A stretch of DNA of 64,000 nucleotides from Escallonia rubra. Its lineage: Eukaryota; Streptophyta; Magnoliopsida; Escalloniales; Escalloniaceae. The stretch covers positions 806,001 to 870,000 of the forward strand of contig JAVXUO010000518.1 in assembly GCA_033065855.1 (NCBI GenBank), written 5' to 3'. The notes beneath the pieces are model-generated. The model did no database searches. It was not told the DNA's origin and worked only from the letters and a program-made list of their open reading frames with translations. Positions 1 to 64,000 of this stretch are shown here, piece after piece (position 1 is the stretch's first letter; each line of letters starts with the position of its first letter). The position numbers were made by a program, and so were the translations under genes.

Positions 1-1302
1 TTCTCTTTGACTAGAAAGTGTAAGCGCAGAAAAGTATATTGCATATATTATTTGAACAATGATGGGAAAATATAGCAAAAACGATCATGTGACCAATGAA
101 TTATGCCTCTATTCAGTTCAGGCAGATTTTGACCAAAAAGACAAAATCAAAAGGGAATTAGCTGAAAAAGGAATTAAGATCTTTAAAATAAATGGTGGCA
201 GTAATCAGGGAAAATTTATATTTGGGTTTATGAAGTCAAACCTAAACTCCATCCATCCACGAGCTGCCGGAGCTGGGCTATAAATAGTAAAGCGAGGTGT
301 TCATGAACAACTTGTCGTTTGTTCGCTAATATTTTGTTTATGTTCATGAACGGTTTGTTTAATAACATATCAGTATACTCGATCACATTTTCTATGAAAA
401 CGTTTTATTTTCGTATAAGTATGAACACATTCTCCATGAAAACATTTTTTCTCATACTATATTTGAAGCCCAAAGCCCGAAGGAGCACTCAAATCTCAAA
501 GTCCAGATCCAGCCGAAAATCCTAAAACCTCTGTATCTCTTTCACCCCTCTATTTCTTGCAGCTGAACCTCCATTTTGAAGGCCTAATTAAATCTCTCTC
601 TCTCTCTCTCTCTTATTGAAAGTTAAATGAAAAAAACATAAACATATTTCTGTTTGGCTGAAACTCAATTTGTATACAGTGCCCAGTCCATGAGCAATAT
701 TGCAAGATCTTATTTTTACTCCCTCCCATTAAACCCTACTTCTAAATGGAAATCCACAAGACATATCCACGTCAGTTTCGGTCAAAAACGTTTGCAGGCT
801 CTCTTTCCTAATATGACGAGTGTAGTAACGTATGGGGGAAAGGAAAAAATTTGGCTGCTACCCAGGGTTGGAGGAATTTTCCTCCTACCCCTTATATAGC
901 GATAACCAATCGTCTCTAAATGTATCTAGTGACGCTAAAAAAGTGCTGCTAATAATTATCGCTGAAAGTGTTAGAAGAAAAGCCACTGGAAACATTTAGT
1001 GACTATTAATTATCACTATAAATGAGATTGGAGGAAGATTCCTACAATTCAGATAGGAGTCAAAATTTGTTCCGGGCGAAAATAGTCCTGTGCCAAGAAT
1101 CCTCTGGCCGTTTCTAATCTCTATTTCCTGGAACCACAGCTGTTTTGACATTTCTACATTATATCACCTGGAGTGGGGGTTACACAAGAACATTCTTTCC
1201 TGGCGTGAATTTTTTACGTGGTCTACGTTGAAGCAATCCAACTTTGAGCTTCTCTCAAATATTCTTAATGTGTTATATGGTGGAAAGGTCTTTCCAGCTT
1301 CC
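1..1302 (+). repeat. Upstream block of UGT copy A (shared with copies B and C)
   Basis: No gene is supported here. The sequence is homologous to the region before copy B (about 5576-7183) and before copy C (about 25900-27635): the same start, the same CT-rich microsatellite (about 592-613) and the same stretch ending in the TATA box. Block A lacks roughly 480 bp that B (6243-6730) and C keep between the CT run and the sequence at 617. It also carries an extra MITE at 843-1073. The short open frames inside are not conserved among the three blocks and are not called as genes. Confidence 0.75.
843..1073. mobile_element. MITE copy 1 (Mutator-like features) in promoter of UGT A
   Basis: The paralogous promoter B reads straight through this site (6940-6955), giving an empty site. 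The inserted unit starts GAAAAAATTTGGCTGC and ends AAAATTTGTTCC. It is flanked by imperfect 9 bp repeats, GGGGGAAAG (834-842) and GGGCGAAAA (1074-1082). A relative in the opposite orientation is at 5333-5575. It has no coding capacity. The roughly 9 bp duplication suggests a Mutator-derived MITE; the exact left edge is uncertain by one or two bases. Confidence 0.7.
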
Positions 1303-1310
1303 TATATAAA
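1303..1310 (+). promoter_or_regulatory. TATA box of UGT copy A
   Basis: TATATAAA in the context CCTATATAAAGC. Plant start sites usually lie about 30 bp downstream, here about 1333-1343. The ATG at 1322 would then lie outside the transcript, which supports 1439 as the true start codon. Confidence 0.75.
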
Positions 1311-1438
1311 GCTTTGCATGTATGCATTACTGTTGCAGAAAGAAAACTAGCTCTAGCTTCTCCTCGATCTCTCTCTTTCTCATCTCACCTCTATCAGTTA
1401 TTGCTTTTGAGGGACTGCTACTTACAGCAAAACCAAAC

Positions 1439-2869
1439 ATGGGTCAGCTTCATGTGGTGTTCTTTCCACTGATGGCCCATGGCCACATGATACCAGCTCT
1501 AGACATGGCCAAACTATTCGCTTCACGCGGCTTAAAAACAACCATCATCACCACCCATCTCAATGCCCCCGTCTTCAGCAAGACAGTCGAAAGAAGCAAA
1601 AGTTTGGGGATGGAAATGGGCCTCCGTGTCATCAAGTTCCCGACAGTGGAGGCGGGTTTGCCCGAGGGATGCGAGAGTGCTGATCAACTCACTTCAGATG
1701 ACTTGCTTTCCAAATTCATACAAGCCCTCAGCATGCTCGAAGAACAGCTCGAGCAAGTGCTACAAGAATGTCGTCCTAATTGCCTCGTTGCTGACATGTT
1801 TTTTCCTTGGGCTACTGATGTTGCAGCCAAGTTTGATATCCCAAGACTGGTTTTCCACGGAACGAGCTTTTTCGCACTATGTGCTATGGAAAGCTTGAGA
1901 ATTCACAAGCCCTACAAGAACGTGTCTTCTGATTCCGAACCCTTTGTCTTGCCTGATCTTCCACACGAGATAAAGTTAATTAAAAAGCAAGTGTCTGAGT
2001 TTTTAACCGAAGAGCCTGAAACACAATTTTCCAAATTGTCAAGTCAAATGAGTGAGTCAGAGCTGAGAAGCTATGGAGTTGTTGTAAACAGCTTCTATGA
2101 GCTTGAACCTGATTACGCTGATCACTATAGGGAGGTCTTAAAGAGGAAGGCGTGGCATATCGGGCCAATTTTACTATGCAATAGAAGTGCTGAAGACAAA
2201 GCAGAAAGGGGAAAGAAAGCTTCCGTTGATGAAGATGACTGTTTGAAGTGGCTGGACTCCAAAAAACCAAACTCAGTGTTATATGTTTGTTTTGGAAGTA
2301 TGGCAACGTTTACCACTTCTCAATTGTATGAAATGGCAATGGGGCTTGAAGCTTCGGAACAACAATTCATTTGGGTTGTGAGGAGAGGAAAGGAGGAAGA
2401 AGAAGAAGAGAAGTGGCTGCCGGGAGGATTTGAGGAGAGAGTGAAAGATAGAGGCTGGATCCTAAGAGGGTGGGCGCCCCAAGTTTTGATTCTCAATCAT
2501 GAAGCTGTTGGCGGCTTTGTGACTCATTGCGGGTGGAACTCAACACTGGAAGGAGTATGTGCCGGCGTGCCTATGGTAACCTGGCCAGTGTTTGGGGAGC
2601 AGTTCTATAACGAGAAGTTAATCACAGATGTTTTGAGAACTGGTGTTGCTATTGGTTCGAAGGAATGGAACAGATTGACCAGTGACGGGGTGAAAAGGGA
2701 AGCCATAGAGAACGCAGCGAAGCAGATAATGGTGGGCTCAGAAGCAGCGAAAGGAAGAGCTCGCGCCAAGGAGTTGAAGGAAAAGGCAAGGCAGGCTGTT
2801 GAAGAAGGCGGATCATCGTACTATGATTTGAATGCTCTGTTTGAAGCTCTGAGGTCCTATCGCTCTTGA
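1439..2869 (+). CDS. UGT73-type UDP-glycosyltransferase, copy A (intact)
   Basis: Intronless family 1 glycosyltransferase of 476 residues, expected to transfer a sugar from a UDP-sugar to a small hydrophobic acceptor in the cytosol. The start MGQLHVVFFP is shared with F1 and B; an upstream in-frame ATG at 1322 probably precedes the transcription start. Catalytic His16 lies in MAHGHMIP and its likely partner Asp119 in LVADMFFPW. The 44-residue PSPG motif is residues 345-388 (2471-2602), with HCGWNS in the middle and a final Gln, the usual sign of UDP-glucose preference. Differences from B and C include a longer Glu run before KWLP, LPGGFEE for LPEGFEE, DRGWILRG for DRGLILRG, and GEQ for AEQ at the motif end. 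The family closest by eye is UGT73 (flavonoid or coumarin glucosyltransferase-like); the acceptor is unknown. Confidence 0.93.
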   Translation: MGQLHVVFFPLMAHGHMIPALDMAKLFASRGLKTTIITTHLNAPVFSKTVERSKSLGMEMGLRVIKFPTVEAGLPEGCESADQLTSDDLLSKFIQALSMLEEQLEQVLQECRPNCLVADMFFPWATDVAAKFDIPRLVFHGTSFFALCAMESLRIHKPYKNVSSDSEPFVLPDLPHEIKLIKKQVSEFLTEEPETQFSKLSSQMSESELRSYGVVVNSFYELEPDYADHYREVLKRKAWHIGPILLCNRSAEDKAERGKKASVDEDDCLKWLDSKKPNSVLYVCFGSMATFTTSQLYEMAMGLEASEQQFIWVVRRGKEEEEEEKWLPGGFEERVKDRGWILRGWAPQVLILNHEAVGGFVTHCGWNSTLEGVCAGVPMVTWPVFGEQFYNEKLITDVLRTGVAIGSKEWNRLTSDGVKREAIENAAKQIMVGSEAAKGRARAKELKEKARQAVEEGGSSYYDLNALFEALRSYRS

Positions 2870-2949
2870 GGGAAGGAATTAAAATCACCTTTAATTTGAT
2901 ACGTTTCCTTGTTCTTCTGCTTGTTTGTACACATCAGGTTTCTTACAAG

Positions 2950-3595
2950 TCCTTCAATTTGATTCTTGTACTAAATTTTTCCCTCATCGTCAGTGAGCAA
3001 TAGTATTTTTACAAACATTAGCCCAAGAAAGCACATAAATCTTGGGGAAAAGTTAGTAAATCTATTAGTCTACTAACTTTTGGCTAAAATTATGTCATAT
3101 ATATCGCTAAAATGGAAGCAACTCGACAAAATTTCCAATCAAAATATTGTAAATTCTCACGTTGTGAACATGTTTATTCTTCGATCATTTGTCTACCTTG
3201 CCGTCAACCCAAAGCTCAATGAGTTTGTTGGGGGATCGTATCCCATCTTAGGTACGATCTTAATTACGAAACTGTTTTCATTCGAAAAAATTATGACGAG
3301 AGAGATCATTAATATTCAACAAGTAGAACCTCCTACCAGGAGTCTGTATATAACCCTCTTACCACTGCTAATCTCAATTTCTTGGAACCCTCTGCATGCA
3401 GTGTAGACATTTCAACCTACTTAACTGAAATTGACAATAAAAAAAAAGTCATATTTGACCTTAATCTGCTTCCATACAAGATGAAATTAATCTCCATTCA
3501 CATGTTCATGTGGTCTATGTTAAAGAAATTGATGTCCAACTCTCACTTTCTGGCATGTCATATGCTGGAAAGGTCTTCACCACCCCAAGTATTTA
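2950..3595 (+). repeat. Orphan copy of the UGT D upstream region
   Basis: Homologous to 29300-29915, the stretch between UGT C and UGT D, for about 640 bp. Matching landmarks include CAACCCAAAGCTCAATG and TGCTGGAAAGGTCTTCACC. Similarity stops at about 3588, just before the point where D has its TATA box (29933), so no D-type gene follows. This marks a deleted or never-completed copy of D behind copy A. Confidence 0.75.
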
Positions 3596-4110
3596 ACCCC
3601 TCATCCACAAGTATTTAACTCCAAATCCCCTATTTTTCTAATTTCCCACATGGGCTTTCCCTTATTGCTTAATATTAGGAACAAAGGTCGAAAAGTTCAA
3701 AGGCCCAGCAAAAATTAACAAACCCAAGAGCAAGAGTCGCAACTCGCAAGCAAACGTATAGGCTCTGTTTTCTCACAAAGAGCATAACAAGAACACAGGT
3801 ACGACTAGAGGGTTAAAAAAAGCAAATTATCACATACATCCTTAAATAAAAAAAAAGAATAAAAAAAAAAACAGAATTTAAAGAAGAACGTTTGACCTGG
3901 CATATTACTCCTGATCTTTTTTTTTTCTCCTTATAATATTAAAATATACCAAAAACAAGTGTCAACTGCAAAATTGTGAACCAGTGACCATCCCTTCACT
4001 CGCCGATAGCTACCGACCACACCCCCAGTTTGTAGATTTGAAAGTAGTGGAAACTTGGAACGGAAGAATGACTTTACAAGTCGAGCATCGAGGATGAAGA
4101 TAGCTAGAGA
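3596..4110. other. Intergenic, no gene seen
   Basis: AT-rich sequence with several A and T homopolymer runs (3840-3950). I see no open frame, RNA gene or transposon end that I can support. Confidence 0.6.
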
Positions 4111-4654
4111 CCAGGGGTTAAAAGCTGTTCATAGGTGTACACCTTCCAACTTGAAGCAGACAGCTTATTATATCTCGCATGGAGTCAAAACATCAGGCAT
4201 ACTTCCATGTACTTCTTTGCCTTGTCAATGACCTTTGTGTTCCAGTCAGCCTAGACTAAAACGCGTACATTACTCACATCAGGCCAAAAAGTTGTGGGAT
4301 CACCACGAACAAGAACATTCCATCACCTAACAAAATGTACTTCTAGGTAATTGCCCCAAAACATGACGAGTGCACTAACGTATTAGCGTTTGGCTGGTTG
4401 AAGAGCCCAGACATTTTGCGCCTCAGGACTGCTCTGATTTTTTTGGAAACCTCGTCCACAAACTTGCATACAGAAGTCGACTACCTTGGGCAATAAAATA
4501 ACCCTTTTCTTCCTCTTTGCTTTTTCTTCAACGATTATTGCCTATAGACATACGTAGATCAATCATTTAAGCCCAGTAGTCTCTTCCTCTGTCTTCGATT
4601 CAACTATATCAGTGTTTTGCTTTAAGGCTTGCCACTTGACTTGACAAAACCAAC
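4110..4654 (+). repeat. Upstream block of UGT F1, shared with UGT E
   Basis: Homologous to 18713-19273 in front of UGT E, including the stretch around AGCTTATTATATCTCGCATG and the leader before MGQLHVL. This ties the truncated F1 gene and the broken E gene to one duplicated ancestor. The likely core promoter lies near TTGCCTATAGACATACG (about 4539), where E has TTGCCTATATACATACG. Confidence 0.75.
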
Positions 4655-4936
4655 ATGGGTCAGCTTCATGTGTTGTTCTTCCCAATGATGGCTCATGGCC
4701 ACATGATACCAATGTTGGACATGGCCAAACTATTTGCTTCACGGGGCGTGAAAGCTACCATAATCACCACTCCTGTCAATGCGCCTGCCTTCACCAAGAC
4801 AATTGAAAGAATCAAACATAAAAATTCGGGTATCGAAATTGGTCTTCGCGTCATCAAGTTTCCAGCAGTGGAGGTTGGTTTGCCTGAGGGATGCGAGAGC
4901 CTTGATCAGGTCCCTTCGAGCGCAATGATACCCAAT
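4655..4936 (+). pseudogene. UGT copy F1, 3'-truncated UGT73 pseudogene
   Basis: The first ~94 codons of a UGT73-type enzyme are clean: MGQLHVLFFPMMAHGHMIP with the catalytic His, then the conserved GLPEGCES segment. Homology to UGT E stops inside ATACCCAA at about 4927-4934. The following sequence instead matches the start of the upstream block of UGT C (about 25540 onward), so the open frame runs on for about 20 unrelated codons to a stop at 4999. The catalytic Asp and the whole UDP-sugar motif are absent, so it cannot encode an active enzyme. The shared CCCAA at the junction suggests a microhomology-mediated deletion. Confidence 0.9.
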
Positions 4937-5332
4937 TTCATCCTACTTTACTCAAACAGTTGTAGGCTTCCAAATTATTGTCCAGACCCAGCTCTTTAAA
5001 AAGGGTGTTTTCACTGTAGACGTTTTCGTATACAAATCCTTTTTGGAAAGTGAGATCCAGTGCTGCCTAGTCCTTCCATCTCAATAGTTTCTCCGGACGT
5101 AAATGATAAGACTCACTTGCTCTGTTCCTTCATAATTGGTGAATTCAGGGACTGTAATTATGCAGGAAAGGGACTAATAGATGATAGAAACACGGGAATT
5201 AATAGCTGCACTTCATTTTCCATAATTTACACTCCAACTGTGTCACTAATGCATTCAGAAACAAATTTTTTATGACCTTTAATGGTACGTATTTTCTTTT
5301 TGACCAGAAAGCGTAAGCGCAGAAAAGTATAT

Positions 5333-5575
5333 GAACAAACTTTGGTTCCTATCCGGGTTGTAAGAATCTTCTTCCAACTCCGTGTATAGTGACAATTAAT
5401 AGTCGCTAAATGTTTCTAGTGACTTGTTTTCTAACACTTTCAGAAACAATTATTAGCAGCACTTTTTAGCGTCACTAAATAAAAGTCATTAAAAATATTT
5501 AGAGACAATTGATTGTCGCTATATAGGGGGTAGGAGGAAGATTCCTCAAATTATGGTAGCAGCCAAATGTTTTCC
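5333..5575. mobile_element. MITE copy 2 with 9 bp target duplication
   Basis: Flanked by perfect 9 bp direct repeats AAAGTATAT at 5324-5332 and 5576-5584. Copy A near base 35 shows the empty site with a single AAAGTATAT. The reverse complement starts GGAAAACATTTGGCTGC and matches the element at 843-1073. A 9 bp duplication and terminal inverted similarity point to a Mutator-like MITE. Confidence 0.8.
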
Positions 5576-6207
5576 AAAGTATATTGCATATATTATTTGA
5601 ACAGTGATGGGAAAATACTGCAAAAACGATCACGTGACCAATGAATTATGCCTCTATTCAGTTCAGACAGATTTTGACCAAAAAGACAAAATCAAAAGGT
5701 AATTAGCTGAAAAAGGAATTAAGATCTTTAAAATAAATGGTGGCAGTAATCAGGGAAAATTTATACTTCGTATTTGGGTTTATGAAGTCAAACCTAAACT
5801 CCATCCATCCACGAGCTAGGCTATAAATAATAAAGCGAGGTGTTTATGAACAACTTGTTGTTTGTTCGCTAATATTTTGTTCATGTTCAGTTTGTATAAT
5901 AAATGAACCGGATATGAACGATTTATTTGAGATTGTTTGTTGAATGTGTTGAGCTTGAACACTGCAAATGACTCGTGAATATGTTCATGAACGGTTTGTT
6001 CAATAACATATTAGTATACTCGAACATTCTCTATGAAAACATTTTTTTTTCCATATGAGTATGAACACATTCTCTATGAAAACATTTTTTCTCATACTAT
6101 ATTTGAAGCCCAAAGGCGCGCTCAAATCTCAAAAGTCCAAATCTAGCCGAAAATTCTAAAACCTCTGTATCTCTTTCACCCTTCTATTTCTTGCATCTGA
6201 ACCTCCA

Positions 6208-6246
<39 letters not shown>

Positions 6247-6875
6247 AACACACACCGTATAGCCATGGCGATGTTCACGCTTCATATGAGCAGTACTATA
6301 TTTCTGATCGTAGGTCTTGGTCTCTACCTATATGGTGGCAATCTTCGTCAACCTCCAAAAATTTGTCCAAGATCCGCCAATATTAATGGTAGCTTTATCT
6401 CTCTGATTTTGTCGATTAGGCAATGACATGGTCACAAGCTCAACCATTACGTGTCGAGGCATGAGCCATGCGAAATCTTCAGCAAATGTTTGTTGATTCT
6501 TTATCTTAGTTTCAATCAAATTCTTGAGTGATTGAGATTCTAAAAGGTATAACCTGAGATGTGGGATTTGGTTTTAGTTTTAAGAACAAAAAACCAAGTA
6601 GTTCGAGTTCGGTTCTTCTGTACAACTAAACGAACAAACGAGCGAAGCCAAATTTTTTGTGAAACGATTCACGAACTGAGTATCAATATCAATTTTCATT
6701 ATTAAATGAACAAGAGCCAACTTCAAACATATTGAAAGTTAAATGAAAAAAACATAAACATATTTCTGTTTGGCTCAAACTCAATCCGTATACGGCACCA
6801 GTCCATGAGCAATATTGCAAGATCTTATTTTTACTCCCTCCCATTAAACCCTACTTCTAATGGAAATCCACAAGA

Positions 6876-6881
6876 CACGTG
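6876..6881. promoter_or_regulatory. G-box (CACGTG) in promoter of UGT B
   Basis: CACGTG in the context AAGACACGTGCACGTC, about 300 bp upstream of the TATA box. The matching positions in A (about 763) and C (about 27383) do not have CACGTG. A bZIP or bHLH binding role is inferred only from the motif. Confidence 0.45.
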
Positions 6882-7183
6882 CACGTCACTTCCGGTCAAC
6901 AACGTTTGCAGACTCTCTTTCCTAACATGACGAGTGCAGTAACGTATGGGCGAAAATAGTCCTGTGCCAAGAATCCTCTGGCCGTTTCTAACCTAATCTC
7001 TGTTTCCTGGAACCATGCACAGCGGTTCTGACATTTCTACATTATCACCTGGAGCGGGGGTTACAAAAGAGAATTCTTTCTTGGCGTGAATTTTTGACGT
7101 GGTCTACGTTAAAGCAATCCAACTTTGAGCTTCTCTCAAATATTCTTAATGTGTTATACGGTGGAAAGGTCTTTCCAGCTTCC

Positions 7184-7191
7184 TATATAAA
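7184..7191 (+). promoter_or_regulatory. TATA box of UGT copy B
   Basis: TATATAAA in the same context as copy A (CCTATATAAAGC). The expected transcription start is about 7214-7224, downstream of the in-frame ATG at 7203. Confidence 0.75.
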
Positions 7192-7319
7192 GCTTTGCAT
7201 GTATGCATTATTGTTGCAGAAAGAAAACTAGCTCTAGCTTCTCCTCGATCTCTCTCTTTCTCATCTCACCTCTATCAGTTATTGCTTTTGAGCGACTGCT
7301 ACTTACAGCAAAACCAAAC

Positions 7320-8747
7320 ATGGGTCAGCTTCATGTGGTGTTCTTTCCACTGATGGCCCATGGCCACATGATACCAGTTCTACACATGGCCAAACTATTC
7401 GCTTCACGTGGCGTAAAAACAACCATCATCACCACCCGTCTCAATGCCCCCGTCTTCGCCAAGACAGTTGAAAGAAGCAAAAGTTTGGGGATGGAAATGG
7501 GCCTCCGTGTCATCAAGTTCCCGACAGTGGAGGTGGGTTTGCCCGAGGGATGCGAGAGCGCTGATCAGCTCACTTCAGATGACTTGCTTTCCAAATTCGT
7601 ACAAGCCCTCAGCATGCTCGAAGAACAGCTCGAGCAAGTGCTACAAGAGTGTCGTCCTAATTGCCTCGTTGCTGACATGTTTTTTCCTTGGGCTACTGAT
7701 GTTGCAGCCAAGTTTGATATCCCAAGACTGGTTTTCCACGGAACGAGCTTTTTCGCACTATGTGGTATGGAAAGCTTGAGAATTCACAAGCCCTACAAGA
7801 ACGTGTCTTCTGATTCCGAACCCTTTGTCTTGCCTGATCTTCCACACGAGATAAAGTTAACTAAAAAGCAAGTGTCTGAGCTTTTAACCGAAGAGCCTGA
7901 AACACAATTTTCCAAATTGTCAAGTCAAATGAGTGAGTCAGAGCTGAGAAGCTATGGAGTTGTTGTAAACAGCTTCTATGAGCTTGAACCTGATTATGCT
8001 GATCACTATAGGGAGGTCTTAAAGAGGAAGGCGTGGCATATCGGGCCAATTTTACTATGCAATAGAAGTGCTGAAGACAAAGCAGAAAGGGGAAAGAAAG
8101 CTTCCGTCGATGAAGATGACTGTTTGGAGTGGCTGGACTCCAAAAAACCAAACTCAGTGTTATATGTTTGTTTTGGAAGTATGGCAACATTTACCACTTC
8201 TCAATTGTATGAAATGGCAATGGGGCTTGAAGCTTCGGAACAACAATTCATTTGGGTTGTGAGGAGAGGAAAGGAGGAAGAAGAAGAGAAGTGGCTGCCG
8301 GAAGGATTTGAGGAGAGAGTGAAAGATAGAGGCTTGATCCTAAGAGGGTGGGCGCCCCAAGTTTTGATTCTCAATCATGAAGCTGTTGGCGGCTTTGTGA
8401 CTCATTGCGGGTGGAACTCAACACTGGAAGGAGTGTGTGCCGGCGTGCCTATGGTAACCTGGCCAGTGTTTGCGGAGCAGTTCTATAACGAGAAGTTAGT
8501 CACAGAGGTTTTGAGAACTGGTGTTGCTGTTGGTTCGAAGGAATGGAACAGATTGACCAGTGACGGGGTGAAAAGGGAAGCCATAGAGAACGCAGTGAAG
8601 CAGATAATGGTGGGCTCAGAAGCTGCGGAAAGAAGAGCTCGCGCCAAGGAGTTGAAGGAAAAGGCCAGGAAGGCTGTTGAAGAAGGCGGATCATCGTACT
8701 CTGATTTGAATGCTCTGTTTGAAGCACTGAGGTCCTATCGCTCTTGA
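7320..8747 (+). CDS. UGT73-type UDP-glycosyltransferase, copy B (intact)
   Basis: Intronless, 475 residues, nearly identical to copy A and presumably a cytosolic small-molecule glucosyltransferase. Catalytic His16 (MAHGHMIP) and Asp119 (LVADMFFPW) are present. PSPG is residues 344-387 (8349-8480), ending AEQ as is usual. The start is placed at MGQLHVVF; the in-frame ATG at 7203 lies between the TATA box and the expected transcription start. One oddity is His22 in VLHMAKLF, where every other copy in the window has Asp (LDMAKLF or LDMAR or VDMAR). The A and B coding regions and about 120 bp of 3' flank are very similar, then diverge at about 8857, so the duplication is fairly recent. Confidence 0.93.
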   Translation: MGQLHVVFFPLMAHGHMIPVLHMAKLFASRGVKTTIITTRLNAPVFAKTVERSKSLGMEMGLRVIKFPTVEVGLPEGCESADQLTSDDLLSKFVQALSMLEEQLEQVLQECRPNCLVADMFFPWATDVAAKFDIPRLVFHGTSFFALCGMESLRIHKPYKNVSSDSEPFVLPDLPHEIKLTKKQVSELLTEEPETQFSKLSSQMSESELRSYGVVVNSFYELEPDYADHYREVLKRKAWHIGPILLCNRSAEDKAERGKKASVDEDDCLEWLDSKKPNSVLYVCFGSMATFTTSQLYEMAMGLEASEQQFIWVVRRGKEEEEEKWLPEGFEERVKDRGLILRGWAPQVLILNHEAVGGFVTHCGWNSTLEGVCAGVPMVTWPVFAEQFYNEKLVTEVLRTGVAVGSKEWNRLTSDGVKREAIENAVKQIMVGSEAAERRARAKELKEKARKAVEEGGSSYSDLNALFEALRSYRS

Positions 8748-8968
8748 GGGAAGGAATTAAAATCACCTTTAATTTGATACATGTCCTTGTTCTTCTGCTT
8801 GCTTATACACATCGGGTTTCTTACAAGTTTTTCAATTTGATTCATGTACTAAATTTTTGTTGAAGAATGATTCAAACCTGGATAAGGTTTTTCTTTTGTA
8901 GTTTGAATAAGTCTTGCGAGTTCATATTTCTTTTCTATTTCGTCCAGATTTGGTGCTTAAATGTTTGT

Positions 8969-9062
8969 GTCATGTTTCTCTTACGTAATATTTGCATACG
9001 CATATATGTTTTTTTTAGTTCTTTTAAATTGTAAGTTGAAAGAACAACGAGTATATTGTATT
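8969..9062 (+). repeat. Left arm of a long inverted repeat around the CACTA-type element
   Basis: The arm reads TAATATTTGCATACGCATAT onward through TTGTAAGTTGAAAGAACAAC. It aligns to the reverse complement of 11814-11911 over roughly 90 bp with scattered mismatches. The arms lie outside the CACTA ends and its AAC target duplications. Confidence 0.55.
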
Positions 9063-9639
9063 ACAGTACCGGTTGAGGATTTGAAAGAAAAGCTTAAAGA
9101 ACACACAAAGCTAGCGGCGGCACTGTAACCACTACAAGGAATAAGGTTTTTAACGATAGGAAAATCAGTCGCTAAAAGTTTGAAATCCGTCGTTAAACCT
9201 TTTACCAAAGGAAATACCGTCGCTAAAAGTCCTTTGTATAAAAGCCCGTTACTTAAAGTTTTGCGACGGAATTATAAAATCCGTCGTCTAATATAGAATT
9301 TTTTGTGACGGATTTGATATAAATTAGCGACGGAATATCTGTTGCTAATTCTATTCTACGTATATTAATTTATTTTCTTTTTTTGTGAAATTAGCGACGG
9401 AATAAATAAATTGGATTTTTAACGACATAAAAGGTTATAATTAAGTACGCTTTTAGCGACGGAATTAATCCGTCCTTAAAAGTCATTTTTTAATGTCCAA
9501 ACCTGTAATAAAAAATTCAATCCTCAACCTAATTAAAATATGGTTAATCAGGACTAATTATGGCTAATTATAGCCAGTGCTGGAACCACGATGAGATTCC
9601 AGGGGGTGCTAAGAATATCGCGTTAACCTAATTAACCTA

Positions 9640-10035
9640 AATTCAATGCATAATCAACAATCTCAATTTCGACACCTCATATAGGATGTCGATATGGTGT
9701 CCGATACGTGTCCGACACCCCCGGACACTTGTCCGACACTTACGACACGTGCTACCGACACGTGTCTGACACCTCCGTCAACAATCTCAATTCTCAAATG
9801 CGCAATGTAATAAAAATTAATAAAAATCACATATTCAATCCAATTGGGTCCCATTCTCTGTCAACAATCTCAATATCTCAAATGCTCAAATGCACGATTA
9901 ACAATCTAAAATCATCAATTAACAACCTAAAATCATCAATCAATAATCACAATTTTCAAATGCACAATTAACAACCTAAAATTATCAAAGTTCAAATAAC
10001 ACAAAATTGTTCAAAATGCACATATCCGATGCGAT
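9640..10035. repeat. Internal tract with GTGTCCGACAC repeats, shared with the element in UGT E
   Basis: A run of CGACACGTGTC / GTGTCCGACAC motifs (9690-9780) is followed by repeated AACAATCTAAAATCATCAAT-like units (9895-9990). The whole tract is the reverse complement of about 21470-22050 in the element that splits UGT E, so the two elements belong to one lineage in opposite orientation. Confidence 0.75.
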
Positions 10036-10069
10036 TAATTTAATTTAGGATTTAATTAGGACTCATAGT

Positions 10070-10525
10070 TCAACATTGGGGGAAAGCTTTTTCACAAGTG
10101 TTTTGATCAAACACCAGCACTTGAAAACGCATATGCCCCATGTGTTCAAAGACAACAAAATCTCCTAGATGGAGGTCATGCTGCTGCACGAATTTGTTCC
10201 AACCCTCTTCGAAACAAATTTTCTCTTGGCCGCGCTTCTTCTTGATTTTAACAAGCCATGACCCATTGCGGCTGGTTAAAGTTGTTTCCTTTGATCTCAC
10301 TGTGGTAAGCTGACTGCAAAAGGCTACCGGTATGGCCTAACATATTCATAGTACATTAAGACAGGTAAGCTTTTAACCAAAGATAATAGTGCGTACACAC
10401 ACGAAAACACAGAGAAAGATGGATGGCATACAAGTTATGTATGAAAACCAGACATCATGACCTTGAAGAAGTGCCTGCTGACTGAAACGTCCGTGTTCAC
10501 CGAAGCAGAAGCCATTTAACCTACT
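10070..10525 (-). pseudogene. B3-domain (REM-like) transcription factor fragment captured in CACTA element
   Basis: Two exon-like pieces on the minus strand. The first (about 10517-10440) encodes MASASVNTDVS followed by RHFFKVMMSGF, typical of the start of a REM-type B3 domain. The second (about 10312-10070) follows a good acceptor (TTTTGCAG) and encodes TLTSRNGSWLVKI, then GWNKFVQQHDLHLGDFVVF and MRFQVLVFD, the C-terminal half of a B3 DNA-binding domain. The middle of the domain between the pieces is missing, so it is a gene fragment rather than a functional factor. It sits wholly inside the CACTA-type element, which implies capture of host sequence. Confidence 0.75.
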
Positions 10526-10539
10526 TTAACATGAAAAAC

Positions 10540-11500
10540 CAATCCAACGAATATAGTTTAATTCAATATCTTTTAAATTTACATGCAAGCACAGCCTGTC
10601 CTTTTATTACATAATACACAGCTTTCTTATAGCTAGGACTAGCCCTAGGCTTGTACACTTGCAGTCCATGATTATACAAACATGTAAATACATGTATACC
10701 TACATTGTGTATATAAAGATGCATGTGGTCTAATCTAGTGTTGGATTGCTTTTCTGCTACAAACAACTCATCATCATTTCCCTTTTCTAGCACATATGGT
10801 TTTGGGGCTGTTGAGTAGTCCAGTTAAATGACTTTGGAGATGCTTATGACAACCATATGTCAATAGATGCTTGAATAATTCTAACAGCTTATTACATCAT
10901 AACCATATCAGGGGACCATCCTTGTTTATTATAAACCAAACTTTTTCTTGAGGAATAGTTGATATAAAGATAGTCTTTATCCCTTCATGCATGGGACCTT
11001 TGCCCCTAAAAGAAAAACATCCCCATACTCAAGCTCAAGCACTTCACCCCCACCCTCACCCCAAATTTAGCATCTATTTAAAGGAGACTGAAATCTCTAA
11101 TTTGACATGTCATGAGAGTGGTAAGTGTGCTTCGAGCTTTTTCGATTATAATATCAGGATTGGAATCAACCACGGATGTTGTACTGGGAAAGAACAAATT
11201 AAGCTACTGTTGCAATATCTTTTAAAATTCGAAATCATATGCAAATCAAAGACAAATAATATGCTGCAATTAAACCCTAAAACGGAACTTACCTTAAGGC
11301 ACAATAGTCGGCGGCAGTGGAGGGCGGCGACGTTGGTGGCAGGCTTTTCACTCGGCGGCAGTTGATGGGTCACCGTGGAGGGGGATTGCCGGAGGTGGGT
11401 CACCGTGGAGGTTGGTCGCCAGAGCTCAGAACAGTGGTGGGAGATTTTTCAGAGAGAGAAACGGGGGAAGAGAAAGAAAGGCAGATCTGGTTGTTTTAAT
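10540..11500. other. CACTA interior without an assignable gene
   Basis: Minus-strand frame 10563-10793 and plus-strand frame 10991-11365 are open but show no domain I recognise. The GC-rich part at 11300-11450 encodes low-complexity Gly/Arg-rich peptides and resembles captured 5' gene sequence. No function is proposed. Confidence 0.5.
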
Positions 11501-11813
11501 CGAGGACTTTTAGCGACTGATGCTTCCCGTCGCTAAAAGTCCGTCGGTAAATCACAATATTTATCGACGGAAGTTTTAGCGACAGATTCCTTCCGTCCCT
11601 AAAACAATTTTATAAGACCCTCGAAAAATTAATTTTGTAAAAAAGTTTTAGCGACGATAATTCCGTAGCTAAAAGACCGCCGCAAAAACGTTGTCGGCAA
11701 AAACTTTTGCCGACACTAACTGCGTCGGTAATAAGTTTTTAGCGACGAACATTTATCGACGGTGGTATCCGTCGGTAAAACTCCGTCGCTAAAAACGTGT
11801 TTTCTTGTGGCGA

Positions 11814-11911
11814 ACACAATCTACTCATTGTTCTTTAAACTTACAGTTCAGAGGAACTAAATCAAACATATATACCTGTGCAAATATTTCGCAACAATTG
11901 CATGACCATCT
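11814..11911 (-). repeat. Right arm of the inverted repeat around the CACTA-type element
   Basis: The reverse complement of this stretch aligns with 8969-9062 (AAATATTTGC, TATATATGTTT, GTAAGTTTAAAGAACAATGA). See the left arm entry. Confidence 0.55.
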
Positions 11912-13631
<1,720 letters not shown>

Positions 13632-15324
13632 TAAAGGTTTATTATTCCCCGTCTATAAATATCCAAATTTTGATACCCAATCTATATATATATAAAAAGC
13701 TGAAGCCTTCGCTTAGAATTGCGACACATCGGATTTTCGAAGCTCTCTAATTACGCCACATCAGATTTTTGGAACTCATTGTTGCTTGCCACGTAGGATT
13801 GAACTTTTATTCCTAGAGTCTCCTCCTCTAACTCTTTCACCCACAATCCAGAAAAACAAAAACACCCGTCTGTTGAGCTCCCTGCCTAGACTTCTATCCA
13901 ACAGAGGAAGCTAGCTTCCTTCAATCCATCAATCTGGTCCACCGTACATGCTTCAAGTCGACGCTGCACTCGAGCTCCAACTCCAAGCCCACGCCGTCGT
14001 ACACCTCTTCTTTAATCAAACCCACAGAAACAGCACTCCATCATCAACATACCAGATTTTGGTTTGAAGCAATTTGATCAAACCAAATTGCTGTCCCGTG
14101 TTGCCTAGATTCTACCAGATTTTTGTTTGAAGCAATTTTCAGAGAAGGCTCCTTCAATCCATCAATCCTTTCTTTCTCCACCGCATCTTTGCCGTCTCTA
14201 TACGAGGTAACTCCTCTCCTTTAAGCAAAAAATATATTGCATGCACGTTTGTATAGGAAAATTGGAAGTGCATGCTTTATTGAATGGATTGCTCAAAGCA
14301 ATCTATAGCAGATTTTTGTTTGAAACATTTTTCCTGAATTTGTGATTTTCAAACGCTATAGATTGTAAATTCATGGTAGTTTAGTGAGTTAGTGGTTTAG
14401 ACCAAAGGGTTAGTTGCTTCCCTTAATGCGCATGCTTACGTAGATTGAATACTTGCATTTCCTTGATGCACATATATTCTTGAGTAACTGGAAACACTTG
14501 CATTCCCCAAATTCAATCTACTGATGTCCAGAGTATCGGCGTAAGAAAAAAAGGATGCATTCCAACAGAGAACAAATCAAAAAAATCATACATTCAAGGT
14601 TTAGCGGTCCATCATCATCTTAATGTATTTGTTATAACGAGACAGTCAGGTAAATTAACAAAAGTCTATTCATAGTCACTGGTTCACTGCTTTTAATTCA
14701 GAATATTGTATGTGTTACTGAGTGGTCATACCAAATCTAAAAGCGGGTTATTTGAAATTTTAATGCCATGGTTCTTTCCATTGTTGCTGATTTGCGAGTG
14801 TATTTACATCATCCTTTTACCAATTTCAGGTTGTTGAAAACCAAGTACTGCATATGTATGTTGCCTCAGCAATGCAATTCACTGCCTACCCTACTCTAAT
14901 CCCCGTTGACGCGCCTTTTACTTAAGGAGGTACATATTTTCAACTCACCACTCTCCTCCTAATTTGACCGCCCTTTAATACACACACATGGACACTCATA
15001 GATTTGAGCAGATGTTCTTGGTAACAATGATCTTATAATAATCTGTGAAAATAGGCCTGAGTTTTTCCCTGAAACTCACTTGGATTGCCGAGCAAATGAG
15101 CTTTCTAACGGAGTAAGGAATTATAGGAAAATAAATAGGTTTTTGTTCATATGGACACCTAAATCTGCTACTAACTATTTGACCTCTCATATTTTGCAGA
15201 CAAATTGCTTACTACATAGATCCCCCAGGTAATTTTTCTTGATTTGATTTGTCAATGTATAAAACATGTTTTTGTCAAAATTTATGCATATCTATGCATC
15301 ACGGTATGAAGCTGAGATAACATC

Positions 15325-16445
15325 TTCTCAACTTATGCTAACATAAGTTCGACAAGTGCTGGACATATTAGTGGGCATTTACGCAATTGTTAAGGTGAGC
15401 ATTGTCACATTCTTTTCACTTGATTTTGATGTTTCTCTCCAGCACCTACCTCCTTAACCTTCAAGGCTTAGAGGCCCAGGATAGAATTAATTGTTTGAAG
15501 GATTTTTTTATTGCTTCTGTACTTTTCATGCATATATCTCCCTGCCAAGCTTCTGATTCCATGACTGATCTGAACTATTTGCCATGGCCACGGTAAAACA
15601 CCAAGTTCTCTACCCGTCCATCGAAAGTTCTAATTAGTCCTTATATCCAGAACCAGTTGTTCATTTCTTCACGGCCTTTGATCATTCGCAAATATATTCT
15701 ACATGACTTTGATCTCTTAGACTTAGTTAAATACAATACATTTGGCAAAATCCTTATTCATTCTATCTAAATAAAAAACTTTTGGTATAAGTACTATTTG
15801 CTATGTTCTGAGGAGCCGAAGATTTAGTCATAGGTGGTCGTGCTTGGTGGTAAAACTGGGGTTTGAGAGATTGAGGATGGCTTCAGTAATGGGGGTTGCC
15901 ATTAGATGGCATGGTGGTTCTGTTTCATGGCGATGACAATAATTATTTTTGAGAGAAGAAGTTGATATTTAAAGGTGAGTTGATGATTGAAGGTAGCAAT
16001 TACGAACTGGCAATGCTTGGAATGCCAGGTTATTGAGGATTGAGAAATAGTTATGGAGGCTGTGAAGGTGCAGATGGCAATAATTGTAGTTGCTATAGAT
16101 GGTCATGCAGGAGGAAGAGATATGGCGGCAGGGCAGAACAATGATGAATATTTATTCATTGCTTCTACTAATCAAGAAAAGAGCATATATACAGGAAGAG
16201 TAGAGTAACATTTTCTCAACTTATGCTAACCCAAGTTCGAACAGTGCTGCACATATTAGTAGGCACTTTGGCAATTTTTCAGGTGAGCACTGTCACATTG
16301 TTTGCAATTAATTTTTTAATATTTATCTCCAGCCACTACCACCTTAACATTCAAGGCTTAAGGGTCCAGGTTAGATTTAGCTATTTGAAGGATTTTTGCA
16401 TTGCTTTTGTACCTTTCATGTATGTATCTCCCTACCAAGGTGTTT
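15325..16445 (+). repeat. Direct duplication inside the Helitron
   Basis: The segment at about 15325-15555 (CTCAACTTATGCTAAC, TTCAAGGCTTAGAGG, ATATCTCCCTGCCAAG) is repeated at about 16208-16440 with about 15-20% change. The two copies are spaced by about 880 bp. No coding function is recognised for either copy. Confidence 0.7.
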
Positions 16446-16914
16446 GACTAATATGGTATCGCTTCCTATGTCAACTTGCTATAACAGCTGGAAAGGAATG
16501 CGTCTTAAGAGTTATAAGGCCATCTTTGTGCTCTCTTTCTTATGATAAATAGTACAGGAGAACCAGGGATCCGGATCTTCAGGTTTGTTCAGTGTAGCAG
16601 AGGCCACCTATCGTCGAGTCACAATGCTGCTCCATTCAGGTACACTTTTTCGTATAACCTAAAACTACAGACAAGGGCATACGCTAAAACAAATAATAAA
16701 AGAGGCACCCTTTTCCATTTAATCATTGTAAGCCGGTGCAATTCTACCAAAGAGACTCGAGTAACAATGTTTAGTACACGTCGAGTACATATGCCACTGC
16801 ATTAGTTTCTTTTCATCATTTCTCAAACTTTGCCATAGTAAAACACTAAATTTTGTACCTAGATATCTCAGCAAAATTATAAAGGTATTGTTCCAACAGT
16901 ATTTTACTCTTTCT

Positions 16915-17920
16915 TGCTATGCCACGTGCACCTATCTTCCACCGGTGCAACGGAAGTCTATGCAAATGTTGACCTCGATGAAGTGCATCAGTTTAAGCAA
17001 ATAATGGAAAGTACACCAGACAAAAACTTTCAAATCTAGCAAGAACCAATGCCCAAGAAACCCACCCTTTCTGAAATTAAAATGGCAAACAGGTTGACAA
17101 TCAACCAAGTATTAAATACCCAATTCAAGGAAGAAGAAGAGGTAAATTTTAGTTTCACAATCAATATATAATTTTCACTTCTCCTCTTTCTTATGCATCT
17201 TATATATGTGCACTGACCTATACTCTTACTGGTAAAGGAAATAACATGTACCGTTGTGGAAAAAAATTGTTGCTGTGCTACCAGACAACGGATGGTTCTA
17301 TTTTGCATGCCTGAAGTGCTTCAAAGGCTTAAAATTAAACAAAAGCATTCTTCTCTGTGACAGTTGTGGTCCAATTTCTGGCCTTACAGTTCAACTGTAA
17401 TGAATGTTCAATCTATAAAGTTATACTAACAAATTAAAGGTCAACGGTTTAAATTCCAACCACACTCATCCAATTGCTATTATGTAGGTACACAATTCAA
17501 ATTCAAGTGAGCAACATAATAGGGACTACTAAATTTGTGATGTTCAACAAACAAGCAGGAAATGATGCTCCACATTCCTGTACAACAACTAATCACCTTG
17601 CAAATGAGGTATGAATTAGACTCAAAGAATAAATTTTTCCTTCATAGTTATATTTGTAACAGAACTAAATCCCAACAATATTTTACTAGGTTGGCGCATT
17701 GTATGCAACACATAATCCTTTAAAGAATATTATTGGTAAGACTGTGATATTTTAGATAAAAATTGTTCGTAAGCAAGTGAACAAAGGCTTTGAAGACTAT
17801 GTAGTGAACAATTTATTTGAAAATGAAAATGCAATTAAAAATGCCAAAGCAGCTAAAAATGGAGAGGTATGCAAATATTAGCAAAAGTAATTTATACCTT
17901 TTTTCCATTACATACTAAAA
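16915..17920 (+). pseudogene. RPA1-like (replication protein A large subunit) fragments in Helitron
   Basis: Several exon-like pieces match the plant RPA 70 kDa subunit or the RPA-like protein of plant Helitrons. HLSSTGATEVYANVDLDEVH at 16929 resembles the end of an OB-fold. NRLTINQVLNTQFKEEEE ends at a GT donor near 17142. GWFYFACLKCFKG with a later LLCDSCG at 17290-17370 is the C-terminal zinc ribbon (CX2C...CX2C). YTIQIQVSNIIGTTKFVMFN at about 17490 resembles the last OB-fold. Disablements include a frameshift in the poly-A run at 17260 and an in-frame TAG near 17754. Origin as the Helitron's own RPA gene or as host capture cannot be decided here. Confidence 0.65.
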
Positions 17921-18535
17921 TTTAGTGCTTTCAATCAGGAGAGTGAAGAAAATGGTGGTACCTCACAAATCTCCCGCATCGAAAAAGTACAGAAGAAGCG
18001 TATCAAGAACAAACAAGCAAATACTGAAGATGATGTGGTTGATGAATTGCATGATGGTGATGCAAATGTACTCAACACCAAAACTCCAAAAAAATAAAAA
18101 ATGAAAGGAAGAAAAGAGCTCCGAAGGTAACCCATGGCAACACCAAAAAGAGATGCCTCCGAAAGATGCATGCATATGTTGATGGAATATGCAATGAATT
18201 ACAAGATGAAGGCATAGATGTTGCACTAACCACATTCAGTACTAAAAGTGAAAGGAAGAATAGAGTTAGAAAAGTAATCTATGATGATTAACAGTATTGA
18301 TCTTGAATTAGTCTATATCTAAAATTTGGTGTTACAGATGTTTTGATATGATTGTTATATAATAAGTAGTGGACTAATTTATTCGAATCATTTACATACT
18401 TGAGTAATGTCAACTATAACGTTTAAGATGTTTAAATGAATAAGCTCATCTGCTTTTAGAATTCACTATCTTTCTTTCTCTTTTGAAATTTTAAACGGAT
18501 ATGATATATTGACAATAAATCTAAATTGCATCGCG

Positions 18536-18567
18536 CCCCGTGCATTTGCACGGGCACATTAGCTAGT
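18536..18567 (+). terminator. Helitron 3' hairpin and CTAG terminus
   Basis: A seven-base stem CCCGTGC / GCACGGG with a four-base ATTT loop lies about 8 bases before CTAG. This is the rolling-circle termination structure typical of Helitrons and fixes the right boundary. Confidence 0.85.
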
Positions 18568-19273
18568 ACCCCAAAAAATTAAAGTAACTATCTTTGATGA
18601 AATAAGAATAAAATAATAAAATTGTGCAATATATTTTATTATGCATTTCAAAATTACTAAAATAAATTACTGTTAATAAACAATTCCGTGCTTAACACGG
18701 GATTATGGGCCAGTTACAGGTTAAAAGATGTTCATAGGTGTACTCCTTCCGAGTATCCAACTTGAAGCAGACATCTTATTATATCTCGCATGGAGTCAAA
18801 GCATCAGGCATACTTCCGTCTACTTGTCGACCTTGTCAATGACCTTTTGTGTTCCAGTTAGCTAAACTAAAACCCATAGATTGGACAATCCAATTACTCA
18901 CGTCAGCCCAAAAAGTTGTGGGATCACCACGAACAAGAACCTTCCATCACCTAACAAAATGTACTTCTAGGTAATTGCCCCAAAACACGACGAGTGCACT
19001 AACGTATTAGCGTTTGGCTGGTTGAAGAAACGTTGAAATTTTGCGCCTCAGGACTGCTCTAATTTTCTTGGAACCTCATCCACAAACTTGCATACAGAGG
19101 TCTACTACATTGGGCAATAGAATGACCCTTTTCTTCCTCATCACTTCTTCTTCAACGATTATTGCCTATATACATACGTAGATTAATCACTTGAGCCCAG
19201 TAGTCTCTTCTATTGTCTTCGACTCAACTATATCAGTGTTTTGCTGTAGGGCTTGCCACTTGACAAAACCAAC
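18567..19273 (+). repeat. Upstream region of UGT E, shared with UGT F1
   Basis: From about 18713 the sequence matches 4110-4654 before F1. A TATATA at 19167-19172 is a plausible core promoter, about 107 bp before the old start codon. The first 145 bp after the Helitron are AT-rich and unassigned. Confidence 0.65.
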
Positions 19274-20254
19274 ATGGGTCAGCTTCATGTGCTGTTCATG
19301 GCCACATGATACCAATGTTGGACATGGCCAAACTATTCGCTTCACGGGGCGTGAAAGCTACCATAATCACCACGCCTCTCAATGCGGCTGCGTTAACCAA
19401 GACAATTGAAAGAATCAAACATAAAAATTCGGGTATCGAAATTGGTCTTCGCGTCATCAAGTTTCCAGCAGTGGAGGCTGGTTTGCCTGAGGGATGCGAG
19501 AGCCTTGATCAGGTCCCTTCGAGCGCAATGATACCCAAGTTCTTTATTGCCACCTCCCTACTACAAGAACCGCTCGAGGAAGTCCTACGAGAATGCCGTC
19601 CTAAGTGCCTCATCGCTGACATGTTCTTTCCATGGGCTACTGATGTCGCGGCCAAGTTTGATATCCCTAGATTGGTTTTTCACGGAACGAGTTTTTTCGG
19701 GCTCTGTGTTGCTGCCAGCATAAGACTATACAAGCCCTTCAAGAACGTATTATCGGACACCGAGCCCTTTGTCGTGCCTAATCTTCCACACGAGATAAAG
19801 TTGATTAGAAAGCAAATGTCGCAGCATCAACGGGACGAGATTGAAACAGACTTCACCAAGTTGCTAAGTCAAGCTAGGGAGTCGGAGCTGAGAAGCTATG
19901 GAACTGTTGTAAATAGCTTCAATGAGCTTGAACAGGAATACGCTGATCATTACAGGAAGGTTTTGAAAAGGAATTAAGGCATGGCATATAGGGCCGCTTT
20001 CCCTATGCAACATGGAAAATGAAGATAAAGCTGAGAGGGGAAAGAAAGCTGCCATTGATGAGAACGAATGCTTGAAATGGCTAGACTCCAAGAAGCCCAA
20101 TTCTGTTACCTACATTTGTTTTGGAAGCGTTGTAAAATTTACCAACGCCCAGTTAAATCAGATGGCAATGGGACTAGAAGCTTCTGGACAACAATTCATC
20201 TTGGTTGTAAGGCACTACAAGAAAAGACGTCTTTTGCGACGGATTTTTAGCGAC

Positions 20255-20455
20255 GAAATCTATTCCGTCGCTAAAAGGAGTTTTACCGACGGAAACCTCC
20301 GTCAGTAAAACTCTGTCGTAAAATATTATTTAAGTGACGGAATAACTTCGTCGCTAAAAAGTCCGTCGAAATCTATTCCGTCGCTAAAAGGAGTTTTACC
20401 GACGGAAACCTCCGTCAGTAAAACTCTGTCGTAAAATATTATTTAAGTGACGGAA
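20255..20455 (+). repeat. 113 bp tandem duplication of CACTA subterminal repeats
   Basis: The unit starting GAAATCTATTCCGTCGCTAA occurs at 20255 and again at 20368 (period 113 bp). It contains several copies of the CCGTCGCTAAAA / TTACCGACGGA motifs. Confidence 0.85.
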
Positions 20456-21059
20456 CTGGGCAAGGGACATTAAAATTAAGATGACGACGCAATATGGGGA
20501 GGGGGGGTGGTGGTTTGCGGCGCCCCATATTGTCTCCTTGATAAATAACAATCTTGCGACGCAAAGAGTAAGTATATAAGTATTATTTGACAAGTCAACT
20601 GAATGACATTATAAAGTTTAATTCCCCATTTTGAAATTTATGTGGAATTTCGTAAAACTTAGAAACATGTAGTTGCCACTTGCGCTCACATTATTACGGT
20701 AAGATTTTATGGTCCATGTACTTCAAGGTCCAGCGCATCCGAAATGGACATATGGGGCTAAGCAACTTCCTTCGGCCCATCTTGTGTTGTATCCAAGAAC
20801 CCAAAGTAGAGTAGCACGCCTAGTCCTGTGAGTCTGTGACAAATTCTAGCCCATCACCTAGTACATTTCTTGTATTCTCAGTAATTTGAAATGAATTTGC
20901 TACACTTCTAGCAACTTTACAAAATTAAACAATCTTGCTTGACCTACTAATTTGACTAATAGTCATTTGTGGTAGGGCTTGATCATTCAATAGTCAATCT
21001 GGATAAAAAAAAATGTAAAACAAATATGTATGTACGAGTGTATGACCCATTTTAAACTA

Positions 21060-21475
21060 TATTTAAATTGAATACCCTAATTCAAGCATAAAGAGCAATA
21101 GCAAAATCAACTGAACCCTAAATTGAATCAATAGAACCCCCTAATTAAACCCTAAATTGAAGTAATTGAACCCTAATTAAACCCTAAATTGAATGCCTTA
21201 ATCGAATCGAACCCTAAATTAAACTAATTGAACCCTAAATTGAATACCCTAATCCAACTGAAACCTAAATTGAACCCTAAATTGAATGCCCCAAATCAAT
21301 CGAACCCTAAATTAAATCAATGGAACCCCTTAATTGATGTAATTGAACTCTAATTAAACCCTAAATTGAATGCCCTAACCGCCCTAATCGAACCGAACCC
21401 TAAATTAAACTAATTGAACCCTAAATTGAATGCCTAATACAATCAAACCCTAAATTGAAATAATTTAAGCGCAAC
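21060..21475 (+). repeat. Degenerate AACCCTAAATTGAA repeat tract
   Basis: About 20 imperfect units of ACCCTAAATTGAA with spacers such as TGCCCTAATC. The core resembles the plant telomere unit but no uninterrupted CCCTAAA array exists. It is internal to the CACTA-type element. Confidence 0.75.
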
Positions 21476-21711
21476 GGATATGTGCATTTTGAACATTTTT
21501 TTTTTCATTTGAACATTGATAATTTGTTTGATAATTTTAGGTTGTTAATTGTGCATTTGAGAATTGTGATTATTGATCTGTAATTTTAGATTGTTAATTG
21601 ATGATTTTAGGTTATTAGCTGTGCATTTGAAGTAATTGCGATTATTAATTGATGATTTTAGATTGTTAATTGTGCATTGAGCATTTGAGATATTGAGATT
21701 ATTGACGGAGG

Positions 21712-22270
21712 ATGGGACCCAATTGGATTGAATGTGTGATTTTTGTTAATTTTTATTGCATTGAGCCTTTTAGAATTGAGATTGTTGACGGAGGATGGGA
21801 CCCAATTGGATTGAGATACCTGTTAGTTAGCGCAGACACGGACACCACGTCTGATCGGCGGTGTCCGACATTTAAAAAATAAATTAATGTATGCCAATGT
21901 GTCTGGAGGTGCGTGTTGGTGGGCGTCGGACACGTGTCCGGAGGCGTCGGACACGTGTCGGTATGTGTCGGACACGAGTCCGGAGGTGTCGGACACGTGT
22001 CCGGAGGTGTCAAACACGTATCGGACACCATATGAGGTGTCGGAATTAAGGTTGTTGACGGAGGATGGGACCCAATTGGATTGAGATACCTGTTAGCTAG
22101 CGCAGACACGGACACCACGTTTGATCGACGGTGTCCGACATTTAAAAAACAAATTAACGTATGCCGATATGTCTGGAGGTGCGTGTCGGTGGGCGTCGAA
22201 CACGTGTCCGGAGGCGTCGGACACGTGTCGGTATGTGTCGGACACGTGTCCGACACATACCGACACGATT
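21712..22270 (+). repeat. 270 bp tandem repeat with palindromic CGGACACGTGTCCG motifs
   Basis: GTTGACGGAGGATGGGACCC starts units at 21784 and 22054 (period 270 bp), and a shorter partial unit starts at 21711. Each unit ends in a dense run of GTCGGACACGTGTC motifs, many of them perfect palindromes. The tract ends next to the UGT E 3' coding segment. Confidence 0.85.
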
Positions 22271-22489
22271 CATCCCACACGTCGAGCTAAGGAGCTCAAA
22301 GAGATGGCAAGAAAGGCTGTTGAAGATGGTGGTTCGTCTTACACCGATTTGACTGCTTTGATTGAAGACTTGTGTTCCTATAGCTCTTGAAAGGACTAGT
22401 TCATTTTGGATGATACGATGTGTAGCTAGTCTGTATTCGTTTAGACATGATGTTGTTGTTGCAATATACTTCCTTACTCTATGAGATTG

Positions 22490-22760
22490 CTCTAGCGAAG
22501 ACAATTATGGGCTTGTCGTAGGTTGTTTTTATGAGCTCGACCAAGCTTACGTTGATCTCTACAAAAAAGCTTGGTGTGTTGGTCCCTGAAGAGAAAAGAA
22601 ATTGTCACTTGATAGGCATAAATTCCTGAAATGGCTAGTTATTGTGTTTTGCGAGTGTTGCAAGACTTCTGAATTTTGAAAGTTTTATGGAAAGGCAGTG
22701 GGTGATGAAGCTTCTGGGCACCAATTAAGTGCAAGTGAATATTACTTGCCTACAGAGGGG
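22490..22760 (+). pseudogene. UGT copy G, strongly decayed UGT relic
   Basis: The stretch translates, with stops and shifts, to recognisable UGT73 landmarks: GCFYELDQAYVDLYKKAW and CVGP (compare NSFYELEPPYVDHYKK in UGT H), then KFLKWL and EASGHQL, in the order found in the intact genes. It lies just downstream of UGT E on the same strand. It is closer in wording to the H type (VDxYKK) than to A or E. No start, His or PSPG is recognisable. Confidence 0.65.
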
Positions 22761-23087
22761 GGAACGGTTGAAGTTTTTAGAGTCAGCTGTTATGTGACAG
22801 TTGAAAGTCTATTAGGGACCCAATTCACATAATCTCGTTAGGGGTCCAGCAAAGTAGTCTGTTTATGTCCTGTTCTCATAATTGCACTAAGTATCCAGTA
22901 AATTGTCACGCCCCGACCCGGAGGCGAAGCTACACATACTATTTTCAAATATTCCTCCTTAGGAGAAATAGATTCCCAAATTATTTTGCAAAACCATAAC
23001 CTCAAGAGATAATCAGAGCTCTAAATCCTATCCCAAATCAAAGGAATTCACATTCAACATCAATAAGTAATAATTGCAGCGGAAGTC

Positions 23088-23225
23088 TGATAACAATAAT
23101 CATTTCCCAACCATTGGGTACCAAAAGTCACTATATCAAAAACTATTACATGGGTTTGATAACAATAATCATTTCCCAACCATTGGGTACCAAAAGTCAC
23201 TATATCAAAAACTATTACATGGTTC
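23088..23225 (+). repeat. 69 bp tandem duplication
   Basis: Two almost identical 69 bp units starting TGATAACAATAATCATTTCC at 23088 and 23157. Confidence 0.9.
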
Positions 23226-24028
23226 TTATTGCAAAGCTACTAAGAGAGTTATCGATTAAACTCCAAGCTTAAGCATAATGCTATTAACTCCTTTAAGTTG
23301 TTTCAGCTTAATTACCTGAAATGGGGAGATGAGGGGGGGGGGGGCTGAGCACAAAGCTCAGCGAAGATTACACACCCACCCACATAGCACAACGCGGTAT
23401 CCAATAACGTATAATTGAGTTCAAACGAAGCATATGAAACGAAAGTGCAAAGACGATTGATAATCTTAGCACGACAGATAATCTCATTTCGGGATATTCA
23501 ACCCATCAAAGATCAAATCAAAATAAAAGTCAAATAACACATTCGAATAATTGAACTAATAATCGAATACGATACAATCATGTAATTTGTGACATTAAAG
23601 CACGTTAACCTAAGCACGCGAAGATTCTAAGTTCAAAGTTGTATACTGGTAGCAATTGTCATATCATGTCATGGCATCACGTTAACCTAAGCACGTGAAG
23701 GTTCTAAGATTAGTTCAATTCAAATAGGTCCAATGTATATCAAAATATCTCATCTCAAATACATAAGAGCACCGAACATCAAAACTTTGAATTTAAAAAA
23801 TAATGGTTTGACAATTTCAGAAAGTATCCGCTAGTAGACGTAAATTGAAGATGATAAAGAGAGCTATTTAATGGAAAAAGAATCGACTGGATCCGAGTTT
23901 GTATGTTTTCAAAATTTTGAAATAAAGAAATATCAACAAAATTGATTTACAAGCTAAGTGCATGCCATTTCAAGCATGACATGTGGCAATGCAAATTTTG
24001 CTCGTACTCGGGCAACTTCTCATAAAAG

Positions 24029-24203
24029 GGATATGGATCCCTTGCTGTAACCATGGTTACAGCAGGGGTGCTGTCCTTCTGTCTGTGAGAGAAGGATGAG
24101 AGAGAGAACCATGGTTACAGCAGCACATGACATGACCCCTCTCTCAGCAACACAGGACATCACCCATGCTGTAACCCATGGTTACAGCAGGGGATCCAAA
24201 TCC
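24029..24203. mobile_element. Mutator-like MITE with 9 bp target duplication
   Basis: A 175 bp unit flanked by perfect 9 bp repeats TCATAAAAG (24020-24028 and 24204-24212). Terminal inverted repeats of 24 bp (GGATATGGATCCCTTGCTGT and continuing; two mismatches with the other end) enclose further palindromic GCTGTAACCATGGTTACAGC motifs. Size, long inverted ends and 9 bp duplication fit a Mutator-derived MITE. Confidence 0.85.
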
Positions 24204-24859
24204 TCATAAAAGAAGCTGAAAACTTCTTTTGGTAATGATTGGCAATTGGCAATTGCCAATATTGTAAGGCAACGGTAGCCGCACAGTAGCCGCAAAGAAG
24301 AAGCACTATAGCCGAACAGTAGAAAGAAAAAGAAAGAAAGAAGGGAACGATCACGTTAGACTGCGAACAGGCATAACAAACGATGGGCGAAAACACTAAA
24401 CACTAATCCTAATGATGGGTATTATCAGTTTGATTATACAAAAAAAATTTAGATTTGACAAATACCAATATTTTTGACGAAAGATAAATTTATTGTTGAC
24501 CAAAAATCAGAGAAACGAAATCAATCAATGGCATAATGATAATGACGCAGACATGTACATGAAACCCTTACCTCAATTCACGCTACAAGATTTGCAAAGT
24601 TGTGTAATCTTCCGAAAATATCAAACCTAATTAATAAAATCAACTACTAAGATTTAAATCTTTAAATCAATTGTATTTTGATTAGGGTTTAGGATCGACC
24701 ACTTACTAATTGTGAGTAGAAGGTTGAAATCCTCAAGCCCTAATTTTTTCTTTCTTCTCCTCTATCTGAAAGACCAGACTCAATTTATCGATAAAACACA
24801 AACTAACCAGTCTTTTTATTTCTAATAATTATTAGTTATATATTATTTGGGGTATTACA

Positions 24860-25544
24860 ATACTCTAGTCACATAATTTCAAGTGGGTCTGGTCTCTCTC
24901 AAATAAAGAAGAGAATCAAGGGAAAACGCTTGAACCAAAAAAAAATGAGAAAGAGAAAAGCATCCAATCTTCAAGCTCTTTTGACAACACTTTTTTTTTT
25001 TCATTTTCCAGAAAAAAGAAAAAAAAAACTAAAGAGCAGTTTAATATATTTTTTTTACAAAAACAAGTAGGTGTTTGATAACCCAGTTTTTTTTTTTTTT
25101 TTGTGGTGGTTTGCGGTGGCAGTGGTGGGGCGTGGCGGTGGTTGCCGGCGGCCAGCGGTGGTCTCCGGCAGTCGCCGGAGGTGACTGCCGGCGGTGGGAG
25201 GGTGGTGGTCTAAAAAAAAAAACTAAAACTGAAAATCGAAACTCATTTTTGGAGTTTTTGAAAACAGACTTGGTTTAAAAACTGATTTTTTAAACTGAAG
25301 AAAAAAAAAAATGATTACCAAACGTACCAAACACGTTTATTTTTTTCAGTTTCCAAAACTGAAAAAAAAAATCCTTTGTCAAACGGGCCTCTTCTTCCCC
25401 AGTTTTTTTTTTTAATTTTCAGTTGTTGGTGTTAAGGTCTCCCAACAGCTTAGGATTTTCTTATAGTCAGTGAACTTGTACTTTCGGCCGTTCCTTCCAT
25501 TTTAGTTTATCAAACAGTTTGAAACACCTGTTGAAGTATATCCC
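24860..25544. other. Intergenic with homopolymer and GGTGG-rich tracts
   Basis: T- and A-rich runs surround a G-rich segment (25100-25210, repeated GGTGGTGG/GCCGGCGG). No gene is supported. GTTTGATAACCCAG (25073) and TTTGTCAAACGGGC (25377) are loosely inverted and could be MITE ends. Confidence 0.4.
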
Positions 25545-26572
25545 AATTTCATCCTACTTTACTCAACAGATGTAGGTTTCGACGTTATTGGCCAAACCCA
25601 GCTCTTTAAAAAGGGTGTTTTCACCGTAGACGTTTTCTTAAACAAATCCTTTTTGAAAGTGATAACCAGTGCTGCCTACCTACTCCCTTCGTCTTTATAT
25701 TTCCTTTCCATGACGTAAATGATAAGACTGACTGCTTTGTTCCTTCACTATTGGTGAAGGTAGCATTCAGGCTATTTAATTATGCAAGAAAGGGACTAAT
25801 AGCTGATAGAAACACGAGTGAATTAATAGCTGCACTTCATTTTTCATAGCTCTGTCACTAATAAACAATTTTTGATGACCTCTAATGATACCTATTTTCT
25901 TTTTGACAAGAAAAATGATCGTGTAAGGGGTGCAAAGTATATTGCATATATTAAGTTGCCAACAATAATTGATGGGGTAATGTCTCAAAAAAATCACGTG
26001 ACGAGTGAATATGCCTCTGTCCAGTTTAGGTAGATTAGACAAAATCAAAAGGGAAATAGCTGAAAAAGGAATTAAGATTTTTGTCATAATGATGGTGGCA
26101 GTAATCAGGGAAAATTTGTATTGGGGTTTATGAAGTCAAACTTGGACTTCGTACGTTCACGAGGAGGCAGTAGACAAACCGAGTTGTTCATAACAACTCA
26201 TTGTTTATTCTCTAATATTTCCTTCGTGTTCAGTTTGTATAATAAATTAACCGAATATGATTTTTTCTTTGGAGCTTGTTTGCTAAATACGTCAAGCTTG
26301 AACACTTCAAATGGTTCATGAATATGTTTATGAATAGTTTATTAAATAACAAATGGCTTTATTTTTTGTGTACAATTATGAGTATACATTCTCACATTCT
26401 CTATGAAAACATCATATTTTTGTATAAGAGTATGAAAACATTCTATATGAAAACAGTTTTCTCTCATATTTGAAGCCCCAAGTCTAAAGCTGCCCTCAAA
26501 TCTCAAAATCAGCCAGTCGAAAACCTTAAAATCTCTGTATCTCTTTAACCCCTCTATTTCATCTTGCAACTG

Positions 26573-26603
<31 letters not shown>

Positions 26604-27635
26604 GAACGCGTGCAGACACACATACCATATAGCCATGGTGATGTTCACGCTTCTCTATGAGCAGTACTAGATTTCTAATCGTAGGGCTTGGTCTCCACCG
26701 ACACTGTTGCAGTCTTCATCAACCTCTAGAAATTTGTCTAAGATCCGCCATATATGGTAGTTTTTTCTATCTGATCTTGTCGATTAGCAGGGAATGACAT
26801 GGTCACAAGCTCAACCATTACGTGTCAAGGCATTAGCCATGCAAAATTTTCAGCAAATGTTTACTGATTCTTTATCTTAGTGCGAATCGAAGTCTTGGGT
26901 GATTGAGATTCTAAAAGGTAAAACTTGAGATGTGGGATTCAATTTTAGTTTTACGAACAAAAAAATAAACAAATAGCTCGAGTTCGGTTCTTCGTACAAC
27001 TAAACGAACAAACAAGCCGAGCCAATTTTGGTAAACGATTCACGATCTAAGTATGAACACCAATTTTTATTATTAAATGAACAAGAGCCAAGTTCAAATA
27101 TTAGAGTGAAAGCTATACGAATAGAACATAAACATATTCCAGTTTGGCTCAAACTCGGTTCAGCCCTATCCAAGAGCAATATTACAATATCTTATTTTTA
27201 TTCCCTCCATTAAACCCTACTTCGACATGGCCTTTATGGAGTCAAAACTTGCAAATCTTTAGTATTTCAGTGTTTGTTTAGGCAAACAACAACCTTGGTG
27301 CCACAGTTCTCAACCCAAAACTCCAAGAAAAATTTGTCCTTAGCTCACTCTCCAGTTAATGGAGAAAGGATCCCATCCACATGACATATGCAAGTTACTT
27401 CCGGTCAAAAACGTTTATATATATCTATCTAAAATGACGAGTGCAGTAACGTTTATATATATCTATCTGAAATGTTCCGAGTCAAGAATCACCTGGAGAT
27501 CGAGGGGGTTACACAGGGAAATTCCCTACTTGGCGTGAATTTTTTACGTGGTATACGTTGACGAAAGCAGTATCCAACTTTGAGCTTTTCTCGACTTCTA
27601 GCGTGTTATCCCGTGGAGAGGTTTTTCGAGCTGCC
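25545..27635 (+). repeat. Upstream block of UGT copy C
   Basis: Homologous to the blocks before A and B, more diverged. It starts with CCAATTTCATCCTACTTTAC, the same sequence that abuts truncated F1 at 4932. It contains a CT microsatellite (26574-26602). Neither the MITE found before A nor that before B is present, so both MITEs inserted after the blocks separated or are lost here. Confidence 0.75.
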
Positions 27636-27643
27636 TTTATAAA
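27636..27643 (+). promoter_or_regulatory. TATA box of UGT copy C
   Basis: TTTATAAA in CCTTTATAAAGT, where A and B have CCTATATAAAGC. The expected transcription start is about 27666-27676. Confidence 0.65.
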
Positions 27644-27770
27644 GTTTTGCATGTATGCTTTATTGTTGCAGAAAGAAAACTAGCTCAGCTTCTCCTTGAT
27701 CTCTCTCTTTCGCATCTCAGATCTATCAGTTATTGCATCTGAGGGACTGTTACTTACAACAAAACCAAAC

Positions 27771-29198
27771 ATGGGTCAGCGTCATGTGGTGTTCTTTCCA
27801 CTGATGGCCCATGGCCACATGATACCAGCTCTAGACATGGCCAAACTATTCGCTTCACGTGGTGTCAAAACAACCATCATCACCACCCATCTCAATGCCC
27901 CCGTCTTCACCAAGACAGTTGAAAGAACTAAACATCTGGGGATGGAAATGGGCCTCCGTGTCATCAAGTTCCCCACGGTGGAGGCGGGTTTGCCAGAGGG
28001 ATGCGAGAGTCTTGATCAAGTCACTTCAGATGACTTGATTCCCAATTTCATAAACGCCCTCAGCATGCTCGAAGAACAGCTCGAGCAAGTGCTGCAAGAA
28101 TGTCGTCCTAATTGCCTCGTTGCTGACATGTTCTTTCCATGGGCTACTGATGTTGCAGCCAAGTTTGATATCCCAAGACTGGTTTTCCACGGGTCGAGCT
28201 TTTTCGCGCTGTGTGTTACGGAAAGCTTGAGACTTCACAAGCCCTACAAGAACGTGTCTTCTGATTCCGAACCCTTTGTCTTGCCTGATTTTCCACACGA
28301 GATAAAGTTAACTAAAAAGCAACTATATGGGCGTGAAACTGAAGAGGCCGAAACAGACTTTACCAAGTTCTTAAGTCAAGTGAGCGAATCATACCTGAGA
28401 AGCTATGGAGTTGTTTTTAATAGCTTCTATGAGCTTGAACCAGATTATGCTGATCACTATAGGAAGGTCTTAAAGAGGAAGGCGTGGCATATCGGGCCGA
28501 TTTTACTTTGCAATAGAGATGCTGAAGACAAAGCAGAAAGGGGAAAGAAAGCTTCCGTTGATGAAGCTGACTGTTTGAAGTGGCTGGACTCCAAAAAACC
28601 AAACTCGGTGTTATATGTTTGTTTTGGAAGTATGGCAACGTTTACCACTTCTCAATTGTATGAAATGGCAATGGGGCTTGAAGCTTCTGGACAACAATTC
28701 ATTTGGGTTGTGAGGAGAGAAAAGGATGAAGAAGATGAGAAGTGGCTGCCGGAAGGATTTGAGGAGAGAGTGAAAGATAGAGGCTTGATCATAAGAGGGT
28801 GGGCGCCCCAAGTTTTGATTCTCAATCATGAAGCTGTTGGCGGCTTTGTGACTCATTGCGGGTGGAACTCAACACTGGAAGGAGTGTGTGCTGGCGTGCC
28901 TATGGTAACCTGGCCAGTGTTTGCGGAGCAGTTCTATAACGAAAAGCTAATCACAGAGGTTTTGAGAACTGGGGTTGCTGTTGGTTCGAAGGAATGGAAC
29001 AGATTGACCAGTGACGGGGTGAAAAGGGAAGCCATAGAGAACGCAGTGAAGCAGATAATGGTGGGCTCAGAAGCTGCGGAAAGAAGAAGTCGCGCCAAGG
29101 AGTTGAAGGAAAAGGCAAGGCAGGCTGTTGAAGAAGGCGGATCATCGTACTCTGATTTGAATGCTCTGTTTGAAGCATTGAGGTCCTATCGCTCTTGA
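27771..29198 (+). CDS. UGT73-type UDP-glycosyltransferase, copy C (intact)
   Basis: Intronless, 475 residues, starting MGQRHVVFFP. The frame is open upstream but has no ATG there. Catalytic His16 and Asp119 (LVADMFFPW) are present and PSPG is residues 344-387 (28800-28931), ending AEQ, which predicts UDP-glucose use. It differs from A and B mainly in the acceptor half: RTKHLGMEM, DQVTSDDLIPNF, and QLYGRETEEAETDFTKFL in place of the QVSELLTEEPETQFSKL type of sequence. Position 4 is Arg instead of Leu. It lies between the E/G wrecks and pseudogene D, matching the E-C-D order inferred for the array. The acceptor is unknown. Confidence 0.93.
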   Translation: MGQRHVVFFPLMAHGHMIPALDMAKLFASRGVKTTIITTHLNAPVFTKTVERTKHLGMEMGLRVIKFPTVEAGLPEGCESLDQVTSDDLIPNFINALSMLEEQLEQVLQECRPNCLVADMFFPWATDVAAKFDIPRLVFHGSSFFALCVTESLRLHKPYKNVSSDSEPFVLPDFPHEIKLTKKQLYGRETEEAETDFTKFLSQVSESYLRSYGVVFNSFYELEPDYADHYRKVLKRKAWHIGPILLCNRDAEDKAERGKKASVDEADCLKWLDSKKPNSVLYVCFGSMATFTTSQLYEMAMGLEASGQQFIWVVRREKDEEDEKWLPEGFEERVKDRGLIIRGWAPQVLILNHEAVGGFVTHCGWNSTLEGVCAGVPMVTWPVFAEQFYNEKLITEVLRTGVAVGSKEWNRLTSDGVKREAIENAVKQIMVGSEAAERRSRAKELKEKARQAVEEGGSSYSDLNALFEALRSYRS

Positions 29199-29932
29199 GG
29201 GAAGGAATTAAAATCACCTTTAATTTGATACATGTCCTTGTTCTTCTGCTTGCTTATACACATCTGGTTTCTTACAAGTCTTTCAATTTGATTCATGTAC
29301 TAAATTTTTCCCTCATCGTCAATGAGCAATAGTTTTTTTACAAACATTAGCTCAAGAAAGCACATAAATCTCGGTGAAAAGTTAGTAAATCTATTAGTGT
29401 ACTAAATTTTGGCAAAAATTATGTCATAAATATTGCTAATAAAGTGGAAGCAACTCGACAAAATTTCCGAGCAAAATATTGTAAATTCTCACGTTTTGAA
29501 CATGTTTATACTTCGATCCTTTGTCTATCTTGTTGTCAACCCAAAGCTCAATGCGTATGTGGGGCGATCGTATCCCATCCCCGATACAATCTTAATACGT
29601 AGCTGCTTCCAATTCAAAAAAATTATGACGAAAGAGATCACTAATATTTAACAAGTAGAACCTTCTACCACGAGTCTGTATATAAACCTCTAACCACTGC
29701 TAATCTCAATTTCCTGGAACCCTCTGCATGCAGTGTAGACATTTCAACCTACTTAACTGAAATGGACCGTCAAAGAAAAGTCATATTTGACCTTAATCTG
29801 CATCTATACAAGATGAAGTTAATCTCCATTCACATGTACATGTGGTCTATGTTAAAGAAATTGATGTCCAACTCTCAGTTTCTGGCATGTCATCTGCTGG
29901 AAAGGTCTTCACCACCCAAGCCCATGAGAGCC
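29199..29932 (+). repeat. C-D intergenic region, copied behind UGT A
   Basis: 3' flank of C followed by the upstream region of D. Positions 29300-29915 match 2950-3588. No separate gene is seen. Confidence 0.7.
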
Positions 29933-29939
29933 TATAAAA
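29933..29939 (+). promoter_or_regulatory. TATA box of UGT D
   Basis: TATAAAA in AGCCTATAAAAGG, about 150 bp before the start codon at 30090, so the dead gene keeps a plausible core promoter. Confidence 0.65.
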
Positions 29940-30089
29940 GGTAGCCTAAACTGTATTCTTGCAGTAGTCACTTTTCAGGAGAACTAGCTCAACTTTCTCC
30001 TCTCTCGCTCTCTCTCTCTCTCTCTCGCTGCCTTCTATCTCAACTCTATCAGTAATTTCTAAGACACTGCCGCTTGAACAAAATCAATT

Positions 30090-31504
30090 ATGGTTCGGCT
30101 TCATGTATTGTTCTTTCCATACATGGCCCATGGCCACATGATTCCAACTCTAGACATGGCCAAACTATTCACTTCACATGGTGTAAAAACAACCATCATC
30201 ACTACTCCTCTCAATGCCTCCGTCTTTGCAAAGACAATCGAAAGAACCAAACGTTTGGGGGCAGATATTGGCCTCCGTGTCATTAAGTTCCCAACAGTGG
30301 AGGCCGGTTTACCCGAAGGATGTGAGTGTGCTGATCAAATCACTTCGAATCACCTGCTTCCCATATTTGTTAACGCTACTACCATGCTTCAAGAACAGCT
30401 TGAGCAAGTGATACCAGAGTGTCGTCCAAATTGCCTCGTTGCTGACATGCTGTTTCCATGGGCTACTGGTGTCGCAGCCAAGTTTGACATCCCCAGACTG
30501 GTTTTCCATGGAACGAGCTTTTTGGCACTGTGAGCCATGGACAGCTTGAGACTCTACAAGCCGTTTAAGAGCGTGTGTTCAGATTCCCAACCCTTTATTT
30601 TGCCTGATCTTCCACACGAGATAAAGTTAACCAGAAAACAGTTGTCTCCTCTTGAAATAGCAGACTGAAACAATTTTAACCAAGTTTCTAAGTCAAGTGC
30701 AGGAGTCAGAGCTGACAAGATATGGAGTTATTGTTAACAGCTTCTACGAACTTGAACCAGATTACGCTGTTCATTACACAAAGATCTTGGAAAGGAAGGC
30801 GTGGTATATAGGGCCGCTGTAACTATGCAATAAGGAAATTGAAGATACAGCGGAGAGGGGAAAGAAAGCTTCCATTGATGAAAATGAATGCTTGAAATGG
30901 CTGAACTCGAAGAAACCAAATTCAGTAATTTATGTTTGTTTTGAAAGTATGGCAATATTGACTACTACTCAATTGTATGAGATGGCGATGGGGCTTGAAG
31001 CTTCTGGGCAACAATTTATTTGGGCTGTAAGGAGGTGCAAGGATGAAGAGAAGTGGCTGCCGGAAGGATTTGAACAGAGGGTGAAAGGTAGAGGGTTGGT
31101 CATAAGAGGGTGGGCGCCCCAAGTGCTAATTCTTGATCATGAAGCTGTTGGCGGTTTTGTGACTCATTGCGGGTGGAACTCAACGCTGGAAGGAGTGTGT
31201 GCTGGCGTTCCTTTTGTGACTTGGCCAGTGTTCGCGGAGCAGATCTATAAAGAAAAGGACACAGGTTTTGAGAACCGGGGTTGCTGTTGGTTCCAAGGAA
31301 TTCAATAGATTTGCAAGCGACGGTGTCAAAAGGGAAGAGATAGAAGAGGCGGTGAAGCGGATAATGGTTGGCGAAGAAGCCGAAGAAAGAAGAAGTCGAG
31401 CCAAGGAGCTTAAAGAGACGGCAAGGAAGGCCGCTGAAAAAGGCGGATCCTCTTACACTCAGTTGAATGCTTTGTTTGAAGGTTTGAGTTCGCGTTGCTC
31501 TTGA
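30090..31504 (+). pseudogene. UGT copy D, UGT73 pseudogene with several stops and frameshifts
   Basis: Starts cleanly (MVRLHVLFFPYMAHGHMIP, catalytic His kept; VADMLFPW keeps the Asp). Lesions, in order: TGA at 30531-30533 where the paralogs have Cys (ALC), TGA at 30666-30668 together with a frameshift nearby, TAA at 30820-30822 in the GPLxLCN segment, and a second frameshift at about 31258-31268 in the KEKxxTEVL segment. PSPG ([20 protein letters not shown] onward) is readable, and the 3' end runs to a stop at 31504. The three open segments use three different frames. This is a unitary, multiply broken gene that decayed in place. Confidence 0.95.
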
Positions 31505-31879
31505 AGAAAGCAAGAATCAAAACAGAGATCGCCTCTATGCCCTTGTGCTTGTGTTTGCCTTATCATCATTTTTCTCAAGTGCTTGAATGTGGTTCATGCA
31601 CTTACCTCAATGTGTACCCTTAGTTATGAGCAATGACTTGGTTTATATATCTTGGCCAATGAAAGCTAGCATATAAACCTGTGCACACTTGATCAATCTA
31701 TTAATCTTCTCACTTTGTAACTCCCCTTTAAGATAACTCCGTAACTGTTGAAGAACTTCTTAGGTGCATTAAATGGCATAAATAAATAAGAGAAGACATG
31801 CTTTTCTTTTGTTTTCAACTTAGCTTTATGCTTTCATTTCTCACAGTGAGCGAGAGACTTCTCCTAACAATTTGACACC
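31505..31879. other. Short intergenic region between UGT D and UGT H
   Basis: AT-rich spacer with D's 3' flank and H's leader. No gene is visible. Confidence 0.6.
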
Positions 31880-34395
31880 ATGAATGCTGAGGCTGAAACT
31901 GATCAGCTTCACATCATGTTGTTACCTTTGATGGATATTGGCCACATGCTCCCTACTTTAGACATGGCCCGGGTTTTTGCTGCCCACGGCGTGAATATTA
32001 CTATTGTCACCACACCTCGCAACGGCCCTTTCTTCGCCAACACAATCCAGAATTCCGCAAAGTGCACTTCTCAGATAAGTATCCGAATCGTTAAGTTTCC
32101 TGCAAAAGAGGCTGGCCTTCCAGAAGAAATCGAAAACATTGACCAAATCACAAGTCAAGAGGTACACCGCAAATTCTTCAATGCACTAAGCATGCTCCAA
32201 GAACCTTTGGAACAACTCCTATCAGAATGTAGTCCTCATGCTCTTGTCGCGGATATGTTCTTCCCATGGACTACCGATCTCGCGTCGAAATTCCGAATAC
32301 CAAGATTAGTTTTTTATGGTACTGGATTTTTCCCGATGTGTGCGTTGGGTAGTTTGATGAAGTACAAGCCGCACAAGAAGGTTACGTCTGATACTGAACC
32401 GTTCACATTGCCTGGACTTCCCGACGAGATCAAATTAACAAGACTGAAACTCCCACCTCATATCAGACTAGAATTTGAAGACGATTTCATAAGATTACTC
32501 CGTAGAGCTAAAGATTCCGCAGAGACAAGTTATGGGGTTATCGTAAATAGTTTTTATGAACTCGAGCCACCTTATGTTGATCATTACAAGAAGGAAAAGA
32601 GGGCATGGCATATTGGTCCTGTCTCACTTTGCAATAAAGATACCAAAGATAAGGCTCGACGAGGCAAGAAGTCGTCAGGTGATGAGCACGAGTGCTTGAA
32701 ATGGCTCGATTTGAGGAAACCCAATTCGGTTGTGTACTTGTGCTTTGGTAGTGTTGCACGATTTTCAGACTGGCAGCTTAATGAAACGGCAATGGGGCTT
32801 GAAGCTTCTGGGCAACATTTTATATGGGTTACAAGGCAAGAAAAGGAGGAAGATGGAAGTGAACATCACTTGCCTGAAGGGTTTGAGGAGAGGATGGGAG
32901 GAAAGGGCTTAATAATAAGGGGTTGGGCACCACAAATGTTGATTCTTGATCACAAGGCAATTGGAGGATTTGTGACACATTGTGGGTGGAACTCTATTCT
33001 GGAAGGAGTTGGTGCTGGCTTACCTATGGTGACTTGGCCCATGTCCGGAGAGCAATTTTTTAACGAAGAATTGATAACTAAGGCCCCGTACGCTTACCAT
33101 ATTAGTATCCTGTTTTTGTTTTCTGTTTTTGTTTTCCATATTCTTGTATTCAGTTCCAAAATTTGATCGTGTACTTTTATAATTTTTTTTCAGTTTTTCG
33201 TTTTTACTTTTTTCAGTTAATCTTGTATGTTTACCATTTTCATTTTCATTTTCAGTAACTTTCTTGAATCCATTCTTGTATGTTTAGCATTTCCTACACT
33301 ATTTGTACCCATATTTTCCCATTTTAACCCTACTTTTAACCTACCAAATTATTTTTATACCCTCTATATCTTCTCAATAACTCCTCCATACCAGCCTTTT
33401 ACATTTCCCAATTCGGTCATCAGTCTGACCATGGACGGACTTCCCCATTTCTGCAGATTGACTTCCCCTCTCCCTTTCCCTTTCATTACTTTTCTCTTCT
33501 TCTCTCTCTTCTCTCAATCTCGCCGCTACTCACAGTGACTCCCCCCACGGCGACCAAACCTTCATCCCCCCCACGGCGACCAAACCTTCACTCCCCCCAC
33601 GGTGACAAACCACCTTCATACTGCAACTTGGTCTGAAATACTGCAACTTGCCCTACGCCGGCCAACCAGACAGGTAGGCGGACTAGCAGACCGCACCATC
33701 GCAGACACCACTTGGCCATTTACCGGCGACGGGCAACGGCGATGGAAGGCCAGCTCAAATCTGGAATGAATTGAGGCGCCGACTGGAGACGGCGTCTCCG
33801 TCTTCTCTGTGAATTGAGGCGCCGACTGGAGATGTGCAATGAATCACAGGCAGAGAGGGAGGGGGAGAGAGGAGAGCTGTGACGTGACTAGGCATGTAGG
33901 CTTCGTAGAGCTTGTAAGAGAGAACCGTGAACAGTGGGAACCCATGCCTCACTCTTCAGAGTTTTCTCTGACAAGAGTTCGGCCGATTGAGAAAAGGTGA
34001 AAACACCTTTGAGGTGTTTTCACGTTTTCTACACTGTTCACTGTTTTTGGATCCGATACAAATACAAAAAATGGTAAAAGTACACGAAATATTCCGTTTT
34101 TTCGTAATCATTACAAAAAACGGAAAACAAATACTCTAAACGTACGGGGCCTAAGGTTCTCAAAATAGGTATCGGGGTAGGGGCGCAACAATGGATTAGG
34201 TTACTGGGGGATCGCGTTAAGAGGGACGCGATAGGAAGAGCAGTGAGGCAGATAATGGTGGGTGAGGAAGTTGAGGAAATGAGGAGGAGGGCCAGAGCTC
34301 TTGGAGAGATGGCAAGGAGGGCTACTGAAGAAGGTGGATCATCTTACACTAATTTAAATGCTTTAATTGAAGAATTGAGGTTGTATCGGGCTTAG
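31880..34395 (+). pseudogene. UGT copy H, UGT73 gene interrupted by a PIF/Harbinger-like insertion
   Basis: A distinct UGT73 member starting MNAEAETDQLHIMLLPLMDI, with catalytic His22, Asp in LVADMFFPW, and a full PSPG motif ending GEQ. After about 400 codons (EELITK) the frame meets a 1,070 bp insertion at 33082-34151 and soon stops (33166). The remaining coding region continues in frame after the insertion (KVLKIGIGVG onward) to a stop at 34395 (ending LRLYRA). Without the insertion and one TAA duplication, the gene would be about 480 codons with no other lesion, so the disruption looks recent. An intron-like removal of the insert is not supported: the GT and AG sites near the ends give a frameshift. 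The truncated product would keep the donor motif but lose the C-terminal helix region. Confidence 0.92.
33082..34151. mobile_element. PIF/Harbinger-like non-autonomous element in UGT H
   Basis: Perfect 11 bp inverted ends GGCCCCGTACG (33082-33092) and CGTACGGGGCC (34141-34151), with the 3 bp target duplication TAA on each side (33079-33081, 34152-34154). Terminal GGSCC and a TAA/TTA duplication are typical of PIF/Harbinger (Tourist) elements. Inside are three tandem copies of a CTCCCCCCACGGCGACCAAA-like unit (33538-33610) and a 43 bp duplication of GAATTGAGGCGCCGACTGGA (33769 and 33812). No transposase is present. Confidence 0.88.
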
Positions 34396-36110
34396 TTTGG
34401 ACATGAGATTCTTTTGTACCCGTCATCCTTCTCTCCTTCTTAAATAGACCAGCACAAACTTGCGAACATTAGAAAGTGATCTTTGGCTACACAGAACATT
34501 ATGGTGATGCATCTTTTAAAAAATGAAAACTTGTCAATATACATTGTTGGGAATCGATATTGGGAGGTTTTTAACCAATTTCAAAGACTAATATTGGGAA
34601 ACATCGATGATCATAAAGCACTTAGATCAAGAAAAGGATGTTTGTGTATATTTGCTTCTGAAGAGTTGGAAGGCTCATCCTCATTAAATTCAAAGTTGGG
34701 TACTAATGTTCTGAAATTTTATTAAATGAACAAGATTGACTTTAATTTTAGGGTCAAAACTGAGAACGGTCCCAAAGAAGAAAGAACAAGAATAGATACC
34801 AAATGCATCACTTTTTTTGTTTCCGTTCTTTAAAATGAAAGTTCAAGAATCAAGAAAAAGAATGTTGCCAAACACCACCATAAATACCCGATCGAAATGA
34901 AAAGGTGATCCTATTGGTGTTTTTATTTGGCTATTTTCCTTTTATTGCTGGCATTTTTAAGTTGGTTCATGACATGCTTTACAGTTGATTCGTGCATAAG
35001 GTACAAATTATATAGTGAACATGAAGTCTCATTAGTCCAAATAAGAGCGTTAATCAGATGTTCTTTGTTAACGTTCCAAAAAAATAAAAAAACAAATAGA
35101 ACCCCGAATGGTGGGGCCTTGCAAAGCACCAACAAGAGGCTACAGTAGCCCAAATCCCAAATTGTAAGTCCAAAAATTGTGCCTAGAAAAGTAGTTTTAT
35201 TTTTTAAAGCACACACCCAAAAGTTCAAAGGCCCAACAAAACAGAACAAACCGAAGAGCGGATAAGTTTTTCACTGCTCTTTTATTACTATTTTTTTCTC
35301 GCACCATATGAAAAACAAAATATAGTAACTATACAGCGACAAAAGGAGCCGTGCACAACCACTGCAAGGGTATCATTATTTTTTATACTGTATTCAGAGT
35401 GATGTCTCTTAATCGGTAACCGTTAGAGCTGCAAATGAGTCGAGCAGTGTTTGCAGTATTTTATGTCGCAATCAAATCTGGATTGTTTATTTTTCACGTC
35501 GAGAAATGCTCATGTGTTCACTTTTCATTCAATTATTATCCTTTTGAGCTAAATACGAGTAAATGCGTGCAAATACTCTTAACCCGGACAAGAAATCTAA
35601 ACGGGAAATGTTACTCATTAATATGATGTCCCATTATAATTTCTTCATATCTTTCTATACTATATATAACGAGAACACTCATTTTGGTGTTACACAATTA
35701 GCTATCTAGAATAGTCACAAGTATTATGAGAAAATTCTTTGAAAATGACACAAAATAAAAATATTAAGTAACTACTTTAAGGACATGTTTGATTTTCACA
35801 TTTTGAAACACTTATATGCAATACTGCAATACTTTATTATTTATATAACAAGTTTCAATATAACAACTTCAGTTTTACTTGCAAATGGGACCATTTAAAA
35901 TTTATTAAAAAAATATAGTCAAAATACATTTCAAAAGTCAAGTTTGATATTGTGAAAATATTATATTATTAACTTCATTTGCGTAGACGCACCGAGTATC
36001 TTATCGGTCTCGTAACGAGACCAACTTCAAACATATTCATGGTCCATAACTTTTGTATCCGACTCACATGGTAAGGGTTTGCACACGCAGTAATCACGTC
36101 CCGAATTTTT
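34396..36110. other. Intergenic, no gene seen
   Basis: 3' flank of UGT H, then AT-rich DNA. Short frames show no domain. A stretch near 35221 (AAAGTTCAAAGGCCCAACAAAA) resembles one near 3692 (AAAGTTCAAAGGCCCAGCAAAA), hinting at a shared dispersed repeat. Confidence 0.5.
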
Positions 36111-36116
36111 CACGTG
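36111..36116. promoter_or_regulatory. G-box upstream of the IRX15-like gene
   Basis: CACGTG in TTTTTCACGTGGCAC, about 380 bp before the start codon. The regulatory role is inferred from the motif only. Confidence 0.4.
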
Positions 36117-36497
36117 GCACTATTTTGAAACAGTGCCGCTTTAGTACGACGTCGTCAGTCTCTCCACCTCCGTCGGTCATTCAAACTCCATTCCTTAATT
36201 CCGGGTCCCGCGACGCTGGCTTTCTTGGGCCCCACATCTGGCCTTTCCAAATTTGATTTAACTCTCCCTCCTCCCCACACCATCCCCACCGAAATCTAAT
36301 CGATCATCATTCCACCATAACTACACACAGACAATATCACCTCGTTCCTCGTGCAGTCGTTGCCCCCAATCCCACTCTCAATCCTCTCCGGGATTTCTCC
36401 CCCCCTTTTTACCTTTAAGAGAGCATTCAAGCTGAGAGAGAACACTGGTTAAAGTTAATCTTCAGCTTGGCATAACAGCATTTCTTTCTCTCTCGAA

Positions 36498-37439
36498 ATG
36501 AAGAGCAGCGCAAAGCTAATTCTTCTCCACCCTTCGTTGCACAAGCAAGCCGGCTCCGGTGCCGGAGCTTCCCATCGTATATGGGTTCTTGTAGTATTTT
36601 CTTTCTTTGCTTCTGCTTTTGCTCTGGCTGTCATTACCACCAGGGAGACCATTTCCACTAGCGCAACCGCCACGGCATCCTCCGCTGCACCCAAATCGCC
36701 ACTGCCGAAGCCCATCTTCGACGCGCTCCTCCACTACGCCGCCGCTACCACCGCCAACTCCTCCACCGCGTCCCGCATGTCCTCCGGGGAGCTGAGCTCC
36801 ATCTCCGCCGTCCTCCGCCGCTGCTCCGCCCCGTGTAACTTCCTTGTATTCGGCCTCACGCACGAGACCCTCCTCTGGAACTCCCTCAACCACAACGGCC
36901 GTACGGTCTTCGTCGACGAGAGCGCGTATTTCGTCGCTAAAACGGAAGAGAAGCATCCGGAGATAGAGGCCTACGACGTTCAGTTCACGACCAAAGTGAG
37001 CGACTTATACGGTCTCTTGGAACACTCTAAACAGCAAATCCGGAATGAGTGCCGCCCGGTGCAGAATCTGCTCTTTTCCGACTGTAAGTTGGCCATTAAT
37101 GACCTTCCTAACCATATTTACGAAGTGGGTTGGGACGTGATTTTGGTAGACGGGCCACGTGGGTTCTTTCCGTCGGCGCCGGGGAGGATGCCGGCGATTT
37201 ACACGGCCGGGGTGCTGGCGAGGAGCAAGAGAGGCGGTGGGGACGAGACCCATGTGTTTGTTCATGAGATTGATAGGGAGGCGGAGAGGGTTTCCAGTGA
37301 GGAGTTCCTGTGTAGTGAGAATCTGGAGGAGTCTGTTGGCTCGTTGGGGCACTTTGTGGTGGAGAAGATGGATGTTAATTCGTTTGAGTTCTGCTCGAAC
37401 TCTTCGTCATTGTCACCATCGTCGTACACAGATGATTGA
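36498..37439 (+). CDS. IRX15/IRX15-LIKE DUF579 protein
   Basis: Single-exon gene of 313 residues. The start [17 protein letters not shown], followed by one membrane segment (about residues 27-48, [19 protein letters not shown]), marks a type II Golgi protein. The lumenal part is a DUF579 (polysaccharide biosynthesis) domain with [36 protein letters not shown], the Cys-containing [20 protein letters not shown] segment and [16 protein letters not shown]. In Arabidopsis IRX15 and IRX15-L act in xylan synthesis in secondary walls, and related GXM proteins methylate glucuronic acid side chains. The GC-rich first half, with an Ala/Ser/Thr-rich stem, is normal for this family. The N-terminal wording favours the IRX15 branch over GXM. 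Confidence 0.9.
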
Positions 37440-39535
37440 GATCATCCTTTCCTCTGTGATTACTGGCTAGTAATCATTAATTACGAACCTCCTCTCCTTC
37501 ATTTCTTCGCCCTTTTTTCTTCTCTCCATTTCTTGGGTGTTGGCAAGATATAGTAAAATGTGTAAATTATATATTCCTTTAAACTGCTACAATGCTATTA
37601 TTAAAGATTATCGAGTTTAAGGATTCAAGCTTAGATGTTTGCTCTGTACGGTTCCAGAGAAAAAGATAGGAAAGAAACTTCAAATTTGAGAGTGCATAGT
37701 GTCATTTAGTAGAATGTGTTGTTCTTTTTCTGGGCCCGGGACGTACAATCTTGGCATATTTGAAGCAATTGACAATTCAATTTAGCATCTTGCATTGATC
37801 TTTTAAGGGCTAGTGATTAACAGCCGAACAAACCATCATGTTAGCATGAAATGAAGGAAATCGAATTCCTGCCAATAGCTTAAGACACCTACAGAGACAA
37901 AGTGGGTGTCGGTGGTGGTCCTAGTCTATACATATACTGATGGTGGGTGTGGAATTTAAGCCAAGAGTCTCTGTGAAATGAACATGCTGGCCATGCACAT
38001 ACTAACCACCGCCTGCAATTATTGTGCGGAAAGAAAGTGTAAGTGTGTGTGTGTGTGTTTTCTCTGAACATGAAAGGAAAGTTTGTTCGGTTGATTTAAA
38101 TCAGCAGATTCCATTAGAAAGGAACGGATGTTGCTCGTAGCCTCATCCTTCAAAATCTGCATATCACGTGGTTCAACGTGAATAAAGCGTACGGTGCGTC
38201 AGGAGGAGGAGGAGAAAGGTGTCGGTGAGGGGGGACATGTGTGTACAAGGAGGGAGTGGTCCTCTGCAGTTGGAAGCCTTTGATGGGTGCACCTTAGAAG
38301 CTGCATGCAGTTAGTTCAGGAACCTGTGTCCCATTGTTTCCATCAACTTCCATTAATACGTTCGTTACATGTCAGAAAAAATATCGCAGTGCATCATTTA
38401 CTTCTGGCTCCTGCGGATAATCCCAGCAAAATATAATCAGGAATTCCTAACATTTTTTGTAGCTTAGCAATCAATGTAGCAGTGGATCGGTGAGGGGTCC
38501 GATACCGGACCAAAAATGCTTTTGTAGTTTTAAGCATCTTGGTATGAACCCTACACTAGGTTATGAAGAGTTAGAAAGACAAGATTCTGCTGGCCGACTA
38601 TACAACGCTTCTTGCTTTAATTGTTCTCTACCAATTACTCCTAACAAAAACAGTGACATTCTCTCTCTTTTTTTTTTTGGTGCAAAAATGGTGATAAGGT
38701 TTGTCACACTTTTCGAGCCGGGTAGAACCACATGAGCGACAAAGTTTTCCCTACCAAATTTTAACACAGCTGCATTCCCAAGTTATGCGCTATAAAGGTG
38801 ACATTCTCTCGTATGGTAAGTCCATTCGTCTAAAGTTATATCATGCTTTTGATAACTTGGGGAGTGAAATCCGTAGATTTGCGGTTAGTATGCACTAAAA
38901 ATTATTTTCTCAATTCACCTACTAGCCTTTGGAGTAGCATTGCCTAACAATCTCACACATAAAGTTTCCAGTATTATCAATTTAAGTAGATTGTTTATGA
39001 TTATTTACCTTGGGCCTTGGACAAAAGCCATTTCTTTCTCCAAATCTATCTGCATGTAGAAATGGCTTTCAGATATCTTGTTATATATAGCGCATAATCT
39101 CACCTTTATTACTGTAGCCATTTCCGGAAGTTCACTCCATACATTCTAATTAACTCATTAAGCTTTCAGATATCTTGATATATTTAGCATAACCTCACCT
39201 TTATTACTCTGTCAATGTGACAAATGAGGGGGGGCTATGAACAAACTTAAACCAGGAGACTTAGGAGAGGAGATGATGGCCATAATGGAAAAGTAAGAAT
39301 AATAACAAAAGGGAAATTCGTCGCGCACCACCTGGGCCTGGGTACCAAAGTGAGCCCCCCAACCATTGGGCTCGTGGTGTAACCCCCCTTCCCCAGATGG
39401 GCCATTGAGCCCCGATGGTTATGCTTATCCTGCCAAGAAACCAAATTGAAAATGGACCGACTTTACATCTAAAAACTTGCTTACAATTGTTCGGTAGAAG
39501 ATAGCTCATTGATAACCAATCTCTTTAGACTGCAA
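37440..39535. other. Intergenic, no gene seen
   Basis: 3' flanks of the IRX15-like gene (+) and the LRR gene (-). A short TG microsatellite lies at about 38040-38060. No open frame with a recognisable domain, RNA gene or transposon end is visible. Confidence 0.55.
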
Positions 39536-40995
39536 TCAATGAGGAAACATAGCACCATAAGATCGTGGGGAAGCAGCTCGAGCCGTCGGTTTTGGATCGG
39601 ACAACTTCCGTGAATTGGACCGCACATTCTTACTTGCACAAGGGACCAAACTAAGTGACTTCTCATCGGGACAGTACCTGGGCTGAGAGAAAAATGCAGC
39701 GCAATCAGCTGCCGATCTTTGCATCGGAAGGTCCAAAATGCAGTTCATCTTCACGTCAAGCACCTTATTTTGGATCAACTTTCTACACTGTGGGCCCACC
39801 TGAGTAAAGTAGTTGTACGACAGTGATAAGTTCACCATATTAGGCAGCTCGCAAACAAGCTCGGGAACCGGCCCATAGAACTTGTTCTGGGCCAAATTCA
39901 GTATCTCCATCTTCGCCAAACATGCAAATGATTGGGGTATCGGCCCAGTCAACTGGTTGCCGCCCACATCAAAGACAGTGGCGTTTCTTAAAAGGCCAAT
40001 CTCGTATGGCAAGCAACCGGAGAGCTGGTTGTTCAAGAAGAGAACTTCAACCAGAGTTTTGCAAGCTTGGCCTAGGCTCCGAGGGATTGGACCCACAAAT
40101 TTGTTGTTGGCTAGAGTTAGGAAAAGCACAGGTGTCGACCCGAGATTAGCGGGAAGCGTTTGCTTGAATCTGTTGTTGTTGATGAAGAGTACGTCGAGGT
40201 CCAGAGTGAAGACTTGTGGTGGAACCACCCCGGAAAATGAGTTGTACCTGAGGTCCAAAAAGGTCAATTTGGTGGCACCCAAAACTTCGTTGGGGAACTC
40301 CCCCAGGAAGTTGTTATTGCTGAGGTCGAGTTCGTAGAAGTATCGAAGGTTAGCAATATTCTTAGGGATTGTTCCAGTGAAGTTATTGGAGTTTGCATGG
40401 AAGATGGCTATGTCCGGTAACTCTTCTAAGAAAGAATTAAGGGTTAGCTCGGGGCCGCCAAAGTTGAAGCCATTGAAGTCTACTCCGGCGAGGGCTCTCA
40501 GTTTGTAGTCGGGGACAAGGTCACAAAAGAAGCCCTTGTATTTGTGGCATACGTCAGGACCAACCCATGTCTTGGTAATGCCGTGTGGGTCATATTTGAT
40601 TCTTCTCTTGAAGTTTTGGATTACTGGGTAAACGATTTCGATTCGCTTGCTTTCAAAGATGTATGGTGATACTGGGGGGGGTGGGGGCCGGGACGGAGCT
40701 GGAGGCAGGGGCGGGGATCGGGGGGAAGCCGAGGCGGGGATGGGGGCGGGGGCGGGGATGGGGGTGGAGGTGGAGGTGGGCATAGGGGTTCAGGAGGGGG
40801 AGGAGGAGGGCAGTCTTGGTTGTCTGGAGAGGGTGCAGGTGAACTGCTGCCACCACCAATACCTATAACAATCTCCAGTGCCTCTCTTGTCTTGCCAATG
40901 ATCACCGGATTACCACTAGCTATGTGGTGGAGCAAACATGTATGAGAGGAGTAAACGAATAGTAGAAATGCATTAAGGAAAGTGATAGTATGCAT
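39536..40995 (-). CDS. Secreted proline-rich LRR protein (At4g06744-like), frameshift in proline region
   Basis: The start at 40995 gives MHTITFLNAFLLFVYSSHTC, a signal peptide, followed by a Pro-rich stretch (DCPPPPPPEPLCPPPPPPP). The rest is in another frame: Pro-rich SPPLPPAPSRPPPPP, the N-terminal cap (RRIKYDPHGITKTWVG, CHKYKGFFCD), about ten leucine-rich repeats (LDLSNNNFLGEFP, LFLNNQLSGCLP, GGNQLTGPIP) and a Cys-containing tail. A net loss of one base, most simply in the C run at 40718-40723 (plus strand GGGGGG), separates the frames; one added base would give about 486 residues, normal for this group. Such proteins are extracellular and probably wall-associated. Whether the shift is real or an assembly error in GC-rich repeats cannot be settled here. 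Confidence 0.85.
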
Positions 40996-40999
40996 CTCT

Positions 41000-42316
41000 G
41001 TATGTTTGTGTGCAAGCTTGTTTACACACTTAAACCAAGCGATAGGAGCAGGATTAAATAAGGATACATCTTCAAGGCAGGGACAAAAATTCAGGGTCAC
41101 GGGCAAAAGGGTTGTGATAATATTGCCAAAAAAATAATAATAATAAATAAATAATCGTGTGGCTAGAGAAGCAGTTCGCCTATCATTCTCATAGGGTGCA
41201 CAATTTCATTCGCTTCTCGTTTGTCTCTGATTCTTTACATTGAGATGTTCTTGCGCATCAAAGTGGTGGGGGTGACTATATTTTGTTTTCTTGTTTCTCT
41301 TTTTCTACGGCTAACTTGGGTGCATTGTTGGGTCTACCTATGTTTGTTGATCGCCAAAAACCAGCCCTGATCGAAAGTTACGTCTCAAGGTTTCAGATCG
41401 CTCTTTATTCCGCTTCTCTTGTATTTACAATCCGCTTTACTTAAATTGAGACTTAAAATTTCACGCTTTGCATGAGGATATGTGTTAAAGTTCCATAAGA
41501 GTTGAAATTACTTCTTATATTTTAGCTTCCTATGAATATGTTTTTGATCAGTTGAATACCAGACTTAAAAAAAAGCACAATAAAAAATCAAATAGCTAGA
41601 AAGAATTCAAAATGAGAAAAACAAAGTAACTCCAGAAATAAATAGTAGTGCTAGCAAAACAAGTTATAATGTAGAATCACCAAAAAATATTTGGCAAATA
41701 TTTAAAAGAAAAAATGCTCGATTAATCGGTAAAGAAGCCGATGGCAATGCGAGAGATAAAATCATCCACTAGTGATTGTGGGGCATTAGCTACTCAGAGC
41801 CACGAAGGAAGATTTTCTTCAAGAGTGGACTCTATCTTGACCTGATGGCACATCCGCTAACAGACCTCTCCGTTTTCATTACAGACAGTAGTTAACTGAG
41901 GTTGCAGTTGCTTGTATTTCAATCTTTTCCTCTTGCTGCAGATCTGATGACTAACCTTCTTTGGGGGCAATTCTCCTATTTAAACCCCCCAGAAAAAGGA
42001 GCAATTTCCACTTCCAAAGCAAAAAATATTATGTCTTAAGTTCCAAATCACTAACCTAGAGTGAGCTTTGATACAGCTCAGATCCGGATTCATTTAAGTT
42101 ATAAACTCTACCACACAGACTTTGGGCGCATTTAAGGTACATGGTGTGCATGAATAGCACTACTCTTTCTGCGTTCAAACAAGCATGAAATTAGGTTGCG
42201 TCTCTCCTCTGTCTTGGGGTGCAAGAAGTACTGAGGAATGCCTTGGAAGGGAAAGAAAAGAGCAAGAACCTACCCCTATGTGCCAAAACATAAACATATA
42301 GACCACCTCAAGTTTC
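41000..42316. repeat. Intergenic; right part (P1) repeats the region upstream of UGT I
   Basis: No gene seen. The stretch 42030-42260 resembles 51400-51720, sharing AGACTTTGGG, AAGCATGAA, CTCTGTCTTGG and CTTGGGGTGCAAGAA in order. It abuts the copia element at 42317. Confidence 0.55.
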
Positions 42317-42730
42317 TGTTGGGTATAAATCCGTTTACGATAATTTTTGGAGCAAATCACACTTTCTTACACAATATCATATAAATAATGACACGTTACA
42401 AAATAAATCAGAACAATCTCGCCAATTTATAAAATCAAGCCGAAACTTTGTCCTAAAAGGTTGTTCCGCGCCTCCCGAAACCAGTGGCTCGATGCGACGG
42501 GTTTCATGACACGCAACCTCCAGGATTAGACTATAGTCTTAACTCTTGTTTACATGCACATGCAACAGAGTCTCACGAACGACCCTCTTGATTATCCTCT
42601 TCCACGACTCAATTAATACCAAAATATATTGACACTAAAATCAATACAGTGTATAACATAATTTTAGACTAACTATATGTGTGCTTCCGGTGTGGGAAGC
42701 AAGACTGTGCTTGTGCATTAGCGATGTTGT
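42317..42730 (-). repeat. 3' LTR of the copia element
   Basis: Homologous over about 400 bp to 50185-50612. It probably extends to about 42780, since a TATATAAA on the minus strand (about 42757-42764) would fit the U3 promoter, but that part has no counterpart on the right. Confidence 0.75.
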
Positions 42731-42915
42731 GTGTTTTTGTTGATGGCCGAATAGCCATTTATATAGGCAGAGGAGTCTGCCAAAACTTGGAGACAAGTAA
42801 GAGAAAAATATGGAGTTGCCAACCTTCCAAGAGATTGTTCCTCCAGCTACTAGGAACACATATCCACTAGTGGGCTTCAGTTAGCATCACAATAACCTTC
42901 AAGCACATAAGGATG
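42731..42915 (-). pseudogene. copia RNase H remnant
   Basis: The minus strand encodes EGYCDANWS, then after a shift LVAGGTISWK, resembling the GYxDADW...TSGY...GGxISWxS signature of copia RNase H. It directly precedes the 3' LTR. Confidence 0.6.
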
Positions 42916-43075
42916 AGTACAATATGTTAGTCCATAATCAATGGTGCCTTTTTAATATCTTAATAACATGTATATTGCATTCCAATGTTCCTCACTAGGA
43001 TTATGAGGATATTTACTCAATCTGCCAACTGCATATATAATATCAGGACAAGTATGATTCATAAAAAATATCAGA

Positions 43076-43960
43076 CTACCAATTATTTTGTGTATATGTA
43101 TTTTGTGATACGCTGTCACCACAATTTTTCACAAGGTGTATTTTTGCATCATAAGGTGAAGATAAAGATGTCCAGACATAATGCTCATATTTTCTCAACA
43201 TGTTCTCAACAAAGTGTGAATGTGATAATGTGATGGAATCATTATGCCTCAAGATTTTGATTTCCAAAATAACATTAGCTTTATCCATATCTTTCATGTC
43301 AAGTTTAGATGCTAGAAATCTCTTAGTAGCATGCACAACATCAATGCTGGTTCCAAATATAAGCAAATAATCAACGTACAAGCATATAATGATAACACTA
43401 TCATTAACACATTTATAATATATGCATTTATCAGCATTGTTAATCAAGGATCCATCAAATATCATGACGCTATCAAATTTCTCATCATGTCATTGTTTAG
43501 GAGCTTATTTCAATTCGTACAAGGACATAATCAATATACACACTTTATTTTCTTGTCTAGGGACCACATATCCCTCGGGCTGCTCCATTTATATTTCTTT
43601 TTCTAAATCACCATTTAGAAAAGCAATTTTAACATCATTTGATGCACAAAAAGTGTATATATCGATGCAATGACAAATAATATTCTGATAGATGCAATTC
43701 TAGTAACAGAAAAAGTATGTATCAAAATAATCAACATTGTGTTTTTGCTTATAGCATTTAGCCACTAGTTGTGCCTTATATTTCTCAATGGAACCATCTA
43801 GTTTCAACTTTTTCTTAAAGACCCATTTGTAGCCAATATGTCTAGTCTTATAAGGTAAGTCTATAAGTTCCCAAGAATGATTATCATAGAATTTAATTCA
43901 CTATTAATGACTTTTCTCCAAAAAGATGCATCTATAGAAACTATCATGATATGACAATGG
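43076..43960 (-). pseudogene. copia reverse transcriptase remnant
   Basis: MEQPEGYVVPRQENKV near 43580 and CLYVDYLLIFGTSIDVV near 43390 are copia RT landmarks. The catalytic YVDD box reads YVDY, so the second Asp is lost. Several frame breaks separate the pieces. Confidence 0.85.
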
Positions 43961-44238
43961 TTCATCATTAACAAGATATATACGCATAATAATCATCACC
44001 AAAATTGATTTCAGTTCTCATTCTCTTGCTTCTTCGTAATTCTAGAGTTTCATCAATAGAATTATCGGTACTAGCATGCTCATCAATAACTCTAGGGACT
44101 TTATTTTTCATAGGAAAAATATTTTCAAAGAGAGAAGCATTTTTAAAGTCAATAATAGTATTAGCTTCCATGACATCACTTTTAATGACAAGAAATCTAT
44201 ACGAAATACTATTAGAAGCATAACCAATGAACACATAA

Positions 44239-44649
44239 TCACAAGTTTGAGAACCCAATTTTTTTCTTTTTAGGCTCAAGTAACATAATCTTAGCCAGGC
44301 ACCCCCACACTTTCAAGTACTCAAAGTAAGGAACATAATAATTCCAAATTTGATAAGGTGTTTTACCAGTCTTTTTATGGGGTACTCTATTTTGTACGTG
44401 ACACGCTGAGAGAATGACTTGCCCCCACATGTTGGCGGGTAGACCAGAACTAACAAATATAGCATTCATTATTTCTTTTAAAATCCCATTTTTTCTCTCA
44501 GTGATTCCATTTGATTGAGGTGAATAAGGTGGAGTTACTTCATAAATAATTTCATTTTGCAAATAGAAATCACCAAAAGAATTAGAGTCATATTCACCAC
44601 CTCTATCTGTTCTAAGCCTTTTAATTTTCTTATCCTTTTGATTTTTCAA
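44239..44649 (-). pseudogene. copia integrase remnant
   Basis: IKRLRTDRGGEYDSNSF, then PPYSPQSNGITERKNGIL and NRVPHKKTGKTPYQIW, form the integrase core (DDE Asp and Glu regions) of copia. The open frame at 43968-44279 continues into the linker (YVFIGYASNSISYRF, LRRSKRMRTE). Confidence 0.88.
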
Positions 44650-44989
44650 CTTCAGCTTTACAGTTCATGAACATGTCAAGAGCTTCACTTTTCATTCTTA
44701 ACAAATAGAGTCTAGTGAATTTAAAACAATCATCAATAAAGATCACATAAAACTTTTTACCACCTCTGGCCATGGTTTGTTATAAATCACTGTGAATCAA
44801 ATCAAATGATTCATTTTCTCTTGTGACAGATTTACATGTTCTCTTGGTACTTTTAGGTTCAGCACATATTTCACATTTGTCTGTGTTAGATTCATTAAAA
44901 TTAGAGATTAAACCAATCTCTTTCATTTTATTTATGTACGTAATATTTACGTGTCCAAGTCTATCATCTCACACATCAGCAGAGTCAAT

Positions 44990-46169
44990 CAAGTAAGCAA
45001 AAGTAGACGATGTATTCTCATTCAACAATTCAGCAACATTAAGTAAATAAAGACATTGGTCCAGATACCCTTTTGCCGATAAAGACGTCATTTTTTGTTA
45101 TAGTCAAAATACCTCATTCAAACAAAGTCTTGATGCCGACCTTACCGAGTAGTTATACTGACACAAGGTTATGCTTGATCATCGGCACGTAAAGCACATC
45201 GGACAGTGAAAGGGTTTTACTATAAATGAGTTTGAGAACAACCCTTCCCTTTCCCCAACTGGTAAGGACCGATTGTCCCCAATGTACACGCATTCGGTAC
45301 CTTCCCCACATTTAAGTAGAAGGCAAACATATCTCAGTTAGCATAAATGTGCCTGGTGGCACCCGACTCTAAAACTCATCATTTCACTTCCGTAACCAAA
45401 GTGCACTTCTGACATCACAACTACAATGATATCATCATCGCCTTCAACCACATTTGCTCTAGCCCTTGGTGGAGCCCTTCTATTATTGTCGTTGTGGTGG
45501 CAGTGCTGGTAGCTGTTGTTGTTTTGGTCAGCTTTTCGATATATGCAAATATTTGTATAATGCCCTGCTTTTCCACAAACATAACATTCACCTTTTTTTC
45601 TGTTAAATCTGTGGATTAGACACTTGACCTCAATTGTACTTATCAGTTTGAGGTCTCCCGTAAGGCTCATGACCATATCTTCTATTGTGTGATTGTTGGA
45701 TCCTAACTGGTCCACTTTCAACCACATTAGCCTTAGATATTATTTCTTTAGTCCTACCAGTCATTTGCAATTTTCTATTTTGAGCCTCAAGTTTGATATA
45801 GAATATTATTTCTTGTAGAGTCATAGCGTGTCTTTTTTGTCTAAATTTTAATTTAAATTCTTTCCATGAGTTAGACAATTTTTCTACAAGACATTGAGCC
45901 TTAAACCTTTCAGGTAAAACCTCACCCTCTTTAATTAATTCATTTATGATATTTTGAAAATTATTTATCTGAGTTTCAATACGTTTATCATCAACCAAAT
46001 TTGATAGTATAATAAATTAACGACTAAAAACTTTTTAGTGCCTTCATCCTCAAATTCATACTTACTAACCAATTCATCTCATAAAGCCTTTGTAAGTGTA
46101 AAGTGATTATAAATGTCATATAGATCATTAGATAAAGCATTATGAATAGTACTAAGACAAAATCTATTA
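44990..46169 (-). pseudogene. copia gag and protease remnant
   Basis: Gag pieces include FKAQCLVEKLSNSWKEFK and the zinc knuckle CYVCGKAGHYTNIC (CX2CX4HX4C) at about 45560. Protease-like sequence follows (KTLSLSDVLYVPMIKHNLVS near 45180). Two frames are used and stops are present. The gag N-terminus continues beyond the inserted element at 49963-50110. Confidence 0.8.
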
Positions 46170-47154
46170 GGGTCCGATTGGATCACGGAATTAGCCTTGG
46201 AATTGAGATAGATTTTGGAATTGGACCTTAAGAATTATAATTCTGTTGATTGGACTGCTTATCTAGAATTGGAATTATAATTCATACCCAATTCCATAAA
46301 ATTAAAAACATACTTTAAAGCCCATATTTCAATTCTTAAGGTCCAACCTCAAACTTGCAATTCCAGCCCATATGTTTTTTCATTGTTTCTCTCTTTCTTC
46401 TCCCCGACGGTTGGTTCTCTGAACTCCCCTCTTCCTTCTCTCTTTCATTCAACCTCACCATCGCAGCGAGCCAGCGACGATCTTCCTTCTCTTGGACTCA
46501 ACCTCGCCATGGCAGCGGCAATGTACTGTGCAGACGGCGGCGGCTATCATCTAGTATTTTGACGGCAACGGCAACAACGATCTACTATTTTGATGGTAGC
46601 AACGGCAGCAACAATTTACTCTATTTAACGGCAGCGACAACAATCTAGGTTAGTCAAACATCTATGCTGATTTTGCTTTGTTATGTCTCGGTTAAATAGT
46701 GAGGTTTAGCTGATCTGATGCATAGTAGTGGTGAATGTATGAGCTTTGTTGCGTCAAGTATGATGGGGCTTCTTTGGTCTTGCTTGTTTACTCTGTATAT
46801 CGTTGGTTTTTTAGCATTTTGCAAGTTTGTTTATCCATTTTGTGTTGATCGATTATATGTTTAGATGGTCTCTTGTAAACTGTTTCCTCTTCATTGGATA
46901 CTTGATGATCAAATGCAAGTTCATTTTGTAAAAGTGGTAGGCAAATAAACATCTTTGTGAAACAGAAACAAACACCTTTTTGCTAATCTGAAGCTTTCAG
47001 TAGTTCTGTTGGTCGAGTTTGGTGATCCTTTTAGTGGTTCGAATTTTGAGAGCTCCAATTGTTTGTTTTAAGTCCACAAAGGAGCTGACTTAATGATGAA
47101 TTAAGTTGGGGCTTCCTCGATTTTGCTTTAGAATAAAAAGGAAGTGCTTAAATT

Positions 47155-47590
47155 TTGAACTTTAGGATGTGTGTCTTCCCCTGCAGTCTTCGTTGGGTTA
47201 CCTGTTTGAGATAATCACCATACTTGACCTTTTTGTACATTCTACCACACTCTTGGGTAGCCAAGATGTCTTCCAGTGGCTCAATTTCCACCTCAGTGTT
47301 TGGATAGAAAAATAATGCAACTGATATCCTTGCCCTTGCTTCACTTGTCACAACTCTATGCTCAATGCTCTTGTACTTCCCATTGCTCCATATCTTTCGT
47401 AACAAAAAGAACAAAAGCGTGTTAGAGATAAACAACCACCTGAATGTGTTCGTGCTCATTCCTCTAGTGTATCTCCAACATTAAGTGACAATTACCTCTA
47501 GTAGATCTCCAACATTTACAACCAGTGAATTGGGTAATGGATTAATCGGAACCCACCCTCCGTTATGTTGAATCTGTAAACCAGTAACAT
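47155..47590 (-). pseudogene. 2-oxoglutarate/Fe(II) dioxygenase gene fragment (two exons)
   Basis: The minus-strand piece at about 47585-47494 encodes DDDVTGLQIQHNGGWVP and PLPNSLVVNVGDLLEV. After an intron, the piece from 47399 encodes IWSNGKYKSIEHRVVT, SVALFFYPN and a C-terminus with YGDYLKQVTQRRLQGKTH. Together these are the C-terminal third of a plant 2-oxoglutarate-dependent dioxygenase (DOXC type) including the HRV region that precedes the R-x-S co-substrate motif (ARISVA). The N-terminal two thirds are absent. It lies inside the PIF/Harbinger-type element. Confidence 0.85.
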
Positions 47591-47860
47591 CATCATCTTG
47601 TGTTAGTACCGTTATGGTTGGAATGCGAATGTAAAGGCATCCATTGTGCACTCACATGCTCATCTCTTCAATCAAGAAAGGTCTATCAGGGAGTGACGAG
47701 AGAGATAGGAATTGCTCCTTTTCAATATCAAAAGCAAAGATCTCATGTCTGCCATAAGGGTTTTCACCAAACCAATGAAGTGCACCATTTAGATACGTGG
47801 TTTGAGCTTACTTGGCATGTATGGTGGAGAGTATGGAGCTCCTTTAGCACCTCTCCACAC

Positions 47861-48629
47861 TCATGTGCCAAGTATATGAATTTCAACCTCTCTAGAGTCT
47901 TTATACCAAATAAGTTCAGTGAACATCCTTACCACCTTGTACTGCTTTGTTTGGGGAGCGTAGCCAATCTCAGATGTAATCCAAGTTCTAGAATCACTAG
48001 GCTTCTTTGCTTTCGGAAGTTTAACATATTCACCCGTAAGTGGGTTGCATACAATGACAGGATCATACTGTTTTGTTTCACACAAACAAAGCAAACCATT
48101 ACATGAATTTGGCAACATTAAAGTTGTGATGTTTCACATTCAAGCTAGCAAATCGCATCTTCCTGGCACTGGGCTGTGGGTTCAATTTTTTATAAAGAAC
48201 CTTCTTGGAATCGCGCAATGGAATCTTAAATCCGGTGTCAAGCTTCATGTGCGATGGGCAATTAGACTCATTATCTTTACTGTCAAACCCAAGCTCATTT
48301 TCAGGCTCAAATAAGTAAAGGGTTCGAGTGATACGTTTTGGATCCTTGGCTTGGATCAAAGGGCAGGCAGATCTTTGTGCCTTCTCAAAGTGTAACTTGG
48401 CAAATTCAGGACTAGAGATAAAATTACACCAAGATTTTCATACACACTTACACTTGATAATTCTCTTTACTGAAAGTGAAGTGAGCTTATACAGGATATC
48501 ATCAATGATGCTTTGTGGAAGCTCTGTTATGGAACGAACCTCTTCTTGAACTTCCTCATTTTCATATTTCACAGCTTCCTTCTTGGCTTTTTGGGTGCCT
48601 AAAGCTGCTGAATTTCTTTTTCTTCTCAT
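47861..48629 (-). pseudogene. F-box (FBA-type) gene fragment, broken
   Basis: The N-terminal part (48629-48438) carries ELPQSIIDDILYKLTSLSVK, an F-box start. The expected CVCKSW reads CV-stop-KSW (TGA near 48438). The frame continues with SSPEFAKLHFEKAQ and RTLYLFEPENELG down to about 48099, where a frameshift leads into NSCNGLLCLCE and CNPLTGEYVKLPKAKK, typical of F-box-associated domains. The intact relatives are substrate receptors of SCF ubiquitin ligases. The order and strand match the dioxygenase fragment next to it. Confidence 0.85.
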
Positions 48630-48952
48630 GGGTATGCTTGAAATCTACAAAAATTGATTAAGATCAGCGTAATTGATGTATTGATGCAAGAAGAAAACAC
48701 AAGTTCACAACCCATATACTTACTTAGTATCATTTTTCCTACTTTAAGCCTCTTTTTGTTGATTTTCTCACTAATATAGTTAATTTTCATGAACCTCTAT
48801 ACTTTTTAAGTTCTTTACAAAGCCAAAGTCTTTAACGTTGGTGTTGAAATTAGAAACTTAGATCATCAATAAACACAATGTTAGCTTCTTTGAAAATGAT
48901 ATTCAATTAAATTGTAAGGTTAAGATAGAGACATCGTACCATTCAATGTAAC

Positions 48953-49238
48953 GTGAAAGTTACAAAAGAGAATATTATTGGTCATCTGAAAACATATGAC
49001 AAGCATTATGAAGTAATGTCCAAGTTATTGACCCAAAGTGGCTTTTCGTGGAATTGTTATTCCAATATGATTAGCGTTTATAGTGAAACTGCTTGGAACG
49101 CGTATGTCCAGGTAAAAAGCATATTAATCTCTCTTATTTTTTAAACAATTGGAACGTTACTTATATAGTTCTATATTTACTTTTTGTAGGATCTTCCCGA
49201 TGCAAAGCCATATAGAAGAAAGGTAATTGAGAATTGAG
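48953..49238 (+). pseudogene. Myb/SANT-like domain ORF of the PIF/Harbinger-type element
   Basis: VTKENIIGHLKTYDKHYEVM, then LLTQSGFSWNCYSNMISV and TAWNAYVQ, match the Myb_DNA-bind_3 type domain (L10-interacting MYB-like) used as the second protein of PIF/Harbinger elements. After an intron-like gap, DLPDAKPYRRKVIEN (49191-49235) continues the usual KxYRxK end. The start and the rest of the protein are missing or decayed. Confidence 0.75.
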
Positions 49239-49671
49239 AAGATTTATCAGCTATATGTGGACAAGATCGAGCAACAGGGGAATGAGCTGAGACTGATGTT
49301 GAAGGTTACAATGAGCTGGTATCTAATGATGCAAATTAGCACTCATAAGACTTAAGATATGGAGCCAAGTCAGCCAACAAAGAACTTATGAACTTTGAAT
49401 CTTTTTCAAGCTTAGTTTTTTAGGAGCTATTATCTTATTTACTGGTAGAGATCTAACTTGTTAATCGCTTCATTTTGTTAAGTCTAAGCACATTTTTATC
49501 TTTGAGAATATTTTCTTATTGTCAAGTACTAGCATATCATTAAAGTTCTAATATTCAGCTGTTAGGTTGCAAATTCAAGTTTTCTTATCAATTAGTTGCA
49601 TTTTTACATTTTGTACCTAAGTCATCGTGCGTGTACTTTATTTTATTTTTTTTCTTTTCTTATGTTCTATA

Positions 49672-49731
49672 GGGTGGGGTGGGGTGGGTTGGGTTGGGTT
49701 GGGTTGGGTGGGGCGGGGTGGGGCGGTGGGT
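49672..49731 (+). repeat. G-rich GGGTT/GGGGT tract
   Basis: At least ten runs of three or four G separated by one or two bases; a G-quadruplex-capable tract on the plus strand within the PIF/Harbinger-type element. Confidence 0.85.
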
Positions 49732-49962
49732 AAGTGTTGTTGGGTATGATTTGATAAGAAAAATATAAAACTCTCGTTTTGCATATTTACCTCTTATTTT
49801 TTTACTTAAGTAATTTCAATTCTTAATCTAATTTTTTATGCTAACCAATCAATGGAATTACAAATTCTACTCAATTCCAAGTCAATTCCAATTCCATAAG
49901 AATTGGAATTGAATTACAATTCTCAATTCCAATTCCAATTCCGTTTGCCAATCGGACCCTTA

Positions 49963-50184
49963 GCGTTATTCCATATTTCTAAGACTTAAGCATAATCTTC
50001 AGTATCGTTATCCGGCACAGGTTCAGTTAGAATGAACGAGATTTTAGAAAAATTCAAGACATCTAAGATCATGCCTTTCTACCTTTTAAAATTATTTCCG
50101 TCAAAATGTTAAATTCGGCTTGGGTCCGGAATAACTTTCGTTTGTGCGAGAAGTTGCGATTCCATTTTAAACAACCTTTTAGAA
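49963..50184 (-). pseudogene. copia gag N-terminal remnant
   Basis: The minus strand reads GNNFKR-stop-KGMILDVLNF and then FILTEPVPDNDTEDYA-stop, the start of a copia gag, ending at the TTA duplication next to the inserted element. Confidence 0.75.
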
Positions 50185-50612
50185 TGTTGAAAATAAATCC
50201 GTTTACAATAATTTTTGGAGCAAAATTGCACTTTCTTACACAAAATCACAATACAACATAAATAATAAGGTGTTACAAAATAAATCAGAACAATCTCAGC
50301 AATCTACAGAATCAAGCCGAAACTTGGTCCTAAAAGGTTGTTTCGCGCCCTCTAAACCAATGACTCGATACGATAGGTTTCACGGCACGCAACCTTCAGG
50401 ATTAGAATATAATCTTAACTCTTAATTGCACACACATGTAACAGAATCTCACGAACGACCCTATTGACGGTCCTCATCCATAACTCAATTAATACCAAAA
50501 TATATTGACACTAAAATTAATACAGAGTATAACATGATTTTCGACTAACTGTATGCGTGCGCTTCGGGTGTGTGAAGCAAGAGTGTTGCTTGTGTATTAG
50601 TGATAGCCGTGT
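50185..50612 (-). repeat. 5' LTR of the copia element, U3 truncated
   Basis: Matches 42317-42730. Similarity stops at about 50612, before the U3/TATA part seen on the left. Confidence 0.75.
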
Positions 50613-50859
50613 CCCTGGGCCCCAGCCATCCCATGTCCCTGTGCGTGTGTTCTGTAAACAATATAATACAACAAGTTTCAACATGTCAGTACTACATAAG
50701 ATAGTCAATTGAGGGCTCCACTATTGGGGATTTATATATATCTTGCATCCCACGTCCAATTATTGAACCTCATAACATGCCGCCGGCCATTTTGACTCAA
50801 ATGTCTTAAAAAGTACACAGTAAGTTGAAAGCACCCTTAATCAGTGGCAATTGCACCAA

Positions 50860-51720
50860 CGGCAACAGCATCTGCGAAGGAGCTGTGAAAATAGAGAACG
50901 CTACTTATTGGTGGAAACTTTGAGTTTCGTTTTAAGTCGGATTGTAGAAAGGTGAAATTACATCATCAAACTGTTGCTCCGATCACTGATTCACTAGAGT
51001 GAAAGATACCTCGTAAAAGAAAGCAAGTCGACCTCACGGCTGTTCAAAGAAGGGCTTACAGAGAAATTTAACTGCACTAGAGCCCCGCTATGCATGAGCA
51101 GATGCAATATTAGATACCACATTGAGCTTCAAATTGTAGGACTACAATTTACTATCAGATTAGGATGGTTGCTTTTTGTAGCTTTCTGGTAGAATAACTT
51201 GTACAGCAGAAATCAAATGTTATTCCTAGCTATATTAAACAGACGATAATCATTTTTACGGTAAAACTTTAAACTGAAGCAAATAATAAAAAGCAGAAGA
51301 ACCATAGACTACGTAAAATCAGCTAAACAAGATAAGATTGAAGTAGCATAATGTTTTCAGTCAAGGGCATATACGCTACATCTGCATAGATTGCCCTCTT
51401 TATTTAAGTTCTAAATCACATAGTGTTTCTCCTGACACTAAACTATAGTGAACCTTTAATAATTCAACCGGCTCGTTTCATGATCGGTACAATGTATCGA
51501 ACTCTATCGGAGAAAGACTTTGGGCCATTTATGTTACATTGTTTTGCCTTCGAGAAAATGATTGATTGCATTGGTATCTACCACAGTCATGGTATATACG
51601 TATTCATGAGGGCATGGGTTTCAACTCTGGCAGCATAATCTTTCCAGTCAAAATCCAGAAGCATGAAGTTGCCTCTCTGTCTTGGTGTGCAATGTCTTGG
51701 GGTGCAAGAACTACGAAAGC
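50860..51720 (+). repeat. Duplicated flanks Q1 and P2 upstream of UGT I
   Basis: 50860-51230 (Q1) matches 54070-54450 (Q2) downstream of UGT I, for example CCCCGCTATGCATGAGCA and AACTTGTACAGCAGAAATC. 51400-51720 (P2) matches 42030-42260 (P1). Short open frames here are not supported as genes. Confidence 0.7.
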
Positions 51721-52264
51721 AGGAATGTAACTGCGTGTGACAAATGACTCCAATTCGAGGGCAGAGGGTTTCTTCAATTAGTTAAAGCAAAAAAATGCAT
51801 AACTTCTGAACAGGGGTGGATCTACGCTTGTGTCAAAGTGGTCAACTGACCACCTCACTAATCCATCAAAATTCAAGGATTAAGGTGTATTTTGGCAACC
51901 ATAATTTTGTTAATCTTACACTTAAGTCACATTTGACCAGCTTTCCTTCAATCCTGAATCCACCACGCAGAGAGAGAGAGAGAGAGAGAGAGTACAATAA
52001 TATTACTTAAAAGACTTATTTTGACAAGATTCATAATCTCAAGACAAAACTTGCGATCCAAGTTCAAGACAACTTCATACCCTCCTTCTGGCTTTTGACT
52101 AAGTAAATAACTTACGCACAATAAGTTTCTCTCCCCCAATTGCAAACCTTTTCATTGTATAGAAATAGGAAATCAGGTGAAAGACAGAACAGCACACTAA
52201 CCTCCTTTCAGCCCTTATCATCATCTCTCCTCGATCTCCTATTCCTCCAACAAACAAGCCTACC
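51721..52264 (+). promoter_or_regulatory. Promoter region of UGT I
   Basis: No gene. A GA microsatellite lies at 51968-51991. The only TATA-like word near the start is TTGTATAGAAAT (about 52155), about 110 bp before the ATG. The start codon context is ACCATGG. Confidence 0.4.
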
Positions 52265-53710
52265 ATGGATTCGAAACCTAATCAGCTTCACATCTATTTT
52301 CTCCCGCTTTTGTCTCCCGGGCACTTGATCCCACTTGTAGACATGGCCCGGCAGTTTGCTAGGCTTGGTGTGAAGGCAAGCATAATTACGACACCCCTCA
52401 ATGCAACCAACTTCTCCAAAACAATCGAAAGAGATAAACAACTCGACATTGAAATCAGTATTCGCCAAGTCAAATTCCCTTCCGTCGAAGCTGGCTTGCC
52501 AGAGGGTTGCGAAAATGCAGCTTCTGTTACGTCACCAGAAATGTCTCTGAAATTCTACAAGGCCCTTGACCTGCTTCAACAACCTGTTGAACAGCTCTTG
52601 GAAGAAGACCGCCCAGATTGCCTTGTGGCAGATCTTTTCTTTCCATGGGCAACTGAAATTGCAGCCAAGCTTCGGATTCCAAGGCTAGTCTTCCATGGAA
52701 TTGGTTTCTTCCCTCTCTGTGTCTATCACAGCTTAAGGACCCATAAGCCTCACAAAAAACTCGAGTCTGACTCCGAGGCCTTCATCGTGCCCGACCTTCC
52801 AGGCACAATAAAACTGACAAAAAGACAACTGCCTGACCATTTCCAAGAAGTCAACCACTTGACCGAACTTATCGACAAAGCTATAAAATCTGAGCTGAAA
52901 AGCTACGGGGTGATTGTGAACAGCTTCCACGAGTTGGAACCGGCTTATTCGGAACATTACAGGAAGGTCATGGGAAGAAAGGCCTGGCACGTCGGTCCAG
53001 TTTCCCTTTGCAACAGAGACAATGAGGATAAAGCCCAACGAGGTAGAGCAGCGTCTATACACGAGAAGTGTTTGAGTTGGCTCAGCTCCAAGAAGCCAAA
53101 CTCGGTTCTCTATGTATGTTTCGGAAGCCTGTCCCTCTTTTCAACTGCTCAGCTACTTGAGATAGCAAATGGTCTTGAAGCCTCTGGGCTGCAATTTATA
53201 TGGGTGGTCAGGAGGGAGAAAACATATGATGGTGAGAAGGAAGAATGGCTGCCTGAAGGATTTGAGAAGAGGATGGAAGAGAAAGGTATCATTATAAGAG
53301 GGTGGTCACCGCAAGTGCTAATCCTTGAACATGAAGCTGTTGGAGGTTTTATGACTCACTGTGGATGGAACTCGATGCTGGAGGGAGTGACTGCTGGAGT
53401 GCCAATGGTGACATGGCCGCTTTTTGCCGAGCAGCTTTTCAACGAGAAGTTCCTGACAGACGGTGTAAGGATAGGAGTTGCAATTGGTTCTGAAAGGTGG
53501 TCTAGATGGTTCCATGAAAATGACGTCTTGGTGAAGAGTGAAGCTATACAGAAGGCGGTGAGTCTAGTGATGGTCGGTGAAGAAGCTGAGGAAATGAGAA
53601 GCCGAGCGAGAGCACTTGGAGATATGGCAAAGAAAGCTGTTGAAGAAGGCGGATCATCTTACACTGACATGAACCGTTTGCTTGAAGAATTAAGGTTGAA
53701 CTGCCCCTGA
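52265..53710 (+). CDS. UGT73-type UDP-glycosyltransferase, copy I (intact)
   Basis: Intronless, 481 residues, starting MDSKPNQLHIYFLPLLSPGH. Catalytic His20 (PGHLIP), Asp123 (LVADLFFPW) and PSPG residues 347-390 (53303-53434; RGWSPQVLIL start, THCGWNSMLEG centre, ending AEQ) are all present. It is clearly related to H and to A-C but forms a separate branch: WSPQ for WAPQ, EHEAVGGFMTHC, and a longer loop near WSRWFHENDV. It lies 18 kb from the main array and is bounded by repeated flanks (P2 and Q2), so it may be the survivor of a second small tandem pair. Expected role: cytosolic UDP-glucose-dependent glycosylation of a small phenolic or other acceptor; acceptor unknown. Confidence 0.93.
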   Translation: MDSKPNQLHIYFLPLLSPGHLIPLVDMARQFARLGVKASIITTPLNATNFSKTIERDKQLDIEISIRQVKFPSVEAGLPEGCENAASVTSPEMSLKFYKALDLLQQPVEQLLEEDRPDCLVADLFFPWATEIAAKLRIPRLVFHGIGFFPLCVYHSLRTHKPHKKLESDSEAFIVPDLPGTIKLTKRQLPDHFQEVNHLTELIDKAIKSELKSYGVIVNSFHELEPAYSEHYRKVMGRKAWHVGPVSLCNRDNEDKAQRGRAASIHEKCLSWLSSKKPNSVLYVCFGSLSLFSTAQLLEIANGLEASGLQFIWVVRREKTYDGEKEEWLPEGFEKRMEEKGIIIRGWSPQVLILEHEAVGGFMTHCGWNSMLEGVTAGVPMVTWPLFAEQLFNEKFLTDGVRIGVAIGSERWSRWFHENDVLVKSEAIQKAVSLVMVGEEAEEMRSRARALGDMAKKAVEEGGSSYTDMNRLLEELRLNCP

Positions 53711-54069
53711 GAGACAGAAATTGCAAGCCAAAGACTGGGAAAGCTAAAAGCTGCTGGATATCTATTTCCACTGTATTAAAATAAAAGAAAAGCACCAGAA
53801 TGAATGCTAATTGCTAAATTATATAAATATATATCCACTCTCTTTTGTTTCAAGTCTTCCCCTAAATGCATTTCTTCCTTTATCTGTTTCTCCACATGGA
53901 AACGAAAGTTTGCTGGTAATTAGCACTCTAACATCAATCACGAGAACAGAACTCCTAGAAGCCGAAAATAATAAAGGAGAGAACATGTACAGATATCCAT
54001 GAATATGTGTCCACTAGGATTTCTTTGCAGGCATCGGACAGTGAATCTATCGAAGTGTCTCCTACGACA
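53711..54069. other. 3' flank of UGT I
   Basis: Probable 3' UTR and spacer; AATAAAA-like words occur near 53780. No gene. Confidence 0.5.
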
Positions 54070-54450
54070 AATTACCAGCAACAGCATCCGCAAAGGAGCA
54101 ATTAAAATACCACTTGATAGAAAATGTGAGTTTTGCTTACATATATAAACTGCACATGTGAACAGCAAAAGAAACGTATACGCAGAAACTAAAATATCAA
54201 GTGTTACTTCTCGCCATTGATTTACTCAAGTTGGCCTCATGACTGCTGAGACAAGAACTCACAGAAAATCCAATTGCACCATGTGCACCCCGTTATGCAT
54301 GAGCAACGCAATAACTGATGCTACACTGAACTTCACATTGCAGTTCTGAAAGACCCATTTTGGGTCCTATTACTAGTAAACTTAAAAAGATTGCTTTTGA
54401 GCTTTCTGGTAAACATAACTTGTACAGCAGAAATCCAAAGCTATTAACGA
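54070..54450 (+). repeat. Duplicated flank Q2 downstream of UGT I
   Basis: Matches Q1 (50860-51230) over about 370 bp with indels; the same order of landmarks (AGCAACAGCATCCGCAAAGG, GTTATGCATGAGCA, GCTTTCTGGTA). Confidence 0.75.
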
Positions 54451-56911
54451 GAGAGAAAAGACAATTCACCTGTGTTCCATACACACCTGAAAAACAAAAT
54501 TTAACGAGAATGATGATAGTAGACAGATTGTTGAATGTAGAAAAGCAGTAGATTGCCGAGACTAGTGGATTAACAGAAGAAAGAATTGGCAAGATGATGC
54601 TAACCCAACTAGAAAACAGCGTGTCAAACTTGTAGTGCCCTGCAGAAACCAGCAATATACTTGTTGCAAGGAATGAACCATTCTACTTCTTAGTTCACTT
54701 TTTCCTACCTTTAAGTCCCCGCCGTTCTTCCTTCAACTATTCGAAACATTTTGCTATACAAATTTATGAGAGCTGAGCAAACAGTAAAATCCAATTAATA
54801 AATGCTTTCATTCTCTGAAGCAAAGATTGGAAACATCATTATTAGAGCAGAGAGATTTATCAAAGTTCCTGCATCACGTAAACCATGGTTGAAATGTCAC
54901 TTTTAATTCAATAAACCTTAACAACGCAAGAGGTGGTCTGAGCTTGGAAACAATGCCTGGGTAAACAAAAAGAACGATAAACGAAATGAAAGGAAAGCAC
55001 TGTTGCAGTATGACATTCTGGTAATCCTTCGTCTTTGTTGGAAAAATAAGGTAACGAAGCAAAAAAAGAAGTAAAGGAACGAGAAAGTCACTAGTTGTAG
55101 AAACGCCTAATTTAGAGAAGTAGACGATTATCACTATATCCTGACATACAGTCAAAGTAGCCACCAAGTGCTCAACAGTGGCACTAAGAGGATCAGTACT
55201 AAAAATCAGTCATAAAGCAAAGGCTCATACATATGTTTCACAAATGGAAGATTATGACTTTTCTCATGGACCAAAACATTACCAAATTCATATAAATCGT
55301 TCCAATAGAATACATATGTTTCACAAATGGAAGATTATGACTTTTCTCATAGAGAAATCAAGTCACGGTACAACAACCAACAAAAATCATTGGGCTTACC
55401 AAGGAACAATGTAGAAACTATCCACCAATCAAGAAAGATGGTATCCTCAATGACATTCGTCTGATAGATGTTGTTGCCACTGAATTGAGTATGCAAAGCT
55501 TTGGGGACACATCAAGTTTGAAGTGGCAAATTTTTTATTAAGGGCATTTACCCTGTATCCGCATTGACTGCAGCAATCGGGGTAACAGATGAACGGCATC
55601 AGCAAAGATAAACTCAACATTTAAAAGGAGAGATGGCTTTTAAATGCCCGAAATGCTTACAATCATGAGCAGAAAAAAAAGTTCTTGTGCTTTGCAGCTT
55701 TTCTTTTCCTCACTAGTCACTGCCTGATCGTGGAAGTCTGTGTCTAAGGACCTGCATAATGTCCTCCATTTATACATTCCTCGTAGCCAATTAAACTATC
55801 GCATGATATAGCACATCTGCCATCTCTGATGCAGTGCGTGATCTGTACTTATTCTCCTCCAGGGTTCTGCACAGCTCATCTGCCCCCTCCCTGCAGTGAA
55901 GGTGTGGCCAAAAGTGGATTTCAAGTGGGAGTATGCTCTACATATGGTGGCCCTCTAATGTGGTGGCCATGTGTTTGCTTCATTGCCTAACGTGCTAACA
56001 TGCATACCAACTAATCATGCAGAAGCCTGCTCGTGGGATGTTTGGCTCAAAACTACATCCCATTCACAAGTCTAACCATGTGAAGGATAAATACGCAATC
56101 TTAGGTTGAAAAGTACATTCATAAAGTGAAGAATGTCAAGTATGCAAGTTGATTTTCAAGCACAGAAACTTGTCATCAAGCAATAACCGTCTTCTACACA
56201 AAGGATTTCTATTTTCTATTTTGGGTTCCCGAATTTTCTTCTTCTCTCTGGGCAATTGTGGATTCTAATTACTACAATGTCGTCAATGACCGATTATTCT
56301 CTTTATCCTGCTCAAGAGTAACTCATTATAATCTTCAAATTCAAATAGCAACAACACTTCATTAATTTTCTCCTTTAATAAGAACTAAATTGGTTACAGA
56401 TAAAAACGAGACTTCCTAAGAGCTTGATTTGATTTATGATGACAGAAGAAAGTAAGCAGAGAAAAAGACATAAGATGTGAACCTGTGACTGATCCAATTA
56501 GCCAAAATGAGATAGAATAGCAAGCCTCTGAGCCAGTGTGGCAAGTGGATCCTTCAGGCTTCCGGTTATATTTCTTGGGTATGGTCTAAGATTGATTCCC
56601 AACAAAGAAACAAATAACAATAACTTGTGATCTTATATCTCCAAAAAATTTAGCACTTACAGGACAGCAATCACAATATCATGCACATTCCTACAATTCA
56701 TGAACGTCTCTCCTTTTGCCAATATTGTTGACCTTGACCTGCTATAAAATGTTGCTTTCATAGAGGAAGTGGTTGGGGTAGAGCATCCAAGTATTGAAAG
56801 GCATGCATGAATGGCAAGAATCGATGATTTAGGCTTTAAAAGTACCAAGCCAACAATCAAAGGGGGTAAACATATGAAAAAAGTGAAAACCCAAAAATGA
56901 AGAGAAGAGGG
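54451..56911. other. Intergenic with an 83 bp direct repeat
   Basis: No gene supported. TACATATGTTTCACAAATGG and the following ~22 bp occur at 55228 and 55311 (spacing 83 bp). A short stretch near 55546 resembles the start of P2 (51361). Confidence 0.55.
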
Positions 56912-56988
56912 TGGTAGGTGTAGTAGGGCTTGAACCTAGAATATAACCATTATGAGCGGTACGTTTCAACCAATTAAATTATGAGCCC
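56912..56988 (-). pseudogene. Mitochondrial-type tRNA-Ile(CAU) relic
   Basis: The minus strand shows an A-box-like region (ATTTAATTGGTTGAAAC), an anticodon loop CTCATAA (anticodon CAU at 56952-56954) and a T arm with GGTTCAAGCC, ending CCTACCA. The wording fits plant mitochondrial trnI(CAU). The acceptor stem is poorly paired, so it is most likely a non-functional organellar insert. Confidence 0.6.
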
Positions 56989-57073
56989 CTACGGATCTCT
57001 ACAATCAATTCGCTCACTCCGGGAAGAGCGGACGGAAAGAGGAGACGTTTGCTCTATCTGCTTCTTCCTCTTT

Positions 57074-57219
57074 GCCAACCTTGACCCCGGTTATTTTGAG
57101 GTCATATCTAGTATTCAGAGTTTGCCTCGATTTGGTACCACTCTATCTGGCCCGCACTGTAACAGTGCTTTACCACTAGTCAACTGCTGCGCCTCAACGC
57201 ATTCCCGGGAGAACCAGCG
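57074..57219 (-). pseudogene. Plastid-type 23S rRNA fragment
   Basis: The plus strand is the complement of a conserved part of plastid 23S rRNA. Landmarks in order are ACCTTGACCCC, ATTCAGAGTTTGCCTCGATT, GGTACC, CAGTGCTTTACC, CAACTGCTGCGCCTCAACGC and GAGAACCAGC. A deletion of about 8 bp and substitutions show decay. It may have come directly from the plastid or through plastid-derived sequence in the mitochondrial genome. Confidence 0.7.
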
Positions 57220-59990
57220 TAATCTTGCCCTTGGCAACTGGAAAGTGGAATGACATTGAGATCTAAGGTCAGAGGTGCAGCTTAAATTTTTAATGCATCC
57301 AATTTGTTTGAAAAGATAGACACTTACAAGAGATTATTCTGCAATTGATGAGGATTTCCTATAACACTTTCTTCTACCAAATAGTTCCAGGTATGTAACA
57401 ATGCCTACCTAGTGTCAACGACGGACAACTGACTCTGCAAACGTTAATCCTACTAACCACAGATATTTCAGCCCCAAAAACCAAAAATATAATAATAAGT
57501 TCTCCGTTGATACGAACTGTTTGGTAGAAATGAATTTTGTTCTTATCACCTCGTTTTCTTTCCTTTTTTTTTTCTAGTATCTTTCTTTTTTTGTGGCCGT
57601 CCACCTTGCTTTCTATCAAGAACATAAAATTGCGCTAGTCATACCCACCACAGCATCCAGACGTGGAAACTCAATGATGGCGTGAATACGACCAGGAAAA
57701 TTCAACCAATCTTCACCGACTAGAATCCATAACAGCTTACCAGTCCTTATGCACCTAAATTATTGTTTTCCATGTATACTATGCCTTCCAGGACACATAT
57801 TTAGACAAGCTAATTCACAACTAATCAGATGCATTAGTTTACATTACGAATTTCAAAGTTTCGAACAGCTCTCTCATATAAGTCACCGCAGATGAAATTA
57901 TTGTCATGCAATTAACACAAGAATTTCTTCCTAACCCGAGTACCAACAATCTATAGCTTGACAGCCTAAAGCACTGAATGAAAGAAAACATTCAGTTTCT
58001 TAAGGAAGCAAATGAAAATTGCGTACAGTCAAAAAGCTGAGCGGAACTAAAGGAATTAAAGAGTAATACCTCAGATTTTACGCAAATATCTTGATCAGGT
58101 GTTCTACTGCAAGCGTAAAGGTTCAGACTTGAAGGTAAACTACGTTAATCTGATCCTTTCGAATAAGGTACGTTTGGTTAAAAAGAAAAGGGGAAAGTTC
58201 GTTTGGGTAAGGATCAAATATCATATAGTCTCGGGGTTTTAGGGTAAATTCTATTACAACCCTAGACCTATATTTTGTACCATTTTAACCTTGCACTTAA
58301 TTATCGCTCTCAATTGAACCCTAGATTGTACTCATAGTTAAAATATTAACAACTTTACAGTGAGGCTAAATGCAAGCTTTTTTGTCATTAAAAGAGGTAT
58401 TCGTGACACTTTTAACTCTTCACTGACGAAAGCGCAAGAATGTAACCAAATAAGGCCCTGGATTTTGTCGGTCCTACCATAATTTGCCCCAATTTAAGCT
58501 TTCAATCGGAAATGATAACGGATTGACCTATATTTGGACCTTTTTAAAAGCATAAAAGTTTTGAAAACGACAAATATATTCAAATCGTCTACTTTTATTT
58601 CTATTTCTATAGCAAACATCAAAGTTTGGGTTCAACTAATATAAACAGTTCAGTGAGGGGGTACAAACCAAATATATTGTCTAGTTTTCTGTAAAATATA
58701 CCTCTAAACTCCACAGTCGCAATAATACTTGATGTTTTTAGCCATAAGCGAGTAATATGATTGTATAGGTTCATATTGGTCATGCATTGTTGAGTTTGTC
58801 CCTTGTTTTTTTGTTCATATATGAGTAGGGGATGCATGTATTGAAACTTCCAATCGTATTAATATTTGACATGCAACAACCTTATGAACAATATACATAT
58901 TGCTCTTATCTGCTACTCAATAATCAAATGATGAAAGCATGTGGATCATCTGAACAATTGCGATTGTTGACATATAAGTGATTCACACGCACAAAAACCC
59001 TCACACAATCTCGCACGAAAGGTGTACAAAAAACTCACACAAAGATGCAGGAAATCCAACAAAATGCACATCTCAACTTCCTTTCCTCTTCATCGTCCGT
59101 GCCTAAAAAATCTACATTAGATTAAACACTTTCATTTTAATCAGCATCGGAATAATTTTGCTCTGCAAGCCATCTCTTTTATCCTGAAAGCTGAACATTC
59201 CTCTTATGACCTATTTTGTTTGTTCGAAAGGCTATGGTATTCCCATTGCTACAAACAGATGCAAGGGCTGATCGCTTGGGTTTGATAGCCACATTACCAT
59301 CCTTTTATGGGAAGAGACCAAGCTGGACACGTATTAGGAGGCTGAGCAAGAGCACTCATGTATATGTGACAAGATTTGCACATTTGATTAACAGAACAAA
59401 GGGGATCAACAACGAGATTCTTAAAAACCAAGTTTGTTACGAAGCATCCGTACATAAATCAACAAGAGTAATTGCAAACAAGAAGTACTTAGAAAATTCT
59501 ACAAGGCTAGACGAGAAGTTTTGTGCTTATGAACGATGACTAATTGTGCAAGTTGTTTTAAGCTCAATGTCTTGAACTTGCACTTATTGGGTGACCTAAG
59601 AATTGAGTTTAGATCCATCAGCACAAAACTTCAAAATTTTACGTTAAACAAGTATGCACGCTCAACTGCATTGTGTTTTAGACTTATTTTTCAAAAATTA
59701 TTACACAGTGTTAAACTTGCATCACAAAATTACTGCACCTTTAATAAAGTTTTTGCATGTTAGCATCGATTGGACGAGGACAACTTTGTGGTATTAACAC
59801 TTCGTATTACAAATATGCCACTTGGTTTATTTATTGGGCAAAAACTATGTTATGTCATACTCATGTTATGTAAAATTTGGGTCAACATAGAAGTAGGGTT
59901 GTAATCATAAAAAGACAATGTTTATTAGGGGTCAACATATGAAACAACAAAAGATAAGTACTCAAGAGGAAATACAATAATTTCGTATTG
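57220..59990. other. Intergenic, no gene seen
   Basis: AT-rich DNA upstream of the PTEN2-like gene. Open frames such as 59216-59539 (+) show no recognisable domain and no codon bias that would support a gene. The PTEN2 promoter probably lies at the right end of this stretch. Confidence 0.5.
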
Positions 59991-59999
59991 AGGGTTTGT

Positions 60000-60138
60000 T
60001 TAAATTTGTCACTTCATCGGTACAACAGTATACAGAAAGGAAATAGGACGACGACGACGACGACCACCGCCTAAAGCCTCCGCAACCGTCGCCTACGACG
60101 CCGCTGATTTCACCTCACTTGCCGCCACTATCCGGCAG
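60000..60138 (+). other. Probable 5' UTR exon of the PTEN2-like gene
   Basis: GC-rich leader containing a GAC microsatellite (60047-60064) and ending TCCGGCAG^GTAGCT, a good splice donor at 60139. A matching acceptor (GACATGCAG) is at 60968. The 5' edge is not visible and is an estimate. Confidence 0.55.
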
Positions 60139-60968
60139 GTAGCTTTTAGCTCACCACCTCTCCACTACTCGTGCAAATTCCTGTTTGTCGGTGCACTCTA
60201 TGGACACCTATACGTTTAAGCGTGTTACGGTGTGAGTCAACTCGGTATTTTGCACTTCATGTCTTCATTAATGGAATCGGCAAGGTTTGCAGATCGCAAC
60301 AAGACGAGTGTAATTTGGAATTATTGTCAACGGGATTGGGGATCTGTTTGCTGATAAATTTGAAATTGTGTTTTGATTACAACTGTGAGTAAGATACGGG
60401 TTTCTGAGTGCATAGAGTAATTATTCCTCACTTCTCAGCGCTCGAAGGGCCTTGGTTTTAGCATAAGTAACAATTTTTCAAAATGGTATGTTGATGTTTT
60501 TGTTTTAAAGACATACAAATGATTTGGGGATTTCAGAAATAAAAATAGGTGCAATCAAACGACGAGTGACCACGATCATATATCTCATTCTATTTGAGCC
60601 TCTTCGAGATCATGTTCTGGCAGTTGGCGTTGTATTGGAGTCAGTTACATAAGGAGTCCATCTCTGCAGCCTTATCTTAAATCTCTTGAAGTGTGAATTT
60701 TTCATTGCAATTGTTAAGTCCTAGAAGTCGATGCCCTTTGTAACTGACGAATTCTCACTCTCCTTCCTTTTTCGGCTGGGGCAAAGAGAGTAGGATGCCA
60801 AAAAGTGCATCAGTAGTTGCAATGTTCTGCACTTATAGTTTAACTACACGAAATGTCGCACACAAATAATTGTATGTAGGAATATATGTATATGTGTGCA
60901 TTTGTGCATGTGTACAATCTATCTAAGTTTCTATTTATGGTGATATCGTGTAGATATCTGACATGCAG

Positions 60969-61439
60969 AGTTGATTACTTCTGTTGTGGCCTCTGCGGAG
61001 AGCTCTGAGGGGCAAAATGGATTCTGGTTCTGCTGATTCATCGACTCTCCCCGTTAAGGGGCCACAGTTACAAGCTTCTACTGCCATGGATTCTGGGCCG
61101 GATAACTCTACAAGAGATGCACCGTCTAAGCTATCTACTTCTGGCATTTCAACATGGGCCAAAAGTTTGAAAATTCCCCAGATGCCCGGCGCGCAAGAAG
61201 AATCACCATCTGGGAGCACTGGGAAATCGTCCTTCGCTCGTTTTACTAGTGGGTTTGGATTGCGTTTGTCTCCAAAAGCTTCTCAGCCAGATGATAGTCC
61301 TGATGGAGCTTCACCAACAGCACAATCCGGTTTCATGGGAACACTTACTAAAGGTTTAGTTGACTCGTCTAGAAATGCAGTGAAGGCTGTGCAGGTCAAG
61401 GCTCGACATGTTGTATCTCAAAACAAACGAAGATACCAG
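60969..61439 (+). CDS. PTEN2-like phosphatase, first coding exon (gene continues)
   Basis: The start codon at 61017 begins a 141-codon exon ending NKRRYQ at a GT donor (61440); 60969-61016 is 5' UTR. The Ser/Pro-rich N-terminus with KLSTSGISTWAKSLKIPQMP, SSFARFTSGFGLRLSPKA and FMGTLTKGLVDSSRNAVKAV is diagnostic of plant PTEN2A/PTEN2B, dual lipid and protein phosphatases acting on 3-phosphoinositides. The catalytic CxxGxxR motif is in later exons outside the window. The frame is open from a TTG at 60984, but no ATG precedes 61017. Confidence 0.9.
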
Positions 61440-62401
61440 GTTTCTTATTCATGATCTTACTGCAGTGATTCTTTTACCATTACTCTATGATTATCAGTAT
61501 TGCTGTTTAATATTGAAATTACGAAACTTGGTTGTTCTTAATTTCAGTCTAAAATCAGTTGGAATGGTTATTGGTTTGGGGATAGGGATTGTTGGCTTTT
61601 TTGTTGCTATCTGAACATTCTGTCATCTGAAGATACTATATCGCCCATCCTCTGTTTGCCTTTGATTTTATTTCACATCACTTTGTCACATTCTGAGCAA
61701 AAATTGGTGAAACATTACATTTGTGGTTTCTGATTAGTAGCTTGTTTACAGTTGAACTCATTTAAATAATGTGCTTCTCCAGTTTACAGAAGTACATATG
61801 ACATCTCCAATCTGTATCCCGAGTCGGCTATGCAGCATGACCGGTCCATTCTAGTCCTTACATTAATGGCTCTGCTATGATCTGTGCTAATACACATTGT
61901 AGTGTGCTGTTAATTTGGTGTCCTTATTTGCTTATTGGAGGTATTCCTATTCTGTTGCCAACATTTGACCCAAAACATAATCTTGAACAAGTCTTTTGTT
62001 GCACATTCGGGGAAGGACGTTTCAGCCTTCAAATACTTGTGCTAATTACTTAGAGATTTTGTTCAGTCCTTTTTTTAGTTTTTCCTTCTGCACTCCTGTA
62101 TACATCACACGTACTTCAACTGTGACCCCTAATTACATGAAGTAAAAGCAAAATGGGAAACTGAATGAGAAAAACATTACAGGCTTTCTTAATTTAAGTG
62201 ATTTAGCAGACTTGAATATCATAACGAGTTCTCTCAAAAGCAAGTAAGCGACCCTAATTTGAGGTAATTTAGGCCTTACGTGATGCAAAGTACTAAGTGT
62301 GTTGAATTTATCTATCCTGGTCCTTGTACGCTGCAGTCCACTTGTAGTTTTCCAGGGCACTTGTCTTTATACCTAACAGTGGCTCTAACCCTGGTTTCCA
62401 G

Positions 62402-62503
62402 GAAGGAGGATTTGATTTAGATATGACGTATATCACAGAGAATATAATTGCTATGGGGTTCCCTGCTGGTGATATGAGCTCAGGTTTTTTTGGCTATGTT
62501 GAG
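62402..62503 (+). CDS. PTEN2-like phosphatase, second coding exon
   Basis: Flanked by TTTCCAG and GTAACA, phase 0, 34 codons: EGGFDLDMTYITENIIAMGF and on to FFGYVE, the start of the PTEN phosphatase domain. The intron before it is 962 bp. Confidence 0.92.
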
Positions 62504-62585
62504 GTAACAAAACTAGAACTCTCTTTTGCCCCATTTAGTTTTATTCTGTGTTTTGGTTTAATTTTCGTTGAATTTTTTGTTGCAG

Positions 62586-62642
62586 GGATTCTATCGAAAT
62601 CACATGGAAGAAGTAATTAAGTTTTTTGAAACCCATCACAAG
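62586..62642 (+). CDS. PTEN2-like phosphatase, third coding exon
   Basis: Flanked by TTGCAG and GTAATG, 19 codons: GFYRNHMEEVIKFFETHHK. The next conserved exon (KYKVYNL region) is not found before 64000, so the third intron is longer than 1.35 kb and the gene is incomplete in this window. Confidence 0.9.
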
Positions 62643-64000
62643 GTAATGGCATTTGCCCGTCACCTCTGGCACAGCTCCAATATTCGTACAACATTTTTTT
62701 CAGCAAGTGTGCCAGTACTGATGAAATGGAGACCTTGCTTTTCCTGGAATAACTTGGAGAAACTACTGTGCCTAAGCCTGTGTATTAGCCTATTGGCGCT
62801 CAACTTTAAAGATTAAACAAAGTGGCTGTCACATATGGAATTCCTTGTCAGACAAGGCAAACCACTTCCTTGATACAGTCAAGAAGATATTTAAAGAAAT
62901 TGTTTTATGCTATGTCATATAACCAATAGACTGGCTTCACCAACAATGAAATTAGGCTTAAATACTATACATCTTCTAAACCAGGGCATGTTCCCTAAAC
63001 TTAATCGCAAAGTCGCAAAGTTATTAGTTAAGTTTTACCTCTACTTACGACATTGCTGCAATGCTCACTGAAATTCATTAAAATCGCGGCTTGAGGTTGC
63101 TAACATTGTTGCGATACTCTAGCGAGCAACATAATTAGTCACATCTGCTATGCGGGATGATCTACTTCTCTAATTTTTCAATAGATTTCCTGTGTCCAAC
63201 TTTAGTGGATGGCTATTTTTGCACCTTGGTAATGGGTCCTATGATGGATTGGATATTGGTCCTTATCTTCAGTTAATTGTCGGTCGTTTTTTGCTTTCTG
63301 CCCGCCTTGGGCAATGTGGTTCACTCATTTCCTACTAGGTCAATTTGCCTGTTTCAGACTGTACTGGTGTCTACGAAAAGTGTTTTGTCTGGTTCATTTC
63401 AGTACCAACTTGTTACTTTCCTAACTGTCAGCAACAATCTTTGCTACTAGGACCCTTTTGTTCTTTGTTTTGCCACCGTACATTTTTCGCATTCGGGTGA
63501 AGAATTAATGAAGTAGGTGAATTTGCAAATATTGAGTACAAGTGTTTCATTTCAAAAAATTCTGAAAAATGTTGAAATGATTTGGTGCTGGCATGACCGT
63601 TTAAGAAACTGACTATGATTTACTGGCGGTATTCCTTTGCAACATTCTACGTAGAAATGCCGAGTATATACTGTTTTTATCATGTTCTGTACGCTAGCTA
63701 TCATGTCTTCCTGGAAATCTCCTTGTTTTTGTTTCTCGACTCTCGATCCAGTTGTAGGCTGCATCTGAGTTGGGGGTTGTGCGTGTGGTTTGTGTGTGTG
63801 TGTGGGGGTGGGATCTTTCTATGAGGTAGGCTGGGTTATGGGAGTAGGGTATTTTTTTTGGTGTTGGATAGGGCTGATTAATTGGTTGCCGTGGTGAGGG
63901 CCGGTTTTTCAGAGTTGCTGAAATGGTTTGGGGTGTTGGTCGGAGTTTGGACAACCTGCTGTGGAAGTCATTCTGGCTCCACATGGGTTACAGCGTTTGG
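62643..64000 (+). other. Intron of the PTEN2-like gene
   Basis: Non-coding; a TG/GGGT-rich stretch lies at 63776-63830. Short open frames here are intronic noise. Confidence 0.7.

Follow-up and report, generated by a model that had tools for sequence, protein, structure and literature searches.

A transposon insertion, most likely PIF/Harbinger-like, interrupts a predicted UGT73-type glycosyltransferase gene in Escallonia rubra

In the 64,000-nucleotide stretch of Escallonia rubra DNA analysed here (contig JAVXUO010000518.1, positions 806,001 to 870,000; hereafter the window), a single transposon insertion interrupts a UGT gene, termed H, at codon 401. Very probably, H was a functional UGT73-type gene until a non-autonomous element, most likely of the PIF/Harbinger type, entered it at a TAA in codon 401. 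The parts of the interrupted gene and the boundaries of the insert are as follows.

31880..33081, + strand: 5′ part of H, from codon 1 through the first two bases of codon 401 (from frame, Pfam and PDB)
33079..33081, no strand: left TAA target-site duplication (TSD; from sequence)
33082..34151, no strand: class II element of 1,070 bp, most likely non-autonomous and PIF/Harbinger-like by TSD and ends
33082..33092, + strand: left terminal inverted repeat (TIR), GGCCCCGTACG (from sequence)
33082..33166, + strand: element-encoded hydrophobic tail and stop, closing a 428-aa frame (from frame)
34141..34151, - strand: right TIR, CGTACGGGGCC (from sequence)
34152..34154, no strand: right TAA TSD (from sequence)
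34155..34395, + strand: 3′ part of H, from the third base of codon 401 through codon 480 to the stop (from frame and PDB)

A first-pass annotation had placed at 33079..34154 an insert whose 11-bp inverted ends and TAA duplication are both perfect, in a coding sequence otherwise undamaged over about 480 codons, and had stated that its clean loss would leave a full reading frame. These coordinates are exact and correspond to TSD, element and TSD, the inverted ends and the duplication are both present there, and H carries no further stop or frameshift. Omission of the element and one TAA gives a frame of 480 aa from the ATG at 31880 to a stop ending at 34395, as had been proposed, and the resulting join (the empty site) reads ATAACTAAGG. 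Across this join, the alignment of H with four paralogues in the window (A, B, G and I, at 1322, 7203, 27696 and 52265) is gap-free, and precise excision would leave the H frame open. The present frame of H runs from the ATG at 31880 to a stop at 33166 and encodes 428 aa, comprising 401 gene codons and 27 codons from the element; the last base of codon 401 is now supplied by the element, and Lys is still encoded.

As 7 pairs of 11-bp inverted sequences with a 3-bp direct repeat outside, at most 3 kb apart, were found in the window, against a mean of 1.6 (range 0-6) in 20 dinucleotide shuffles, the pairing of TIR and TSD is by itself no proof of insertion. The insertion call is secure because the ends coincide with the break in a conserved UGT frame and with a gap-free paralogue alignment once the unit is omitted, and because the sequence beyond the insert matches the C-terminal part missing from the 5′ piece. 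The remaining 6 pairs in the window resemble short palindromes or repeated motifs.

The 5′ piece of H (31880-33079) generated a hit on UDPGT (PF00201) in Pfam at 4e-19, and its best match in PDB was 6lzx at 4.4e-147. The 3′ piece generated no hit in Pfam and, searched as 34108-34392, matched residues 414-505 of 6lzx, the glycosyltransferase C-terminus, at 5.2e-23. UGT73C1 (PDB 9x43) and SgUGT73AM30 (PDB 26fx) were among the four best structure matches of H. The 44-residue PSPG box is present at aa 349-392, just before the insert, and His22 and Asp125, whose counterparts in solved plant UGTs are catalytic, are kept. By these matches H is a predicted UGT73-type family-1 glycosyltransferase. Both of its pieces align with UGT73-type plant enzymes (6lzx, 9x43 and 26fx), but unlike them H is split and truncated, with its C-terminal piece lying past the insert rather than in a single frame with the rest. 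As 27 element codons and a stop are added and the last 79 codons are separated, the allele is probably null or near-null. TATA-like strings, recorded without a chance control, lie 5′ of H at 31642 and 31672.

In the proposed course of events, a transposase acting in trans would have inserted the element at TAA by a cut-and-paste route, and a 3-bp staggered cut, expected from the family (PMC4561436), would have duplicated the TAA. Translation would then proceed through 27 element codons, forming the hydrophobic tail, to the stop, and the last 79 residues of H would be lost and, with them, presumably enzyme activity. The tail of the 428-aa frame has a Kyte-Doolittle mean of 2.37 over 19 residues. 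A membrane-anchored truncated UGT fusion was considered and rejected: both alternative forward frames across the T-rich end likewise encode many F, L, V, I, S and C residues, the enzyme C-terminus is missing, and the tail was taken as chance.

The internal organization of the element includes the following features.

33082..33188, + strand: left long imperfect inverted arm, pairing with 34066-34151
33538..33609, + strand: 20-nt direct repeat, three copies spaced 26 bp, within the GC-rich core of the element
33646-33665: weaker fourth copy of the 20-nt repeat (75%)
33990..34030, no strand: short internal hairpin with 19-nt arms, 95% complementary
34066..34151, - strand: right long imperfect inverted arm

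Inverted similarity extends inward past the TIRs (36 nt at 78% and 22 nt at 91%), and the alignment score beyond the 11 bp was 64.5, against 41.8 +/- 5.4 with a maximum of 56.1 in 300 shuffles. The element core (33510-33937) is GC-rich (0.53-0.61, a range reached in four of the ten 107-bp tenths of the element), and the arms are AT-rich. Copies of the element should be recognizable by its termini, TAAGGCCCCGTACG; a second copy was not found within the 64-kb window. The Pfam search of the element covered 8 pieces, taken from 33 listed stop-to-stop ORFs, and detected no transposase or coding remnant (best E 0.078). A captured gene in the GC-rich core was also considered, and was rejected as the two Pfam matches of these pieces (E 0.078 and 0.091) fell below the cut-offs. 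A search of 31500-35500 against Rfam gave nothing at E up to 0.1, and one 25-letter pattern from the element end gave 0 matches in a collection of viral contigs, which is unlikely to hold plant DNA.

The element is most likely a non-autonomous class II element of PIF/Harbinger-like type, a label applied because of the TAA TSD, of the 3-bp TAA/TTA kind, on both sides and the GC-rich ends starting with GG (PMC2213677, PMC6850418), the latter being perfect over 11 bp where a G start, usually GG, is expected. As both ends read G(N)5GTA, and not G(N)5GTT, it is named without a family. The end of mPing, an element of 430 bp, likewise departs from G(N)5GTT. This core is the search rule of one Medicago survey, which also gives TIRs of 14-25 bp for autonomous PIF/Harbinger elements (PMC2213677), and the perfect 11 bp of the present TIR fall short of that range. 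At 1,070 bp the element is longer than MITEs, which one account puts at under 500 bp (PMC4561436) and another typically at 70-800 bp (PMC9519581). The designation in the first-pass annotation as a PIF/Harbinger-like insert stands on the TAA and the GG-starting ends, and is weakened by the differing core, a length that is large for a MITE, and the lack of a transposase remnant in the 8 pieces and of a second copy in the window. At 58451, the window contains a TAAGGCCCTGG string (TAAGGCCC-type) that is like a PIF/Harbinger-type left end; no right end matching it was found.

The departure from G(N)5GTT, together with long imperfect arms and a GC-rich core that are atypical for a MITE, would also suit some other class II type with a 3-bp duplication. 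Such an assignment is unlikely, as TAA and GG-starting ends suit PIF/Harbinger, the flanks carry no 8- or 9-bp duplication of the kind left by hAT or Mutator insertions, and the ends are not CACTA. A further reading takes the insert as an intron, removed wholly or nearly so by splicing, so that H still makes its enzyme. TAAGG flanks the insert on both sides, and a GC-AG splice (AAG/GC...AAG/G) would restore the exact frame, but this pair sums to only -11.7 of a possible maximum of about 19, and among 127 frame-keeping donor/acceptor pairs the top sum is 0.3, for a pair whose use would delete coding sequence. These scores used rough splice-site frequencies and a self-set penalty of 6 for GC donors, and from this crude enumeration splicing out of the insert was rejected as unsupported; we regard it as scarcely credible.

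It is also quite improbable that the PIF/Harbinger-like element landed in a cluster member that was already non-functional through a silent promoter or missense loss. The cluster does hold decayed UGTs, namely E (19265-22387) and, directly upstream of H, the pseudogene F (30078-31492) with 2 in-frame stops and two frame changes, and some residues of H, including His330 and, within the PSPG box, Ser389, are unusual and differ from those of A, B, G and I. Against this, the identity of H to the four full-length UGTs in the window is 56-60%, which makes H neither a close duplicate nor a recent copy of any of them, and its long branch, low omega and lack of any other lesion suggest that constraint lasted until late, within the limits set by saturated dS. 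In a branch codon model (473 codons, five genes), omega was 0.13 on H and 0.23 in the background (2dlnL 4.94, p 0.026, uncorrected for the five branches tried). The short branches of A, B and G, which gave 0.79, 0.62 and the upper bound when freed in turn, inflate the background value, and gene I, with a branch omega of 0.15, is the fairer comparison. Private changes numbered 61 in H and 49 in I (p = 0.29), and radical private changes 16 and 17, respectively. Saturation of dS between H and the other genes (3.48 for G and undefined for A, B and I) makes the H omega imprecise. When a neutral tail of 6% was simulated, the value of 0.13 rose only to 0.17 on average over 8 replicates, and a tail of 12% brought it to 0.235; the selection test is blind to a recent loss of the kind proposed. 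The first-pass annotation had named relaxed-selection changes in the rest of H as evidence against its reading, and no excess of change was found, in a test that is weak with dS saturated.

The same annotation had called the insertion fresh, and that H carries no other lesion does mark it as young, but only within a loose bound of about 1.1-2.5% neutral divergence. In H, 4.1% of neutral substitutions would create a stop; if indels are assumed to occur at 0.05 to 0.17 per substitution and to shift the frame in 85% of cases, zero lesions bound the neutral divergence at 2.5% to 1.1% (95%). With a rate taken as 7e-9 per site per year, this corresponds to about 3.5 to 1.6 million years. The perfect 11-bp ends, which had been offered as a sign of youth, do not serve as one: the longer arms agree at only 76 of 92 aligned positions, with several indels, and the perfect 11 bp are uninformative on age because the transposase presumably needs that part. 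The insertion is young, yet old enough for sharing among species. The first-pass annotation thus read the sequence accurately, and its conclusion holds broadly but claims too much on age. As no other lesion has accumulated, we infer that H was lost within the last few million years, and the loss was probably fairly recent.

Other parts of the cluster also contain broken genes and repeats. In UGT fragment E, which spans 19265-20224 and has its tail at about 22283-22387, an interruption starts from a CACTACAAGAAA string at 20213, and about 120 codons are missing. This string resembles a CACTA-type end, and its exact reverse complement was not found in the window. Repeated ACACGTGTCCG-type motifs lie at 21930-22228, inside the interruption of E, and a further UGT fragment follows the tail at 22491-22751, a poor mid-protein match of about 35% identity. 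At 9324-11810 there are TTAGCGACGGA inverted motifs and an AAA repeat, and similar GCGACGG motifs occur at the interruption of E; the TTAGCGACGGA and GCGACGG motifs faintly suggest that the cluster holds one more family of repeats. The intact and similar genes A (1322-2869), B (7203-8747) and G (27696-29198) gave pairwise dN/dS of 0.42-0.47, and the branch omega of G reached the upper bound in the branch model. Possible causes of these high values are gene conversion, poor polarisation, or relaxed or diversifying evolution following a recent duplication.

Tourist-like elements generally excise precisely (PMC4561436), and in the account of mJing one TSD was kept in 48 of 97 excision events, with other footprints in the rest (PMC6850418). 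As smaller elements were excised more often in yeast, in a study of which the small element is 430 bp (PMC10288884), the 1,070-bp copy in H is not favoured for excision. It is a long shot that H is a segregating, reversible null, in which a still mobile element family and precise TAA-guided excision restore the enzyme in some cells, individuals or close relatives; if true, one glycoside would be present or absent within the species. Genes of tandem clusters broken by transposons are expected and ordinary, and H is a well-preserved case that leaves knowledge of transposons and of glycosyltransferases unchanged. It illustrates cleanly how genes are born and die in a tandem UGT cluster of a plant, and the insert provides a ready presence/absence marker, which, if the empty allele still segregates, could tie one UGT to one metabolite.

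The exact 11-bp end had no occurrence in the literature text searched, and GGCCCCGT with MITE and TAA as substrings gave listed matches that are unrelated by title. No literature on UGT with 'MITE insertion' was found, the sole match to Harbinger, MITE, excision and UGT concerns whitefly, and neither the search for UGT73, transposon and pseudogene nor that for Tourist, Harbinger, glucosyltransferase and revertant returned anything on this case, by title, among the matches listed. Among known systems, the rice PIF/Harbinger elements mJing/Jing likewise have TSDs that are mostly TAA/TTA and an 11-bp TIR starting with GGC, and mJing is also a non-autonomous copy interrupting a gene; in that account, however, the mJing TIR, GGCTGTGTTCG, has the GTT core, the copy in HTD1 is flanked by TAC rather than TAA, and mJing comprises 72 members with observed excision, whereas the H element is known from one sequenced copy (PMC6850418). 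The MtPH families of Medicago have TIR consensus sequences such as GGGCCTGTTTGR and TAA/TTA flanks, as in the H element, but G(N)5GTT was a condition of their selection and their consensus TIRs are 12-22 bp long, compared with G(N)5GTA and 11 perfect bp here (PMC2213677). The rice Tourist-like MITE mPing also makes a 3-bp duplication, which permits precise repair on excision, and is described as active and small, whereas the element in H measures 1,070 bp and is known from sequence alone (PMC4561436). The element dTstu1 in a potato flavonoid hydroxylase gene is of the Stowaway type, unlike the H element, and a variant lacking it was interpreted as an excision event, its colour possibly being due to reversion, where the H element offers only its sequence; like the H element, it lies in an exon of a specialised-metabolism gene, in an interruption reversible by excision (PMC12595863).
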